Assembly: GCF_000878135.1 (NCBI RefSeq)
Contig: NZ_JXQZ01000099.1
Location: forward strand, 1-64,000
Source: Frigoribacterium sp. MEB024
GTDB lineage: Bacteria; Actinomycetota; Actinomycetes; Actinomycetales; Microbacteriaceae
DNA length: 64,000 nt
Direction of reading: 5' to 3'
The notes under the pieces are model-generated. The model was not told the DNA's origin. It made no database searches and worked only from the letters and a program-made list of their open reading frames with translations. Numbering within the stretch: position 1 is the stretch's first letter; every line of letters begins with the position of its first letter. Shown here one piece after another: positions 1 through 64,000 of the stretch. The translations under genes were made by a program, and so were the position numbers.

Positions 1-83
1 CAGGGTTCGCCACCGCACCCGAAAAGGATTGGAACGCATCTACTTCGTTACCCCGCCGTGACCTTCACCCCTCCCGATCTGGC

Positions 84-1022
84 TCATCCGGCGAGGAACT
101 CGTCGGTGTCCGCGGCGATGCGGGTCGCCTGCGTGTGGTGCAGGTAGTGGTCTCCCTCGAGCGCGACGACCTGGCCGCGGACCACGCTCGCGGCCTGGTT
201 CTCGTGCAACTCGAGCCAGCCGCCGGCGTCGGGGTCGGCGTCGTCCTGCGCGACGAAGAGGAGGACGGGAAGGTCCGCCGGGAACGTCCGTCCGCTGACC
301 GACGCGAAGTTGCTCGCGGTGTGGTCCATCTCGTCGAGCAGGGTCGGAGCGGTCGAGTTCTTCGTGGTGAGGAAGCGCATCTGCTGTTTCGTGCCCTCGT
401 CGTACGGCAGCCCCGCGTAGGCGTCGCCGGCGAGAGCGCTCGCCACGCGGAGCACACCGAGGCTGCGAAGCAAGGCCGTCCCGTCGGTCGGCACGGGGTC
501 CTCCGCGCCGGGCTGGTCGGGGACGCTGCTGTCGATCCCGATGAACGCGGTGACCTCGCTCGCGAAGAGCCGGCTGTATTCGAGGGCGTAGACGCCCGAG
601 ATCGAGTGCCCCATGAGCGCGTAGCGGTCGATGCCCAACTGGCCCAGCGCCTCGTGCACCTCGCCCGCGATGTTCTCTGCCGTCCGGGGTGAGTCGGTCT
701 GGTCGCTCAGCCCGGAGCCGAACGGCTCGACGGCGACGACGCGATGGGTGTCGTCGAGCTCGGAGACGAGCGGCCCGAAGTCCAGGCCGGGTGCCGCCGT
801 GCCGAGGCCCGGCAGCAGGACGATCGTGTCCGCTCCGGACCCGCTGATGACGACGTTCATCTCTTTCCCGTCCACGGGCACGAGCTCGCCGTACGGCGTG
901 ATGGCGGCCAGCTCCGACCTCGTGGCGACCAGGTCGACGATCGACGTCGTCGTCAGCGTCAGGACGGGCACGGCCACGAGGGCGCCGACGGTCCACAGGG
1001 TCACCTTCAGGGATGTCCGCAC
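84..1022 (-). CDS. membrane-anchored alpha/beta hydrolase
   Basis: 312-aa alpha/beta-hydrolase fold protein. A hydrophobic N-terminal segment (about residues 5-30) looks like a signal anchor, so the enzyme probably faces the outside. The oxyanion-loop region VLLPGLGT and the nucleophile elbow GHSISG are visible, with a late GDHYLHH giving the catalytic His. The GTG start is chosen because GGAGAGAGGAC lies just upstream; the reading frame extends further but with low-quality sequence. Substrate unknown; a lipase, esterase or peptidase role is possible. Confidence 0.8.
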   Translation of the reverse strand: MRTSLKVTLWTVGALVAVPVLTLTTTSIVDLVATRSELAAITPYGELVPVDGKEMNVVISGSGADTIVLLPGLGTAAPGLDFGPLVSELDDTHRVVAVEPFGSGLSDQTDSPRTAENIAGEVHEALGQLGIDRYALMGHSISGVYALEYSRLFASEVTAFIGIDSSVPDQPGAEDPVPTDGTALLRSLGVLRVASALAGDAYAGLPYDEGTKQQMRFLTTKNSTAPTLLDEMDHTASNFASVSGRTFPADLPVLLFVAQDDADPDAGGWLELHENQAASVVRGQVVALEGDHYLHHTQATRIAADTDEFLAG

Positions 1023-1187
1023 GAGGTCCTCTCTCCGGGCGTTCGAGTCGGGTCCGAACGCTCCTCCGGAAGCACACCAGAGGGCGACGTCCTCGAGAAG
1101 TGCCGAGGCGTCACCACATCCCGTGACGGATGTCATCGACGGTCCTCTTCTCCCTCGCGGGTCGTCGCTCTCCGTTACTTTCGTGGG

Positions 1188-1859
1188 GTGATTGACTCCC
1201 GTGGCTCTCGTTCCCCCGACGGTCGTGGACGGACGGGTCTCGACTTGACCGGCCGCGATCTGACCCGCAACCCCGACGTCGTGGTCCGGGACGTCGAGGT
1301 GACCTCGGACGGGTGGCACGTGCTCCGCCGCACCACCTTCGACGTGAGGGGTCGTGACGGGCGGTGGTCGACCCAGCAGCGCGAGACGTACGACCGCGGC
1401 AACGGGGCGACGATCCTCCTGTTCGACCCGCATCGGGGCACGGTCCTCCTGACTCGGCAGTTCCGGTTCCCCGCCTACGTCAACGACCATCCCGACGGCA
1501 TGCTGATCGAGACCGCCGCCGGCCTGCTCGACGAGGACGACCCCGAGACCGCGATCCGCCGCGAGGCGCAGGAGGAGACGGGCGTCGAGGTCGGTGACCT
1601 GATCCACGTCTTCGACGCCTACATGAGCCCGGGCTCGGTCACCGAGCGGGTGCACTTCTACGCCGCCCCCTACTCTGCGGCGGATCGCACCGGTGACGGG
1701 GGTGGTGTCGAGGAGGAAGGGGAGGACATCGAGGTGATCGAGCTGCCGATCCGGGACGCGCTCGACATGATCACCGACGGGCGCATCGTGGACGGCAAGA
1801 CGATCATGCTGCTCCAGTGGGCCGCCCTGAACCCGGGCCGACTCGCCTTCCCGTCCTGA
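1188..1859 (+). CDS. nudK: NudK-type GDP-mannose / ADP-sugar pyrophosphatase (Nudix)
   Basis: 223-aa Nudix hydrolase. The Nudix box lies at about residues 112-133 (GLLDEDDPE then RREAQEETGV). Downstream, YMSPGSVTE, GGGVEEEGEDIEV and DGKTIMLLQ closely match the NudK subfamily, which cleaves GDP-mannose and related nucleoside-diphosphate sugars to a sugar phosphate plus nucleotide. The N-terminal ~25 residues are not part of the family core. The GTG start lies 6 nt after TACTTT, a plausible -10 box, so the message may be leaderless. It is divergent from the preceding hydrolase. Confidence 0.85.
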   Translation: MIDSRGSRSPDGRGRTGLDLTGRDLTRNPDVVVRDVEVTSDGWHVLRRTTFDVRGRDGRWSTQQRETYDRGNGATILLFDPHRGTVLLTRQFRFPAYVNDHPDGMLIETAAGLLDEDDPETAIRREAQEETGVEVGDLIHVFDAYMSPGSVTERVHFYAAPYSAADRTGDGGGVEEEGEDIEVIELPIRDALDMITDGRIVDGKTIMLLQWAALNPGRLAFPS

Positions 1860-1883
1860 GCGGGTGGCCGCGGGTGGTCCGGA

Positions 1884-2744
1884 TCACGTCTTCGGGAGCC
1901 ACTCCCGGATCGTGGCCGCGACCAGATCGAGGTGTGACTCGAGCAGGAAGTGTCCACCGTCGACGAGCTCGACGCGAGCGTCCGGGGCGTCGCGGGTGAA
2001 GGCACCCGCACCGGCGGCATCGAAGATCTCGTCGTTGCGGCCCCAGATCGCGAGGACCGGGACGCGGGAGGCGCGGAGCCAGGAGTGAACGGCGGGGTAC
2101 AGGGCGCGGTTGGTGGCGTAGTCGCGGAAGAGTGCCAGTTGGACGTCGTCCTGTCCCGGCCGGGCGAGGAGCGCGAGGTCGTGTTCCCAGGCATCGGGGT
2201 CGACGGATGTGGGGTCCGGCACGCCGTGGGTGTACTGCCATTCGACCGCCTCGCGGCCCAGGGCGGGTCGGAGCGCGTCGCGCGTCTCGGACGTCCGTTC
2301 GGCGGCGTCGGCCCAGATCGGGTCCCAGAAACTCGGCACGAAGCCTTCTCCGTACGCGTTGCCGTTCTGCGAGACGACAGCGGTGACCGCATCGGGCTCG
2401 GCCAGCGCGAGGCGCCACCCGACGGGGGCGCCGTAGTCCTGCACGTAGATCGCGTACCGCGCGACGCCGATGGTCGACAGGAAACGACCGGTCACCCGCG
2501 CCAGGGCCTCGAAGGTGTACTCGAACTCGTCGACCGACGGAGCGGAGGAGCGGCCGAAACCGATGTGGTCGGGGGCGATGACGCGGTACCGGTCGGCCAG
2601 AGCGGGGATGAGGTGGCGGAACATGTGCGAGCTCGTGGGGTAGCCGTGGAGGAGGACGAGAACGGGCGCGTCGGCGGGGCCGGCATCGCGGTAGAAGACG
2701 TCGAGCCCGTCGACAGAGGCGGTGCGGTGGTGGACGGTGACCAT
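1884..2744 (-). CDS. alpha/beta hydrolase, haloalkane dehalogenase / epoxide hydrolase-like
   Basis: 286-aa alpha/beta hydrolase. The motif HGYPTSS supplies the oxyanion region. The nucleophile elbow reads VQDYGAP, with Asp rather than Ser as nucleophile, as in haloalkane dehalogenases and epoxide hydrolases. WGRNDEIF and GGHFLLE supply the acid and His. AAAGGGG precedes the ATG. The gene is divergent from a CGNR zinc-finger gene across an unusually A/T-rich 85-bp gap, so the neighbour may regulate it; this is inference from position only. Confidence 0.8.
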   Translation of the reverse strand: MVTVHHRTASVDGLDVFYRDAGPADAPVLVLLHGYPTSSHMFRHLIPALADRYRVIAPDHIGFGRSSAPSVDEFEYTFEALARVTGRFLSTIGVARYAIYVQDYGAPVGWRLALAEPDAVTAVVSQNGNAYGEGFVPSFWDPIWADAAERTSETRDALRPALGREAVEWQYTHGVPDPTSVDPDAWEHDLALLARPGQDDVQLALFRDYATNRALYPAVHSWLRASRVPVLAIWGRNDEIFDAAGAGAFTRDAPDARVELVDGGHFLLESHLDLVAATIREWLPKT

Positions 2745-2829
2745 GTCTAACCCCTTTGGATTGTTTTAGTGGTTATCCCGACGGTAGCATGGTCGAGATG
2801 CGCCGGACGGTGCGAGAGAGCAGGGAGAC

Positions 2830-3327
2830 GTGTTTCGCGACGAAGAGCTGCTCCTGGCCGTGCTGAACAGCGCACCGGTGGTCGACGGCGTCCCGACGGA
2901 CGCCCTCGAGGGCGCGGCAGGGCGAGATCTGGTGCGGACCTGGGGTGGCACGGGCTCATCGGGCGAGGTCGCCCAGCTCAGGCGCGTGCGAGAGGCCCTG
3001 CACGCCGTCGTCCGCGGTGGCGACGACGGGGCCGTCGCCGAGCTCGCCGACGTCATGGACCGGACCGTGCAGATCCCGCGGACGACCCGGGACGGCGTCG
3101 TCTGGGAACTCCGGGTGCCCGGCGACGACCGACTCGCGGTCGCAGCCGTGTCGGCGTGGTCGAGCGTGACCTCGACGCTGCCCGGGCGCCTCCGTGCCTG
3201 CGCGAACGACGAGTGCAACCTGTTCCTGGTGGACCACAGCCGTCCCGGCACGGCGAAGTGGTGCTCCATGGCGACTTGCGGCAACCGGATGAAGGCGCGG
3301 GCCCACGCACGCCGCGCGAAGGACTGA
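2830..3327 (+). CDS. CGNR zinc-finger / ABATE-domain protein, putative regulator
   Basis: 165-aa protein with an N-terminal ABATE-like stress region and a C-terminal CGNR zinc finger: the four metal-binding cysteines fall in CANDECN and CSMATCGNR, followed by a basic tail. Family members are presumed DNA-binding transcriptional regulators, but few have been tested. The GTG start has AGGGAG 5 nt upstream. It is divergently arranged with the Asp-nucleophile hydrolase, the usual layout for a local regulator and its target. Confidence 0.8.
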   Translation: MFRDEELLLAVLNSAPVVDGVPTDALEGAAGRDLVRTWGGTGSSGEVAQLRRVREALHAVVRGGDDGAVAELADVMDRTVQIPRTTRDGVVWELRVPGDDRLAVAAVSAWSSVTSTLPGRLRACANDECNLFLVDHSRPGTAKWCSMATCGNRMKARAHARRAKD

Positions 3328-3412
3328 GCGTGCCTCCTGAGGGCTGCGCGCGTAGCGTCGCCCCGGTGGATGCACCGGCCCTCGGCGCATCCCTCGATCG
3401 AGGGAGCGCGTC

Positions 3413-4300
3413 GTGAAGGTCGTCATCACGGGATCACGGGGCAAGGTCGGCCGTGCCGCCGTCGGGCGGTTCGTCGAGGCCGGGCACGACGTCCTCGGCG
3501 TCGACCTCGTCCGGCCCGTCTTCGACACGGGCGTCGACGAACCCGGCCGCTACGTGATGGGCGACCTGACCGACGCGGGGACCGCCTTCTCGGTGGTGGC
3601 AGGGGCCGACGTCGTCGTCCACGTCGCGGCCATCCCGCAGCCCACCGCGAACCCGGCCCACGTCGTGTTCCACACCAACCTGATGTCCACCTTCAACCTG
3701 GTCGAGGCGGCCGTGCGGTTCGGCGTGCCCCGCTTCGTCAACGTGTCGAGCGAGAGCATCGTGGGCAACTTCTTCCCCGAACGGCCCTTCCTGCCCGACT
3801 ACGTGCCGGTCGACGAGGAGCACCCCCTCCACCCGCAGGACCCCTACGCCCTCTCGAAGGCGTTCGGCGAGCAGCTGATGGACGCCGCCGTCCGGCGTTC
3901 CGACCTGCGCGCGATCTCGATCCGCCCGAGCACTGTCCACGACGACGGCAACTACGAGGCCAACCTCGGCCCTCAGGTGCGCGAGGCTGATCCCGAGAGT
4001 GCGAACTTCGGCAGCTACGTCGACGCCGACGACCTCGCCGACGCGCTCCTGCTGGCCGCCGAGTCCGACCTGCCGGGTCACGAGGTCTTCTACATCGCCG
4101 CAGCCGACAACGCCGGCGGCCACGACGTCGCCGCCACCCTCCGAGAGCACCACGGCGACCGCATCGAACTGCGCGAGCTCGACCGGGTCGACGCGTCGGG
4201 CATCTCGACCGCCAAGGCGGCCCGCATGCTCGGCTGGAGGGCGAAGCGCTCCTGGCGGGACCACCTCGACACCGAGGGTCACGCCCTGCCGAAGGCCTGA
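3413..4300 (+). CDS. NAD-dependent epimerase/dehydratase (extended SDR)
   Basis: 295-aa extended short-chain dehydrogenase. The N-terminal dinucleotide motif is GSRGKVG (residues 7-13). The catalytic pair is YALSK, with a serine in NVSSES. It resembles UDP-glucose 4-epimerase-like and uronate dehydrogenase-like proteins, but the substrate cannot be read from sequence. The GTG start has GAGGGAG 8 nt upstream. It converges with the next hydrolase gene. Confidence 0.82.
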   Translation: MKVVITGSRGKVGRAAVGRFVEAGHDVLGVDLVRPVFDTGVDEPGRYVMGDLTDAGTAFSVVAGADVVVHVAAIPQPTANPAHVVFHTNLMSTFNLVEAAVRFGVPRFVNVSSESIVGNFFPERPFLPDYVPVDEEHPLHPQDPYALSKAFGEQLMDAAVRRSDLRAISIRPSTVHDDGNYEANLGPQVREADPESANFGSYVDADDLADALLLAAESDLPGHEVFYIAAADNAGGHDVAATLREHHGDRIELRELDRVDASGISTAKAARMLGWRAKRSWRDHLDTEGHALPKA

Positions 4301-4313
4301 CCGCCGACGAGCG

Positions 4314-5045
4314 TCAGAGCAGCTCGGCCAGCAGCGCGAAGGTGCGGTCGGGTGCCTCGAGCTGCATGTCGTGGTGGACGCCCGGCAGGCGGCGGATCTG
4401 CCAGCCGGCCCGCTGGTAGCCCGACACGAGACGCTCGGGCAGGACGGCGGAGGAGTCGTCGGACAGCACGATGACCGAGGGCACCGTGGGCTCCGTCGTC
4501 GCGACGGGGTGGAAGGCGACGTCGCGGAACACGCCCACCGCCATGCCCGAGTCGAACCGGGCGTGGGCCTGATCCAAGGAGGCGCGGGTCGCGTCGTCGT
4601 ACCCGGCGCGCAGTCGCGCGCTCTTCCGCGCCTGGGCGAGGGCCGCGACACCCATCGTCACGGTGGGGGCGGCCCAGAAGAGCCGGCCGGCGAGGCCCGT
4701 CGTCGGCAGGGCGAGGGAGAACCCGGGGTCGAGGTAGACGGCCGTGCGGGGCTGCAGCCGTTCGACGGCGCGGACGAGCGCGGAGCCGCCCAGCGAATGC
4801 CCGACGACACCGTGCAGTCCCTGGGGCAGGGCCGAGGCGACGTCGTCCGCGAACTCGTCGAGCCGGTACGACGACGCCCGGTCGCTCTCACCGTGACCCC
4901 GCAGGTCGAGGGTGGTGACCGTGTACGAACCGGTCGCGACGAACCGGTCGACGATCGGCTTCCAGGTCGCACCGTCGGCGCCGAGCCCGTGGACGAGGGC
5001 GACGTGGCGGTCGCCGTCGCCGATGGTCGTGACATCCAGGTGCAT
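4314..5045 (-). CDS. alpha/beta hydrolase
   Basis: 243-aa serine hydrolase of the alpha/beta fold. HGLGADG is the oxyanion loop, GHSLGG the nucleophile elbow, and GVHHDMQ the late His. Cytosolic, with no signal peptide. The ATG at 5045 is preferred because AGG sits 9 nt upstream; an in-frame ATG at 5054 directly abuts that AGG. A copy of the GGAGGCGCGG motif falls inside this gene near 4578. Substrate unknown. Confidence 0.8.
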   Translation of the reverse strand: MHLDVTTIGDGDRHVALVHGLGADGATWKPIVDRFVATGSYTVTTLDLRGHGESDRASSYRLDEFADDVASALPQGLHGVVGHSLGGSALVRAVERLQPRTAVYLDPGFSLALPTTGLAGRLFWAAPTVTMGVAALAQARKSARLRAGYDDATRASLDQAHARFDSGMAVGVFRDVAFHPVATTEPTVPSVIVLSDDSSAVLPERLVSGYQRAGWQIRRLPGVHHDMQLEAPDRTFALLAELL

Positions 5046-5121
5046 GACGACCATCCTGCCTGTCACCATGGGGCGTACGCCGACCCGACCGAGCCGACGC
5101 ACGCACGAGAAGGGCACGATC

Positions 5122-5562
5122 ATGGCCGACACCGGATTCAGCAAAGAAGAGAAGGCCGCCATGAAGCAGCGCGCCGCCGAGCTCCGGGCCGAGGCGAAGC
5201 GCCAGAAGTTGGCCGACAAGTCGGCCGCCGAGGCGCAGGACGCCGCGGACGCCATCGCGGCCATGACCGACGTCGAACGACCGATCGCCCAGATGGTGCA
5301 CGAGGTCGTCGCCGAGCACGCCCCGAACCTCGCCCCCAAGACCTGGTACGGCTTCCCCGCCTACGCCCGTGAGGACGGCAAGGCCGTCGTTTTCTTCCAA
5401 CCCGGCGCCAAGTTCGGCACTCGCTACTCGACCCTCGGGTTCCAGGACGGTGCCCAGCTGGACGACGGCACCCTCTGGCCGACCTCGTACGCGGTGACCG
5501 GCGCCGACGACGCGACCCGCGCCTCCGTCGCCGCCCTCGTCCGGAAGGCCGCCGGACTCTGA
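5122..5562 (+). CDS. DUF1801 / iron-chaperone-like (YdhG) family protein
   Basis: 146-aa protein. The N-terminal ~50 residues form a charged, alanine-rich helix (KEEKAAMKQRAAELRAEAKR). The C-terminal domain carries the TWYGFPAYA and VVFFQPG motifs of DUF1801, a fold shared with frataxin-like and YdhG proteins. Some relatives are annotated as iron chaperones, but that function is weakly supported. The start is preceded by GAAGGGC. It converges with the next gene with only 4 bp between stops. Confidence 0.75.
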   Translation: MADTGFSKEEKAAMKQRAAELRAEAKRQKLADKSAAEAQDAADAIAAMTDVERPIAQMVHEVVAEHAPNLAPKTWYGFPAYAREDGKAVVFFQPGAKFGTRYSTLGFQDGAQLDDGTLWPTSYAVTGADDATRASVAALVRKAAGL

Positions 5563-5566
5563 CGCG

Positions 5567-5965
5567 TCAGTACGCGTCGGCCGACAGGGCGATCAGCGGG
5601 TAGGCGACCGGCCCGGCGAACGCGAGGAGCACCGCCAGGGTGACGGCGGTGATCGGCAGCCCCATCAGGCGCTGTCGGAGCGCGAGGGACAGCACACCGA
5701 CGACGAGGGTCACGATCGCGAGGACCCAGCACAGCACCGACGCCACCGTCGCGACGCCGAAGGCGTGGATGCCGTACGCCGCCGCCTCGCCGCGGTAGGA
5801 GTGGATCATCGGCTGGAGGACGACGAAGGGGACGACCCCGGTGACGACCGCGAGCACCACCGAGGTGATCGGCAGGACGAGACGGGCGGGGTGAGGTGGC
5901 CGACGGCGAACCGGAGCCGGCGGGGGCGCCGGAGGTGCGGGTGGTGCGACGGGAGGCCGACTCAT
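5567..5965 (-). CDS. small DUF4190-like integral membrane protein
   Basis: 132-aa membrane protein. A proline-rich cytosolic N-terminus (about 27 residues) is followed by three hydrophobic helices at roughly 30-52, 68-90 and 96-120. Proline-rich-plus-TM proteins of this type are common in actinobacteria and lack a known role. The start codon is not backed by a strong ribosome site. Confidence 0.65.
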   Translation of the reverse strand: MSRPPVAPPAPPAPPPAPVRRRPPHPARLVLPITSVVLAVVTGVVPFVVLQPMIHSYRGEAAAYGIHAFGVATVASVLCWVLAIVTLVVGVLSLALRQRLMGLPITAVTLAVLLAFAGPVAYPLIALSADAY

Positions 5966-6042
5966 GCCGCCACCCTAGGCGGACCGATCGGTCGATGCCG
6001 CCGTGACCGTGACCCTCGGCCCGGCGCTATGATCGTCCCCAC

Positions 6043-6134
6043 AACACACGGGAGTCCGGTGAGCCGGGCTGAGAGGAAGCGAACCACGCTTCGACCGTCG
6101 AACCTGATCTGGGTCATGCCAGCGCAGGGAGGAG
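6043..6134 (+). promoter_or_regulatory. TPP riboswitch (THI element)
   Basis: The conserved cores of a thiamine pyrophosphate riboswitch are present: GCTGAGAGG from 6068, ACCTGATCTGGGT from 6102, and the closing GCCAGCGCAGGGAGG up to about 6132. The P1 closing region runs into the AGGGAGGAG ribosome site of the gene starting at 6143, so translational control by TPP is likely. It identifies the downstream operon as thiamine-related. Confidence 0.93.
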
Positions 6135-6142
6135 AAGAACAG

Positions 6143-6805
6143 ATGTCCACGTCCACGCCCGAAAACCGTTCCACGGCGGCTCGCGACAGCTCGACCGGCT
6201 TCACGCCGAAGGCCCCCATCACCCCCACCCGGCGCTGGCGCGTCGTCGACATCGTGATCGCCAGCGTCATCGGCGTCGCCGCCGGCGTCGTGTTCTGGGC
6301 CTGGGGCCTGGCCTACACGCCCATCGACAGCGTCCTGAGCTTCTCGGGCGGCTTCGAGGGCATCCTCAACGGCGGCTGGCTCTTCGCCGGCGTGCTCGGC
6401 GGCATCGTCATCCGGAAGCCCGGCGCCGCCGTCTACACCGAGGTCGTCGCGGCGGTCGTCTCGATGTTGATCGGCACCCAGTGGGGCTTCTCGGTGCTCA
6501 TCTGGGGCATCGTCCAGGGCCTGGGCGCCGAGATCGTGCTCGCGGTCTTCCTCTACAAGTCGTGGCGGATCGGCACGGTGCTGCTCGCCGGTGCCGTCGC
6601 CGGCCTCGCCGTCGGCCTGATGGACACGAGCTTCGCCTCGGCGGCCGCCTACGCCGCCGGGTCGAAGACGATCTACGTCGTGACCTCGGTCGTCTCGGGC
6701 ACCGTCCTCGCCGGTCTGCTCTCGTGGCTCGCCGCCCGCGGCCTCGCCCGCACGGGCGCGCTCTCGCGGTTCGCCTCGGGACGCTCGGCGGACGCCCGGG
6801 TCTAG
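6143..6805 (+). CDS. ykoE: HMP/thiamine ECF transporter S component YkoE
   Basis: 220-aa integral membrane protein with about five to six helices after a polar 35-residue N-terminus. It matches the YkoE family (for example the WGLAYTPID and GGWLFAGVLGG stretches), the substrate-binding S subunit of an energy-coupling-factor importer for thiamine or its pyrimidine precursor HMP. It lies directly behind a TPP riboswitch and ahead of the ATPase and T subunits. Strong ribosome site GGGAGGAG. Confidence 0.93.
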   Translation: MSTSTPENRSTAARDSSTGFTPKAPITPTRRWRVVDIVIASVIGVAAGVVFWAWGLAYTPIDSVLSFSGGFEGILNGGWLFAGVLGGIVIRKPGAAVYTEVVAAVVSMLIGTQWGFSVLIWGIVQGLGAEIVLAVFLYKSWRIGTVLLAGAVAGLAVGLMDTSFASAAAYAAGSKTIYVVTSVVSGTVLAGLLSWLAARGLARTGALSRFASGRSADARV

Positions 6806-6817
6806 GCGCGCCTCCTC

Positions 6818-8341
6818 GTGGTCCTTCCCGTGAGCAGGGCGAGCGGCGGACGGTGGGCGCCGGAGGACGGTGCCCGCGTCACCGCCCGGGGCTGGGGGTG
6901 GCGGCACGCCGGTCGTCGCCGGCCCGCCGTCTCGCAGCTCGACCTCGACGTCGCCCCCGGTGAGCGCGTCCTGCTGCTCGGCGCATCCGGTGCGGGCAAG
7001 TCGACGTTGCTCGCCGGTCTCGCCGGTGTGCTGGGCGGCGACGACGAGGGCGACGAGGCCGGCGACCTGCTCGTCGACGGCCGCGCCCCCGCCGAGCAGC
7101 GCGGACGGATCGGCCTCGTCCTGCAGGACCCCGACTCGCAGGTCGTCCTCGCCCGGGTGGGCGACGACGTCGCGTTCGGGTGCGAGAACCTGGGCGTGCC
7201 CCGCGACGAGATCTGGCGCCGCGTCGGCCACGCCCTCGATGCCGTCGGGCTCGACCTGCCGCTGTCCGCGTCGACCTCCGAGCTGAGCGGCGGCCAGAAG
7301 CAACGGCTCGCGCTCGCCGGGGCCCTCGCCATGCGGCCGGGCCTGCTGCTCCTCGACGAGCCCACGGCCAACCTCGACCCCCGAGGGGTCGTCGAGGTGC
7401 GCGACGCCGTGGCCCGCGTCGTCGCCGACACCGGGGCGACGCTCGTCGTCGTCGAGCACCGGGTGTCGGTCTGGCTGCCCGTCGTCGACCGGGTCGTCGT
7501 GCTCGACGCGGGCGGGGGAGTCCTGGCCGACGGCCGACCCGACGACGTGCTCCGCGCCGAACGCGACCGCCTCGTCGACGCGGGGGTGTGGGTCCCCGGT
7601 GCCGCGCCTCCTGCGCCCGTCCGGTCGCGCACGACCGGTGAGCTGCTGCTGACGGCCGGGGGCCTCGACGTGGGCCACAAGGGGCCCAAGGGTCGCGCGG
7701 TCGCCGCGGGGATCGACCTCACCGTCACCGAGGGGCGTGCCCTCGCGGTGACCGGCACGAACGGCTCGGGCAAGTCGACGCTCGCCCTCACCGTCGCGGG
7801 GCTGCTCGCCCCCGTCGCGGGCGCCCTCGAGGCCACGCCGTCGTTCGCCCACGGTGCCGGCCCGTCTCCGATCCGCTGGAAGCCCCGGCAGCTGCTCACC
7901 CGGGTCGGCACGGTCTTCCAGGACCCGGAGCACCAGTTCCTGACGGCGACCGTCCGCCGCGAGCTGGCGGTGGGTCCGGAGGCGCTGGGCGCGTCCCCGA
8001 GAGAGGTCGCGTCGCGCGTCGACCACCTCCTCGACCGGCTGCGGCTCGACCATCTCGCCGGCGCGAACCCCTTCACGCTCTCGGGTGGTGAGAAACGCCG
8101 ACTCTCGGTCGCGACCGTGCTCGCCTCACGCCCGTCGATGCTCGTGCTCGACGAACCGACCTTCGGGCAGGACGCCCGCACCTGGCGAGAACTCGTGGCC
8201 CTTCTCGCCGAGCTGCTGGACGAGGGCCGGGCGGTCGTCGCCGTGACCCACGACGCCGAGTTCGCGTCGACCCTCGCCGACGACGTGCTCGACCTCAGTG
8301 CCCACGCTCGCCGCACCGACCCCGCCGAGCTGCGCCGATGA
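6818..8341 (+). CDS. ykoD: duplicated ECF transporter ATPase YkoD
   Basis: 507-aa protein with two fused ABC ATPase domains, energising HMP/thiamine import. Domain 1 has Walker A GASGAGKST, signature LSGGQ and Walker B LLLLDEPTANLD. Domain 2 has GTNGSGKST, LSGGE and LVLDEPTFGQD. It overlaps ykoC by 4 nt (ATGA). The GTG at 6818 lacks a good ribosome site; a GTG at 6830 is an alternative. Confidence 0.9.
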   Translation: MVLPVSRASGGRWAPEDGARVTARGWGWRHAGRRRPAVSQLDLDVAPGERVLLLGASGAGKSTLLAGLAGVLGGDDEGDEAGDLLVDGRAPAEQRGRIGLVLQDPDSQVVLARVGDDVAFGCENLGVPRDEIWRRVGHALDAVGLDLPLSASTSELSGGQKQRLALAGALAMRPGLLLLDEPTANLDPRGVVEVRDAVARVVADTGATLVVVEHRVSVWLPVVDRVVVLDAGGGVLADGRPDDVLRAERDRLVDAGVWVPGAAPPAPVRSRTTGELLLTAGGLDVGHKGPKGRAVAAGIDLTVTEGRALAVTGTNGSGKSTLALTVAGLLAPVAGALEATPSFAHGAGPSPIRWKPRQLLTRVGTVFQDPEHQFLTATVRRELAVGPEALGASPREVASRVDHLLDRLRLDHLAGANPFTLSGGEKRRLSVATVLASRPSMLVLDEPTFGQDARTWRELVALLAELLDEGRAVVAVTHDAEFASTLADDVLDLSAHARRTDPAELRR

Positions 8342-9132
8342 GCGTCCTCACCCCGGTCGTGGCGACCGGCGTGGTCGGGCGCGTCAATCCCGTCGCCAAG
8401 CTGCTCGCCGCCGTCGTGCTCGCGATCGCCCTGCTGCTCTCGATCGACTGGGTCTCGGCCGGCACCGCGCTGCTGCTCGAGGCCCTGCTGCTGCCCTTCG
8501 CCGGTCTGTCCGCCCGGCAGCTGCTCGCCCGCACGGCACCGCTCTGGATCGCCGCCCCGACGTCGGTCGTCGCCATCGCCCTCTACGGACGCGACGGCGG
8601 GGCGTCCGTGGTCGAGTGGGGGTTCCTCTCGGTGACCGAAGGGTCGCTGGCCCTCGCCGGGGCGATCGGCCTGCGCATCCTCGCCGTCGGCGTGCCCGGC
8701 ATCGTGCTGTTCGCGACGACCGACCCGACCGACCTCGCCGACGGTCTCGGTCAGGTGTTGCGACTGCCGGCACGCTTCGTGTTGGGGGGCCTCGCCGGGC
8801 TGCGTCTGGTCGGGCTGTTCATGGACGACTGGCGGCAGCTCGCCCTGGCCCGTCGCGCCCGGGGCGTCGCGGACTCGGGCGGGCCGGTCGGGGCGCTGAG
8901 GCGGTTCGGGCAGCAGGCCTTCTCGCTGCTCGTGCTGTCGGTCCGACGCGGCAGCAAGCTCGCCACCGCCATGGAGGCCAAGGGCTTCGGCGGCGACGCC
9001 CCGCGCACCTGGGCTCGTCCGTCGTCGTTCGGACTGCGAGACGGCGTGCTCGTCGCCCTCGGCGTCGTCATCGCCGCCACCTCGGTGACCGCGGCCGTCC
9101 TGGCCTGCACGTGGGAGTTCGTCCTTGCCTGA
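8338..9132 (+). CDS. ykoC: ECF transporter T component YkoC
   Basis: 264-aa transmembrane coupling subunit with about five hydrophobic helices. Two charged coupling motifs, ARRARGV and MEAKGFGG, match the Ala-Arg-Gly-type signatures EcfT proteins use to contact the ATPases. Translationally coupled to ykoD by an ATGA overlap; the last 8 nt overlap the next gene. Confidence 0.9.
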   Translation: MSVLTPVVATGVVGRVNPVAKLLAAVVLAIALLLSIDWVSAGTALLLEALLLPFAGLSARQLLARTAPLWIAAPTSVVAIALYGRDGGASVVEWGFLSVTEGSLALAGAIGLRILAVGVPGIVLFATTDPTDLADGLGQVLRLPARFVLGGLAGLRLVGLFMDDWRQLALARRARGVADSGGPVGALRRFGQQAFSLLVLSVRRGSKLATAMEAKGFGGDAPRTWARPSSFGLRDGVLVALGVVIAATSVTAAVLACTWEFVLA

Positions 9133-9688
9133 GCAGGTCATCGTCGACGACGCCGTCGGGGCCCTGCTCCGCCGAGCCGAGGAGGCGCGGGTCGGGTCGC
9201 GTCGCGTGGTCCTGTTGATCGACGGCCGCTCGGGCTCGGGCAAGACCACGCTCGGCCGTGCGGTGGCCGCCGCGTGGCCCGTCGACCGGCTCGGACCCGT
9301 GCGCCTGGTGCACCTCGACGACGTCTACCCGGGCTGGCACGGGCTCGAGGCGGCGTCCCGCGCGGTCGAGACGTCCATCTTGTCGCCGGTCGACCCGGGA
9401 TGGCGGCGGTGGGACTGGGAGCACGACCGCGCGGCGGCATGGGAGGTGCTCGACCCGGCCGTCTCGCTGATCGTCGAAGGGGCCGGGGCCTTGACCCGCG
9501 CCTCCTCGGCGCTGGCCGACGTCCGCGTGTGGCTGGAGCTCGACGCCGACACCCGTCGGCGACGGGCCCTCGACCGCGACGGTGCCGCCTTCGAGCCGTG
9601 GTGGGACGTCTGGGCTGCCCAGGAGGATCGGCACCTCGACCGGTGGTCGCCGACGGGCCTCGCCGACCTGGTCGTCGAGGCGCGGTAG
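9125..9688 (+). CDS. P-loop NTPase, uridine-kinase-like
   Basis: 187-aa protein with Walker A GRSGSGKTT, a LIVEGAGAL segment and an arginine-rich lid (ADTRRRRALDRDG), as in small nucleoside and metabolite kinases. It starts with TTG, supported by GGGAG 7 nt upstream, and overlaps the end of ykoC by 8 nt, so it belongs to the thiamine-transport operon. A role in phosphorylating the imported compound is possible, but the family is broad and the substrate unassigned. Confidence 0.75.
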   Translation: MPEQVIVDDAVGALLRRAEEARVGSRRVVLLIDGRSGSGKTTLGRAVAAAWPVDRLGPVRLVHLDDVYPGWHGLEAASRAVETSILSPVDPGWRRWDWEHDRAAAWEVLDPAVSLIVEGAGALTRASSALADVRVWLELDADTRRRRALDRDGAAFEPWWDVWAAQEDRHLDRWSPTGLADLVVEAR

Positions 9689-9698
9689 CGCCCAGGCG

Positions 9699-11924
9699 TC
9701 AGAGCACCTGCCGAGCGCGCAGCAGGTCGCCCAGCACGGGCGAGACGGCGAGCGCGAAGGCCGTCGTGAGGTGCACGCGGTCCTCTTTCACGGGGACGGT
9801 GCCGACGAACGCCGGACAGAGGTCGCTCACGCAGGTCAACACCCGCAGGTCGACGAACGTCCCGCCGACCGCGTCGAGGACCTCGCGGTCGGCCGCCGCC
9901 CGGTCGAGCCACGTGCGGGACGTCCGCGAGATGCAGTCGACCGGGCTGCCGCCTCGCCGGAAGCACGACGCGATGTCGGCGTCGTCCGGTGGCGGGGTCA
10001 GGACCACGACCGACCCGGCGGCGGCGGCCGCGCGTCGAGCGTGGGCGCCGAACCCCTCGGACCATCGATCAGGTGTGATCGTGCCCGCTCCGTCCTCGGA
10101 GAGCGTCTGATAGGAGTTGGTCACGAGGACGACGTCGGGGCGCGTGTCGTCGATCAGGGCGAGGGTCTCGTCGTTGTGCGCGCGACAGGACTCGAGGATG
10201 CCGGCGACGTCGTTCTGGACGCGGATGTCGACGAACGGGCACGCGAACTTGGCCCGGTTGATCAGCGTGAATCCGCCGTCGGTCGACTCGGCGAGGGGGA
10301 CGAGTGCATCGAGGTGGTGCATGGCCGTCGAGTCCCCGACGAGCAGGACCGTGGTGGTCGCGGTAGGGGAGGACCACGTGCAGTCGTCGGGTGTCCGCCC
10401 CTGGGCCTCGGCGTCCCCGCAGGCGAGGTGGGGGCTGCCGGGTCGCGTCCGGTCGAGGACGGACTCGATGCCGGGGTCGAGGTCGGGCCACGAGGTGGCC
10501 GAGAGGGCTCGTCCCACCTCGGCGGACCACTCGTCGAGTGCCGGCAGGTCGAGGTCGTCGGTGCCACCGGCCCCACCGGCGTCGCCGTCACCGTCGTCGA
10601 CCCCGTCGTCGGGGCGTCCGTCGGCCGATGTGGCGGGCAGGACGGGAGGAGCGGCCGTGGGCCGCACGGCATCGACGGCCAGGGCGGTGGCCGTGACGGC
10701 GGCCACCGCGAGGAGCGCGACCCCGCCGCGCCGGTACGTCGACCGATGGTCTCGTCGCCATCGTCGCCAGGCGCGTCCGGGTGGTCCCGGCTCGAGGAGG
10801 GGGGAGGCGATGAACGGTCGCTCGACGAGGTGGTACGTCAAGGCCGACAGGACGAGTGTGGCGACGAAGACGGTCGGCCAGAGCCTGGCCGGATCGTCGC
10901 CCAGCAACGAGGTGCCGACCACGAGCACGACGAAGTGCCACAGGTAGATCGAGTACGAGAGGTCCCCGACGATCGTCACCGGTCGGCTGGCGAGGGGCCC
11001 GAGCCACGGTGTGCCGACGCAGCCCGTTCCCGAGGCGAGGACGAGCAGCGTGGCCGCCACGGGCAGCAGGGCTCCGGGAGCCGGGAACGGAACGGTGCTC
11101 GTCGTGACCCAGGCCGAGGCCACGACGCCGACGAGGCCGATCCACGCCAGGGCCGGACGGAGGACGACGGGGAGCCGGGTCATCGTGGGGGCCGCCGTCG
11201 CGAGGAGCGCTCCGAGGGCGAGCTCCCATGCGCGGGTCAGGCTCGAGAAGTAGGCGACGGTCGGCGATGCCGTGGACTGCTGCCAGGCCCAGGCGAGCGA
11301 TGCCACCACGAGCACCAGCAGCAGCGTCCCCAGGGCCACCCTCGGGACGGCCGGGCCGGGCCGTCGCCGGGCGACGGCGACGGCGGCGACGACCACGAGG
11401 GGCCAGACGAGGTAGAACTGCTCCTCGACCGCCAGGGACCAGTAGTGCTGGAAGGGCGACTCGGGGCCCTGGGCCGCGAAGTAGTCGGTGCCGGTGGCCG
11501 CGAAGTGCCAGTTGGCCAGGGACGCGGCGGACCACAGGGCGTCCACCGCGGCCGAGGTGCCCCGGGCCGGGCCGACGGCGGACCAGGTGACGAGCGTCCC
11601 CACCAGGAGGACCAGGACGCTCGCCGGCACGATGCGGCGGACGCGGCGTCGCCAGAAGTCGGCGAGGGAGACCCGCCCGTGCCGGTCGGCCTCGCGCAGC
11701 AGCAAGCCCGTGATCAGGAATCCCGACACGACGAAGAACACGTCGACCCCGACGAATCCACCGGCGGGCCGACCCGTGACGTGCTCGACGACGACCATCG
11801 CCACGGCGAGGGCCCTGAGCGCCTGGACGTCGAGACGGTGAGCGCGGGCACGGGCGGGACGGCGCGGCGCGATGTTCTTGTCGATGGTGTGCACCCGATC
11901 TTCTGACGACATGTGGTGAGGCAT
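9699..11924 (-). CDS. acyltransferase family 3 (OafA/YrhL) with C-terminal SGNH domain
   Basis: 741-aa protein. Residues ~30-390 form a multi-pass acyltransferase-3 membrane domain starting LDVQALRALAV with the GVDVFFVVSGFLIT signature. The C-terminal ~270 residues carry an extracytoplasmic SGNH fold with GDSTAMHH and VTNSYQ. Such proteins move acetyl groups onto cell-wall or exported glycans. The start is uncertain: ATG at 11924 or 11912. A TAATAT box lies just upstream, so the message may have almost no leader. Confidence 0.88.
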   Translation of the reverse strand: MPHHMSSEDRVHTIDKNIAPRRPARARAHRLDVQALRALAVAMVVVEHVTGRPAGGFVGVDVFFVVSGFLITGLLLREADRHGRVSLADFWRRRVRRIVPASVLVLLVGTLVTWSAVGPARGTSAAVDALWSAASLANWHFAATGTDYFAAQGPESPFQHYWSLAVEEQFYLVWPLVVVAAVAVARRRPGPAVPRVALGTLLLVLVVASLAWAWQQSTASPTVAYFSSLTRAWELALGALLATAAPTMTRLPVVLRPALAWIGLVGVVASAWVTTSTVPFPAPGALLPVAATLLVLASGTGCVGTPWLGPLASRPVTIVGDLSYSIYLWHFVVLVVGTSLLGDDPARLWPTVFVATLVLSALTYHLVERPFIASPLLEPGPPGRAWRRWRRDHRSTYRRGGVALLAVAAVTATALAVDAVRPTAAPPVLPATSADGRPDDGVDDGDGDAGGAGGTDDLDLPALDEWSAEVGRALSATSWPDLDPGIESVLDRTRPGSPHLACGDAEAQGRTPDDCTWSSPTATTTVLLVGDSTAMHHLDALVPLAESTDGGFTLINRAKFACPFVDIRVQNDVAGILESCRAHNDETLALIDDTRPDVVLVTNSYQTLSEDGAGTITPDRWSEGFGAHARRAAAAAGSVVVLTPPPDDADIASCFRRGGSPVDCISRTSRTWLDRAAADREVLDAVGGTFVDLRVLTCVSDLCPAFVGTVPVKEDRVHLTTAFALAVSPVLGDLLRARQVL

Positions 11925-11954
11925 ATATTACCCACGCTCGTGTACCCTGACGCC

Positions 11955-13580
11955 ATGACCGATCCCCTCGCCGAGACTCCGACCCGTTCGCGTCGCGGAT
12001 TCCTGTTGGTCGGCGCGGCGGGCATCGCCGCGGCCGGTGCCGCGGCGGTCGCTCCCGCCGTCCGACCGGCTCGTGCCGCCGACGGGCCCTCCGCCGACGC
12101 GCCTCCCACCGACGGGGCCGGTGCGGCACCGGCAGCCGGTGTCGCGGCATCGGACGATCGCACGGGAGTCGACGTCCGTGACCACGGCGCGGTCGGCGAC
12201 GGTCGGACCGACGACACCGCCGCGTTCGCCGGGGCCGTCGAGGCGGCCAGGGCGGTCAGGGGGCGTGTGCTCGTACCGGCCGGCACGTACGTCGTCGACT
12301 CGGTGACGGTGCCGCTGCTGGTGTCGATCCGGGGCACGGGGGCCGACGTCAGTCGGTACGGGGCCTCTACCGACGGCGGTGTCACCATCCGGCACCTCGC
12401 CCGATCGACGAAGCCGATGTTCGTCGTCGACGGCAACGGCGTCACCCTCGAGGGGCTGACGCTCCAGGGCAACGGCTCGACGGCACCCCTCGTGCAGGTC
12501 GTCAACGGTTTCGAGTCCCGTTTCGACCGGGTGCAGTTGGCCGGCGTGACCGGCACGGCCCTGCTCGTCGAGCGGGTCAACAACAATCTCTGGTCGGACC
12601 TCTTCGTCAACAACTGCGGGTCGGCCGACGCGGCCGCGGTCGTCGTCCGGTCCCCGGCCTCGGGTGGGTCGAACACGAACACGTTCACCTGCGTGAACCT
12701 CCACATCGAGGGCAGCGCGAACGTCGCGCTCGATCTCGCCTGGGGTTCGACCGCCGAGTACTTCGTCGAGTTCGTCCGGCTGATCGCCCCGCACATCGAG
12801 ACGCTGCAGCGGGCGGGCTCGGGCACCGACGCGACCGTGCGCATCGGCAACGTCCGGCAGGTCGAGTTCGTCGCCCCGACGATCTACGGCGGGCCGGGAC
12901 CGTTGATCGAGCACGACGAGAGACGACGTCGGGGCGTCGACCTCGACGGGGGCATCCGATTGCTCGGCGGTGCGCTGCTGGGGGCCGACCCCGCCCAGGT
13001 CGGTGCGTCGAGCGTGCTCGTGCGGCTCACCAAGGGCGACGACTTCGCCCTGGTGGGCACCCGTCTCGGTCGCTTCACCCAGGCAGGGGTCGAGTTGGGG
13101 GCGGGGTACGGCTCGCGGTTCGCCGTCGATCCGACGACGCGGATCGCCACGACCGGCTCGGCCGTCGACGTCGTCGACCGACGAGAGGTCGAGGCTCGGC
13201 CGCTCTGGGCCTGGGGTGGCGACCTCGCGGTCGGGCGTCGGTTGCTGGGGGCCCTCGGCGGCCCCTCGCCGGTGGCGTCGGCCATGGGGCGGAACGGCGA
13301 CGGCGCACCGGCTCCCACCCTGGCGGGTTCCGATCTGAGGGGAACGGTCGGCTTCGGTTCGGGTCGGGCCCGTCGTTCCGGTACGCAGGTGCGGGTCCGG
13401 TATTCGAAGCCCTTCGCCACGGCGCCGGTGGTCTCCATCTGTCCGGCCTCGAACGCGGCGGCATCGGCCCAGTTCTTCGTCGTCTCGCGTCCCGACGCCT
13501 TCGACGTCGAGATGGTCGGCGACCTCGCGGACGGCCTCCCGGCCGACGCCTACCGGTTCACGTATCAGATCATCGGGTGA
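11955..13580 (+). CDS. Tat-exported right-handed beta-helix (pectate-lyase-superfamily) protein
   Basis: 541-aa secreted protein. A twin-arginine signal (TRSRRGFLLVG, then an Ala-rich core ending ARA-ADG) occupies residues 1-44. The segment VDVRDHGAVGDGRTDDT is the hallmark start of the pectate-lyase/GH28-like parallel beta-helix fold. Later repeats such as VTLEGLTLQG and FDRVQLAGVTG fit helix rungs. Catalytic activity is not assignable; it may be a surface or polysaccharide-binding protein. The ATG lies 6 nt after TACCCT, suggesting a leaderless mRNA. Divergent from the acyltransferase. Confidence 0.82.
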   Translation: MTDPLAETPTRSRRGFLLVGAAGIAAAGAAAVAPAVRPARAADGPSADAPPTDGAGAAPAAGVAASDDRTGVDVRDHGAVGDGRTDDTAAFAGAVEAARAVRGRVLVPAGTYVVDSVTVPLLVSIRGTGADVSRYGASTDGGVTIRHLARSTKPMFVVDGNGVTLEGLTLQGNGSTAPLVQVVNGFESRFDRVQLAGVTGTALLVERVNNNLWSDLFVNNCGSADAAAVVVRSPASGGSNTNTFTCVNLHIEGSANVALDLAWGSTAEYFVEFVRLIAPHIETLQRAGSGTDATVRIGNVRQVEFVAPTIYGGPGPLIEHDERRRRGVDLDGGIRLLGGALLGADPAQVGASSVLVRLTKGDDFALVGTRLGRFTQAGVELGAGYGSRFAVDPTTRIATTGSAVDVVDRREVEARPLWAWGGDLAVGRRLLGALGGPSPVASAMGRNGDGAPAPTLAGSDLRGTVGFGSGRARRSGTQVRVRYSKPFATAPVVSICPASNAAASAQFFVVSRPDAFDVEMVGDLADGLPADAYRFTYQIIG

Positions 13581-13592
13581 CGGCGGCCTCCG

Positions 13593-14012
13593 TCAGGCCC
13601 AGCCGAGTTCGTGCAGTTGGTCGTCGTCGAGGCCGTAGCAGTGGGCGATCTCGTGGACGAGCGTGACGTGGATCTCGTCGGCGAGCTGGTCGAGGTCGTC
13701 CACGGCGGCGAGGTGCGGTTCGCGGTAGAGGATGATCCGGTCGGGTAGCTCGCCGAAGCCGTACTGGCCACGTTCGGTGAGGGCGACGCCGTCGTACAGG
13801 CCGAGCAGGTCGAGCGTGCCGTCCTCGGGGCGGTCTTCCGTGACGAACACGACGTTGTCGAGCCCGTCGACCATGTCGTCCGGCAGCAGGTCGAGTTGGT
13901 CGACGACCATCGCGTCGAACGCCTCGGCGCTCACCTCCGCCGGGTCGATCCCGGTCGCGTGTCGTTCGTCGGCATCCAGCGCGTCGTCGCCGTTCTCGGG
14001 GGAGTCGTCCAC
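13593..14012 (-). CDS. minimal zincin metallopeptidase-like protein
   Basis: 139-aa acidic protein with the zinc motif HEIAH followed by a downstream HELGW, the arrangement of the small bacterial zincin-like family (formerly DUF1025). Partners and substrates are unknown. The GTG start is inferred from family length; an upstream frame extension of ~120 codons crosses repeats and a hairpin and is unlikely to be coding. It converges with the beta-helix gene with 12 bp between stops. Confidence 0.75.
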   Translation of the reverse strand: MDDSPENGDDALDADERHATGIDPAEVSAEAFDAMVVDQLDLLPDDMVDGLDNVVFVTEDRPEDGTLDLLGLYDGVALTERGQYGFGELPDRIILYREPHLAAVDDLDQLADEIHVTLVHEIAHCYGLDDDQLHELGWA

Positions 14013-14233
14013 TCGCTCACTCTCGCACGCCCACACGGCCTGTCGCTGGGCGCTTCCCCGAGCCCCCTGCCGCGACGAGCGCAGCGATGTCGCACACCCC
14101 GCGATGCCGTGACCGCGACGAGCGCAGCGAAGTCCTGACCCTCGACGTCGTGGATGCGCTCGCGCATCCGCGACCAGAAGGCCCTGGAGCCCGATAAATC
14201 CCCTGCCCGTCGGAGGGCAGGGGTTTCCACTCA
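14013..14233. other. non-coding left flank of the tRNA-His island
   Basis: No supported gene. It holds two identical 18-bp direct repeats (14070-14087 and 14113-14130, ccgcgacgagcgcagcga), a small gatgcg/cgcatc hairpin near 14150, and a terminator-like hairpin at 14200-14223. It is probably the original downstream region of tRNA-His before an element inserted. Confidence 0.6.
14200..14223 (-). terminator. hairpin, likely ancestral tRNA-His terminator
   Basis: 9-bp perfect stem (cccctgccc / gggcagggg) with a 6-nt loop; on the minus strand it is followed by ATTTATC. It lies 10 bp beyond the duplicated tRNA-His 3' end, where a tRNA terminator would have been before insertion of the island. Confidence 0.6.
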
Positions 14234-14255
14234 GGTGAGTAACGGGGCAGGAACC
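14234..14255. repeat. attachment-site-like duplicate of the tRNA-His 3' end
   Basis: Fifteen identical bases (ggtgagtaacggggc) match 16749-16763, the acceptor and T-arm end of tRNA-His. The match continues after two mismatches with gaacc, giving 20 of 22. This is the expected distal att copy of an element integrated at a tRNA gene. Confidence 0.8.
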
Positions 14256-14403
14256 AGTCTGCGAGACTGCCCACCCCGCCCTCTTTCTCTTTTTAAACAT
14301 GGCAGGCGGGCCGGCTGATGCTGCTGTGAGGGTAGGCCGAAAAGTGCCGAGAAACGCTGGCTTATGTAGCCGCGGCCACATTTAGCTACGCGCTCGCCGA
14401 GGC

Positions 14404-15651
14404 CTAGCCGGCAGCATCGGGGCCCTCGTTCACATCTTCCTGCCGGACCACTAGGGGCATCGTAATGCCCAGCTCGGGACGGGGCACGAACGCATCCATG
14501 AGCTCAATGTTGGACTGGTAACGGCCACGTCCTACCTCGCGGATGAGCTTTAACTCGAGCAGCTTCGAAATGTCGCGGCTGAAGAGTCGGTCGCTTGCTG
14601 TCGCGTACATGACGGCGATGTCCGCATTGAGGCGCTTGATGTCCCTCTTGGTGTACTCAACATCGGGGAGCAGAGCAAGAACAACGGCGCGGCGCCGTTT
14701 GGCGATCTCCGTCGAGGGCTCACTCTGAAAAGCCTCGTGGACATAGTTGATCCAGGCCACCCGTCTCTGCTGGGTCTGGACCTCTTCGATTTGCTCGCGG
14801 AGCTCATCGCGGAAGCCGATCGCGCTGTAGGCAATGAACCCAGGCAGGTCCATGGCGCGGGAAGCAGCTTCAAGGCGCTGGTAGTAGCGAGGCTTGGTCT
14901 TGTTGTAGTAGTTGGACAGGACCGTGGTGCTGACCCAGGGGACAGTACTGGAGTGCGCGAGGATTGCTGCCTCCACAAGCCTCGCCGTCCGGCCGTTGCC
15001 GTCGCCGAAGGGATGGATCCAGGCGATGTAGATATGAGCAAGCGTCGCCGCAAAGAAGCTAAGGAAGAACCGCTGGTCCAGGGTGCGACTCTTCTCGGCC
15101 TGCTCGATAATGCTGTTGATCCAGGTCGACATCTCCTCCATGAGGTAGGGCACATCCTCGGTCGGAGCGCCCTTGTAGGTGCCGACGCCAACAGCGACGG
15201 TGCGCAACTCGCCAGGGACAACGTGGTCTTCGAGTTCGAGGTCGCGCATCAAGAGGGCATGCTTGGACAGCATCCATTCTGTGGACAGTCGGAAGGTACC
15301 TGACGCGGTTATTTCACCTCTGACATCGATGAGAGCGTCGACGACGTTCCGCACTTCCTGCTCCTGGTAGCGCTGCGACTCAGGGAGCGAGCGATTGTTG
15401 ACGAGGATGTCTTCGACTTGGTCCTCGTTCAAGGTGTTGCCCTCGATGGCGGCCGAGGCCAGGGCTCCGCGACGCAGGAAGACCTCGGACAGATGCATGG
15501 CAAGGGCAGGCTGCAGCGGCGTGCCGATCAAGTGCTGGCACTTGGAGAACGCCTCGCCGAGATGGGCCCAGGCAATGGAGCCGAGAGATTGCGGATCGAA
15601 CTTGAAGGTCAGCCACTCATGCGTCGTCTGGTAGGTCCGGGTGGGGGTCAT
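14404..15651 (-). CDS. Fic-family AMP-transferase-like protein
   Basis: 415-aa Fic-domain protein. The active loop HPFGDGNGRTAR (residues 213-224) keeps the catalytic His, the acidic metal ligand and both glycines and arginines. An N-terminal inhibitory helix motif SAAIEGN (Ser66, Glu70, Gly71) identifies the self-inhibited class II type. Fic proteins transfer AMP or related groups to protein hydroxyls. A winged-helix-like C-terminus follows (after ~320). The ATG lies 7 nt after TAGTGT, so it may be leaderless; an in-frame ATG lies 30 nt upstream. Codon use is less GC-rich than the flanks, and the gene is cargo of the tRNA-His island. Confidence 0.9.
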   Translation of the reverse strand: MTPTRTYQTTHEWLTFKFDPQSLGSIAWAHLGEAFSKCQHLIGTPLQPALAMHLSEVFLRRGALASAAIEGNTLNEDQVEDILVNNRSLPESQRYQEQEVRNVVDALIDVRGEITASGTFRLSTEWMLSKHALLMRDLELEDHVVPGELRTVAVGVGTYKGAPTEDVPYLMEEMSTWINSIIEQAEKSRTLDQRFFLSFFAATLAHIYIAWIHPFGDGNGRTARLVEAAILAHSSTVPWVSTTVLSNYYNKTKPRYYQRLEAASRAMDLPGFIAYSAIGFRDELREQIEEVQTQQRRVAWINYVHEAFQSEPSTEIAKRRRAVVLALLPDVEYTKRDIKRLNADIAVMYATASDRLFSRDISKLLELKLIREVGRGRYQSNIELMDAFVPRPELGITMPLVVRQEDVNEGPDAAG

Positions 15652-15741
15652 GGGATAAACACTACCTGTTTTTGTCCACATCCGTGTCGCGGAACGTGTC
15701 CAGGATTCCGTCCTCGAACTGGTGATTAAAGGTGCCGACTT

Positions 15742-16263
15742 CTAAGCGGTTGCATCTCGAGCGCTATCGCCCCCGGTTCCCTCGCCCGCCTCGGTCGAGC
15801 CGCTCGCTGATGCCCCGGCGGCACCCTTGGCCACGTCGCTCTTTGACGGCGTGTACAGGGTGGTGAAGGCCGCCGCCGTGATGACGGTAAGGAAGAGCGC
15901 CACGATGACTAAGACCGCCACGGAGACGACATAGAGCCAGGCTGGCCCATCTTCGCTGAGGCGCCGAACCCAGGTCCAGGTGTAGTAGATCGCCAGTGTG
16001 GTGCCGGCGAAGAGAATCAGCGTCAGTATTAAGTTGCCGACGTTCAGCTTGCGGCTGTGACGCCGTGCCTCGCGCTCGGCCAGCCATCTAACCTCATCTG
16101 CGAGGAGAGCCTGCATGCCGATCTCCGCGGCGCCAGAATCTTTGAGCTTCGCCAACAGATCCGCGTGGTGATCCACCCTCTTCGACAGCCGACTGGTTCC
16201 CTTGAACAGGGTGGCGATGACGCCAAGAAGAGGGACGGCGATGGCGCCAAGTGCTTGCCACAT
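15742..16263 (-). CDS. hypothetical three-TM membrane protein (island cargo)
   Basis: 173-aa protein. A short N-terminal helix (LGAIAVPLLGVIATLF) is followed by a charged, probably helical segment (about 20-75), two strong TM helices (about 80-100 and 112-135), and a Gly/Ser/Glu-rich tail. No recognised family. The ATG has AAAGGA 8 nt upstream. It sits between the fic gene and the integrase remnant, upstream of fic on the same strand with about 90 bp between. Confidence 0.65.
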   Translation of the reverse strand: MWQALGAIAVPLLGVIATLFKGTSRLSKRVDHHADLLAKLKDSGAAEIGMQALLADEVRWLAEREARRHSRKLNVGNLILTLILFAGTTLAIYYTWTWVRRLSEDGPAWLYVVSVAVLVIVALFLTVITAAAFTTLYTPSKSDVAKGAAGASASGSTEAGEGTGGDSARDATA

Positions 16264-16298
16264 TCCGGTGGTCCTTTCAGTTCGCGGGCGCTCGCCGG

Positions 16299-16697
16299 TC
16301 AGGCGGCTATGAGGTTGAAGCGGTGGAGGTTCCAATAGACGCTGATCAAGCGGGTGGAGACTCCCATCTCGTGGGCCCACCTCGACGTACCGGGTGACCA
16401 TCGCATGAGGTCGACCGAGTCGGGGTGGACGTACTGGTCGACCCAGTCGCGGAACGTGGGCCCGTCACCGGCGGAGGGCTGCCGGGCTTCCCACATGGCG
16501 AGCGCCGCAGCTGCGCCGACGCGGTCGATGAGGCCGCCGAATTGGCGTGCGCCGGCCTCGTGCTTGAAGGACTTCGATCGCATGGCGGCACCGAGTCGGA
16601 ATTGGACCCGCCGGCAGATGCGTCCGTCCTTCATTCGACACGGTAAAACAGCGGCCAAGATGCCTCCAAGAGTGGGCATCCGCCGGGAACGAAACAA
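16299..16697 (-). pseudogene. truncated tyrosine-recombinase (phage integrase) N-terminus
   Basis: Up to 132 codons. The stretch RSKSFKHEAGARQF, then an Ala-rich helix and FRDWVDQYV, resembles the N-terminal AP2-like and core-binding part of actinophage-type tyrosine integrases. The catalytic domain (R-H-R-Y) is missing: the frame ends after an unrelated 45-residue tail. Its place right beside the tRNA att site is where an integrase normally lies. Assignment rests on recalled family pattern. The start is uncertain (16697 or 16634). Confidence 0.55.
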
Positions 16698-16740
16698 GCG
16701 GATGTAGCCCTAGCTAATGACCTTGGCTTACATCCGCTTG
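16695..16740. repeat. inverted repeat beside the tRNA-His att site
   Basis: 12-bp perfect arms (caagcggatgta at 16695-16706 and its complement at 16729-16740) flank a 22-bp spacer. It lies between the integrase remnant and the tRNA 3' end. It could be a terminator for tRNA-His supplied by the element (A/T-rich run at 16741-16746) or an integrase arm site. Confidence 0.5.
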
Positions 16741-16748
16741 CTTTTTCG

Positions 16749-16822
16749 GGTGAGTAACGGGGCTTGAACCCGCGGCCTCCTAGACCACAACCAGGCGCTC
16801 TACCAGCTGAGCTATACCCACC
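16749..16822 (-). tRNA. tRNA-His (GTG anticodon)
   Basis: Cloverleaf read on the minus strand: acceptor GTGGGTA paired with TACTCAC (one G-U), D-stem GCTC/GAGC, anticodon arm CCTGG-TTGTGGT-CTAGG giving GTG, T-arm with TTCAAGC. An extra 5' G opposes the discriminator C, the His identity feature. CCA is not encoded. Its 3' end is the integration target of the neighbouring island. Confidence 0.95.
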
Positions 16823-16861
16823 ATGCGCGACTGCCGAGGCGATCGCAACGAGAAGACTCTA

Positions 16862-17482
16862 CTACAAGCGGGGGGCCCATTCGTCCACGACGGCCTTCGA
16901 GATCGCCTGGACGTCGTCGGTGGTGGGGCCGGGGTCGGCGACGAAGCCGGCGCGACGGTAGTACTCGAGTTCGCGGATGGATTCGAGGATGTCGGCGAGG
17001 GCGCGGTGGCCGCCGTGCTTCTGGGGGGCGTTGAAGTACACGCGGGGGAACCAGCGGCGGGCGAGCTCTTTGATGGAGGACACGTCGACGCTGCGGTAGT
17101 GCAGGTGGCCGTCGACGCGGGGCATGTACTTCGCGAGGAAGGCCCGGTCGGTGCCGATGGTGTTGCCGGCGAGGGGGGCGTGCTGCTCGGTGGGGACGTA
17201 CTTGAGGATGTACTCCAGCACCTCGAACTCGGCCTCGGCGAGGCTGACGCCGTTCGGGATCTCGTCGATGAGCCCCGACGAGCGGTGCATCTCGGTGACG
17301 AACTCACCCATGTTGTCGAGGGCGGACTGGTCGGGTTTGATGACGATCGTGAAGCCCGGGTGCACGGGCGTCAGGTCGAAGTCCGTGACGACCACGGCCA
17401 CCTCGACCAGTTCGTCGACCGAGAGGTCGAGCCCGGTCATCTCGCAGTCGATCCAGACCAGTCGGTCGTTGCTCGTAGCCAT
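16862..17482 (-). CDS. orn: oligoribonuclease
   Basis: 206-aa DEDDh 3'-5' exonuclease that degrades nano-RNAs and pGpG. It begins LVWIDCEMTGLD (first acidic pair); the later acidic residues and KHGGHRALADI (His-Asp) complete the active site. Length is typical for Orn. The ATG lies 6 nt after TAGACT on the minus strand, a clear leaderless pattern. It is followed by tRNA-His on the same strand. Confidence 0.96.
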   Translation of the reverse strand: MATSNDRLVWIDCEMTGLDLSVDELVEVAVVVTDFDLTPVHPGFTIVIKPDQSALDNMGEFVTEMHRSSGLIDEIPNGVSLAEAEFEVLEYILKYVPTEQHAPLAGNTIGTDRAFLAKYMPRVDGHLHYRSVDVSSIKELARRWFPRVYFNAPQKHGGHRALADILESIRELEYYRRAGFVADPGPTTDDVQAISKAVVDEWAPRL

Positions 17483-17512
17483 TGGGCGAGTCTAGTCCGG
17501 TGCCCTTCCGGC

Positions 17513-17551
17513 ACCGCGCCTCCTGCGGTGGTCGGGTGCAGGAGGCGCGGT
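17513..17551 (-). terminator. hairpin built from an inverted pair of GGAGGCGCGG
   Basis: 14-bp perfect stem (accgcgcctcctgc at 17513-17526 with its complement at 17538-17551) between the MFS stop and the orn promoter. It likely ends the marR-MFS transcript. Both arms are copies of the recurrent motif. Confidence 0.75.
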
Positions 17552-17560
17552 GGCGGTGGA

Positions 17561-18820
17561 TCAGATCGCCTCGCCGGCTCCGATGGCCTCGGCTTCGACG
17601 CGAGCCGGTTCGGGGCCGTCGTCGACCCGGCGCAGGGCGCCGCGCGCGGCCACCACGACGACGAAGGCGACGGCGACGCTCGCGGCGGCGAACACGTAGG
17701 CGGCGCTCGGGGCGATCGTGTCGGCGAGCAGGGTCGCCACGGGCGGGGCCACGGCGCCGCCGAGGAAGCGCACGCCCGAGTAGGCGCTCGACGCGACCGA
17801 GCGGGGCAGGTCGGTGGCCTCCATGACGGACTCGGTCAGCACCGTGTTGAGCACACCGAGCACGAGGCCGCCGACCACCACGCAGACCACGAGGGCGGCC
17901 GGCGTCCGGACGACGACCGCGGCGGCGACGAGGTCGAGCGCGAGCAGGGGGAGGGCGATGCGCAGCACGGTCGTCCGACGCAGGCGTGCGGTCAGCAGCG
18001 GGGCGACCCAGACCGAGGTGATCGCGAGGCCGACGCCCCAGCCGAAGAAGGTGAAGCCGATGCCGAGCGCGCCGAAGCCGAGCGGGTAGGGCGTGTAGGC
18101 GAGCAGGACGAAGAAGCCGATGTTGTAGAAGAGCGCCGTCGCGGCGAGGGCACCGAGCGCCGGGTTGCCCAGGGCGCGGAACGGTGCCGAGAGTGCCGTC
18201 GGCGTGGGTTTCTCCGTGGCGCCGCCCTTCAGGAACAGCACGATCGCGATGAAGGCGATCGCCATCAGCGTGGTGACGCCGAAGAACGGGCCGCGCCAGC
18301 TGACCGAGCCGAGGAGGCCGCCGATCAGGGGGCCGATGGCGATGCCGAGACCGAGGGCCGCCTCGTAGAGGATGATCGCCGAGGCCGTGCCGCCGGACGC
18401 CGCGCCGACGATGGTCGCGAGGGCGGTCGAGATGAACAGGGCGTTGCCGAGCCCCCAGCCGGCGCGGAAGCCGATGATCGACCACACGTCGCCGCTGGTG
18501 GCGGCGAGCAGGGCGAAGACGACGATCAGGGCGAGCCCGATCAGCAGGGTGCGCTTGGCGCCGAGTCGGCTCGACACCCAGCTGGTGAAGAACATCGCGA
18601 CGCCCGTGACGGCGAGGTAGCTGGTGAAGAGCAGCTCGGTCTGCGTCGGGCTGGCCTTCAGCGACTCCGCGATGGCGGGGAGGATCGGGTCGACGAGGCC
18701 GATGCCCATGAAGGCGACGACGCAGGCGAAGGCGATGGCCCACACGGCGGTCGACTGCTTCAGGATGCTCGGCTTCGGTTCGGGCGTGGTGCGGGCGGAG
18801 GCAGAGGCAGGCGCGCTCAC
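17561..18820 (-). CDS. MFS drug/metabolite exporter
   Basis: 419-aa twelve-helix major facilitator protein, starting its first helix at AVWAIAFACVVAFMGIGLVDPILP, which resembles DHA1-type exporters. GTG start overlapping the upstream marR by 4 nt (GTGA), so the two are translationally coupled; the substrate is probably a toxic compound sensed by the MarR protein (inference). Confidence 0.85.
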   Translation of the reverse strand: MSAPASASARTTPEPKPSILKQSTAVWAIAFACVVAFMGIGLVDPILPAIAESLKASPTQTELLFTSYLAVTGVAMFFTSWVSSRLGAKRTLLIGLALIVVFALLAATSGDVWSIIGFRAGWGLGNALFISTALATIVGAASGGTASAIILYEAALGLGIAIGPLIGGLLGSVSWRGPFFGVTTLMAIAFIAIVLFLKGGATEKPTPTALSAPFRALGNPALGALAATALFYNIGFFVLLAYTPYPLGFGALGIGFTFFGWGVGLAITSVWVAPLLTARLRRTTVLRIALPLLALDLVAAAVVVRTPAALVVCVVVGGLVLGVLNTVLTESVMEATDLPRSVASSAYSGVRFLGGAVAPPVATLLADTIAPSAAYVFAAASVAVAFVVVVAARGALRRVDDGPEPARVEAEAIGAGEAI

Positions 18821-19281
18821 GCGAACACCGCCTCGGCGGCGTCGAAGCGGACGTCGGCACGGGTGCCGACCCGCGAGGCCAACAGGCGGGTGGCGTGCTC
18901 GAGCACGGTCCACTCGCCGTCGTCGAGGTCGGCGAAGAGGCCGCCGAGCGAGTCGGCGAGTTGCCCCCGCCACTCGGTGAGCGCCGCCGTGCCCTTGTCG
19001 GTGATGGCGATGAGCCAGGCCCGGGAGTCGTCGGTGTCGGCGATGCGCTTGACGAGCTCGTCCTCGGCGAGGCCCCGGAGGAGCTTGGTCATGGTGGGCT
19101 GCGACACGCGGCTGGCCCGGGCGAGGTCGCCGACACGGAGTTCGCCGTCGGTCGTCAGGATCGAGAGCGTCCGCCAGACGGCGGGCGAGGTGGTGCGGCC
19201 GGTCTCCTGCGCGGCGATGCGCGTCAGGCGATGGGTCGACGTCAGGAGTGATTCCAGGATGTCTGTCGGCTGTGAAGTCAT
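18817..19281 (-). CDS. MarR-family transcriptional regulator
   Basis: 154-aa winged-helix protein. The helix-turn-helix is LRVGDLARASRVSQPTMTKLLRGL, followed by the wing with DDSRAWLIAIT. It is first in an operon with an MFS exporter. The ATG lies 6 nt after TACACT, suggesting a leaderless mRNA, and a 26-bp palindrome overlaps the promoter, so autorepression is very likely. Confidence 0.92.
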   Translation of the reverse strand: MTSQPTDILESLLTSTHRLTRIAAQETGRTTSPAVWRTLSILTTDGELRVGDLARASRVSQPTMTKLLRGLAEDELVKRIADTDDSRAWLIAITDKGTAALTEWRGQLADSLGGLFADLDDGEWTVLEHATRLLASRVGTRADVRFDAAEAVFA

Positions 19282-19292
19282 CCGTCGAGTGT

Positions 19293-19318
19293 ATAGCCAA
19301 GCTATATAGCTTGGCTAT
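19293..19318. promoter_or_regulatory. 26-bp perfect palindrome, MarR operator
   Basis: Half-site ATAGCCAAGCTAT with its exact complement. It abuts the -10 box (TACACT, 19293-19288) of the leftward marR promoter and would also cover upstream elements of a rightward promoter. Length and symmetry fit a MarR dimer operator. Confidence 0.85.
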
Positions 19319-19376
19319 GTTTTTCGGACCGGCGAAGCTGGGCGCCGACTCCGCGCCTCCTGGTAGACCTGTGGGC

Positions 19377-19661
19377 ATGACAGACAGCAAGCCCACCGTG
19401 GCCGAGGGTTCCGAGTACGTCGTCTTCTTCGACGGCGGTCCGAGCGACGGCTCCACCGACACCCGCATCAGCACCGACGGCTCGTACGACGAGCAGATCA
19501 CCGACTTCGTGTTGATCGACGGCATGGAGACCGGCATCGTCTACACCGCGACCGAGGCGAAGATGGTCGGCGAGCAACTGCAGGTGCACTACTCGCTCGA
19601 CGCGAAGGACAGCGACCCCGTCGACGACCCCGAAGACCGCAACGACGACCGCGACAACTGA
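19377..19661 (+). CDS. small acidic hypothetical protein
   Basis: 94-aa protein of pI-acidic composition, ending in an Asp/Glu/Asn/Arg-rich tail (DDPEDRNDDRD). No known domain recognised. Regular codon use and position 7 nt after TAGACC support expression. It is divergent from marR across the palindromic operator, so might be co-regulated. Confidence 0.65.
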   Translation: MTDSKPTVAEGSEYVVFFDGGPSDGSTDTRISTDGSYDEQITDFVLIDGMETGIVYTATEAKMVGEQLQVHYSLDAKDSDPVDDPEDRNDDRDN

Positions 19662-19698
19662 CGTCGGCGGCTCCGGCCGCGACGACGCACGAGACCGC

Positions 19699-19732
19699 AG
19701 GAGGCGCGGGGGAAGTTTCCCCCGCGCCTCCT
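19699..19732. terminator. hairpin built from an inverted pair of GGAGGCGCGG
   Basis: 16-bp perfect arms (aggaggcgcgggggaa and its complement) separated by only 2 nt, between the acidic-protein stop and the thioredoxin-like gene. Both arms are motif copies. Confidence 0.8.
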
Positions 19733-19745
19733 CGTTGTCCCCGGC

Positions 19746-20006
19746 ATGATGCTCGAGCTGTACACGTCCGCCTTCTGCGGGCCCTGCCACGCGGCCAGGG
19801 CGGTCGTGGCCGAGGCGAGGGGACTCGTGCCCTCCCTCGTCGTCGACGAGGCCGACGTCGCCGCCCGGCCCGAGGCTGCCGAGCGGCGTGACGTCCGCAG
19901 CACGCCGACCATCGTGATCACCCGGGACGACGGCGAGGTCGTGTTCCGCTCGCCGGGAGTGCCGACGTTGGACCGCCTGCTCGGGGCCCTGTCCCTCGCC
20001 ATCTGA
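19746..20006 (+). CDS. thioredoxin-like protein
   Basis: 86-aa small thioredoxin fold. The redox motif CGPC lies at residues 11-14 (SAFCGPCHAA), and the cis-Pro is in RSTPTIVI. A minimal thioredoxin or glutaredoxin-like disulfide reductase acting in the cytosol. The start could be either of two adjacent ATGs (19746 or 19749). Confidence 0.85.
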   Translation: MMLELYTSAFCGPCHAARAVVAEARGLVPSLVVDEADVAARPEAAERRDVRSTPTIVITRDDGEVVFRSPGVPTLDRLLGALSLAI

Positions 20007-20102
20007 TCGCGGCGCCCCGTCATGGAAGGCTCATAGGATCTCCACGGCGTCGCCATCGACCGGTGCGAGGCCGCTGATGGCGTGGCGACCGATCGTGGTC
20101 CC

Positions 20103-21401
20103 ATGCCTGACACCGACATCCTGCGTCTCGACATCGTGGTGCCCGTCTTCGACGAGGCCGCCACCCTCGAGGCCAGCATCACGAGCCTCCATGACCATCT
20201 GACCCGCCACGTCACCGAGACCTGGCGCATCACCGTGGCCGACAACGCCAGCACCGACGGCACGCCGGCCCTCGCCGACGACCTCGCCCGACGCCTGCAG
20301 TGCGTGACCGCCGTCCACCTCGCCGAGAAGGGCCGAGGCCGTGCCCTCAAGCAGGTCTGGGCGGCCTCGCCCGCCGACGTGCTGGTCTACCTCGACGAAG
20401 ACCTCTCCACCGACCTCTCGGCGCTCGGCCCGCTGGTGGCACCGCTGCTCTCCGGCCACTCCGACCTCGCGATCGGCACCCGGCTGAGCCGATCGTCGCG
20501 GGTCGTTCGCGGCGGCACGCGAGAATTCGTCTCGCGAAGCTACAACTTCCTGCTGCGGCGCACGATGGGGGTCGGGTTCAGCGACGCCCAATGCGGCTTC
20601 AAGGCGATCCGGCGCGAGGCCGCCGAGCGACTGCTGCCCCTCGTCGAGGACACCGGGTGGTTCTTCGACACCGAACTGCTGATCCTCGCCGAGCGCTCGG
20701 GCCTGCGCATCCACGAGGTGCCGGTCGACTGGGTCGACGACCCCGACAGCTCGGTCGACATCGTCTCCACGGCCGCCGCCGACCTCAAGGGGATGCTGCG
20801 CGTGGGCACGGGCATCGCCCGGGGCGCGATCCCGGTCCAGGCGGTGTACGACGCGATCGGGAGGCGCCCGTTCGAGCCGCCCGCGCCTCCGACGTTCTTC
20901 TCGCAGGTCGTGCGGTTCGGGGTCGTCGGGGTCGCCTCGACCGCCGCGTACGCGCTGCTCTACCTCGTCGCGCAGCAGGTGATGCCGGCCCAGGCGGCGA
21001 ATTTCGTGTCGTTGCTCGTCACGGCCGTGGTCAACACGGCCGCCAACCGGCGGTTCACGTTCGGGGTACGGGGGGCGTCGGGCGTGGCGCGACACCAACT
21101 GCAAGGGCTGATGGTCTTCGTGCTCGCCTGGGTGCTGACCTCGGGGTCGCTCGTCGTGTTGCACGCCGCGGCTCCCGCGGCCGGCGCGCAGGCCGAGCTG
21201 CTGGTCTTGACGGCCGCGAACCTCGTCGCGACCGTCCTGCGCTTCGTGCTCTTGCGCGTCTGGGTGTTCCGGTCGGAGGCGACGCACGTGACGCCGGGAC
21301 CGGCCGACGAGCGGGGCGGTGTCGCCGACCCCGTGTCCGACCTCGCCACCCGCGTCGCCGCCGTGGCCGGCGACGACGACGTCACGGTGGTCGGTCGATG
21401 A
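20103..21401 (+). CDS. GT2 glycosyltransferase fused to GtrA-like membrane domain (YkcC-like)
   Basis: 432-aa protein. Residues ~5-235 are a DPM1/DPG-synthase-like GT2 domain with VVPVFDEA, DNASTDGT and the metal motif LDEDLSTD. The C-terminal ~140 residues are a GtrA-like four-helix membrane domain (VRFGVVGVASTAAY onward). Together they make polyprenyl-phosphate sugars for use outside the membrane. A TAGGAT box near 20034 predicts a short leader. A GTG at 20082 is an alternative start. Overlaps the next gene by 4 nt (ATGA). Confidence 0.88.
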   Translation: MPDTDILRLDIVVPVFDEAATLEASITSLHDHLTRHVTETWRITVADNASTDGTPALADDLARRLQCVTAVHLAEKGRGRALKQVWAASPADVLVYLDEDLSTDLSALGPLVAPLLSGHSDLAIGTRLSRSSRVVRGGTREFVSRSYNFLLRRTMGVGFSDAQCGFKAIRREAAERLLPLVEDTGWFFDTELLILAERSGLRIHEVPVDWVDDPDSSVDIVSTAAADLKGMLRVGTGIARGAIPVQAVYDAIGRRPFEPPAPPTFFSQVVRFGVVGVASTAAYALLYLVAQQVMPAQAANFVSLLVTAVVNTAANRRFTFGVRGASGVARHQLQGLMVFVLAWVLTSGSLVVLHAAAPAAGAQAELLVLTAANLVATVLRFVLLRVWVFRSEATHVTPGPADERGGVADPVSDLATRVAAVAGDDDVTVVGR

Positions 21402-23509
21402 GCGCCGGGACCACGCCGGTGCCGCTGACCGATCGACGCGCGCCGTCCGGGTCGGCCGGCCCGCGCCTCCGTTCGCTCGCCCGTCGCCTGGTGCGCGGGC
21501 GTGAGGACGCGGCACGGTGGGAGCGACCGGCGTTCCTCGCGCTGCTGGTCGCCACGGGGGCCTTCTACCTGGTGAACCTGTCGGCGAACGGCTGGGCGAA
21601 CTCGTTCTACTCGGCCGCGGTGCAGGCCGGTTCGCAGAACTGGGAGGCGTTCCTCTTCGGTTCGTCCGACGCCGCCAACTCGATCACGGTCGACAAGCCG
21701 CCCGCGAGCCTGTGGATCATGGCGTTGTCGGTCCGGGTGTTCGGGCTGTCGTCGTTCAGCATCCTGCTGCCCGAGGCGCTGATGGGCGTCGCGACCGTCG
21801 GACTCGTCTGGGCCACGGTGCGGCGGCACTTCTCGGGCGTCGCCGCGTTCGTCGCCGGTGGAGTCCTCGCCCTGACCCCGGTCGCCGTGTTGATGTTCCG
21901 CTTCAACAACCCCGACGCGCTGCTCGTGCTGTTGCTGACCCTCGCCACGTACCTGACGCTGCGCGGCGTCGAGACGGGCCGCGTCCGCTGGGTCGTCTGG
22001 GCCGGCGTGGCGATCGGCTTCGGCTTCCTGACCAAGCAACTGCAGGCGTTCGTCATCCTGCCCGTGCTGGCCGGGGTGTACCTCGTCGCGGCGCCCGTCC
22101 TGCTGCGCCGGCGGGTGCTGCACCTGCTGGCCGCGCTCGGTGCGGTCGTGGTGTCGGCCGGCTGGTGGGTCGCCCTCGTCGAGCTGGTGCCCGCGAGCAT
22201 GCGGCCGTACGTCGGTGGCTCGCAGACCAACTCGTTCCTGGAGTTGACCTTCGGCTACAACGGCCTCGGACGGCTCACGGGTGACGAGACCGGCAGCGTG
22301 ACGGGCGGGGGCGGCGGCACCGGCGCTGCCACGACGGGCATGTGGGGCGAGACCGGCATCACCCGGCTCTTCACGGGCGAGTTCGGTGGCCAGATCACCT
22401 GGTTGCTTCCCGCCGCCCTCGTGATCGGCGTCTCGGCACTCGTGCTGCTCGGCTGGCGACACCGGACCTCGGCCCGTCGGGCGACCCTGTTGCTGTTCGG
22501 TGGCTGGACGGTGCTGACCGCCCTCGTCTTCAGCTTCATGTCGGGCATCTTCCACGCGTACTACACGGTGGCGCTCGCCCCGGCCGTCGCGGTCACCCTC
22601 GGGGCTGCGGCCGACGTGTTGTGGCGACGACGGACCCGGTTGTGGGTCCGGATCGTGCTGGCCGCGTCGGCTCTGCTCACGGGCGTCTGGGCCTGGGTGC
22701 TGCTCGGTCGGGCGGAGTCCTGGCAGCCGTGGCTCCGGTACGTCGTCGTCGCGCTCGCCGTCGTGGGCGCCGTGCTCGTGCTGCTGCCGCGACGGGGTCG
22801 GACGCTCACGGCGGCGACCCTCGCCGTGCTGCTCACGGGCGGCCTGCTGGCTCCGGCGGCCTACTCGGTCGAGACCGTGTCGACGGCCCACACCGGTTCG
22901 ATCGTCACGGCCGGCCCGACCGTGTCGGGTGGCACGGGCGGGTTCGGCGGTGGTGGCGCAGGCGGCGCCGGTGGCTTCGGCGGTCGCGGTGGAGCCGCTG
23001 GTGGCGGGCCCGGTGGCGCGGCTGGCGGAACGCCCCCGCAGCTGCCGGGCGGCACCGGCGGGGGAGCGGGCACCGGCACCGGCACCGGAGCGGGAACCGC
23101 GGGAGGCGCGGGTACGGCCACGCGCGCACTCCCCGGTGGCGGGGGCGGAGCCGGCTCGCTGCTCGGCTCGGGCTCGGTCAGCGACGAGCTCGCCGCCGTG
23201 GTCGGCGCGGACTCGGACCGCTACACCTGGGTCGCTGCGGCCGTCGGGTCGAACAGCGCGGCGGGCTACCAGCTCGCGACCGGCGACCCGGTCATGGCGG
23301 TCGGCGGGTTCAACGGCAGCGACCCGTCACCGACCCTGGCGCAATTCGAGCAGTACGTCGCCGACGGGCAGATCCATTGGTTCGTCGGAGGGACCGTCGG
23401 GCAGTCGAACGGCGGCAGCTCGTCCTCGAGCGAGATCGCGGCCTGGGTCGAGGCGAACTTCTCCTCGACCGAGGTCGACGGGGTCACGCTGTACGACTTG
23501 ACCAGCTGA
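21398..23509 (+). CDS. GT39-like (PMT/ArnT) polyprenyl-sugar glycosyltransferase, YkcB-like
   Basis: 703-aa membrane glycosyltransferase. The first loop has SITVDKPPASLW, the signature of the PMT/ArnT superfamily, followed by ~11 helices. A glycine-rich low-complexity linker (about residues 508-590) separates the membrane part from a C-terminal extracytoplasmic domain with YTWVAAAVGSNSAAGYQ and GGFNGSDPSPTL. It likely uses the lipid-linked sugar made by the coupled GT2 protein to glycosylate a wall polymer or protein. ATGA-coupled start. Confidence 0.88.
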   Translation: MSAGTTPVPLTDRRAPSGSAGPRLRSLARRLVRGREDAARWERPAFLALLVATGAFYLVNLSANGWANSFYSAAVQAGSQNWEAFLFGSSDAANSITVDKPPASLWIMALSVRVFGLSSFSILLPEALMGVATVGLVWATVRRHFSGVAAFVAGGVLALTPVAVLMFRFNNPDALLVLLLTLATYLTLRGVETGRVRWVVWAGVAIGFGFLTKQLQAFVILPVLAGVYLVAAPVLLRRRVLHLLAALGAVVVSAGWWVALVELVPASMRPYVGGSQTNSFLELTFGYNGLGRLTGDETGSVTGGGGGTGAATTGMWGETGITRLFTGEFGGQITWLLPAALVIGVSALVLLGWRHRTSARRATLLLFGGWTVLTALVFSFMSGIFHAYYTVALAPAVAVTLGAAADVLWRRRTRLWVRIVLAASALLTGVWAWVLLGRAESWQPWLRYVVVALAVVGAVLVLLPRRGRTLTAATLAVLLTGGLLAPAAYSVETVSTAHTGSIVTAGPTVSGGTGGFGGGGAGGAGGFGGRGGAAGGGPGGAAGGTPPQLPGGTGGGAGTGTGTGAGTAGGAGTATRALPGGGGGAGSLLGSGSVSDELAAVVGADSDRYTWVAAAVGSNSAAGYQLATGDPVMAVGGFNGSDPSPTLAQFEQYVADGQIHWFVGGTVGQSNGGSSSSSEIAAWVEANFSSTEVDGVTLYDLTS

Positions 23510-23567
23510 CCGACCGGACGACGCCACCGGTCCGCCCGGCCGTCCCGCACCTCCGGGGCGCGCGAGA

Positions 23568-23625
23568 CACCGGGTTTCGTGCACCGCACCGCGACGAGTC
23601 GGGGCGCGGTGCACGAAACCCGGTG
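23568..23625 (+). terminator. strong intrinsic terminator-like hairpin
   Basis: 20-bp perfect arms (caccgggtttcgtgcaccgc at 23568-23587 and its complement at 23606-23625) downstream of the glycosyltransferase operon and before tRNA-Arg. Confidence 0.8.
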
Positions 23626-23685
23626 CGGAGCCTAGGTGGACCGCTACCGGGACGGAGGGGCGGGCACGGTATCGTGGACGGGTTC

Positions 23686-23761
23686 GCCCCCGTAGCTCAG
23701 CGGATAGAGCAGGAGCCTTCTAATCTCTTGGTCGCAGGTTCGATTCCTGCCGGGGGCACCA
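23686..23761 (+). tRNA. tRNA-Arg (TCT anticodon)
   Basis: Cloverleaf: acceptor GCCCCCG/CGGGGGC, D-stem GCTC/GAGC, anticodon loop CTTCTAA giving TCT, T-arm GCAGG-TTCGATT-CCTGC, discriminator A at 23758. CCA (23759-23761) is encoded. The following sequence turns A/T-richer at once, marking an insertion. Confidence 0.95.
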
Positions 23762-23944
23762 CGCCACCGATGATCTACGCGGTGCTTCTCGTCTCTTCGT
23801 ACATTGTCGGTACCGGCTTAGCTGCGATGCCTGACACCACTGCAGTCCCGAAACTTCAATCTGTCCACTAGGTTGTCGAAGGCGGCTCAGTTTTATGGAT
23901 GCTGCGCAATGTCTATTAAGACCACTCACAAGCCGGGGGGCTTC

Positions 23945-25096
23945 ATGGCTCAAATAATTTCGATGTTTAACCACAAGGGTGGCGTGTCGAAAACCACGAC
24001 AACGTTCAACCTTGCGTGGATGCTGGCAAACAAGGGGAAACGCGTCCTCATGGTCGATGCTGATCCCCAATGCAACCTCACGGGCGTAGTGCTTGGGCTT
24101 AATCCAGAGTGGCCCGACGATGACCTTGAGGACGGCTTAGGGCTCCTCGAAGGGGACGAAGAGAGCGAGGATTTCGACAAGACTCAGTCAGCAGCAGAGG
24201 ACTTTTGGACTACGAACTTTGAGAAGACCCTATTTGGGGCATTGAAGCCTGCGTTCGACTCAGAGCCGAGAATGTTGGAGGCTGTCGACTGTATTCCCGT
24301 AGAGGGTCGAGATGGCCTATTCCTCCTGCCGGGGCATCTGCGCCTTGGGGAATATGAAGTGTCACTTGGAATTGCACAAGAGTTGGCGGGATCGATGCCA
24401 GCCCTTCGAAACCTTCCCGGAGCTATGCACTACTTGCTGACGCAAACGGCAGAAAAACTCGACATCGATTACGTCGTGATCGATATGAGTCCTAGCCTTG
24501 GTGCCCTTAATCAGAATCTCGTGTCGATTAGTGATCAGCTAATCGTTCCAACGTCACCAGATTTCTTTTCGATAATGGCGCTCCAATCGCTGGCCCGCGT
24601 ATTGCCTCGATGGGGCCGATGGGCAAAAACAGCCAGCCAGAACGAGGTTCTGGGCGAAGCTTCGTACCCCTTCCCTGAGCCGCGACTCAAGCTAGGCGGC
24701 CTAGTCATTCAGCGCTACCGGCTCTACCGATCCGCAACTGACGATGAACCGTATGGAACTCCCACGGGCCCATTCCAATCGTGGATTGAAAAAGTAGAGG
24801 AGGCTTCTCGAGATCAGTTTGTACCCGCGTTGGCTGCATCTGGATTAACATTTGACATGGATGCTTATGAAGCAGCCGGTATTCCGTCCTCTCTTGTCTT
24901 AGCCCAAGTTCAAGAATTCAACAGCCTCCTACCGAAGTCGCAAGACTTCCACGTGCCTGTCTACGAGTTGTCGGACGTTCAGCTTGGCCAGGCCGGAATC
25001 GTTCTCGAAGGGTCGAGAGCGCAAATCGAGTCCCTAAACAGAATTTTTTCCCAGTTTGCGGATCGCGTACTGGAACTTCTAAGTAGGGAGTCCTAG
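23945..25096 (+). CDS. ParA/Soj-like ATPase, first gene of a ParA-HEPN pair
   Basis: 383-aa deviant-Walker-A ATPase. The P loop FNHKGGVSKTTTT lies at residues 8-20, with Ser for the usual Gly after Val. VLMVDADPQCN and VVIDMSPSLG supply the switch/Walker B regions. The C-terminal half (after ~230) is longer than in plasmid ParA and has no ParB partner nearby. ATG chosen at the MAQIIS start, with GGGGGG just upstream; an earlier ATG lies at 23909. Markedly less GC-rich than flanking genes. Stops immediately before the HEPN gene, so they form one unit inserted after tRNA-Arg. Confidence 0.85.
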   Translation: MAQIISMFNHKGGVSKTTTTFNLAWMLANKGKRVLMVDADPQCNLTGVVLGLNPEWPDDDLEDGLGLLEGDEESEDFDKTQSAAEDFWTTNFEKTLFGALKPAFDSEPRMLEAVDCIPVEGRDGLFLLPGHLRLGEYEVSLGIAQELAGSMPALRNLPGAMHYLLTQTAEKLDIDYVVIDMSPSLGALNQNLVSISDQLIVPTSPDFFSIMALQSLARVLPRWGRWAKTASQNEVLGEASYPFPEPRLKLGGLVIQRYRLYRSATDDEPYGTPTGPFQSWIEKVEEASRDQFVPALAASGLTFDMDAYEAAGIPSSLVLAQVQEFNSLLPKSQDFHVPVYELSDVQLGQAGIVLEGSRAQIESLNRIFSQFADRVLELLSRES

Positions 25097-25699
25097 GTGT
25101 CTGCTGAGGCACTAGGCGTCTTCGAGCGCCTGATGGCTCAGGTAGAACAAGTTGAGGAGGCGGCCCTTCGAGCGGAGCGAGATGGGTACTTAGAGTCTGC
25201 GCCCATCCTGCGTAGAAGCGCGTTTGTTCTGGCCGTGGCCAGTGTAGATACGTACTTCCACGAACGCGTGGTGGCGATGTTGTCGTCTCGCATCCGCCGG
25301 GGCCCGGACGAAGTGACCGCCATTGTTAGTTATCTTCGCCGTGGTACTGATCAGGAGCTTTCAGGATCAGACGGGCTGGGGCACATCCGGCTTGCTCTTT
25401 CGTACAAGACTCTGGTATCCCCGGACATGATTGATAAGGCTCTACTGGCCGGAGGTGTCGATCCGCAAGCCATTTGGTTGAGTGCTGCTCTCAAGATCGG
25501 CTCCAGACCAGATCGAATTCGGCTACAGCTCCAGTTGTATTACGACCGTCGCAACCAGATCGCGCATGAGGGCGATTGGGACGCTATCCAGCTCGAGTTT
25601 CGTGCCATGCAACAGGCGCATCTTGAGGACTGTACGAAACAACTTGCAATGATCATTAGAGCTGTTGAAGACGCATTAGCTTTGGCGGAACGGAGCTAA
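25097..25699 (+). CDS. HEPN-domain putative RNase, partner of ParA-like ATPase
   Basis: 200-aa all-helical protein. RRNQIAHEGDW (Arg152 to His157) is the RX4-6H active motif of HEPN RNases, and SAFVLAVASVDTYFHERVV is the matching first helix pair. It resembles RiboL-PSP/MAE_28990-type HEPN proteins, many of which are toxins or defence effectors. GTG start with zero spacing from the ParA stop, so co-translation is expected. RNase activity is inferred from the motif. Confidence 0.78.
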   Translation: MSAEALGVFERLMAQVEQVEEAALRAERDGYLESAPILRRSAFVLAVASVDTYFHERVVAMLSSRIRRGPDEVTAIVSYLRRGTDQELSGSDGLGHIRLALSYKTLVSPDMIDKALLAGGVDPQAIWLSAALKIGSRPDRIRLQLQLYYDRRNQIAHEGDWDAIQLEFRAMQQAHLEDCTKQLAMIIRAVEDALALAERS

Positions 25700-25711
25700 G
25701 GCGTGTCATAA

Positions 25712-25737
25712 GACGCGTGCACCCGGAGGGACGCGTC
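25712..25737 (+). terminator. possible terminator after the ParA-HEPN unit
   Basis: 7-bp perfect arms (gacgcgt / acgcgtc) separated by 12 nt, 13 bp past the HEPN stop and close to where GC-rich composition resumes. No T-run. Confidence 0.45.
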
Positions 25738-25767
25738 GAACAAGAAGGTTGTATAGCCCCGAATTGA

Positions 25768-26643
25768 TCAGGCTCGATTATCTTGCGACAGTTCGGGTGC
25801 CGTGCGGCGGCGGACCTGGCTCGCACTGACCGGCTGCTCGTAGCGCTCGTCGTCCATCGGGTCGTCACGCGTGTCGTCGTGGGAGGCGTCACCCGACGTG
25901 ACGGCGGGTGCCTCGGGCGCGGACATCGGCGACGGTCCGGTCAGCGGGGCGGGAGCCGTGGGTGCTCGGTAGGCCTCGTCGCCACCCCGGACCGGGGCAT
26001 CGTCGAGGGCCGCGGGGCGGAGCGTCGCCGAGGGGGCGGCACCCGTGGGCGCGGAGGCCTCGGTGCGTCGCTGCTCGGTCGCCGACGCGGCGCGCTGCTC
26101 GGCCTCCCAGGCTTTCTGCTTCGCGGCCGTGTCTCGGTCGACGTCGGCCTCTTCGTACTTCCAGCGGGCGAGATCGTCGCGGAAGAGCTTCTTGGCCCGG
26201 CCGGGGCGGTTCTGCCACTCGACGAGGCGGTCGCGGAGTTCACCGAGCGTCTGCTCGGACTGGAAGCTGAAGGACGCCGAGTTGCGCTTGATCTCGGCCA
26301 GTTCGTGAGCCGCCCAGTCGGCGGCGAGGGTGCTGCCGGTCGCGGGCAACAGCCGCAGGCGGACGTCGGCTTCGTGGCCGAGGTGATCGGCGTAGGCACG
26401 CTCCTCGACCCCGAGCGAGGTGTAGACGGCACCCTTGCGGGCCGCCGAGACGAGGGCCGCGACGGCCGCGGCTTTCGCCTCGTCCTCGTGCGACGACACG
26501 ACTCGCCGCGTGCTCGCCCGGCCGATGAGGGCTGCGACGACGCCGGCCACGACGATGGCGACGAAGGGGATCACCGCATCGGTGACGACACGCCACCCGT
26601 TGTCCGAAGAGAGCCATTCGACGAGATCGTTCCACCACTGCAT
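25768..26643 (-). CDS. hypothetical single-TM protein with long charged tail
   Basis: 291-aa protein. One TM helix (about residues 22-42, VIPFVAIVVAGVVAALIG) follows a Trp-rich start. A helical region rich in Glu, Arg and Ala (about 50-190) and a disordered Pro/Ala/Asp tail follow. No family recognised. The ATG lies 7 nt after TAGTGT, supporting a leaderless start. Confidence 0.65.
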   Translation of the reverse strand: MQWWNDLVEWLSSDNGWRVVTDAVIPFVAIVVAGVVAALIGRASTRRVVSSHEDEAKAAAVAALVSAARKGAVYTSLGVEERAYADHLGHEADVRLRLLPATGSTLAADWAAHELAEIKRNSASFSFQSEQTLGELRDRLVEWQNRPGRAKKLFRDDLARWKYEEADVDRDTAAKQKAWEAEQRAASATEQRRTEASAPTGAAPSATLRPAALDDAPVRGGDEAYRAPTAPAPLTGPSPMSAPEAPAVTSGDASHDDTRDDPMDDERYEQPVSASQVRRRTAPELSQDNRA

Positions 26644-26733
26644 GGGGCGAACACTACAGCCGAGGTCGAAGGTTGGACGGCTGCGACATGCTGTCGGGGA
26701 GGCCGTCACGGTGCCCGGGCGGAGGCATCGGGA

Positions 26734-27030
26734 TCAGGCGAACCGGAAGCAGTCGGTGGCGTCGTCGCGACTCCAGAACTCACCGATCTCGACGAAGCGA
26801 CGCTGACGGGGCAGGAACCGCTTGGCGCGGTAGCGATCGCCCTGCGGGTCGTCGAAGCGCTCGACGTAGCCCACGATCTCACCGCCGGGTCGGGTCACCC
26901 GAGCGAGGTCGTCGTGCACCTGGACGAGGTGCAGGCCGCCCCGGGTCGAGCGCAGGGAGGGCAGGGGAACGCCTGCGTGAGCGTGCGGGGCAGACGGGAC
27001 GATCGCGTGGTCGAGGGTGCTGCTGGTCAT
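26734..27030 (-). CDS. conserved-looking hypothetical protein, 98 aa
   Basis: Small protein without TM segments: an N-terminal His/Pro-rich part, then a compact basic domain ending EFWSRDDATDCFRF. Good ribosome site AGGAGC 6 nt before the ATG. Function unknown. Downstream of the aldo/keto reductase on the same strand but separated from it by a terminator. Confidence 0.6.
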   Translation of the reverse strand: MTSSTLDHAIVPSAPHAHAGVPLPSLRSTRGGLHLVQVHDDLARVTRPGGEIVGYVERFDDPQGDRYRAKRFLPRQRRFVEIGEFWSRDDATDCFRFA

Positions 27031-27128
27031 GAGGTGCTCCTGAGGTCATCCGGCCGATGCTGTCGAGAACACCCTTGACGCTAGGGGTGACCACCGACAT
27101 CGACCTCGGGCACCTCGGACCTCGGAGA

Positions 27129-27153
27129 GCGCGGTGCCCCGTCGGCACCGCGC
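27129..27153 (-). terminator. terminator of the aldo/keto reductase gene
   Basis: 10-bp perfect stem (gcgcggtgcc / ggcaccgcgc) with a 5-nt loop, starting 8 bp beyond the reductase stop. Confidence 0.65.
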
Positions 27154-27160
27154 CGTCCGG

Positions 27161-28180
27161 TCAGCGGCCCGTGCCGTCGACCGCCAGCGGCTCGATCGCC
27201 GCGAGCTCGTCCTCGGTCAGCTCGGCACCGTCGAGGGCGTCGAGGCTGTCGTCCAGCTGGGCCACCGACGAGGCGCCGATGAGGGCGCTGGTCACGGCGG
27301 GCTGACGCAGCACCCAGGTGAGCGAGAGCTGCGCGAGCGACTGGCCCCGCGCCTCCGCGATCTCGTTCAGGCCGCGGACGCGCGAGAGGTAGGTCTCGTC
27401 GAGGGCGTCCTCGGAGAACCACCGGCCCTCGGCCGCGCGCGAGCCCGCGGGAGCACTGCCCGAGAGGTAGCGGTTCGTCAGGAGGCCCCCGGCCAGGGGC
27501 GAGAACACGATCGAGCCGACGCCGCGGGTCAGCAGGGTGTCGAAGAGCCCCCGCTCGGGCCGGCGGTCGAACATGTTGTACCGCGGCTGGTGGATCAGCA
27601 GCGGCACGCCCTCTGCCGCCAGGGCGTCGATCGCGGCCTCGGTCTGCGCCGGGTCGTAGTTGGAGATGCCGGCGTAGAGCGCCTTGCCCTGCCGGACGGC
27701 CGTCGCGAGCGCCCCCATCGTCTCGTCGATCGGGGTCTCGGGGTCGGGGCGGTGCGAGTAGAAGATGTCGACGTGGTCCATGCCGAGCCGCCCGAGGCTG
27801 GCCTCGAGCGAGTTGAGCAGGTACTTGCGCGACCCCCCGTCGCCGTACGGCCCGGGGGTCATGTCGTAACCCGCCTTGGACGACACCACGATCTCGTCGC
27901 GGTAGGGGCGCAGGTTCGCCGCGGCGATGCGGCCGAACTGTTCTTCGGCCGAGCCGTAGGGCGGGCCGTAGTTGTTCGCCAGGTCGAAGTGGGTGACCCC
28001 GCGGTCGAACGCGCGGAGCACGATGTCGCGCTGGGTCTCGAGTCCGCGGTCGGAACCGAAGTTGTTCCAGAAGCCCAGCGAGATGCGGGGCAGCTTGAGC
28101 CCGCTGCGGCCCGTGCGGACGTAGTCGAGTCGTGAGTACCGTGCGTCGTCGGCGACGTAGGGCGTGAAGGGTGATCTCAT
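27161..28180 (-). CDS. aldo/keto reductase, YghZ-like (L-glyceraldehyde-3-P reductase type)
   Basis: 339-aa AKR of the YghZ/AKR14 type. The catalytic tetrad is visible as Asp and Tyr in HFDLANNYG, Lys in SSKAGYD and His in YSHRPD. The loop GPPYGSAEEQFG is typical of the subfamily. NADPH-dependent carbonyl reduction, possibly detoxifying methylglyoxal or L-glyceraldehyde-3-P. The ATG lies 6 nt after TAGGCT: leaderless, back-to-back with msrA. Confidence 0.9.
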   Translation of the reverse strand: MRSPFTPYVADDARYSRLDYVRTGRSGLKLPRISLGFWNNFGSDRGLETQRDIVLRAFDRGVTHFDLANNYGPPYGSAEEQFGRIAAANLRPYRDEIVVSSKAGYDMTPGPYGDGGSRKYLLNSLEASLGRLGMDHVDIFYSHRPDPETPIDETMGALATAVRQGKALYAGISNYDPAQTEAAIDALAAEGVPLLIHQPRYNMFDRRPERGLFDTLLTRGVGSIVFSPLAGGLLTNRYLSGSAPAGSRAAEGRWFSEDALDETYLSRVRGLNEIAEARGQSLAQLSLTWVLRQPAVTSALIGASSVAQLDDSLDALDGAELTEDELAAIEPLAVDGTGR

Positions 28181-28227
28181 GCGGTCAGCCTAGGGCGGGG
28201 CCCCGAGTCGGGAGTAGGTTCACGGGC
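28181..28227. promoter_or_regulatory. divergent leaderless promoter pair (AKR / msrA)
   Basis: Only 47 bp separate the two start codons. Minus strand: TAGGCT (28192-28187), then 6 nt, then ATG. Plus strand: TAGGTT (28215-28220), then 7 nt, then ATG. Each -35 region falls near or inside the other promoter. Confidence 0.65.
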
Positions 28228-28755
28228 ATGACGACATTCGTTCTCGCCGGCGGTTGCTTCTGGTGCCTCGACGCGGTCTACCGCACCCTCGACGGCGTCA
28301 CCGAGGTGGTCTCGGGCTACACCGGCGGAGACACCGTGGAGCCGAGCTACGACGACGTGTGCACCGGCCGGACGGGGCACGCCGAGGCCGTCGCGGTCAC
28401 CTTCGACCCCGAGAAGATCCCCGCCGACGTCGTCCTCGACGTCTTCTTCACCCTGCACGACCCGCGTCAGCTGAACCGGCAGGGCGCGGACGTCGGCACC
28501 CAGTACCGTTCGGCGATGTTCTCCGCCGACGACGAGCAGGCGGTGCTCTTCCGGGCGGCCCGCGACCGCGCCTCCGAGGCCTGGGACGGCGGTGTCGTCA
28601 CGACCATCGAGCCGCTGCCCACCTGGTACGACGCCGAGGAGCACCACCAGGACTTCTTCGCCAAGAACCCCGGCCAGGGCTACTGCACGGCCGTCGCTCT
28701 GCCGAAGGTCACCAAGATCCGCAAGTCGTACGCGAAGTACGTGCTCGCCTCGTAG
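28228..28755 (+). CDS. msrA: peptide-methionine (S)-S-oxide reductase MsrA
   Basis: 175-aa MsrA. The active site is GGCFWC (residues 8-13) followed by the family motifs VSGYTGG, GHAEAV and QYRSAMF. NPGQGYC carries the recycling cysteine. It repairs oxidised methionine using thioredoxin. Leaderless-type start after TAGGTT. Confidence 0.95.
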   Translation: MTTFVLAGGCFWCLDAVYRTLDGVTEVVSGYTGGDTVEPSYDDVCTGRTGHAEAVAVTFDPEKIPADVVLDVFFTLHDPRQLNRQGADVGTQYRSAMFSADDEQAVLFRAARDRASEAWDGGVVTTIEPLPTWYDAEEHHQDFFAKNPGQGYCTAVALPKVTKIRKSYAKYVLAS

Positions 28756-28811
28756 ACGGGCCGCGCCGACCGGCGCGACCGACCGAGAGAAGAGGAAAGG
28801 GGCGCTCGACG

Positions 28812-29027
28812 ATGAGTGACCAGAACACCTTGCACCGACAGACCTGGGTGGCCGTGGGCCCGGCAGGCGCGGTCGGCACCATCCTGCGGAGCGACGGCGA
28901 CTTCACCGTGCGCCTCTCCGCGAAGGGGACCGACGGCGGCGTCTATCCGACCCTGGCCGTGGCCAAGAGCGCCCTGTTCGCGGCGTTGGGCCCGGGAGCC
29001 GAGTACCCCGAGTTTCACGAGCACTGA
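28812..29027 (+). CDS. small hypothetical protein, 71 aa
   Basis: Small soluble protein with two beta-rich stretches (WVAVGPAGAVGTIL and DFTVRLSAKG) ending in a His/Glu-rich tail. Family unknown. Ribosome site GAAAGGGG upstream. Probably co-transcribed with msrA (56-bp gap). Confidence 0.6.
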   Translation: MSDQNTLHRQTWVAVGPAGAVGTILRSDGDFTVRLSAKGTDGGVYPTLAVAKSALFAALGPGAEYPEFHEH

Positions 29028-29142
29028 GGCGTCCGCGGACGACCTCGCGTCGCGTCGTCCCCCGAGCGGCCCCCGCCGTCCTTCTCCACAAGGAGGCGCG
29101 GGTGCCGTCCCGGGGGAGTCCCGCCTTCGCGAGACTCCCGTC

Positions 29143-29748
29143 ATGACAGACACCATCACCCTCACAGGGATCATCGCGACCGACCCCCGGGCCCTCGTGA
29201 CGCAGTCAGGCCTCTCCATCTCGAGCTTCCGGCTCGCCTCGTCGCAACGCCGCTACGACCGCGTCAAGGGCGAGTGGGTGGACGGCGAGACGAACTGGTA
29301 CACCGTCACGGCCTTCCGCCAGCTCGCCGACAACGTGCTCGCCAGTCTCCGCAAGGGGCAGCGGGTCGTCGTCACCGGGCGGGTCCGCATCCGCTCGTGG
29401 GAGTCCGGTGAACGCAGCGGCATGACGGTCGAGGTCGACGCCGACGCGATCGGTCACGACCTCGTCTGGGGAAGGTCGACGTTCGAACGACGGGTCGCGT
29501 CCGCCCCGGCCGTCGGACCGGTGGCGCCGACTGCCGCGGGTGGTGACGACCCGGCCGCGACCTCCGGCCTGGACGGGGTGGCACCCCGGACGGAGGGCGA
29601 CGGTGGGGTCGGTCACGGAGGTCCCTCGGACGGTTCCGCCTCGGATGCGTCCTCGTCGGACCCCGACCGGGTGGCGGTCCCGGACGAGGGTGCGGACTGG
29701 GGTGCTCCACCGGCCATCGGTGCCGACGAGGCGCCGGCCCCGTTCTGA
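29143..29748 (+). CDS. ssb: single-stranded DNA-binding protein (paralogue)
   Basis: 201-aa protein. An N-terminal OB fold (about 1-110) has the SSB motifs NWYTVTAFRQLADN, LRKGQRVVVTGRV and the aromatic WESGERSGM. The C-terminal tail is low-complexity Gly/Asp/Ser and ends EAPAPF rather than the standard acidic DDDIPF tip, so partner recruitment may differ. A hairpin with gggagtc / gactccc arms (29114-29139) lies immediately before the ATG. Probably an accessory SSB rather than the essential one. Confidence 0.85.
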   Translation: MTDTITLTGIIATDPRALVTQSGLSISSFRLASSQRRYDRVKGEWVDGETNWYTVTAFRQLADNVLASLRKGQRVVVTGRVRIRSWESGERSGMTVEVDADAIGHDLVWGRSTFERRVASAPAVGPVAPTAAGGDDPAATSGLDGVAPRTEGDGGVGHGGPSDGSASDASSSDPDRVAVPDEGADWGAPPAIGADEAPAPF

Positions 29749-29846
29749 GCTCCGGAGCGCCCCGTGCTCCCGGCCCGCGGGTCGGCACGCCGTAGACTCG
29801 ACACGGCTCGCCGACCCGCGGCCGCCACCCGCGACGAAGGGCACCT

Positions 29847-30308
29847 GTGCACGGTTCGAGACCCCCACGCGGCCTGGGGCTCGCCGCGATCCTGCTGGCC
29901 GTGGCGGTCCCCCTCGCGGGCTGCACCTCGTCCCCCGAGCCGACGCCGACGACGCAGCCCACGGCGACGTCGACGGGCGCTCCGGCGTTCTCGTCCGAGT
30001 CGACGACGGCCGAGGCGCTGGCCCACTTCGACGAGGTGAACGCGGCGACCGTCGCCGCGAACGCCCGCCCGGGCGGGCGCGCGGTCGTCGACGCGCTCGT
30101 GGCTGCGGGCTTCGACAAGTCGTCGATGCAGGTCACCGCCGACACGACCTCGATCGGCCGCGACGCCGACAGCGTGCAGTTCTCCGTGCTCTGGGGTCAG
30201 GACTGCCTGATCGGGCAGGTCTCGGGCGCGGGGTACACGAGCCAGACGGCGCCGGTGCTCGGCACGGGCGCCTGCCTCGTGGGGTCGACCCGAGCCATCG
30301 ACTGGTGA
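29847..30308 (+). CDS. lipoprotein with DUF6993-like domain
   Basis: 153-aa precursor. A signal peptide ends in the lipobox LAGC (Cys about 26), followed by a Thr/Pro-rich linker and a compact domain with two cysteines (GQDCLIGQV, GTGACLVG) likely forming an external disulfide. Matches actinobacterial DUF6993 from memory; function unknown. GTG start with GAAGGG upstream and a TAGACT box near 29792. Confidence 0.75.
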   Translation: MHGSRPPRGLGLAAILLAVAVPLAGCTSSPEPTPTTQPTATSTGAPAFSSESTTAEALAHFDEVNAATVAANARPGGRAVVDALVAAGFDKSSMQVTADTTSIGRDADSVQFSVLWGQDCLIGQVSGAGYTSQTAPVLGTGACLVGSTRAIDW

Positions 30309-30345
30309 CGTCGGGGGCGGGGCCCCGCCCGATAGACTCGCTGCC

Positions 30346-32031
<1,686 letters not shown>

Positions 32032-32047
32032 CCGGCACCCCACCGTC

Positions 32048-32521
32048 ATGACCCGCCTGCACGTGCCGACCCGAGTCCGCTGGAGCGATCTCGACGGGTA
32101 CCGACACGTGAACAACGCGTCGATGCTGCGCCTCCTCGAGGAGGCGCGCATCGACGCGTTCTGGTCGGCCGACGGGGCGATCGACGAGCGGTCGTCGGCC
32201 GCCGTCCTCGACGGCAGCCCGAACGCCACGACGATGACGCTCATCGCCCGTCAAGAGCTCGAGTACCTGATCCCCATCCCGTACCTGCGGGCCCCACTCG
32301 ACGTGCAGATCTGGGTCGGACGTCTCGGCGGAGCGAGCCTCGAGGTCTGCTACGAGGTCTGGTCGCCCGAGGGCGTCGAACCCCGGCAGCTGTTCACGAA
32401 GGCCGCCACCACGATCGTGCTCGTCGACTCGGCGACCGACCGGCCACGACGCATCTCGGACGTCGAGCGCGACGCCTGGTCACCGTTCGTCGAAGAGCCC
32501 CTCGCCTTTCGCCGGCGCTGA
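32048..32521 (+). CDS. 4-hydroxybenzoyl-CoA-type acyl-CoA thioesterase (hot-dog fold)
   Basis: 157-aa hot-dog thioesterase. VRWSDLDGYRHVNNA carries the catalytic Asp of the 4HBT family. Hydrolyses acyl-CoA esters; the chain specificity cannot be told. It follows ettA by 16 bp and is probably in its transcript. Confidence 0.85.
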   Translation: MTRLHVPTRVRWSDLDGYRHVNNASMLRLLEEARIDAFWSADGAIDERSSAAVLDGSPNATTMTLIARQELEYLIPIPYLRAPLDVQIWVGRLGGASLEVCYEVWSPEGVEPRQLFTKAATTIVLVDSATDRPRRISDVERDAWSPFVEEPLAFRRR

Positions 32522-32537
32522 CCCGGCACGCGTCCCG

Positions 32538-33407
32538 TCAGCCTCGCGGCACCCGAACCATGCCCTCTTGCGCGACGCTCGCCACGAGCGTGCCCGCGCG
32601 GTCGTAGATGCGACCGAGCGAGAGCCCGCGGCCACCGACCGCGTTGGGGCTCTCTTGCACGTAGAGCAGCCACTCGTCGACCCGCGCGGGGCGGTGCCAC
32701 CACATGGCGTGGTCGAGGCTCGCGACCTTGAGGCCGGGGGTGACGAACGCGACGCCGTGGCGGCGGTAGATCGGTTCGAGCAGGGTGTAGTCGCTGGCGT
32801 AGAGCAGGGCGGCGCGGTGGAGGTCGGCGTCGTCGGGCAGCGGTCCCGTCGCCTTGAGCCAGACGGCCTGGTGGGCGACGTGGTCGCCCTCGACGCTGAA
32901 GAACACGGGCGACGGCACGTGACGCATGTCGAACGGGCGCCGCGCCCACGACTGGGCGACGGGGTTGTCGACGGCCGACAGCAGTTCGGCGTCGCTCGGG
33001 ACGTCCTCGGGGTCGGGCAGCCCGGTGGGCATGTCGACCTGGTGGTCGAGCCCCTCGTCGGGGGTCTGGAAGGACGCGATCATCGAGAAGATCGGCACCC
33101 CGTCCTGCGAGGCCTGGGTGCGCCGGGTCGCGAACGAGCGGCCGTCGTGGATGCGGTCGACCGTGAACGTGATGGGGATGGTGAGGTCGCCGGGCCGCAG
33201 GAAGTACGAGTGCAGCGAATGGACGTCGCGTCCACCGCCGACGGTGCGCTGGGCGGCCACGAGGGCCTGTGCCGCGACCTGTCCGCCGAACACGCGACCG
33301 AGCGGCTCGGGTTGTGACCCCCCGGTGAAGACGTCCTGCCCGCCGACGTTGCCCGCTGGCGAGAGGTCGAGGGTGGACAGCAGGCTCTGCAGCGGATCGA
33401 CGGTCAC
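32538..33407 (-). CDS. tesB: acyl-CoA thioesterase II
   Basis: 289-aa double hot-dog TesB-type enzyme: RVFGGQVAAQAL, HSLHSYFLRPGD and the second-domain LDHAMWWHRP are typical. Hydrolyses medium- to long-chain acyl-CoA. GTG start 7 nt after TAAACT (leaderless). It is convergent with another hot-dog thioesterase gene. Confidence 0.92.
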   Translation of the reverse strand: MTVDPLQSLLSTLDLSPAGNVGGQDVFTGGSQPEPLGRVFGGQVAAQALVAAQRTVGGGRDVHSLHSYFLRPGDLTIPITFTVDRIHDGRSFATRRTQASQDGVPIFSMIASFQTPDEGLDHQVDMPTGLPDPEDVPSDAELLSAVDNPVAQSWARRPFDMRHVPSPVFFSVEGDHVAHQAVWLKATGPLPDDADLHRAALLYASDYTLLEPIYRRHGVAFVTPGLKVASLDHAMWWHRPARVDEWLLYVQESPNAVGGRGLSLGRIYDRAGTLVASVAQEGMVRVPRG

Positions 33408-33428
33408 CCGATGTAGTTTAGGGGGCCG
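33408..33428. promoter_or_regulatory. overlapping bidirectional -10 element
   Basis: Start codons of tesB and the next gene lie 21 bp apart. The patch TAGTTTA (33414-33420) reads TAGTTT rightward and TAAACT leftward, so one A/T patch could serve as the -10 box in both directions. Confidence 0.5.
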
Positions 33429-34100
33429 ATGAACGACGCATTCACCCTCCCCGACTCCCTGTCCCTCAGCGATCTCGCGACCTATCTCGGGCGTGCGGGC
33501 CGGGTCGAGGACGGCTCGGTCCGGCTCATCGCCGGCTCGGGCGTCCTCGCCGTCTACGTCGCCGTCTTCTACCCGATGGGGCTGCTCGACTCGAGCCCCA
33601 CGGTGCTCGGACTGCGCACCTTCCAGCTCGACGACCGTCCCGAGTTCGACGCCGTGGTGCCGGTCCGGTCGTTGAAAGAGCGCCTCGTGCGCCTGCAGAA
33701 CGACGTCGTCGACCCGACCGCGCCCGTCACCGTGTCCGTGCCCGCCACGGTCAACACGGTGACCTGGGCGGCCATCTCACCGCCGCGGGGCGGCTGGGCA
33801 CGGCTCGAACCGATCGAGTCCGACCGCCTCCGCTCGACGGCCGAGGCGGGCATCGCCCGCGTCGCCGAGGCGATCCCGACGGGCACGGGCGAGCAGATCG
33901 TGCACCGGGTGAGGGCCGACGTGTGGTCGGCACCCGTCGAGGGCGCCGAGGGAGTCCCCGCCGGTGCCGGCTTCGGTGCGCTCAGCCTCGGCTTCCTCGA
34001 CGGCGAGGACGAGGTCGCCGTCTTCGAGACGGGCACCTGGACGCGCCTCACGACGCCCAAGGGCCACGTCCTCGTCAAGCGGCGGTCGTCCCTGCTCTGA
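33429..34100 (+). CDS. hypothetical protein, 223 aa
   Basis: Soluble alpha/beta protein of regular actinobacterial composition with no family recognised. It begins LPDSLSLSDLATYLGRAGRVEDGSVRLIA and ends with a basic KRRSSLL tail. The ATG directly follows a G-rich run. It is divergent from tesB and convergent with the globin gene (15 bp between stops). Confidence 0.65.
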   Translation: MNDAFTLPDSLSLSDLATYLGRAGRVEDGSVRLIAGSGVLAVYVAVFYPMGLLDSSPTVLGLRTFQLDDRPEFDAVVPVRSLKERLVRLQNDVVDPTAPVTVSVPATVNTVTWAAISPPRGGWARLEPIESDRLRSTAEAGIARVAEAIPTGTGEQIVHRVRADVWSAPVEGAEGVPAGAGFGALSLGFLDGEDEVAVFETGTWTRLTTPKGHVLVKRRSSLL

Positions 34101-34115
34101 CGCGGTCCGCGGTCG

Positions 34116-34601
34116 TCAGCGCTCGAACGTGTTGACCATGGCCTGGGCGGCGCGGTCGAGGTAACCCCAGAGCATCGCGTCGTCGAGGGGTGCGAGTTCG
34201 AGTTCGTCGACGGCCACCCGCATGTGCTGCAGCCAGTGGTCACGCGCCTCGGGCGTCACCCGGAACGGCATGTGCCGCATGCGCAGGCGGGGGTGCCCGC
34301 GCTCCTGGCTGTAGGTGGTGGGCCCACCCCAGTACTGCTCGAGGAACCCCGTCAAGCGCTGGATCGCGCCCTCGAGATCGGCCTCGGGATACATCGGCCA
34401 GAGCACCTCGTCGGTCCGGACGCCCTCGTAGAAGCGACGGACCAACTTCTCGAAGGTCGGCCGCCCGCCGATCTGCTGCCAGAAGTTGCCCTGGGCGGCG
34501 TCGTCACCGAGACCCCGCCGGACGGTGACCGGCACGGCCGACGGCGGGGGAGTCACGGGCTGCGCGGTGGACGGGCGTGGCGTCAGCGGGATGTCGGTCA
34601 C
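34116..34601 (-). CDS. glbO: group II truncated hemoglobin
   Basis: 161-aa truncated globin. After a Pro/Thr-rich 40-residue N-terminus, GGRPTFEKLVRRFYEGV and the helix-F segment RLRMRHMPF (proximal His) match trHbO. It binds O2/NO and is linked to oxidative and nitrosative stress. GTG start overlapping the end of mscS by 4 nt (GTGA), so the globin is translated with the channel. Confidence 0.9.
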   Translation of the reverse strand: MTDIPLTPRPSTAQPVTPPPSAVPVTVRRGLGDDAAQGNFWQQIGGRPTFEKLVRRFYEGVRTDEVLWPMYPEADLEGAIQRLTGFLEQYWGGPTTYSQERGHPRLRMRHMPFRVTPEARDHWLQHMRVAVDELELAPLDDAMLWGYLDRAAQAMVNTFER

Positions 34602-35599
34602 TTGCGCTTGCTCCGCGGCACGTGGGGCGTCGGCACCGTGCGCGGCGCCCGGGCGCCCTGGACCGAGGAGGCGCTGTCGAAGCCGGTCAGGACGACGCTC
34701 GTCAACGAGGGCAGCACGATGTCCATGGCGTCCAGGGTCTTCTTGAGGCGCGACCGCAGCTCGCGGTCGACGTTGTCGCGATCGGAGGACCTGGTCTTGG
34801 CGACGATGCGGATCACCACGTGTTCCTCGGAGATCGACTGGATGCCCCAGACCTCGGGCTGGTCGATGATGGCGCGCTTCCACTTGGGGATCGCCGCGAG
34901 CTCGTTGGCCGTGTTCAGCATGGCGTCCTGCACCTGGTCGACGTCGGCGGAGTACGGGACGGCGAGGTCGATGACCACCCGCGTCCAGCCCTGCGACATG
35001 TTGCCCACGCGCAGGATCTCGCCGTTGCGCACGAACCACAGCACGCCGTTGACGTCGCGGACCTGCGTGACGCGGATGCCGACGGCCTCCACGACACCGG
35101 CCGCGGGCCCGACGTCGACGACGTCGCCCACCCCCAGCTGGTCCTCGGCGACCATGAAGATGCCGTTGAGCATGTCTTTCACGATGTTCTGGGCACCGAA
35201 TGCGAGACCCGCCCCCACGACCCCGGCGGCGCTGACGATGGCGACGGCGTTGAAGTTGAGCTCGCCGAGGATCAAGACGAGCGCGATGCCCGCGACGACG
35301 ACCGTGACCACGTTGTTCAGCACGCTGCCGAGCGTGCGAGTGCGCTGCACGACCCGGACCGCCTGGAGGGGAGAGGCCATGAGGGCCTGCGTGTCGTCGA
35401 CGTTCTGCTTGCGTTTGATGCCGTTCACGACCTGGTCGACGACCCGACGGATCGTGAAGTGCAGGGCGACGCGCAACAACACCGCGACGAGCAGGATCGC
35501 GACGATCCGGATGGGAACGCGCCACATCGTCCAGAACGCCTCCCAGTCGAAGGCGATCGGGGCGGCGGGGTCGGTGGCAGCTGCGAGGAGGAGGTCCAT
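34598..35599 (-). CDS. mscS: MscS-type mechanosensitive channel
   Basis: 333-aa channel with three or four N-terminal helices. The pore helix region is GVVGAGLAFGAQNIVKDMLNG, and the beta domain carries LGVGDVVDVGPAAGVVE. It releases solutes under hypo-osmotic shock. Ends in a basic tail that overlaps the globin start. Confidence 0.9.
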   Translation of the reverse strand: MDLLLAAATDPAAPIAFDWEAFWTMWRVPIRIVAILLVAVLLRVALHFTIRRVVDQVVNGIKRKQNVDDTQALMASPLQAVRVVQRTRTLGSVLNNVVTVVVAGIALVLILGELNFNAVAIVSAAGVVGAGLAFGAQNIVKDMLNGIFMVAEDQLGVGDVVDVGPAAGVVEAVGIRVTQVRDVNGVLWFVRNGEILRVGNMSQGWTRVVIDLAVPYSADVDQVQDAMLNTANELAAIPKWKRAIIDQPEVWGIQSISEEHVVIRIVAKTRSSDRDNVDRELRSRLKKTLDAMDIVLPSLTSVVLTGFDSASSVQGARAPRTVPTPHVPRSKRK

Positions 35600-35658
35600 A
35601 TGAGCGACAAGTCAAGCACGCCGCCGCGACCCCACCCGGGAGGCGCCTGGACGCCGGA

Positions 35659-35687
35659 ACGGCGGGCCCTGTGAGAGGGCCCGCCGT
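35659..35687 (-). terminator. terminator of pepN
   Basis: 12-bp perfect stem (acggcgggccct / agggcccgccgt), 5-nt loop, 40 bp past the pepN stop and upstream of mscS. Confidence 0.75.
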
Positions 35688-35727
35688 CCGGGTCGTTCGT
35701 CGGGTCGTCGTGCGACCCGGGGCGCGA

Positions 35728-38268
35728 CTACTGCTGGTCGACCGCCTGCACCCGCAGGGCCCGCTCGACGCCCGCGACGCTCTCGCTCACGATGCGGCGC
35801 AGGGCCGGCGTCTCGGGGTTCGCCTCGAGCCACGCGTAGGACGCGTCGACGAGCGCCTGGTCGGCGAGGCCGGCCGGGTACAGCCCCGAGACGAGGGTGT
35901 CGGCGATGTGGTAGCTGCGCGACTCCCAGATGCCGGTGAGCGACGAGAAGTAGCGCTCGACGAGCGGCTGCAGGATCGCCGGGTCGTTCGTGTGCTGGTA
36001 CCCGAGGGTCGTCGCCCGGACGATGGCGTTGGGCTGTTCGGCGCTGTCGACGACCGACGCGAAGGCGGCGAGCTTGCCCTCGGTGGTCGCGATCGTCGCA
36101 CGGGCCCGTGCGGCCGCCTGGGCACCGTTCGCCGTGTTGTCCTCGGCGAGGGCGGCGTCGATCTCGGCCTCGCCGGCACCGCCGACGAGCACGAGGCCCT
36201 CGAGCAGCTGCCAGCGCAGGTCGGTGTCGACGGTGAGGCCCTCGAGGGCGAGCGATCCGTCGAGTAGACCGGCCAGCGCCTCCTCGTGCGCCTCGGTGGA
36301 CGCGATCGCGGCGAAGAAGGTGACGAACTGGAACTGTGCGTCGGATCCGGCCTCGGCGCCTTGGGCCAGGGCCCAGAGGCCGTCGCCGACCTCGGTGATC
36401 GTGGAGGCGCGGCGTGCGGGTGCGACGTAGCTGCGGGCGGTCTGCAGCAGCTGCGAGAGCGTGGTGCGGATCGTCGTCGACTCGGTCTCGGTCGCGATGT
36501 TGTCGAGCACGAGTCGCACGTAGTCCGAGGCCGAGGTCTCGGCGTCGCGCGTCGCGTCCCAGACCGAGCCCCAGACGAGGGCACGGGCCAGCGGGTTCGA
36601 GATCGTCGACAGGTGCGCGATCGCGGTGGCGAGCGACACCTCGTCGAGGCGGATCTTCGCGTAGGCGAGGTCGTCGTCGTTGATCAGCACGAGGTCGCCG
36701 CGCTTCAGGCCGACCAGCTCGGGCACCTCGGTGCGGGTGCCGTCGACGTCGATCTCGACGCGGTCGGTGCGCACCAGGGCGTCGCCCTGCAGAGCGTAGA
36801 GGCCGATGGCGAGGCGGTGCGGGCGGATGGTGGGGTGGTCGGCCGGGGCCTCTTGCAACACGGCGAACGACGTGATGACGCCGTCGTCGTCGACGTCGAG
36901 CTCGGGACGCAGCGTGTTGACGCCCGCGGTCTCGAGCCAGAGCTTCGACCAGCTGGTCAGCTCGCGGCCCGAGGTCGCCTCGAGCTCGACGAGCAGGTCG
37001 CCCAGCTCGGTGTTGGAGTGGTGGTGCTTCTTGAAGTACGCGGCGACGCCGGCGTAGAAGGCGTCGATGCCCACCCAGGCGACGAGCTGCTTCAGCACCG
37101 ACCCGCCCTTCGCGTAGGTGATGCCGTCGAAGTTGACCTGCACGTCTTCGAGGTCGGTGATCGTGGCCACGACGGGGTGGGTCGAGGGCAGCTGGTCCTG
37201 GCGGTAGGCCCAGCTCTTCTCCATCGCCTGGAAGGTGGTCCAGGCCTCGGTCCACTCGGTCGCCTCGGCGGTCGAGATGGTCGAGGCCCACTCGGCGAAT
37301 GACTCGTTCAGCCAGAGGTCGTTCCACCACTTCATCGTGACGAGGTCGCCGAACCACATGTGGGCGAGCTCGTGCAGGATCGTGACGACGCGGCGTTCCT
37401 TGATGGCGTCGGTCACCTTGCTGCGGAAGACGTAGGTCTCGACGAAGGTGACGGCACCCGCGTTCTCCATGGCGCCGGCGTTGAACTCGGGCACGAAGAG
37501 CTGGTCGTACTTCTCGAACGGGTACGCGTAGTCGAACTTGTCCTCGTAGTAGGCGAAGCCCTGACGGGTCTTCTCGAAGATGTAGTCGGCGTCGAGGTAC
37601 TCCGTGAGCGAGCGACGCGTGAAGATGCCGAGCGGGATCGTGCGGCCGTCGGAGCTGGTGAGGTCGCTGCGGACGACGTCGTACGGGCCGGCGATGATCG
37701 CCGTGACGTAGCTCGAGAGCACGGGCGTGGGCGAGAACGTCCAGGTGCCGGTCTCGCCGTCGACGACGGGGTCGGGGGTGGTCTGGTTGCTGACGACCTG
37801 CCAGCGTGCGGGCGCGGTGACCGTGAACTGGAACGTCGCCTTGAGGTCGGGCTGCTCGAAGACCGCGAAGACGCGGCGGCTGTCGGGCACCTCGAACTGC
37901 GAGTAGAGGTAGACCTCGCCGTCGACCGGGTCGACGAAGCGGTGCAGGCCCTCGCCGGTGTTGGTGTACTCGGCGTCGGCGACGACCTCGAGCACGTTGT
38001 CGGCGGCCAGCTCGGCGAGCTGGATGCGGACGCCGTCGGAGACCGCGTCGACGTCGAGCGCGGTGCCGTTGAGGGTCACCGAGTGCACGGTGCGGGTGAG
38101 CGCGTCGATGAACGTCGACGCGCCGGGGGTGGCGGTGAAGCGCACGGTGGTCGAGCTGCCGAACACCTCGTCGCCACGGGTCAGGTCGAGGGCGATCTCG
38201 TACGACTGGACGTCGACGACGCTCTTGCGCTCTTGCGCCTCGACGCGGGTGAGGTTCTCTCCGGGCAC
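35728..38268 (-). CDS. pepN: aminopeptidase N (M1 family)
   Basis: 846-aa M1 zinc aminopeptidase. GAMEN is present as GAMENAGAVTF; the zinc site is HELAHMWFG with the downstream Glu in WLNESFAEW. The C-terminal half is an ERAP1-like helical domain. Cytosolic peptide turnover. The GTG start is supported by GGAG 5 nt upstream (GGATGGAGCCAGC), rather than longer in-frame options. Confidence 0.95.
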   Translation of the reverse strand: MPGENLTRVEAQERKSVVDVQSYEIALDLTRGDEVFGSSTTVRFTATPGASTFIDALTRTVHSVTLNGTALDVDAVSDGVRIQLAELAADNVLEVVADAEYTNTGEGLHRFVDPVDGEVYLYSQFEVPDSRRVFAVFEQPDLKATFQFTVTAPARWQVVSNQTTPDPVVDGETGTWTFSPTPVLSSYVTAIIAGPYDVVRSDLTSSDGRTIPLGIFTRRSLTEYLDADYIFEKTRQGFAYYEDKFDYAYPFEKYDQLFVPEFNAGAMENAGAVTFVETYVFRSKVTDAIKERRVVTILHELAHMWFGDLVTMKWWNDLWLNESFAEWASTISTAEATEWTEAWTTFQAMEKSWAYRQDQLPSTHPVVATITDLEDVQVNFDGITYAKGGSVLKQLVAWVGIDAFYAGVAAYFKKHHHSNTELGDLLVELEATSGRELTSWSKLWLETAGVNTLRPELDVDDDGVITSFAVLQEAPADHPTIRPHRLAIGLYALQGDALVRTDRVEIDVDGTRTEVPELVGLKRGDLVLINDDDLAYAKIRLDEVSLATAIAHLSTISNPLARALVWGSVWDATRDAETSASDYVRLVLDNIATETESTTIRTTLSQLLQTARSYVAPARRASTITEVGDGLWALAQGAEAGSDAQFQFVTFFAAIASTEAHEEALAGLLDGSLALEGLTVDTDLRWQLLEGLVLVGGAGEAEIDAALAEDNTANGAQAAARARATIATTEGKLAAFASVVDSAEQPNAIVRATTLGYQHTNDPAILQPLVERYFSSLTGIWESRSYHIADTLVSGLYPAGLADQALVDASYAWLEANPETPALRRIVSESVAGVERALRVQAVDQQ

Positions 38269-38359
38269 GCTGGCTCCATCCGTCTGGGGGGTGAGGGGGG
38301 ACTCGTGGTCCGCTGAGAGCCTAGACCGGCTGTACGACACCGGGGTGTTGACTGAGGGC

Positions 38360-38986
38360 ATGACCGACACCCCCGTCCCCGCGCCCCACACCGTCGTCGA
38401 CTTCTGGTTCGACCCCTCGTGCCCCTGGGCCTGGATGACCAGTCGTTGGGTCGACGAGGTCGCGAAGCACCGCGACCTCGACGTCACCTTCCACGTCATG
38501 AGCCTCGCGGTGCTCAACGAGGAGAACGACGTCAGCGACGAGTACAAGGCGAACTTCGCCCGCATGCTGCGCTACACGCGTCTCGTCACGGCGGCGGGCG
38601 AGCTCCACGGTCAGCAGATCGTCAAGCCCCTCTACGACGCCCTGGGCGCCCGCATCCACCACGAGGGCGAGAAGGACGGCGACGTCGTCATCGCCGGTGC
38701 CGTGGCCGAGGTCGGACTGCCCGCCGAGTTCGCGCGGTACGCCGACGGTGACGAGTTCGACGAGCAGATGCGCGCCAGCCACTTCGACGGCATCGGCCGC
38801 GTCGGTCAGGACGTCGGCACCCCCGTCATCGCCGTCGACGGCGTGGCCTTCTTCGGCCCCGTCATCTCGCCCGCGCCGAAGGGCGACGAGGCCGTGCGCC
38901 TCTGGGACGGCGTCGTCGCCGTGGCGTCGTACCCGGGGTTCTTCGAGATCAAGCGCTCTCGCACGGTCGGGCCGATCTTCGACTGA
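38360..38986 (+). CDS. DsbA-family protein, Rv2466c-like, with CPWA active site
   Basis: 208-aa thioredoxin-fold protein with helical insert. The N-terminal FWFDPSCPWAWMTSRW resembles the mycothiol-dependent reductase Rv2466c, whose site is CPWC. Here the second cysteine is Ala24, leaving only Cys21, so it would need to act through a mixed disulfide with mycothiol. cis-Pro in VGTPVIAVDG. ATG preceded by GAGGGC. Confidence 0.85.
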   Translation: MTDTPVPAPHTVVDFWFDPSCPWAWMTSRWVDEVAKHRDLDVTFHVMSLAVLNEENDVSDEYKANFARMLRYTRLVTAAGELHGQQIVKPLYDALGARIHHEGEKDGDVVIAGAVAEVGLPAEFARYADGDEFDEQMRASHFDGIGRVGQDVGTPVIAVDGVAFFGPVISPAPKGDEAVRLWDGVVAVASYPGFFEIKRSRTVGPIFD

Positions 38987-38990
38987 GGAC

Positions 38991-39034
38991 CCGCGCCTCC
39001 TCGGGCCCCGACGACGGACCACGAGGAGGCGCGG
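38991..39034 (+). terminator. hairpin built from an inverted pair of GGAGGCGCGG
   Basis: 13-bp perfect arms (ccgcgcctcctcg and its complement) flank an 18-nt loop, 4 bp after the DsbA-like stop. Confidence 0.75.
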
Positions 39035-39076
39035 TGCCGGTCGGCCCCGTCGTGGCCCGGTTCTAGGATGGTCACC

Positions 39077-39562
39077 ATGCGCATCCACGTGGCGACCGAT
39101 CACGCCGGCCTCGACTTCAGCACGACCGTCATCCAGCACCTCACCGACGCGGGCCACGACGTGACCGACCACGGTCCGACGAGCTACGAGCCGCTCGACG
39201 ACTACCCCTCGTTCTGCATCGCGGCGGCGCGGGCGACCGTGCGTGACCAGCGTGCCGGTCACGAGGCGCTCGGAGTCGTCTTCGGCGGCTCGGGCAACGG
39301 CGAGCAGATCGCCGCGAACAAGGTCGAGGGCGTCCGGGCGGCCCTGGTCTGGAACGACTCGACCGCGAAGCTCGCCCGCCAGCACAACGACGCCAACGTC
39401 ATCGCGATCGGTGCACGTCAGCACACCGAGGCCGAGGCGCTCGCGTTCATCGACGCCTTCGTCGCCGAGCCGTTCAGCCACGACGAACGCCACGTGCGCC
39501 GCATCGCGCAGGTCGGCGAGTACGAGACCACGGGCGCGATCGCCGGTCACCCGGTCGACTGA
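39077..39562 (+). CDS. rpiB: ribose-5-phosphate isomerase B
   Basis: 161-aa RpiB/LacAB-family isomerase. The N-terminus MRIHVATDHAG and VVFGGSGNGEQIAANKV contain the phosphate-binding and active-site residues. Interconverts ribose-5-P and ribulose-5-P in the pentose phosphate pathway. The ATG at 39077 is chosen because TAGGAT (39064-39069) lies 7 nt upstream; an upstream ATG overlaps that box. Confidence 0.92.
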   Translation: MRIHVATDHAGLDFSTTVIQHLTDAGHDVTDHGPTSYEPLDDYPSFCIAAARATVRDQRAGHEALGVVFGGSGNGEQIAANKVEGVRAALVWNDSTAKLARQHNDANVIAIGARQHTEAEALAFIDAFVAEPFSHDERHVRRIAQVGEYETTGAIAGHPVD

Positions 39563-39667
39563 CGACGTAACGTCGAGAGCGGCGGGACCCCGACCGGGGC
39601 CTCGCCGCTCCGTCGTCTCCGCCGTCGAGCGCAAGACCGACACACCGACCACCAGAGAGGTGCCGCC

Positions 39668-40642
39668 GTGCCCGAGGGCCATTCCGTCCACCGCATCGCC
39701 AACCAGTTCGAGCAGAGTTTCGTCGGCCACCGCGTCGAGGTGAGCTCGCCCCAGGGCCGGTTCGCCGACGGTGCGACCCGGCTCGACGGCGCCACGATGG
39801 TCGACGCGAAGGCCGTCGGCAAGCAGATGTTCCTCGAGTTCGACAACGGGCTCTGGCTGCACGTGCACCTGGGGCTCTACGGCGCCTGGGACTTCGCCGG
39901 CGACATCGCCACGGGCCACTCGATGGCCGAGTCGCGGACGCGCCGGGCGGCGACCCGCAAGGCCGAGAACGCTCCCGACGACGACGGCGAGGACTCGATG
40001 GCCAGCATCGGTGCTCCTCGCAGGACGCGCGTGCGCATGGCCGAGCAGGAGAAGACCGAGGACGACATCGAGTCGTTCCCGCCCGAGCCCGTCGGGCAGG
40101 TGCGCGTGCGACTGCTGACCGACACCGCCGTCGGCGACCTCCGTGGCCCGACGAAGTGCGAGGTCCTCGATGCGGCCGGGGTCGACCTGGCGATCTCGAA
40201 GCTCGGCCCCGACCCCTTGGTCGACTCGCCCAAGAAGGGCAGCGACCGCTTCGTCACGACCGTCCGCAAGAAGCGCACCCCGATCGGCCTGCTGCTGATG
40301 GACCAGAGCGTGGTCAGCGGCATCGGCAACATCTACCGCGCCGAGTTGCTGTTCCGGGCCCGGCTCGACCCGCACACGCCCGGCAACCAGGTGCCCGAAG
40401 AGGTGCTGCGTGCCCTCTACAAGGACTGGACGAAGCTGCTCAAGAGCGGCGTCGAGCTCGGCCAGATGATGACCATGGACGGCCTCACCAAGGCCCAGCA
40501 CGCCAAGGCACTGCGCAGCCGAGCCGACCGACACTGGGTCTACCACCGTGAGGGCCTGCCCTGCCGGGTCTGCGGCACGAACATCGTGATGGAGATGGCC
40601 GCGGGCCGCAAGCTCTACTGGTGCCCGACCGACCAGGTGTGA
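39668..40642 (+). CDS. Fpg/Nei-family DNA glycosylase with altered zinc finger
   Basis: 324-aa base-excision glycosylase. Pro2-Glu3 (MPEGHSVHR), Lys52 and the H2TH region GIGNIYRAELL are intact. It is closest in pattern to mycobacterial Nei1. Two oddities: a ~60-residue charged insert (about 78-138), and a C-terminal zinc finger with only three cysteines (C299, C302, C319) where Asp322 replaces the fourth. GTG start preceded by AGAGAGG. Confidence 0.9.
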   Translation: MPEGHSVHRIANQFEQSFVGHRVEVSSPQGRFADGATRLDGATMVDAKAVGKQMFLEFDNGLWLHVHLGLYGAWDFAGDIATGHSMAESRTRRAATRKAENAPDDDGEDSMASIGAPRRTRVRMAEQEKTEDDIESFPPEPVGQVRVRLLTDTAVGDLRGPTKCEVLDAAGVDLAISKLGPDPLVDSPKKGSDRFVTTVRKKRTPIGLLLMDQSVVSGIGNIYRAELLFRARLDPHTPGNQVPEEVLRALYKDWTKLLKSGVELGQMMTMDGLTKAQHAKALRSRADRHWVYHREGLPCRVCGTNIVMEMAAGRKLYWCPTDQV

Positions 40643-40710
40643 CCGGGCCGCCGTGTCACGTCCCCGTCACGGCTTCCGGTCGCGGCTGAAACCTGTGCCA
40701 GGGTGACACC

Positions 40711-41334
40711 ATGCGGCACACCCCCACGTTCGTCCTGTCCGACGTCGACGAGGTCAAGCGGTTGATCCGCGAGAACCCGTGGGCCACGATCGTGTCCCAC
40801 ACGGCCGCGGGACTCGTGGCGTCGCACTACCCGGTCGTGCTCGAGCAGGACGACGACGACCCCGACGCCATCGTGGTCGTCAGCCACGTCGGCCGCCCGG
40901 ACGAGCGCTCGCACGAGCTCGGTGAGCACGAGGTCATGGTGATCGTCCAGGGCCCGCACGGCTACGTCTCGCCCGGCTGGTACCCGGCCGAGCAGATCAT
41001 CCCCACCTGGAACCACGTGACGGCGCATCTCTGGGGCACGCCAGAGATCCTCTCCGACGACGAGAACTTCCGCGTGCTGGGCGAGCTCGTCGACCACTTC
41101 GAGCGCGTCATGCCCGAGCCGTCGACGCTCACCCTCGACGAGGCAGGCTCGCGACGGGTCGCGAAGGGCACCGTCGGCATCCGCCTGCGCGTGACCCGGT
41201 TCGACGCCCGCGCCAAACTCAGCCAGAACAAGGCGCCCGAGGTCGTCGACCGCATCGTCGACGAGCTCGAGCACGGCGACCACTACGCGCAGCCGGCGCT
41301 CGCCGCCGAGATGCGCCGGGTGCGCGACCGATGA
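40711..41334 (+). CDS. PaiB-family FMN-binding protein
   Basis: 207-aa PaiB-like split-barrel protein with PWATIVSHTAAGLVASHYPV and GYVSPGWYP, the family's flavin-binding signatures. Named after a Bacillus negative regulator of sporulation and protease genes, but the direct function is unclear. Overlaps the amidohydrolase by 4 nt (ATGA). Confidence 0.88.
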   Translation: MRHTPTFVLSDVDEVKRLIRENPWATIVSHTAAGLVASHYPVVLEQDDDDPDAIVVVSHVGRPDERSHELGEHEVMVIVQGPHGYVSPGWYPAEQIIPTWNHVTAHLWGTPEILSDDENFRVLGELVDHFERVMPEPSTLTLDEAGSRRVAKGTVGIRLRVTRFDARAKLSQNKAPEVVDRIVDELEHGDHYAQPALAAEMRRVRDR

Positions 41335-42839
41335 CGGTCGGCGGCGGCACCCCGGCCGAGGAGGCGCAGCGCACGCTGCTGAGGGACGTCCGTCTGGTCG
41401 GTGGCGGGCCCGCCCCCGTGGACGTCCTGCTCGACGGCGGCCGCGTCGTCGCGCTCGCGTCCGGTCTCGCCCCCGACGGTGCCGAGGTCGTCGACCTCGA
41501 CGGCCGCTGGCTCGCCCCGGGCCTCTGGGACTCCCACGTCCACATGGACCAATGGGCGCTGGTGCGCCGTCGCCTCGACCTGTCGCGGGCGAGGTCCGCC
41601 GCCGAGGCGGCCTCGATCGTGGGGGAGCGCCTGCGCGACGAGCCGGTCGAGGCGGGAGGCACCCTCGTCGGCTACGGCTTCCAGGACGCGCTCTGGCCCG
41701 ACGCCCCGAGTCGGGCGCTGCTCGACTCGGTGGCGGGCGACGTGCCGGTCGTCCTGGTCAGCAACGACCTGCACTCCGTCTGGCTCGACTCGGCAGCCCT
41801 GGCCCGTCACGGTCACGCCGACCATCCGACCGGTCTGCTGCGTGAGCAGCCGGCCTTCGACGTCAGCGCCGCCGTGAGCGTCGTGCCGGACGAGCAGCTC
41901 GACCGGTGGGTGGCCGAGGCCGTCGACGCGGCCGCCGCGCGCGGGGTCGTCGGCGTCGTCGACCTCGAGATGACGCTGTCGCTCGACCGCTGGAGCCGCC
42001 GCGTGGCCGGCGGGACCCGCGGGCTGCGCATCCGTCCCGGGGTCTACCCGCGCGATCTCGACGCCGTCGTCGCCCGCGGGCTGCGCACCGGCGACGAGAT
42101 CCCGGGCACCGACGGGCTCGTCACGATGGGGCCGTTCAAGATCATCACCGACGGCTCCCTCGGCACCCGCACCGCGTGGTGCCACGACCCGTACCCCGGG
42201 CTCGAGGACGACCCCGCGGCCCGGGGGCTGCGCATCTACGAGACCGACGAGCTCGTCGGGTGGCTGCGCCGCGCCTCCTCGGCGGGGTTCGTGCCGGCCG
42301 TGCACGCGATCGGCGACGCCGCGAACGCCCAGGCGCTCGACGCCCTCGAGGAGGTCGGCTGTGGCGGCAGCGTCGAGCACGCGCAGTTGCTCGACGCGCG
42401 CGACGTCGAGCGGTTCGCGCGCCTCGGCATCGTGGCCAGCGTCCAGCCGGAGCACGCCATGGACGACCGCGACGTGGCCGACCGCTTCTGGGCCGGTCGC
42501 ACCGGTCGCGCCTTCGCCTTCGAGAGCCTCGTCGCCGCCGGCGTCCGCCTGCAGCTCGGCTCGGACGCCCCCGTGGCGCCGCTCGACCCCTGGGTCGCGA
42601 TGGCCGCGGCGATCTCACGCTCGCGTGACGGACGCGAGCCGTGGCACCCAGAACAGCGACTGGTCGCCTCGGCGGCGCTCGCCGCGTCGACCGGCGGCCG
42701 GGCACGGGTCGAGGTGGGGTCGGTGGCCGACCTCGTCGTCACCGAGGTCGACCCGCTCACCGCGACGGACGACCAGCTGCGCCGGATGCCCGTCGTCGGC
42801 ACGGTCCTGGCGGGTCGGTGGACGCACCGCACGCTCTGA
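41331..42839 (+). CDS. YtcJ-like amidohydrolase
   Basis: 502-aa amidohydrolase of the YtcJ subfamily. Metal ligands are visible in DSHVHMDQW, AVHAIGDAAN and GSDAPV; the PFKIITDGSLGTRTA segment is typical. Hydrolyses an unknown amide or formamide. Coupled to the PaiB gene by an ATGA overlap. Confidence 0.88.
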   Translation: MTVGGGTPAEEAQRTLLRDVRLVGGGPAPVDVLLDGGRVVALASGLAPDGAEVVDLDGRWLAPGLWDSHVHMDQWALVRRRLDLSRARSAAEAASIVGERLRDEPVEAGGTLVGYGFQDALWPDAPSRALLDSVAGDVPVVLVSNDLHSVWLDSAALARHGHADHPTGLLREQPAFDVSAAVSVVPDEQLDRWVAEAVDAAAARGVVGVVDLEMTLSLDRWSRRVAGGTRGLRIRPGVYPRDLDAVVARGLRTGDEIPGTDGLVTMGPFKIITDGSLGTRTAWCHDPYPGLEDDPAARGLRIYETDELVGWLRRASSAGFVPAVHAIGDAANAQALDALEEVGCGGSVEHAQLLDARDVERFARLGIVASVQPEHAMDDRDVADRFWAGRTGRAFAFESLVAAGVRLQLGSDAPVAPLDPWVAMAAAISRSRDGREPWHPEQRLVASAALAASTGGRARVEVGSVADLVVTEVDPLTATDDQLRRMPVVGTVLAGRWTHRTL

Positions 42840-42863
42840 CGGGGCGGTGTCGACCCGACACGG

Positions 42864-42899
42864 CGAAGGCCGCCACCCCGGGCGGGGTGGCGGCCTTCG
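42864..42899. terminator. bidirectional terminator
   Basis: 16-bp perfect arms (cgaaggccgccacccc / ggggtggcggccttcg), 4-nt loop, between the convergent amidohydrolase and dps genes. Confidence 0.85.
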
Positions 42900-42916
42900 T
42901 CCGTCTGGCGAGGGGG

Positions 42917-43405
42917 TCAGCCGGCGACGTGCGCGGCGAGGAACCAGCGGTCCTTCTCGAGGCCCCGCGAGATCTCGATCGCGACGTCCTGGCTCGAGGC
43001 GTCGAGCTCACCGAGCTCGTCGATGGCCTCGCGGACGGCGACGAGCGAGGCGTCGATCTGGGCGACCAGCTCGGCGATGGTGACGTCGATCTGGTTGAAG
43101 CCGGGGGAGGTCGGGGGGATGACCGTCTTGGCGGCGACGGTCTCGATGCGTCCGTCGACCGGCAGGCCGAGGGCGACGACGCGCTCGGCGGCGAGATCGG
43201 CCCATTCGCGGGCGTGGTCGACGACCACGTCGATGAGTTCGTGGACGGCGACGAACGCGATGCCGCGCACGTGCCAGTGGGCCTGCTTGCCGTTGACCGA
43301 CAGGGCCGTCATGTCCGTGACGATCTGGCTGAGGAACTGGGCGACGCCGGCGGCGACGTCGGGGTCGACGGAACCCTGGGGGACGGTGCGGGTGATGTCG
43401 GTCAT
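42917..43405 (-). CDS. dps: Dps ferritin-like DNA-protection protein
   Basis: 162-aa Dps. The ferroxidase site is in KQAHWHVRG, HELIDVVVDHAREWADLAAER. Stores iron, consumes peroxide and compacts DNA. AAAGGA precedes the ATG; overlapping DtxR/IdeR-like boxes lie about 65-95 bp upstream. Confidence 0.95.
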   Translation of the reverse strand: MTDITRTVPQGSVDPDVAAGVAQFLSQIVTDMTALSVNGKQAHWHVRGIAFVAVHELIDVVVDHAREWADLAAERVVALGLPVDGRIETVAAKTVIPPTSPGFNQIDVTIAELVAQIDASLVAVREAIDELGELDASSQDVAIEISRGLEKDRWFLAAHVAG

Positions 43406-43471
43406 GACGTGGTCCTTTCCTAGACGATGGAGGCAACGCTAGACGTCTGGGAGAATTCCGCAAGCAAGCTG

Positions 43472-43501
43472 AGGCTCGGCTCACCTAGGCCAGCCTCACC
43501 T
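43472..43501 (-). promoter_or_regulatory. two overlapping DtxR/IdeR-like iron boxes
   Basis: On the minus strand AGGTGAGGCTGGCCT (43501-43487) and AGGTGAGCCGAGCCT (43486-43472) each match 12 of 15 core positions of the DtxR-family consensus AGGTWAGSCTWACCT. Tandem overlap is common for DtxR double dimers. They sit between dps and the histidine-kinase gene. Confidence 0.5.
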
Positions 43502-43590
43502 CACCCCGCTCGTGAGGGGGGATAACCCCACCGGCGTTCCGGGCGCTGGCACCATGGGGTGGACGCCCCGCGCAGACCAGGCTCGAAGGC

Positions 43591-45099
43591 ATGATCCAGG
43601 AGACCACCATCACCGCCGCGAACCCCTACCTCTCGCCCCCGTCCCGCCCCGGCGGCTACCGACGACGCTGGCGCGAGTTGCCCCGCGAACTCGGCTACGT
43701 CGCGCTCTCGGCCGTCCTCGTCGTCATCGTGACGGTGGCCGCCTCGTTGTTCCTGCACACGGTCAGCGGGTCGAGCGACTCGTTGTTCACCCTCGTCTTC
43801 CTCGCGATCGTCGTCTTCGGCGCGCTGTGGATCGCTCGGTGGTTCGGCACCTTCGAGGTGCTCCGCCTGGGCTGGGCCAGCGACCGTCCGATCCGACCCG
43901 TCGACTGGACTCCCAACACCGCATGGGGTCGGTCCACGAACCGCTTCGTGCGGGCGGTCTCGGTCTTCGCCAACCCGCACTACTGGCTGTACCTGCTCTA
44001 CGGCGTCGTGGTCTTCCCGATCGTCGCGGGCTTCACGACCTTCGTCCTCGTGAGCCTGCTGGCCGGCCCGGTGCTCGCGGTCCTCGGGGTCGTGCTCGTC
44101 TTCCAGGCGTTGCCGCCGTTCGACACCTTCAACTGGGCGTCCGCGATCGGCAACGGCGGAGGCGCGGTGCTCGTCGTCCTCGCGCTCGCCCTCTTCGCCG
44201 TGGTCGTCCTGGTCTACCCCTACGTCGTGCACGGGTTCGTCGTCATGCACCAGGCGATCGCCGGCGTGATGCTCGGCGGGTTCCGCAGCGAGCAGCTCGA
44301 GGTCGAGCTCGCCGACCGTGAGATCTCGCGCACGGCCGCCCTGTCCGCCGAGGGCACGGCCCTCCGCCGGCTCGAGCGCGACATCCACGACGGGCCCCAG
44401 CAGCGCCTCGTGCGCCTGCAGATGGACCTCGCGGCGGCCTCCCGCGCCGTCGACACCGATCCCGAGAAGAGCAAGTCCCTCATCGAGGAGGCGCGGGTGC
44501 AGTCCCGCGAGGCCCTCGAGGAGCTGCGCGCCCTGTCCCGCGGTTTCGCGCCTCCGTTGCTCCTGGACCGCGGCCTGGTCGCGGCACTCGAGTCGCTCGT
44601 CGACCGCTCGGTGGTTCCGACCACGATGCTCAACCGGGTGCCCGCGCACGTCGCGATCCCGAGCGACATCGAGCGCAACGCGTACTTCATCGCGTCCGAA
44701 CTGGTGACGAACACGGGCAAGCACGCCGAGGCGGCCAGCGCCGACCTCGTGCTGCGCACGCGCCAGGCTCCCGACGGCATCGGCACGCTGCTCGAGCTCG
44801 TCGTGACCGACGACGGACGCGGCGGTGCCGGCCTGCGCGACGGCCACGGTCTCGCCGGGGTGCAGGAGCGCCTCGTGGGCCTCGGCGGCTTCCTCGACAT
44901 CAGCAGCCCGCAGGGCGGGCCGACCATCGTCACGGTGAGCATCCCGATGACGATCGAGGTGCCGAGCAACCCGACGATGCCGCTGCCGACCGAGCCGCTG
45001 CCGCCGTTCTCCTCGACGGCCGTGACCGAGCCGCTGCCCGACGGGGCGCTGCCCGACGGGCCGCTCGACCCGCCGGCCGGGCCGCCCGCGCGACCGTAG
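43591..45099 (+). CDS. NarL-family sensor histidine kinase
   Basis: 502-aa membrane kinase. About five TM helices (roughly 35-220) form the sensor. The dimerisation region LERDIHDGPQQRLV has the phospho-acceptor His, and SELVTNTGKHAEA plus DDGRGG and GHGLAGVQERL form the ATPase lid and N/G boxes. A Pro-rich tail ends the protein. Pairs with the response regulator 29 bp downstream. Confidence 0.92.
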   Translation: MIQETTITAANPYLSPPSRPGGYRRRWRELPRELGYVALSAVLVVIVTVAASLFLHTVSGSSDSLFTLVFLAIVVFGALWIARWFGTFEVLRLGWASDRPIRPVDWTPNTAWGRSTNRFVRAVSVFANPHYWLYLLYGVVVFPIVAGFTTFVLVSLLAGPVLAVLGVVLVFQALPPFDTFNWASAIGNGGGAVLVVLALALFAVVVLVYPYVVHGFVVMHQAIAGVMLGGFRSEQLEVELADREISRTAALSAEGTALRRLERDIHDGPQQRLVRLQMDLAAASRAVDTDPEKSKSLIEEARVQSREALEELRALSRGFAPPLLLDRGLVAALESLVDRSVVPTTMLNRVPAHVAIPSDIERNAYFIASELVTNTGKHAEAASADLVLRTRQAPDGIGTLLELVVTDDGRGGAGLRDGHGLAGVQERLVGLGGFLDISSPQGGPTIVTVSIPMTIEVPSNPTMPLPTEPLPPFSSTAVTEPLPDGALPDGPLDPPAGPPARP

Positions 45100-45128
45100 T
45101 CCGTGGGCCGCGCCCGTAGTCTGGACGC

Positions 45129-45797
45129 GTGAGTCTCGAGAGCCCCTCCCGTCAGCCCCTCCGCGTCGTCGTCGCCGACGACTCGGTGCTGCTGCGGGAG
45201 GGGCTCGTCCGACTCCTCGACGAGATCGGGGTCGAGGTCGTCGGGGCGTACGGCGACGCCGACTCCTTGCTGGCCGACCTGGACGAGGTCCGTCCCGACA
45301 TCGCCGTGCTCGACGTCCGCATGCCGCCGACCCACACCGACGAGGGCGTCCGGGCCGCGATCGAGGCGCGACGCCGTCGGCCCGACCTCGGCATCCTGCT
45401 GCTGTCGCAGTACGTCGAGGTGGCCTACGCCCGCGACCTGCTCGAAGCGGGCTCGGGCGGCGTCGGCTACCTGCTCAAGGACCGCATCGCCTCGTTCGAC
45501 GAGTTCCGTGACGCGCTCGGGCGGGTGTCCGACGGCGGCACGGTCCTCGACCCGCAGGTGGTCTCGCAGTTGCTGGGTCGTCGCAGCGACCCGCTCGCCG
45601 CGCTCACGCCGCGTGAGCGAGAGGTGCTGACGCTGATGGCCGAGGGGCGCACGAACGCCGCCATCGCGGCCGAGCTGGTCATCGGCACGGGTGCGGTGGA
45701 GAAGAACGTCACCTCGATCTTCCAGAAGCTCCTGCTCGAGGACAGCGGCACCGACCACCGTCGGGTGCTGGCGGTGCTCGCCTTCCTGCAGCGCTGA
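45129..45797 (+). CDS. LuxR/NarL-type response regulator
   Basis: 222-aa regulator. The receiver has DDSVLLREGL and the phospho-acceptor in IAVLDVRMPP; the C-terminal LuxR HTH is LTPREREVLTLMAEGRTNAAIAAEL. GTG start 6 nt after TAGTCT (45117-45122), so it has its own leaderless promoter inside the kinase-regulator pair. Confidence 0.93.
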   Translation: MSLESPSRQPLRVVVADDSVLLREGLVRLLDEIGVEVVGAYGDADSLLADLDEVRPDIAVLDVRMPPTHTDEGVRAAIEARRRRPDLGILLLSQYVEVAYARDLLEAGSGGVGYLLKDRIASFDEFRDALGRVSDGGTVLDPQVVSQLLGRRSDPLAALTPREREVLTLMAEGRTNAAIAAELVIGTGAVEKNVTSIFQKLLLEDSGTDHRRVLAVLAFLQR

Positions 45798-45861
45798 GTC
45801 GGCTCGTCCCCGGTTCGGTGGAGCTCCGGCGACCGGCTGACAGAGCGCCGGACGGGTGTCG

Positions 45862-46632
45862 TCAGCTGGTCGTGCCCGGCGCGCCGTCGGCCGGGTCGGC
45901 GGGGGAGTCCGCCTGAGGGGCGACGGCCCGCGGGCCCGCCACGTCGAGGACGGCGTCGCGCAGCGCGTGGCCGAGGGCCTCGTAACCGGCTGTCGTGGGG
46001 TGGATGCCGTCGACGGTCGTGCCGGCGGCGAAGACGTCGCCCGCCCGGGCGAACCCCCAGGGGTCGGTGAAGGTCCAGCCCTTGTCGGCGACGTAGCGCT
46101 CGAGTTGCCCCTCGTACCGCGCCGCGGCCCGCGGTGCACGGTCGTAGGGCGGGATCGCGGCCACGACGACGTGCTCCGGCCGGATCGTGTCGACGATGGC
46201 GTCGTAGGACGCGGCGGACTCGGCGAAGCTCAGCCCGAGGCGCACGTCGTTCGTGCCGGACATCAGCACGAGGACGTCGACGTCGGCGACCGGGCGCACC
46301 GCCGCGGCCTGCTCCTGCACCGTCGAGCCGCCCTTGGCGTAGCCACCCACGTAGTCGATGCCGTCGCCCTGGGCGTAGGTCATCCAGGTGTCGGCGGTGA
46401 GCCCGGCGCTCAGCAGACGACCGCCCCCGGCGGTCAACGAGTCGCCGACGATCGCGACCCGCACGCCCCCCGAGCTCGGAGCGACGGCCACGCCGGGCCC
46501 GGCCGCGGCCTGCGCGATCGCGCCGGACCCTGAGGCGCGGGTCGCCTCGGTCGGAGGGGCGGCGCATCCGGCCGCGAGGGTGGCCACGACCGCACCGACC
46601 AGCGCGACCCGTGCGAACGTCGCGCGTCTCAT
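45862..46632 (-). CDS. SGNH-hydrolase lipoprotein
   Basis: 256-aa precursor. A signal peptide ends in lipobox LAAGC (Cys ~23). GDSLTAGGG (nucleophile Ser), GTND and DGIHPT (catalytic Asp/His) give the GDSL/SGNH esterase fold. Surface-bound esterase acting on a wall or environmental ester. Starts at the ATG of MRRATFARV. Confidence 0.87.
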   Translation of the reverse strand: MRRATFARVALVGAVVATLAAGCAAPPTEATRASGSGAIAQAAAGPGVAVAPSSGGVRVAIVGDSLTAGGGRLLSAGLTADTWMTYAQGDGIDYVGGYAKGGSTVQEQAAAVRPVADVDVLVLMSGTNDVRLGLSFAESAASYDAIVDTIRPEHVVVAAIPPYDRAPRAAARYEGQLERYVADKGWTFTDPWGFARAGDVFAAGTTVDGIHPTTAGYEALGHALRDAVLDVAGPRAVAPQADSPADPADGAPGTTS

Positions 46633-46730
46633 GTGGCCATCTTGGGTCACGTCGCGCCGAGAAAAATCATCCGCCAGCACGACTTCCCGCCGAGCCGCCC
46701 GAGAGACCCCTGAAGAGCGCCGACACCGAC

Positions 46731-46892
46731 GTGCAAGGCCCGGAGAACATTTCATTGAAGGCGCCCCCGGCGCCGGACGCCTGCGTGCAAGGCGCGAAGA
46801 AGATTTCATTCAAGGCGCCTACCGGCGCCGACGCCTGCGTGCAACGTGCGGAGAAGATTTCATTCAAGGCGCCCCCCGGCGCCGACGCCGGA
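46731..46892. repeat. three tandem 54-bp repeats with GGCGCC hairpins
   Basis: Units at 46731-46784, 46785-46838 and 46839-46892 each begin gtgcaa, share an A/T-rich core (agatttcattcaagg type) and hold ggcgcc...ggcgcc arms that can fold into a short hairpin. An open frame crosses them because 54 is a multiple of three, but base changes between units alter residues freely, so coding is doubtful. They fill the gap between the SGNH lipoprotein and tRNA-Gly. Confidence 0.85.
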
Positions 46893-46910
46893 GGCGTCGA
46901 ACAAACACAG

Positions 46911-46981
46911 AGGGGATGACGGGAATCGAACCCGCGTGATCAGTTTGGAAGACTGAGGCTCTACCATTGAGCTACATCCCC
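46911..46981 (-). tRNA. tRNA-Gly (TCC anticodon)
   Basis: Minus-strand cloverleaf: acceptor GGGGATG/CATCCCC, D-stem GCTC/GAGC, anticodon loop CTTCCAA giving TCC, T-arm GCGGG-TTCGATT-CCCGT. CCA not encoded. Confidence 0.95.
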
Positions 46982-47133
46982 GTGAGCGGCCGAGCCGCAC
47001 GGGTGAGACCAGCATAAGGCATCCGACGAGGTCGCTCAGTCACGGGCCCTCGGCGTCGGCTAGACTCGACGCGGCCTTCACGTACCCGACCTCAACGGGG
47101 CTCACGCGTGCCGGCCGGTTCCAGGCTGATACA

Positions 47134-47206
47134 CGGGGCGTAGCGTAGTGGCTAGCGCGTCCGTTTTGGGGGCGGAAGATCGCAGGTTCGAGTCCTGTCG
47201 CCCCGA
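47134..47206 (+). tRNA. tRNA-Pro (TGG anticodon)
   Basis: Acceptor CGGGGCG/CGCCCCG, anticodon loop TTTGGGG giving TGG, T-arm GCAGG-TTCGAGT-CCTGT, discriminator A. TAGACT near 47061 is a likely -10 box. Precedes tig. Confidence 0.95.
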
Positions 47207-47268
47207 CGATCGTCTACCTGCTGTCTCGGATGTGAGTTCAGCGCCACCAACACAGGAGAAGCCCCACA

Positions 47269-48591
47269 TTGGTCCAGACCACGGTTGAGAAGCTCAGCCC
47301 CACGCGCGTCAAGCTCAACATCGTCGTCACCCCCGACGAACTCAAGCCCAGCGTCACGCACGCCTACGGTCACATCGCCGAGTCGGTCAACATCCCCGGG
47401 TTCCGCAAGGGCAAGGTGCCGCCGCCCATCATCGACCAGCGCGTCGGTCGTGAAGAGGTGCTCAACCACGCCGTCAGCGAGAGCCTCGACAAGTTCTACC
47501 GCGAGGCCGTGACCGAGACCGAGATCCGCGTCCTCGGCCGTCCCGAGGCCGACGTCGTCGAGTGGCCGAACGTCAAGGACTTCTCCGGCGACCTGAAGAT
47601 CGCCGTCGAGGTCGACGTGCGCCCCGACTTCGACCTGCCCGAGTACGACGGCCTCGAGCTGACGGTCGACACGGTCGACATCACCGACGACGAGATCGCC
47701 GAAGAACTGACGAACCTGCGTACCCGTTTCGGCACGCTGGTCACCGTCGACCGTCCCGCCACCACGGGTGACTTCGCGCAGATCGACCTCACGGCGACCA
47801 TCGGCGACGACGTCGTCGACACCGCCAAGGGCATCTCGTACGAGCTCGGCTCGGGCGAGCTGATCGAGGGCATCGACGAGGCCCTCGAATCGCTCACCGC
47901 CGGTGAGAGCACCACCTTCGAGTCGAAGCTGCTCGGCGGCGATCGCGAAGGCGAGACCGCCCTCATCGCCGTCGACGTCACGGCCGTCAAAGAGCGCGAG
48001 CTGCCCGAGGCCGACGACGACTTCGCTCAGATCGCCAGCCAGTTCGACACGATCGACGAGCTCAAGGGTGACCTGAAAGAGCAGCTGGCCAAGTCGAAGA
48101 CCTTCGGTCAGGGTGCCCAGGCACGCGACCAGGTCGTCGAGAAGTTGCTCGAGGCCGTCGAGATCCCCGTCCCCGAGAAGCTCGTCGAGGACGAGGTGCA
48201 CCGTCACCTCGAGCAGGAGAACCGCCTCGAGGACGACGAGCACCGCGCCGAGGTGAAGGAGAGCAGCGAGAAGGCCTTCCGCAACCAGATCCTCCTCGAC
48301 GCCATCGCCGAGAAAGAGGCCGTCAAGGTCGAGCAGGACGAACTGACGCAGTACCTCATCCAGGGTGCGGCCCAGTACGGCATGGAGCCCGGCGAGTTCA
48401 TCAAGGTCCTCGACCAGAACGGCCAGATCCCCGCCATGGTCGGCGAGGTCGCTCGCAGCAAGGCCCTCGCGGTCGTGCTCAGCAAGGCCAAGGTCGTCGA
48501 CGGCAAGGGCGACTCGGTCGACCTGTCCGCCTTCACCGCGACCGCGGGTGTCGGCGGCGACGACGACCACGCGGGTCACGACCACGCGTAA
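47269..48591 (+). CDS. tig: trigger factor chaperone
   Basis: 440-aa ribosome-bound chaperone and prolyl isomerase. The ribosome-binding signature GFRKGKVP is in the N-terminal domain (about residues 43-50), followed by the FKBP domain (about 155-240) and the helical C-terminal arms. The TTG start is supported by AGGAGA upstream. A His/Asp-rich tail ends the protein. Confidence 0.96.
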
Positions 48592-48626
48592 GCAACAGCG
48601 GCGGGTCGGCTGACCCGTCACGTCGA

Positions 48627-48656
48627 GAGGGCCGGGTGCGAGTGCACCCGGCCCTC
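48627..48656 (+). terminator. terminator of tig
   Basis: 13-bp perfect stem (gagggccgggtgc / gcacccggccctc) with a 4-nt loop, 35 bp past the stop. A further long-loop inverted pair of GGAGGCGCGG follows at 48671-48720. Confidence 0.85.
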
Positions 48657-48670
48657 CGTCGTTCCCGGCG

Positions 48671-48720
48671 CCGCGCCTCCCGGGCTCTCGGGCGTGCCCC
48701 GCGTGGCCGTGGAGGCGCGG
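48671..48720. repeat. inverted pair of GGAGGCGCGG between tig and clpP1
   Basis: Arms ccgcgcctcc (48671-48680) and ggaggcgcgg (48711-48720) flank a 30-nt spacer. It is the fourth intergenic inverted pair of the recurrent motif in this window. Confidence 0.7.
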
Positions 48721-48804
48721 TATCTGCCGTGGGCGAACAGCCCGGAACCCGTGCGTTGGCTCCGATAGATTCGACGACAAGCGACAACGAATGGGAGCTC
48801 CACC

Positions 48805-49392
48805 ATGGCCGACGTGACACTGCCCAACAGTGTTTTTGACCGACTGCTCAAAGACCGGATCATCTGGCTCGGCTCTGAGGTCCGCGACGAGAACGCCAAC
48901 GAGATCGCCGCGAAACTGCTGCTGCTCGCTGCGGAAGACAGCGAGAAAGACATCTACCTCTACATCAACTCGCCCGGCGGGTCGATCACGGCGGGCATGG
49001 CGATCTACGACGCCATGGAGTTCGTGCCGAACGACATCGTCACCGTCGGCATCGGCATGGCCGCGTCGATGGGCCAGCTGCTCTTGACGGCCGGCACCAA
49101 GGGCAAGCGCTACATCACACCGAACGCTCGCGTCCTGCTGCACCAGCCGCACGGTGGGTTCGGCGGCACCTCGTCCGACATCCAGACGCAGGCGCAGCTC
49201 ATCCTCTCGATGAAGCGTCGACTGGCCGAGATCACGGCCGCGCAGACGGGCAAGACCGTCGAGCAGATCAACGAGGACGGCGACCGCGACCGCTGGTTCA
49301 CCGCCGAGGAGGCCCTCGAGTACGGCTTCGTCGACCACATCCGCGGCTCGGCCACCGACGTCGTCGGCGGCGCCGGCACCGACCAGGCCTAG
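48805..49392 (+). CDS. clpP1: ClpP protease subunit 1
   Basis: 195-aa ClpP. Catalytic Ser88 (GMAASMGQ), His113 (LLHQPHGG) and a downstream Asp near 162-164. Forms the mixed ClpP1P2 tetradecamer typical of actinobacteria, degrading substrates delivered by ClpX or ClpC. A TAGATT promoter box lies near 48765. Confidence 0.96.
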
Positions 49393-49432
49393 GCCCTTCG
49401 CCCCTTCGTCAGAACGAGAAAGAGAAGAACTC

Positions 49433-50098
49433 ATGGAACTCCCGATGATGGGTGGCGCGGGTCGAGTGCAGACCCCCAGCTCCCGGTACATCCTGCCCAG
49501 CTTCGAAGAGCGCACGGCGTACGGCTACAAGCGCCAGGACCCCTACGCGAAGCTGTTCGAAGACCGCATCGTCTTCCTCGGCGTGCAGGTCGACGACGCC
49601 TCGGCGGACGACATCATGGCCCAGCTGCTCGTGCTCGAGAGCATGGACCCCGATCGCGACATCACGCTGTACATCAACTCGCCCGGTGGCTCGTTCACGG
49701 CCATGACGGCCATCTACGACACGATGCAGTACATCCGTCCCGAGATCCAGACGGTCTGCCTCGGCCAGGCCGCCTCGGCCGCGGCCGTCCTGCTCGCCGC
49801 GGGTCAGCCCGGCAAGCGTCTCGCCCTGCCCAACGCCCGCGTGCTGATCCACCAGCCCGCGACCGGTGGCAGCAGCGGCGGCCAGGCCTCCGACATCGAG
49901 ATCCAGGCCGCCGAGGTGCTCCGCATGCGCACCTGGCTCGAAGAGACCCTGTCGAAGCACTCGAACAAGACGCCCGAGCAGGTGAACCGCGACATCGAGC
50001 GCGACAACATCCTGGGTGCCCAAGAGGCGCTCGAGTATGGACTCGTCGACCAGGTCCTGGGTTCGCGCAAGAACCAGCCGGCGGCGCTGACGCGCTGA
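49433..50098 (+). CDS. clpP2: ClpP protease subunit 2
   Basis: 221-aa ClpP paralogue with Ser115 (GQAASAAAV) and His140 (LIHQPATGG). A longer N-terminus than ClpP1 may be processed. It follows clpP1 by 40 bp and is surely co-transcribed. Confidence 0.96.
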
Positions 50099-50108
50099 CC
50101 TCGGCATG

Positions 50109-50148
50109 ACGACGAAGGCCCCGGGCTCCCGCCCGGGGCCTTCGTCGT
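50109..50148 (+). terminator. terminator of clpP1-clpP2
   Basis: 18-bp perfect arms (acgacgaaggccccgggc and its complement), 4-nt loop, 10 bp past the clpP2 stop. clpX therefore has its own promoter (TAGGCT near 50245). Confidence 0.9.
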
Positions 50149-50307
50149 GGTGATCGCCGGGTCGTCGGCACGGCGTCCTCCGACCATCCCCGTCGGATGT
50201 GCTCGAACCACCCGGGTCGGTCCGTGAGGGTCGGCGGATCGGGTTAGGCTCGGTGCACACGACGACCGGTCCCGGTCGATGACCTCAGCCAATCAGGGAG
50301 GCCGAGC

Positions 50308-51588
<1,281 letters not shown>

Positions 51589-51598
51589 CAGCGACGTC

Positions 51599-51631
51599 AG
51601 AACGCCCCGGCCGGTTCGGCCGGGGCGTTCT
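51599..51631. terminator. bidirectional terminator, clpX / M3 peptidase
   Basis: 15-bp perfect arms (agaacgccccggccg and its complement), 3-nt loop, between convergent stops. Confidence 0.9.
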
Positions 51632-51635
51632 CGTG

Positions 51636-53663
51636 TCAGGCGAGGCCGCGGCGCGCGAGCAGGGGCTCGACCCGGGCGTCCCGACCACGGAAGTCGCGGT
51701 AGGCCTCGAGTGGGTCCTTCGAGCCGCCGACGCCCAGCAGGCGTGAGCGGAACCGGTCACCGTTCTCGCGGGTGAGCCCGCCGTTCTGCTCGAACCACTC
51801 GACCGTGTCGGCGTCGAGCACCTCGCTCCAGATGTACGAGTAGTAGCCGGCGTCGTATCCGCCCGAGAAGGTGTGGGCGAAGTACGTGCTCGAGTAGCGG
51901 GTGGGGACCGACCCGAGGTCGAGGCCCACCGCGGCCAGCGCCTCCTGCTCGAACGCCTCGACGTCCGTGATCGCCGCGGCCTCGGCCGACGACACGGTGT
52001 GCCACGCCTGGTCGAGCAGCGCCGCGGCGAGGTACTCGCTCGTCTCGAAGCCCTGGTCGAACCCCTGCGAGGCGATGAGCGCGTCGACCAGCGGCTGGGG
52101 GAGGCGTTCGCCGGTCTCGTGGTGCACGGCGTAGTTCGCGAGCACCTCGGGCCAGAGCATCCACATCTCGTTCACCTGGCTGGGGAACTCGACGAAGTCG
52201 CGGAAGACGTTCGTGCCCGAGAAGCTCGGGTAGGTCACCAGGGCGACGAGACCGTGCAGGGCGTGACCGAACTCGTGGAAGAACGTCGTCACCTCGTCGA
52301 GCGTCAGCAGGGTCGGCCGGCCGGCCGGTGGCTTGGGCACGTTGAGGTTGTTGACGACCACCGTCGGCAGTCCGGTCAGGGCGGACTGCGAGACGAGCGG
52401 GTTCATCCAGGCACCGCCGCGTTTGCTGTCACGCGTGTACAGGTCGAGCACGTAGAGGCCGACCTCGCGGCCGTCGGCGTCGGTCACCTCGAAGACCCGC
52501 GCCTCGGGGTGGTAGGCGACCAGGTCGGGGCGCTCGGCGAACCGCAGGCCGTAGAGCTGCCCCGCGGCGAAGAAGACGCCGTCGTGCAGCACGCGCTCGG
52601 CCTCGAAGTACGGCCGCATCGCGGCCGTGTCGACGTCGTGCTTCTCGGTGCGGACCCGTTCGGTGAAGAAGGCCCAGTCCGACGCCCGGATCGTCCGGCC
52701 GGCGACGCGCTCGAGCTCGGCCTGCTCGGCGCGCGCGTTTCGGGCGGCAGGAGGCGCGAGTCGCCCGAGCAGGTCGGCCACCGCCTCGGGCGTGCCCGCC
52801 GTCTCGCCCGCCGTGACGTAGGCGGCGTGCGACCGGAACCCGAGCAGCTCGGCCCGCTCGGCGCGCAGCCGGGCGATCTCGAGCACGAGCCCGCGGTTGT
52901 CGTGGTCGCCTCCGCGGCGTCCGCGCGAGAGCGACGCCTGCATGATGCGCTCGCGCAGCGCCTGGTCGGTCAGGCTCGCGAGGTAGGGGTGGCCGCTGAA
53001 CAACACGAGGGTGATGACGTAGCGCCCCTCGAGTCCACGCTCTCGGGCCGCCTCGGCGGCGGCGGCGATCGCCCCGGCGTCGAGTCCGTCGAGTTCGGCG
53101 ACGTCGTCGACCACGACGGCGAGGTCGTTCGTGTCGGCCAGCAGGTTCTTCTCGAACCGCGTGGTCAGGGTCGAGAGCCGGCCGTTGAGGTCGCGCAGGC
53201 GGTCTTTGTCGTCGTCGCCGAGGGCGGCCCCCGAGCGAGTGGCCTCGGCGACGAGTCGTTCGACGAGGTATCGCTGCTCGGCGGTCAGGTCGAGGGCGTC
53301 CCGGCGCTCGTGCACGCTGCGGAGACGGGCGAAGAGGCGCGGGTCGAGCCGGATGGCGTCGGCGTGTGCCGCGAGCCGCGGGGCCAGCTCGAGTTCGAGG
53401 GCGTCGGTGGCCTCGGTCGAGTCCGACGAGGTCTTGTTGAAGAAGACGTGCTCGACGCGGGTGAGGATCGCGCCGCTGCGTTCGAGGGCGGCGACCGTGT
53501 TCTCGAAGGTCGGCTCGTCCGGGTCGGTCGCGATCGCCTCGACCTCGGCCAGCTGTTCGGCGAACCCGGCGTCGAACGCGGGGCCGTAGTCGTCGTCGGT
53601 GATGCTCGCGAACGGCGGCAGCGAGTACGGCAGCGTGCTGGGGGAGAGGAACGGGTTCGTCAT
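51636..53663 (-). CDS. M3-family oligopeptidase (Dcp/OpdA-like)
   Basis: 675-aa zinc oligopeptidase. The metal site HEFGHALHGL with a downstream Glu, and the FSGTNVFRDFVEFPSQVNE and SGGYDAGYYSYIWS motifs, mark the M3A family. Finishes cytosolic peptide breakdown after Clp or proteasome action. Leaderless start 6 nt after TAGTGT. Confidence 0.93.
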   Translation of the reverse strand: MTNPFLSPSTLPYSLPPFASITDDDYGPAFDAGFAEQLAEVEAIATDPDEPTFENTVAALERSGAILTRVEHVFFNKTSSDSTEATDALELELAPRLAAHADAIRLDPRLFARLRSVHERRDALDLTAEQRYLVERLVAEATRSGAALGDDDKDRLRDLNGRLSTLTTRFEKNLLADTNDLAVVVDDVAELDGLDAGAIAAAAEAARERGLEGRYVITLVLFSGHPYLASLTDQALRERIMQASLSRGRRGGDHDNRGLVLEIARLRAERAELLGFRSHAAYVTAGETAGTPEAVADLLGRLAPPAARNARAEQAELERVAGRTIRASDWAFFTERVRTEKHDVDTAAMRPYFEAERVLHDGVFFAAGQLYGLRFAERPDLVAYHPEARVFEVTDADGREVGLYVLDLYTRDSKRGGAWMNPLVSQSALTGLPTVVVNNLNVPKPPAGRPTLLTLDEVTTFFHEFGHALHGLVALVTYPSFSGTNVFRDFVEFPSQVNEMWMLWPEVLANYAVHHETGERLPQPLVDALIASQGFDQGFETSEYLAAALLDQAWHTVSSAEAAAITDVEAFEQEALAAVGLDLGSVPTRYSSTYFAHTFSGGYDAGYYSYIWSEVLDADTVEWFEQNGGLTRENGDRFRSRLLGVGGSKDPLEAYRDFRGRDARVEPLLARRGLA

Positions 53664-53697
53664 CAGCCCACACTAGGAGGCGCGCTAGGGTCGCCAC
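53664..53697. promoter_or_regulatory. divergent leaderless promoters only 34 bp apart
   Basis: TAGTGT (53675-53670, leftward) and TAGGGT (53686-53691, rightward) each lie 6 nt from an ATG, and are 10 bp apart. Each -35 region would fall on the other gene's start codon. A GGAGGCGCG copy occupies the gap. Confidence 0.65.
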
Positions 53698-54516
53698 ATG
53701 AGCGAACGCCCCGAGACGCCCGCCCGGTACACCCACGGCCACCACGAGAGCGTGCTGCGCAGCCACTCGTGGCGGACGGTCGAGAACTCCGCCGCGTACC
53801 TCGAGCCGCACCTCGTGCCCGGGGTCAGCGTCCTCGACGTCGGGTCGGGGCCGGGGACCATCACCGTCGACATCGCCGGCCGCGTCGCGCCCGGTCGCGT
53901 GATCGGCATCGACGCCGCGGCCGCCATCGTCGAACAGGCGACGTCCCTCGCGGTCGAGGCCGGCCTGCACAACGTGCACTTCGAGACCGCCGACCTCTTC
54001 GCCCTGCCGTTCGACGACGACGCGTTCGACGTCGTCCACGCGCACCAGGTGCTGCAGCACGTGGGCGACCCGGTGGCCGCCCTGCGCGAGATGCGTCGGG
54101 TGACCCGCCCCGGGGGAGTCGTGGCCGTCCGCGACGTCGACTACCACGGCTGCGTCTGGGCTCCCGAGAACCCCGGGCTCGACCGGTGGATGGACGTCTA
54201 CCAGGCCGTGCACCGCGGAAACGGCGGTGAACCCGACGCCGGGAGGCGCCTCAAGGGCTGGGCGCTCGAGGCGGGCTTCGTCGACGTGGCGAGCAGCGCC
54301 TCCGTGTGGTGCTTCGCCTCGGACGAGGACCGCACCTGGTGGGGCGACAGCTGGGCGACCCGCGCGACGGAGTCGGCGTTCTACGCCGACGCGATCGACA
54401 AGGGCGTGGCCACGCACGACGAACTGCACGCGATCGCCGACGCCTGGCGCGCCTGGCGCGACGCCCCCGACGGCTGGCTCATCATGCCGCACGGCGAGCT
54501 GCTCGCCCGCGCCTGA
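53698..54516 (+). CDS. class I SAM-dependent methyltransferase
   Basis: 272-aa methyltransferase with motif I VLDVGSGPGTITVDIA, GIDAAAAIV (acidic loop) and VVHAHQVLQHV. Small-molecule type; substrate unknown. Leaderless ATG after TAGGGT. Confidence 0.88.
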   Translation: MSERPETPARYTHGHHESVLRSHSWRTVENSAAYLEPHLVPGVSVLDVGSGPGTITVDIAGRVAPGRVIGIDAAAAIVEQATSLAVEAGLHNVHFETADLFALPFDDDAFDVVHAHQVLQHVGDPVAALREMRRVTRPGGVVAVRDVDYHGCVWAPENPGLDRWMDVYQAVHRGNGGEPDAGRRLKGWALEAGFVDVASSASVWCFASDEDRTWWGDSWATRATESAFYADAIDKGVATHDELHAIADAWRAWRDAPDGWLIMPHGELLARA

Positions 54517-54550
54517 CCGTCAGCACCGGGCGGCGAGAGCTCGAGAAGAG

Positions 54551-54590
54551 ACGACATGCCGCTCACCGTCGACGGTGAGCGGCATGTCGT
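54551..54590. terminator. 40-bp perfect palindrome, bidirectional terminator
   Basis: acgacatgccgctcaccgtc is followed directly by its exact complement; no loop bases. It lies between convergent genes. A close relative is found at 59342-59383. Confidence 0.8.
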
Positions 54591-54611
54591 GACATCTCGG
54601 CCGACGTGGCG

Positions 54612-54884
54612 TCAGTCGTCGTCGCCCTCGGCGTCGTCACCCTCGGTGTCGACGGGCTCGTGGATGCGGGCCTCACCGGTGACGGCGTCGACCCGGACGA
54701 CCGTGCCGTCGTCGAGCTCGACGACGGGACGGTGCTCGAGCCAGGTCAGCGTCCAGCGCCACGAGGTCGCGTCGACTCCTTGGTCGGAGAGCTCACGCTC
54801 GACCTGGGCGACCGCCCCGAGGACGGGAGCAGGCAACTCGGCCGGGGCCGCGCCTCCCACGCTCCACCGCGTGCCGAGCTGCAT
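54612..54884 (-). CDS. small hypothetical protein coupled to valS
   Basis: 90-aa acidic protein; WRWTLTWLEHRPVVELDDGTVVRVDAVTG suggests a small beta domain, with an Asp/Glu tail. Its ATG overlaps the valS stop by 1 nt (TGATG), so it is translated with valS. Family unknown. Confidence 0.65.
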   Translation of the reverse strand: MQLGTRWSVGGAAPAELPAPVLGAVAQVERELSDQGVDATSWRWTLTWLEHRPVVELDDGTVVRVDAVTGEARIHEPVDTEGDDAEGDDD

Positions 54885-57529
54885 CAGGCACCCGCCGTCG
54901 TGACAGGAGCGGCACCGGAGCCGGTGCCGGCCGCACCGGCGTCGGCCGGCACCTCGGCGAACACGATGTCGCCGACCGCCAGCTCGTCGCCCTCGGCGAA
55001 GGACAGCTCGGCGATCTTGCCGACCGCCGCGAGGTCACCCGCCGCGAGCTTCACGAGCTCGAGCTGGGCCGAAGGGCCCGTGATGACGGCCGAGGCCACC
55101 GGGGTCTTCTGCGAGGCCTTGGCGTCCGACTTCGCCCGCCGGACGAAGATCAGTGCCTGCCCGACGAGCCCCACGAGACCGGACGAGGTCTCGCCCTCGG
55201 TGAGGCCGAGCTCGTCGACGGTCGGCCACGCGGCCCGGTGCACCGAGTCGTCGTGCGTCCAGGACCAGACCTCTTCGGTGGCGAACGGCAGGTAGGGCGC
55301 GAGCAGGCGCAGCAGGCCCTCGAGCACCGTGCGCAGTGCGAGCACGGCGGAGGCCTGCTCGGCCGGCGTGGTGGCGCCGTAGGCGCGCTCCTTCACGAGC
55401 TCGAGGTAGTCGTCGCAGAACGTCCAGAAGAACTTCTCGGTCGTCTCGAGCGCCCGGGCGTGGTCGTAGCCCTCGAGCGCCTCGGTCGCGGTCTCGATCA
55501 CGGCGGCGAACGACGCGAGGAGGTCACGGTCGAGCGGCTGGGTGATCTCGAACTCTCCTGAGGGCAGCTCGAACGAGTACACGAACTTGGCCGCGTTGAG
55601 CACCTTGATGGCCAGACGGCGGCCGATCTTGATCTGCTTGGGGTTCTGCGGGTCGAACGCCGCGTCGGTGCCCAGCCGGCTCGACGCCGCCCAGTAGCGC
55701 ACCGAATCCGAGCCGTGGTCGTCGAGCATGGCGGCCGGGGTCACCACGTTGCCCTTCGACTTCGACATCTTCTTGCGGTCGGGGTCGACGATGAAGCCCG
55801 AGATCGACGCGTTCTTCCACGGCACGGTGCCCGACTCGAGCTGCGACCGCAGCATCGTCGAGAACAGCCAGGTGCGGATGATGTCCTGCCCCTGGGGGCG
55901 CACGTCGTAGGGGAACACCAGGTCGAACAGCTCGGGGTCGCGCTCCCAGCCGCCGGCCAGCTGCGGGGTGAGCGACGACGTCGCCCAGGTGTCCATCACG
56001 TCGACCTCGCCGACGAAGCCGCCGGGCACGCCGCGCTGCGACTCGTCGTAGCCGGGAGCCGCCTGGGAGGCCGGGTCGATCGGCAGCTGCGCCTCGGTGG
56101 GCACGATCACCTGGTCGAAGACGGGGTTGCCGTCGCCGTCGAGCGGGTACCAGACCGGGATCGGCACGCCGAAGAACCGCTGGCGCGAGATGAGCCAGTC
56201 GCCGTTCAGGCCGTTGACCCAGTTGTCGTAGCGGACGCGCATGAAGTCGGGGTGGAACGCCACCTGGCCACCGCGCTCGAGCAGCGAACCCTTGAGCTGC
56301 TCGTCGCGGGCGCCGTTGACGACGTACCACTGACGGGTCGACACGATCTCGAGCGGCTTGTCGCCCTTCTCGAAGAACTTCACCGGGTGCGAGATCTTGC
56401 GGATCTCGCCCACGAGCTCGCCCGAGGCGGTCAGCTGCTCGACCACGGACTGCTTGGCGCTGAACACCGTCTTGCCGGCCAGCTGGGCATAGGAGGCGCG
56501 CCCCGCCTCGGACGTGATCGCCTCGGGGGCCTCGCTGACGAAGCGGCCGTCGAAGCCGATCACGGCGCGGTTCGGCAGCTGCAGCTCGCGCCACCAGACC
56601 ACGTCGTTGGTGTCGCCGAAGGTGCAGACCATGGCGATGCCGGAGCCCTTGTCGGGCTGGGCGAGGTGATGCGCCACCACGGGCACCTCGACGTCGAACA
56701 GCGGCGAGCGGACGGTCGTGCCGAACAACGCCTGGTAGCGCTCGTCGTCCGGGTGCGCGACGAGGGCCACGCAGGCCGGCAGCAGCTCGGGCCGCGTGGT
56801 GTCGATCAGCACGTCGCCCTGGCCGTCGGTGCGGTGGAAGGCGAGCTTGTGGTACGCCCCGGGCATCTCTTTGTCCTCGAGCTCGGCCTGCGCCACGGCC
56901 GTGCGGAACGTGACGTCCCAGAGCGTCGGCGCGTCGGCCTGGTAGGCCTCGCCGCGGGCCAGGTTGCGGAGGAACGCCTTCTGCGCGATGGCCTGCGAGT
57001 CGTCGTCGATGGTGCGGTAGCTCTGGGTCCAGTCGACCGAGAGGCCGAGCTTCCGCCAGACGTCCTCGAACTGCTTCTCGTCCTCGACCGTGAGGCGCTC
57101 GCACAGCTCGATGAAGTTGCGACGCGAGATCGGCACCTGGTCGGCGGCCTTCGACGACTTGTTGTCGCCGCCCTCGAAGGGCGGGGTGAAGTCGGCGTCG
57201 TAGGGCAGCGACGGGTCGCAGCGCACACCGTAGAAGTTCTGCACGCGACGCTCGGTGGGCAGGCCGTTGTCGTCCCAGCCCATCGGGTAGAACACGCGCT
57301 TGCCGCGCATGCGCTCGAACCGGGCCTTGACGTCGGTGTGCGTGTAGCTGAACACGTGGCCGATGTGCAGGCTGCCCGAGGCGGTCGGCGGCGGGGTGTC
57401 GACCGAGAACACGGAGGCGCGGGTCGCGTCGGTGCGGTCGAAACGGTAGGTGCCGTCGGCCTCCCAGACCTGACCCCAACGGGCCTCGAGTCCTTCGAGG
57501 GCGGGCTTCTCGGGCATCGCTGACGTCAT
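54884..57529 (-). CDS. valS: valyl-tRNA synthetase
   Basis: 881-aa class I synthetase. HIGH is present as GSLHIGHVF and KMSKS as KKMSKSKGN; the editing (CP1) domain has TTRPELLPACVALVAHP. Shorter than typical E. coli ValRS, with a reduced C-terminal region. ATG supported by GGAGAAGACC. No T-box-like leader seen in the 246-bp upstream gap. Confidence 0.96.
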   Translation of the reverse strand: MTSAMPEKPALEGLEARWGQVWEADGTYRFDRTDATRASVFSVDTPPPTASGSLHIGHVFSYTHTDVKARFERMRGKRVFYPMGWDDNGLPTERRVQNFYGVRCDPSLPYDADFTPPFEGGDNKSSKAADQVPISRRNFIELCERLTVEDEKQFEDVWRKLGLSVDWTQSYRTIDDDSQAIAQKAFLRNLARGEAYQADAPTLWDVTFRTAVAQAELEDKEMPGAYHKLAFHRTDGQGDVLIDTTRPELLPACVALVAHPDDERYQALFGTTVRSPLFDVEVPVVAHHLAQPDKGSGIAMVCTFGDTNDVVWWRELQLPNRAVIGFDGRFVSEAPEAITSEAGRASYAQLAGKTVFSAKQSVVEQLTASGELVGEIRKISHPVKFFEKGDKPLEIVSTRQWYVVNGARDEQLKGSLLERGGQVAFHPDFMRVRYDNWVNGLNGDWLISRQRFFGVPIPVWYPLDGDGNPVFDQVIVPTEAQLPIDPASQAAPGYDESQRGVPGGFVGEVDVMDTWATSSLTPQLAGGWERDPELFDLVFPYDVRPQGQDIIRTWLFSTMLRSQLESGTVPWKNASISGFIVDPDRKKMSKSKGNVVTPAAMLDDHGSDSVRYWAASSRLGTDAAFDPQNPKQIKIGRRLAIKVLNAAKFVYSFELPSGEFEITQPLDRDLLASFAAVIETATEALEGYDHARALETTEKFFWTFCDDYLELVKERAYGATTPAEQASAVLALRTVLEGLLRLLAPYLPFATEEVWSWTHDDSVHRAAWPTVDELGLTEGETSSGLVGLVGQALIFVRRAKSDAKASQKTPVASAVITGPSAQLELVKLAAGDLAAVGKIAELSFAEGDELAVGDIVFAEVPADAGAAGTGSGAAPVTTAGA

Positions 57530-57775
57530 GGTCTTCTCCGGTTCTGTGGACGGCACCGTGTCGGTGGGGAGGTGCCTGGTTGTGGGACTCCGACCAGTGT
57601 ACGCACCCTCGCGAGGGCTCCTCGTGGACCGCCGCCGCGCCTCCCGCGCGCTGCGCCCACTGCACCCCTGCGCACGCTGCACTGGTACTGACATGGCGGT
57701 TCTGTTAGGCTAGACGGGTTTTTTGCCGACGCTGGGGTCGACTGCCACCGCCCGACGACCTGGAGGCCTCACCCG

Positions 57776-59311
57776 ATGTCAGCCAAGAAGAACGACAGCA
57801 AGAAGCCCGCCCGCCGCAGCCTGACCACCGACGACGTCACCGTCGTCGAAGAGGGTCTGCTCAAGCGCGCGGTCAGTGCCGCAGCCCTCGGCAACGCCAT
57901 GGAGTGGTTCGACTTCGGCGTCTACGCCTACATCACGACGACGATCGCCCAGGTGTTCTTCCCGCCGGGCAACGACGCGCTCAACATCCTGTTCACCTTC
58001 GGCACGTTCACCGCCGCGTTCATCGTGCGCCCGATCGGCGGCGCCTTCTTCGGCCCGCTCGGCGACCGCATCGGACGCCAGAAGGTGCTCGCGCTCACGA
58101 TGATCCTGATGGCGGCGGGGACGCTCGCCATCGGCCTCATCCCGTCGTACGCGACCATCGGCCTCTGGGCGCCCGTCCTGCTGCTGTTGGCGCGCCTCCT
58201 GCAGGGCTTCTCGACCGGCGGTGAGTACGGAGGCGCGGCCACGTTCATCGCCGAGTACTCGCCCGACAAGCGCCGCGGCTTCATGGGCTCGTGGCTCGAG
58301 TTCGGCACGCTCGCCGGCTACGTGCTCGGTGCCTCGCTGGTCACCGGCCTGCAGCTCGGCATGAGCGAGGAGGCGCTGCTCGCCTGGGGCTGGCGCATCC
58401 CGTTCCTGATCGCCGGGCCGCTCGGCCTGATCGGGCTCTACCTGCGCCTCAAGCTCGAGGAGACCCCGGCGTTCCAGAAGCAGCAGGAAGAAGCGGCCGG
58501 GCGCGAACACGTCAAGGTGCCGTTCGTGAAGCTCTTCGCCGAGAACTGGCGTGCGCTGATCGTCTGCATCGGCCTGGTGCTGGTGTTCAACGTGACCGAC
58601 TACATGCTGCTGTCGTACATGCCGACCTACCTCACCAACACGCTCGGACGCAGTGCCACCTCGGGGCTGCTGCTCGTGATCGTCGTGATGGTCCTGATGA
58701 TGATCGTCATCACGTTCAGCGGGCGCCTGAGCGACCGGTTCGGACGACGTCCCGTGCTGTTCGCCGGCTGCATCGGGTTCCTGGTGCTGTCGTGGCCGGC
58801 CCTTAAGCTCGTGCAGTCCGAGAGCACCCCGCTCGTCTTCGTCGGCCTGCTGGTGCTCGGCCTGGTGCTCGTCACGTTCACGTCGACCATGCCGTCGACG
58901 CTGCCCGCGCTCTTCCCGACGATCATCCGCTACGGCGCCCTGGCCATCGCGTTCAACGTGTCGGTCTCGCTGTTCGGCGGCACCACGCCCCTGGCCACCG
59001 AGGCGCTGGTCGTCTGGGCCGAGGGGAAGGGCTTCTCGTGGGCCCACGACATCCCCGCTTTCTACCTGATGGCCGCGGCCGTGATCGGCCTCGTCGCCGT
59101 GTGGTTCACGAAAGAGACGGCCAACGAGCCGCTGCTCGGTTCGGGCCCGTCGGTCGCGACCGACGACGAGGCGCGCGAGCTGGTCGAGGCCTACGCCGAC
59201 GAGTCGAGCGAGGTCGCGAAGTCGGATTGGGCGCTCGAGTGGGCGCAGTCCGGGCTGATCGACGTGGTCGACCCGAAGGCCGCCGAGGCCGACGCCGCCC
59301 GCCGCGGCTGA
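57776..59311 (+). CDS. MHS-family MFS transporter (ProP-like)
   Basis: 511-aa metabolite:H+ symporter. NAMEWFDFGVYAYITTTIA and the loop 2-3 motif GDRIGRQKVLAL place it in the MHS group, which includes proline/betaine and dicarboxylate importers. A candidate promoter CTGACA-17 bp-TAGACG lies near 57690. A C-terminal polar tail of ~50 residues is present. Confidence 0.87.
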   Translation: MSAKKNDSKKPARRSLTTDDVTVVEEGLLKRAVSAAALGNAMEWFDFGVYAYITTTIAQVFFPPGNDALNILFTFGTFTAAFIVRPIGGAFFGPLGDRIGRQKVLALTMILMAAGTLAIGLIPSYATIGLWAPVLLLLARLLQGFSTGGEYGGAATFIAEYSPDKRRGFMGSWLEFGTLAGYVLGASLVTGLQLGMSEEALLAWGWRIPFLIAGPLGLIGLYLRLKLEETPAFQKQQEEAAGREHVKVPFVKLFAENWRALIVCIGLVLVFNVTDYMLLSYMPTYLTNTLGRSATSGLLLVIVVMVLMMIVITFSGRLSDRFGRRPVLFAGCIGFLVLSWPALKLVQSESTPLVFVGLLVLGLVLVTFTSTMPSTLPALFPTIIRYGALAIAFNVSVSLFGGTTPLATEALVVWAEGKGFSWAHDIPAFYLMAAAVIGLVAVWFTKETANEPLLGSGPSVATDDEARELVEAYADESSEVAKSDWALEWAQSGLIDVVDPKAAEADAARRG

Positions 59312-59341
59312 CCCGGGTCCCACCCTCCGCGGTCGAGACAT

Positions 59342-59383
59342 CACGACGTGCCGCTCACCCTCGGAGGTGAGCGGCACGTCGTG
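59342..59383. terminator. bidirectional terminator, sister of 54551-54590
   Basis: 18-bp perfect arms (cacgacgtgccgctcacc and its complement), 6-nt loop, between convergent genes. The arm differs from the 54551 palindrome by one base over the shared part. Confidence 0.85.
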
Positions 59384-59427
59384 TCATCCGGCCGGTCCGG
59401 GCCGGGCCGGTCGGGCGGGGCTAGGGG

Positions 59428-61158
59428 CTAGGGGCGAGCGGCGAGCAGGGCGCGGGTGTGGGCGTGCTGCGGGGCGGAGAACACGTCCGCCGTGCGGCCC
59501 TGCTCGACGATCCGGCCCTCGTGCATCACGGCGACCCGGTCGGACATGTGCTCGACGACGTCCAGGTCGTGCGAGATGAAGACGTAGGCGAGCCCGTCCT
59601 GCCGCTGCAGCTCGTCGAGCAGGTCGAGCACCTGGGCCTGGACCGAGACGTCGAGCGCCGAGACCGGCTCGTCGCAGACGATCACCCGGGGTCGCGGGGC
59701 CAGGGCGCGGGCGATCGCCACCCGTTGCCGCTGCCCGCCGGACAACGTGTCGGGCCGTCGCGCCACGGTGTCGGCGTCGAGCCCGACCCGTGCCAGCAGG
59801 GCGACGACCTCGCGCTCGACGGGGCCGAGGCGCGTGCTGCGGCCGGCCGTCAGCGCGTCGGCCAGCAGCCGACCGACGGTGAAGCGCGGGTCGAACGAGC
59901 TCGAGGGGTCCTGGTAGACGGCCCCGAGGTCGCCCCGGCGGGGACGGCGATCGCGCTCGCGCGCCGGGGCCCAGGTCGTGCCGAGCAGGTCGACCGTCCC
60001 GGCGTCGGGGTCGTCGAGGCCGAGCAGCAGACGAGCCGTCGTGGTCTTGCCCGAGCCGGACGCTCCGACGAGGCCGAGCGTCTCGCCGGCCCGCAGCGAG
60101 AGCGAGACGTCGTCCACGGCGACCCGGTCGGGCCCCCGACGGCTCGCGAAGACCCGGCGCAGGCCCGTCGCCACGAGGACGGGGCCGACCGGGGGAGTCG
60201 TCGACGTGTCGGGCGTCGACGGGCCGGGCGCGCCTCCTGACCGGGGTGTGCCGGGAGTGACCGGCGTCGTCGACGCAGGCGCGCCTCCCGCGTCCGGGCC
60301 GTCGGGCGTCACGGCGGCCGACAGGCGCCGACCCCGCGGGGCCCCACCCGGCAGGGCGGCGAGGAGCATGCGCGTGTAGTCGGCCTGCGGTGAGTCGAGC
60401 ACGGTCGCCGTGGCCCCCTGCTCGACCACGCGTCCGTCGCGCATCACGACGACGCGGTCGGCCAGGCGGCGAACGACCCCCAGGTCGTGACTGATCGCGA
60501 GGACGGCCGTCCCTGCGTCGCGGAGGGCCGCGAGCCGGTCGACGACCAGGCGCTGCACCTCGGCGTCGAGGGCGGTGGTCGGTTCGTCCGCGACGATCAG
60601 GCCGGGCCGCAGGGCGAGGGCCGCGGCGATGAGTGCCCGCTGCCGCAGCCCTCCCGAGAGCTCGCCCGACCGCAGGCCGCGGCGCGCCTCGGGGTCGGGC
60701 ATGCCGACCTCGGTGAGGACCTCGAGCACCCGGGCCCGACGGGCGGTCGGCGAGAGGCGCGTGTGCAGTCGCAGGGCGTCGTCGATCTCGCGACCGACCG
60801 GGCGCAGGGGGTCGAGCGAGACCAGGGCGTCCTGCAGCACGAGCCCGATGCGCGGGCCGCGCAGCCGACGCCAGCGTCGTTCGGTCAGCGTGAGAAGGTC
60901 GTCGCCACCGAGTCGCAGGGCGTCGGCCGTCACCGTGCCACCGGTCAGCCCGAGCAGGGCCCGGGCGGTCACGCTCTTGCCCGATCCTGACTCGCCGACC
61001 AGGGCCACGCATTCACCGGGACCCATCGAGAACGACACGTCGTCGACGGCGGTCACCCCGTCGAACGCGACGTGCAGGCGGTCGACGACGAGGTCGTCCG
61101 AGGAGGCGCGGTGCCGGTCACCGAGAGCGGCGCCGGTCGCCGGCGGGTCCGTGGTCAT
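59428..61158 (-). CDS. fused peptide ABC transporter ATPase (DppD-DppF type)
   Basis: 576-aa protein with two oligopeptide-type ABC domains. First: Walker A ESGSGKS, signature LSGGLRQR, Walker B LIVADEPTTALD. Second: GASGSGKTT, LSGGQRQR, VIVCDEPVSALD. A Pro/Thr-rich linker (about 265-315) joins them. It powers uptake through the upstream permeases. Overlaps the DppC-like gene by 4 nt (ATGA). Confidence 0.92.
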   Translation of the reverse strand: MTTDPPATGAALGDRHRASSDDLVVDRLHVAFDGVTAVDDVSFSMGPGECVALVGESGSGKSVTARALLGLTGGTVTADALRLGGDDLLTLTERRWRRLRGPRIGLVLQDALVSLDPLRPVGREIDDALRLHTRLSPTARRARVLEVLTEVGMPDPEARRGLRSGELSGGLRQRALIAAALALRPGLIVADEPTTALDAEVQRLVVDRLAALRDAGTAVLAISHDLGVVRRLADRVVVMRDGRVVEQGATATVLDSPQADYTRMLLAALPGGAPRGRRLSAAVTPDGPDAGGAPASTTPVTPGTPRSGGAPGPSTPDTSTTPPVGPVLVATGLRRVFASRRGPDRVAVDDVSLSLRAGETLGLVGASGSGKTTTARLLLGLDDPDAGTVDLLGTTWAPARERDRRPRRGDLGAVYQDPSSSFDPRFTVGRLLADALTAGRSTRLGPVEREVVALLARVGLDADTVARRPDTLSGGQRQRVAIARALAPRPRVIVCDEPVSALDVSVQAQVLDLLDELQRQDGLAYVFISHDLDVVEHMSDRVAVMHEGRIVEQGRTADVFSAPQHAHTRALLAARP

Positions 61159-62051
61159 CGTCGGCCTCCTCGCCCGCGTCGCGCGAGACCGCGCCCCAGG
61201 ACCGTGGCCGACGCGGCCGTCACGACGACGGCGAGCCCCGGGAAGACGGTCATCCACCAGGCGACCGCGAGGTACGTGCGCCCGGCCGAGAGCATCGCAC
61301 CCCACTCGGGTGCCGGGGGCGGCGACCCCAGTCCGAGGTAGCTCAGCGACGACGCCCAGACGACGGCCTGACCGAGGCCCAGCGTGGCGAGCACGACGAC
61401 GGGGGCGAGGGCGTTCGGCAGCACGTGGCGCAGCAGGACGACCCCCGGGCGGCGACCGAGCACGGTCGCGGCCTCGACCATCGGCGACCGGCGGACGGCC
61501 GCCACCTGGCTGCGGACGATGCGGGCGTACCCGGGGGCGGTCGCGAGGCCGACGGCGATCGTCGCGGGCACGGCCCCGGGCCCGGTGAACGCGATGACGA
61601 CGAGAGCCAGAAGCAGGCCGGGCAGGGCGAAGAGGACCTCGAGCACGCGACTCACGCCGACGTCGGTCGCCCGACCGACCAGGCCGCGACCGCCGAGGCC
61701 CGCCAGGACGCCGAGGGCCACACCCAGGCCCGTGCCGATCAGCGTGGCGACGAGTCCGATCGTCAGCGAGGCGCCGGCTCCGTGGACGACGCGGGTCCAG
61801 ACGCCCCGCCCCGACTCGTCGGTGCCGAACGGGTGCGCGGCCGACGGGCCGGCGAACGCGTCGGTCGGCGACACGGCGAGCGGGTCGGCGGGGGCCAGCA
61901 GGGCCGGCGCGACGGCCATCACGACCACGAGCGACAGCAGGGCGGCCGCGACGAGTTCCGCGGGGCCGAGCGGCGAGCGCCGCCGGGCGGCGCGCATCGA
62001 GGAGGCGCGGGTCGGGTCGGCACCCCGGGGCAGGTCGGGCAGCGCGGTCAT
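61155..62051 (-). CDS. peptide ABC transporter permease (DppC-like)
   Basis: 298-aa permease with about six helices. HPFGTDESGRGVWTRVVHGAGASL is the DppC N-terminal signature, and the EAA loop is EAATVLGRRPGVVLLRHVLPNA. Overlaps both neighbours by 4 nt. Confidence 0.92.
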   Translation of the reverse strand: MTALPDLPRGADPTRASSMRAARRRSPLGPAELVAAALLSLVVVMAVAPALLAPADPLAVSPTDAFAGPSAAHPFGTDESGRGVWTRVVHGAGASLTIGLVATLIGTGLGVALGVLAGLGGRGLVGRATDVGVSRVLEVLFALPGLLLALVVIAFTGPGAVPATIAVGLATAPGYARIVRSQVAAVRRSPMVEAATVLGRRPGVVLLRHVLPNALAPVVVLATLGLGQAVVWASSLSYLGLGSPPPAPEWGAMLSAGRTYLAVAWWMTVFPGLAVVVTAASATVLGRGLARRGRGGRR

Positions 62052-62998
62052 GCCGCGCGTCCTCTCGGGTCGACCGCGCGCTCGGCCAGGTCGCCGAGGG
62101 CGACCACGACGACGTAGGCGAGGGCCGAGACGAGGGCGACACCGGTCACGAGAGGGATGTCACGCAGCGTGACCGCACCGAGGAGGGTGCGGCCGAGTCC
62201 CGGGCGCGCGAACACCGACTCGACCACGACGGCGCCGCTGAGCAGCGAGCCGAAGGCCCAGCCCGACAGGGCGAGCCCGGGCAGGGCCGCGTGCCGGAGC
62301 AGGTGACGGACGAAGAGCCCCGACGGACTCTCGCCCCGGGCTCGGGCCGAGAGGGCGAACGGGGTGGCCGCGGCGTCGAGGAGCGAGTCGCGGGTGACCT
62401 GGCCGAGAAACCCCGCGACGGGGATCGCGAGCGTGACGACCGGCAGGACGAGCCCCGCGGGGGTGCCCGTGCTCACCGGGGGGAGCAGCCCGAGCTCGGT
62501 GCTGAAGACCAGGATCAGCAGGCTGGCCAACCAGAAGTGCGGGACGGCCGAGGCGACGACCTCGAGCCCCGACGACACCGCCGAGGCGATCCGACCGCTG
62601 AGGGTCGCCCACCAGGCCGTCGCGATCGCCAGCAGCCAGGCCACGACCAGGGCCAGCAGGGCCAGGCCGATCGTGCCCGGCAACTGGTCGAGCAGCAACC
62701 GGCCGACGTCGGTGCGCAGCGAGTACGAGGTGCCGAGGTCGCCCGTCGCGAGTCGACCGAGCTGCGCGAGGTACTGGACGAGCAGCGGCTGGTCGAGGCC
62801 GTACTGCCGGCGGACCGTGTCGAGGGCCTCGGCCGACGCCTGCGACCCCGGACCGCCGAGGATCGCCTCGGCCGGGTCGCCCGGCACGAGCCGGATGGCG
62901 AAGAAGATGAGCGTCGCGACGGCCCAGAGCACGAAGACCGCACCGAGCAGGCGGCCGACGAGCCACCGACCCGCCCGTCGCCACCGCCCGGGACGCAC
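62048..62998 (-). CDS. peptide ABC transporter permease (DppB-like)
   Basis: 316-aa permease: first helix in LLGAVFVLWAVATLIFFAIRLVPGDP (DppB signature), EAA loop SARARGESPSGLFVRHLLRHAALP. The GTG start 5 nt past the binding-protein stop has GAGGCGAGC upstream. Confidence 0.9.
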   Translation of the reverse strand: MRPGRWRRAGRWLVGRLLGAVFVLWAVATLIFFAIRLVPGDPAEAILGGPGSQASAEALDTVRRQYGLDQPLLVQYLAQLGRLATGDLGTSYSLRTDVGRLLLDQLPGTIGLALLALVVAWLLAIATAWWATLSGRIASAVSSGLEVVASAVPHFWLASLLILVFSTELGLLPPVSTGTPAGLVLPVVTLAIPVAGFLGQVTRDSLLDAAATPFALSARARGESPSGLFVRHLLRHAALPGLALSGWAFGSLLSGAVVVESVFARPGLGRTLLGAVTLRDIPLVTGVALVSALAYVVVVALGDLAERAVDPRGRAA

Positions 62999-63002
62999 CC
63001 GG

Positions 63003-64000
63003 TCAGCTCGCCTCGTAGGCGTCGTACATCGTCGGCGCCTGGACCGTCGGCAGGGCACGGACCCCCTGGACGGCCGAGCGCACCAGGTAGTGGTTCTGCT
63101 GGTCGTACAGCGGCAGGACGTGCCACCCCTCGAGGATGATCTGCTGCGCCTGCTGGTAGAGGTCGGCGCGCTCGTCGGCGTCGCTCGTCTCGGAGGCGCG
63201 GGTCAACAGGTCGTCGAGGGCCGGGTCGCTCGTCTGCGACAGGTTGGCGAAGTAGCCGCTCGGGGCCGGGGTGATGCCGTCGCTGTCGTAGAGGATGCGC
63301 AGCACGTCGGGGCCGACCTTCGTGTACGGCGCGCTCACCAGGTCGTACTCGTTCGCGGCGAGGGCGCCGTACCAGCTCGAGAGGTCGAGGGGCTCGAGGG
63401 TGACGTCGAAGCCGAGGTCCTTCGCGCCGGCCTGGACCTGCTCGAAGAGCGACTGCTCGGCCGGGATCGACTGGTTCGTGCTGACCGGGAACGTCGCGGC
63501 GAGGCGCACACCGTCCTTCGTGCGGTAACCGTCCGCGTCGCGGGTGGTCCACCCGGCCCGGTCGAGCAGGTCGTTCGCCGCGTCGGTGTCGACGTCGAAG
63601 AGCGACTCGTCGGAGAATGCCAGCGGCTCGACGCTCGACAGCGGGCTGTACGACCGCGTCGCCGTCCCGAAGAAGAGCGAGTCGATGCCCGAGTCGACGT
63701 CGACGCCACGGATGAACGCCTCGCGGACGGCCAGGTCGTCGAAGGGCGCCTTGCCGGCGTTGAGCTCGATGCGGTTCGAGGCCCCGGGGCGAGGGGCGTC
63801 GATCTCGTCGAGCGAGTCGTCCTTGGCCGCGGCGACCAGGGTGTCGGGCTGGGCGTTGTCGATCACGTCGACCTGGCCGGCCTGCAGCGCGGCGTAGCGC
63901 GACGCCGAGTCGGGGATGAACCGCCAGACGATCTCGTCGAGGTAGGCGGGCCCCTGGTGCCCGGCGTCGGCCGGCGGCGAGCTGTAGTCGTCGTTGCGGG
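63003..64000 (-). CDS. peptide ABC transporter substrate-binding protein (5' part outside window)
   Basis: Partial; the C-terminal ~332 codons are inside the window and the frame stays open to the edge. WRFIPDSASRYAALQAGQVDVIDNAQPD and RIELNAGKAPFDDLAVREAF are hallmarks of family 5 extracytoplasmic solute-binding proteins (DppA/OppA). First gene of the permease-ATPase operon. Confidence 0.92.
   Translation of the reverse strand, partial: RNDDYSSPPADAGHQGPAYLDEIVWRFIPDSASRYAALQAGQVDVIDNAQPDTLVAAAKDDSLDEIDAPRPGASNRIELNAGKAPFDDLAVREAFIRGVDVDSGIDSLFFGTATRSYSPLSSVEPLAFSDESLFDVDTDAANDLLDRAGWTTRDADGYRTKDGVRLAATFPVSTNQSIPAEQSLFEQVQAGAKDLGFDVTLEPLDLSSWYGALAANEYDLVSAPYTKVGPDVLRILYDSDGITPAPSGYFANLSQTSDPALDDLLTRASETSDADERADLYQQAQQIILEGWHVLPLYDQQNHYLVRSAVQGVRALPTVQAPTMYDAYEAS

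Follow-up and report, generated by a model that had tools for sequence, protein, structure and literature searches.

Leftovers of mobile elements are a kind of structure that is already known and a common genomic fossil. Among those described, CIMEs are elements that lack integration and transfer genes and keep both attL and attR; the account given in PMC5704250 presents them as decayed ICEs or IMEs. Defence-carrying islands that have an integrase only, as well as tRNA hotspots, are described from Escherichia coli in PMC10121019. The defence protein Sofic is portrayed in PMC12249575 as acting by abortive infection and as having, in E. coli, a 47-aa antitoxin gene (AS1) downstream.

Here we describe a 2.5-kb element at the tRNA-His gene of a Frigoribacterium strain, located in a 64-kb stretch of DNA (hereafter the window; Table 1). 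We consider it, with a probability of about 0.85, to be a deletion-collapsed integrative element of the prophage type, non-autonomous and CIME-like, that has kept a fic gene. The likeness to CIMEs lies in its two att sites, its truncated integrase and the absence of any transfer family among its three frames. CIMEs are described as descending from ICEs or IMEs; the window element showed no conjugation gene, and its nearest full-length integrases belong to two prophages and one unclassified island. The locus is a clear case of a tRNA-integrated element collapsing while its cargo stays, in which one can read not only both junctions and the empty sites but also the original trailer hairpin and the relatives whose integrases are full. 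The titles listed on tRNA-His islands in Microbacteriaceae, CIMEs, displaced terminators, Fic in prophages, cargo-bearing remnants and Microbacterium phage Footloose include none that describes this element, and no paper was found in the literature on Footloose. A study of Frigoribacterium adelgis genomes (PMC12823222) is said to name genomic islands and could bear on the element.

Table 1. Features of the tRNA-His locus (window coordinates)
Feature	Position	Strand	Basis
Displaced tRNA-His trailer hairpin (host sequence), downstream of fic	14197..14226	-	Inverted repeat; relatives
Displaced tRNA-His 3'-end copy, 15-bp core; likeness extends to 14255	14234..14248	+	Repeat match
Left attachment arm, similar in Leaf263	14249..14380		AGTCT..GACT inverted repeat; TATGTAGCCGCGGC; TGTAGCC at 14365
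fic, class-II Fic protein (presumed class), 415 aa from the likely start; open frame to 15681 (425 aa)	14404..15651	-	Pfam, PADLOC, motifs
Small membrane protein, 173 aa	15742..16263	-	Open reading frame
Remnant of an integrase that has lost its catalytic domain and keeps only the N-terminal region	16299..16697	-	Alignment to full integrases
Hairpin of the right arm, immediately following the tRNA; candidate replacement for the terminator	16692..16743	-	Stem, fold
tRNA-His (GTG), integration target, intact	16748..16821	-	tRNA position
Core of the attachment site within tRNA-His, forming its restored 3' end	16749..16763	+	Repeat match, tRNA position

The 3' end of tRNA-His is directly repeated at both ends of the element. 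The core, GGTGAGTAACGGGGC, comprises the last 15 bases of the tRNA before its final C and is exact over 15 bp; over the 22-bp extension 20 of 22 positions are identical and two differ. A degenerate 22-mer allowing up to three mismatches matched nowhere in the window but at these two sites, against a maximum of 0 in 100 shuffles. In the draft genome of the host (G000; 3.41 Mb in 136 contigs, with the window on contig C136) the inner 14-mer GTGAGTAACGGGGC occurs at two exact places, both at the element, and at one place with one mismatch, and there is no third exact copy of the 15-mer. Because exact matches to the 14-mer are confined to the element, the repeat is not a dispersed one, a possibility that had been named as fatal to the initial interpretation. 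The GC content is 61.5% between the repeats (14249-16748) compared with 70.3% for the window, although a stretch near 23251 is even lower than the element; GC3 is 0.78 in fic and 0.76 in the gene of the membrane protein, lower than in the two flanking genes (0.95 and 0.91). The sequence-only reading, which had posited a duplicated tRNA-His end enclosing a less GC-rich fic gene, membrane protein gene and integrase remnant, is thus borne out by the searches of window and genome and by the protein matches given below.

A search with the left flank covered 99 genomes, including that of the host, and matched 84, among them all 15 other genomes of the genus. In 14 of these 15 the site is empty, with no insert at the core and a single 15-mer, whereas the exact 15-mer occurs twice in the host and in Frigoribacterium sp. 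Leaf263 (G002), which has an insert of its own. The lack of any empty-site version, the other outcome named as fatal to the initial interpretation, is contradicted by these genomes. The tRNA-His sequence is identical to that of the window in all 14 empty loci and in the Leaf263 locus (L042). In the 14 empty-site genomes the tRNA is followed by its trailer, and joining the window flanks at the core reproduces this arrangement, which is the uninterrupted site that the sequence-only reading had proposed to look for. The spacer between the hairpin and the neighbouring metallopeptidase gene varies: measured from a fixed point within that gene, the distance to the tRNA ranges from 128 to 1,244 nt among the 14 empty sites and is 285 nt in the joined window. 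The longest spacer is that of G005, which these flanks place closest to the host; its ~1 kb of extra DNA lies on the far side of the hairpin and not at the core. At two loci from other genera (L019 and L029) tRNA-His was not found within 3.3 kb. In a 398-genome sample of the family, the core fails to continue as a tRNA in two genomes only, those of the host and Leaf263, by a test that is blind to insertions in genera with a different tRNA-His end.

The empty sites also identify the hairpin next to the displaced core copy, which now stands 2.5 kb from the tRNA. The stem CCCCTGCCC/GGGCAGGGG is found 6-8 nt past tRNA-His in six of the empty loci, those of close relatives (L002-L004 and L006-L008), and is the same as that of the window, in agreement with the earlier suggestion of an original tRNA terminator. 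Thirteen of the 14 empty sites have a perfect stem, 8 bp or longer, starting 6-11 nt after the tRNA; the remaining one (L015) has no perfect stem of at least 7 bp, and an interrupted stem can be read there. The fold of 14190-14233 surpasses shuffled sequence only moderately, with an energy of -21.7 kcal/mol, a z-score of -2.5 and 5 of 200 shuffles equally good, compared with a stronger z-score of -5.2 for the hairpin of the empty site L003. The displaced hairpin lies ~180 bp past the end of fic and could now terminate the fic transcript.

The frame adjoining the tRNA is 132 aa long and has no family match in Pfam, PHROGs or NCBIfam. Its integrase-like part covers ~90 residues and stops at residue 94, without the catalytic domain of a functional integrase. 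It matches 39 phage records, all at less than 60% identity, the best being the tyrosine integrase of Footloose (34% over residues 5-94). In the family sample the remnant matched eight genomes including those of the host and Leaf263, and the three best full-length integrases, of 398 aa (G169), 399 aa (G180) and 381 aa (G194), each lie beside tRNA-His. A second copy of a 13-bp version of the core, GGTGAGTAACGGG, is found 7.8 kb away in G169, 32.9 kb away in G180 and 41.3 kb away in G194. The weaker matches G260, G315 and G326 have no tRNA-His within the 2.7-3.3 kb examined, and the 13-bp core is present once in G315 and absent from G260 and G326. In the Footloose genome (39,738 bp; NC_073460) a 20-nt stretch of the tRNA-His end occurs once exactly and, with up to three mismatches allowed, nowhere else; its core lies ~0.8 kb upstream of the integrase gene and does not adjoin it. 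Integrases of the Footloose, G169, G180 and G194 kind therefore target tRNA-His with this core, and the frame in the window is the N-terminus of such an integrase, devoid of its catalytic domain.

A PHROGs search with ten proteins identified four integrases as such, and found a terminase, a portal and a tape measure protein in the G180 element and one minor tail protein in that of G194; there was no PHROGs match for an 842-aa G194 protein or for a G194 flank protein outside the element. The G180 and G194 prophages and Footloose thus share the target and the 13-bp core with the window (15 bp in G194 and Footloose), and in the two prophages the integrase gene follows the tRNA just as the remnant does. 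All three retain phage genes and a complete integrase, in contrast to the 2.5-kb element of the window, which has no catalytic domain. Read by eye, the ORFs of the 7.8-kb G169 element show no phage-like product and suggest metabolic genes, so integrases of this type serve islands of other sorts as well. The full-length integrase relatives using the same att core that the sequence-only reading had called for therefore exist; their prophage and island homes go beyond it, as do the second decayed element at the site and the similar att arms described below.

No close autonomous relative of the element came from the viral contigs, either among six candidate stretches selected by the remnant or with the exact 22-nt pattern formed by the core and CCCAGTAA, which follows the core in Footloose. 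A collection of 84,980 species was scanned with two peptide patterns taken from the remnant; being exact, these detect close relatives and miss distant integrases. Of the 102 candidate stretches, one, from Leaf263, was confirmed as a relative. Plasmid records did not match the remnant (at E 0.01) or the Fic protein (at E 1e-20), and a plasmid link was discarded. The host genome has no other place that matches the integrase N-terminus; two contigs (C35 and C98) match the Footloose integrase solely in its catalytic half and were rejected as sources of a helper integrase.

The fic frame of the element is intact, as had been proposed for the cargo. Its product matches the Pfam Fic family (E = 7.1e-15) and the PADLOC SoFic profile (E 4.7e-54, residues 48-398 of the 425-aa frame), and relatives with 38-80% identity align from residue 8-15 of that frame. 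In the 415-aa protein the Fic motif HPFGDGNGRTAR is intact at position 213 and SAAIEG stands at position 66, in accordance with the Sofic motifs HPFx[D/E]GN[G/K]R and the inhibitory (S/T)xxxE(G/N); by the motif rule we take the protein to belong to class II. Its resemblance to Sofic consists of the profile match, SAAIEG and HPFx[D/E]GNGRxxR. It differs in that no downstream ORF like that of AS1 was found (the space from fic to the core encloses no complete minus-strand ORF of at least 20 aa), although AS1 may not define the family. The window protein is best described as a putative, presumably retained anti-phage AMPylator; its gene may protect against phages and is possibly useful to the host.

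Fic relatives occur in 4 of 397 other genomes of the family sample (E 1e-60, 38-80% identity). They also occur in three viral contigs (38-63%) and in 23 phage records; ten of these records, from Gordonia phages, align over 85% at 39-40%, and in Gordonia phage Mcklovin fic adjoins a gene annotated as an integrase. Relatives with solved structures include FICD. One of the viral contigs with a Fic relative carries the same genes as the family genome G300, in which, read by eye, an integrase-like frame and long tail-like frames are nearby. The small membrane protein probably starts at 16263 rather than at 16401, to judge from an ATG with a purine-rich stretch upstream. It has no Pfam family above the cut-off, nothing convincing in PHROGs or NCBIfam and no match in phage records, and it matches 7 of 397 other genomes of the family sample at ~25-38% identity (best E 1.5e-9).

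The insert of Leaf263 at tRNA-His is 4.0 kb long (L042 2016-6042, with core copies at 2016 and 6028). It resembles the window element in its site, core, similar arms and N-terminal integrase remnant, and differs in its size, its cargo and the shorter remnant, which contains an in-frame stop and diverges after approximately residue 71 (compared with ~94 in the window). The cargo consists of a TIR-effector-like protein of 349 aa and two unassigned proteins, one of 387 aa and one, membrane-like, of 201 aa; the 349-aa protein matches a TIR effector profile (E 1.3e-10) but no Pfam family above the cut-off, and weakly matches a structure named ADP-ribose pyrophosphatase (E 0.004). Including the core, the left ends of the two elements are 66% identical over 146 bp (E 7e-4) and the right ends 75% over 298 bp (E 5e-50). 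The motif TGTAGSC lies inside the left core by 116 nt in the window and 117 nt in Leaf263 and starts 46 nt from the right core in both; Leaf263 has one more copy, and the background is 11 copies in the 64-kb window. A 5.3-kb stretch of Footloose contains seven copies, five of them within 200 bp of the core, so that TGTAGGC motifs surround its core much as in the window arms. Because the motif was picked after looking, and because G169 and G180 lack it, as does G194 (one copy) on its far side, TGTAGSC is suggestive only. The shared arm is missing from the left end of G169, and the searches yielded no helper that carries it.

In a tree of two flanking genes, in which G005 is represented by 142 nt of one gene, Leaf263 pairs with G003, and the window genome groups with G005, G013 and G015; G003, G005, G013 and G015 are all empty at the core. 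Independent insertion is preferred because by hand count it takes two insertions, against one insertion and five losses, and the Leaf263 remnant is thus probably independent of that in the window. With two cases only to suggest it, tRNA-His may be a small site for defence cargo in the genus.

The preferred reading, that of a collapsed prophage-type element, implies the following course. An element of the temperate-phage type, whose tyrosine integrase was of the Footloose and tRNA-His kind, would have recombined its attP with the last ~15 bases of tRNA-His; integration would have rebuilt the tRNA end from element sequence and displaced the host copy of that end, together with its hairpin, to the far side. 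Later deletions would have removed the interior, including the catalytic domain of the integrase, and left both arms, the integrase N-terminus, the small membrane protein and fic. The remnant would since have stayed in place, the host genome having yielded no integrase that matches it. The view that the element is immobilised appears to hold for movement of its own, since the missing catalytic domain would preclude self-excision; mobilization in trans, on the other hand, may still be allowed by the two retained ends. Descent from a phage rather than from another island is the step about which we are more guarded. None of the three frames matches a structural family in PHROGs, so the case for a phage ancestor comes from the integrase and its relatives and from the homes of the Fic relatives. 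Further points against it are the membrane protein without phage matches, the three weak integrase matches away from tRNA-His in the stretches examined, the mere 34% identity to the Footloose integrase and the distance of the Footloose core from its integrase gene. The ancestor could instead have been a small island of integrase and cargo that was never a phage and lost its integrase, with the same site and chemistry. The 7.8-kb G169 element with its full 398-aa integrase and the integrase-only defence islands of E. coli, whose mobility is unclear in the account of PMC10121019, lend this some weight, but phage structural genes accompany two of the three nearest full-length integrases, the core is also that of phage Footloose and Fic relatives reside in phage genomes, so that we regard a never-phage ancestor as conceivable but rather doubtful.

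The Leaf263 element raises the further idea of a living minimal cassette at Frigoribacterium tRNA-His, consisting of attachment arms, a substitute tRNA hairpin and swappable defence-like cargo (Fic in the window, TIR-like in Leaf263), without a working integrase, and moved in trans by phages or islands akin to Footloose. In its favour, the two elements belong to separate subclades yet share their ends and a nearly equal motif spacing, carry different cargo and each have a truncated integrase. If this were true it would mean satellites of less than 5 kb reduced to attachment sites; shared arms that serve in trans would show how little an element needs for mobility. A living cassette should, however, be commoner than 2 of 398 family genomes with a non-tRNA core, and the pattern scan of 84,980 species, sensitive to close relatives only, confirmed Leaf263 alone. 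Neither host genome has another match to the integrase N-terminus, the left end of G169 lacks the arm, no helper carrying it came to light, and the two remnants end differently, the shorter one with its in-frame stop, which resembles decay. We therefore think a living cassette improbable. Chance likeness, or a plain tandem duplication of the tRNA gene with no integration, was rejected on the strength of the unique exact core and the empty sites, and is rendered exceedingly improbable by relatives of the same architecture and by an integrase remnant at the expected place and in the expected orientation.

Apart from the collapsed element's genes, its right arm may also matter to the host, in that a hairpin there could supply tRNA-His with a substitute for the displaced terminator. 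This hairpin has a perfect 12-bp stem that begins 8 nt after the tRNA, and the fold of 16676-16748 (-32.8 kcal/mol, z -4.44) beats all 200 shuffles, as does that of the equivalent hairpin in L042 (z -4.88). No clear T run follows the right-arm stem in either the window or Leaf263. An alternative reason for the hairpin would be the symmetry of an integrase site, as the same bases hold the TGTAGSC motif (TGTAGCC at 16703 in the window). In both elements the 12-bp perfect stem stands 7-8 nt after the restored tRNA, and the two stems, read directly, differ on both sides, with GGATG/CATCC in the window and GGTTG/CAACC in Leaf263.

A second islet of low GC content lies within positions 23686–26100 of the window, immediately following tRNA-Arg, and overlaps the 2.5-kb stretch with the lowest GC content in the window (0.574). 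According to blastn, Leaf263 lacks the ParA/AAA_31 and HEPN RiboL-PSP-like genes of this islet at the corresponding tRNA-Arg place, and no displaced copy of the tRNA-Arg end was found within 23762–27500 at a threshold of at least 17 of 26 matches. In the Leaf263 locus (L042), part of the 3' half of tRNA-Arg is duplicated over 47 bp at 9465–9511, ∼ 40 bp past tRNA-Arg, which looks as if another element had undergone near-total collapse there.

Genes of the tRNA-Arg islet and cargo of the Leaf263 element
Feature	Sequence	Position	Remark
tRNA-Arg	window	23686–23761	
ParA/AAA_31 ATPase gene	window	23948–25096	tRNA-Arg islet
HEPN RiboL-PSP-like protein gene	window	25097–25699	tRNA-Arg islet; match under Pfam cut-off
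TIR-effector-like protein (349 aa)	L042	2159–3208	cargo of the Leaf263 element

At tRNA-His, the TIR-effector-like protein of Leaf263 matched no family over the cut-off in a Pfam search. The G169 genome from the family sample carries a 7.8-kb element at its tRNA-His (L067, 1488–9342) whose integrase is full-length and of the type seen as a remnant in the window; the cargo of this element, from open reading frames read by eye only, comprises monooxygenase-like, large regulator-like and flavin-reductase-like proteins, and comparison with the family library covered the integrase alone. In G005, the nearest relative by flanking genes, the empty tRNA-His core is adjoined by ∼ 1 kb of additional DNA with long open frames, which separates the tRNA-His hairpin from the metallopeptidase gene (locus L008).

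The spacer ahead of the stranded hairpin, the former tRNA-His trailer hairpin of the window, contains a 22-nt repeat with CGACGAGCGCAGCGA (14070–14091 and 14113–14134; 21/22 identical) and a palindrome, GGATGCGCTCGCGCATCC (14150–14185). Units resembling these are also present in the corresponding spacer of several members of the genus and possibly represent a REP-like repeat.
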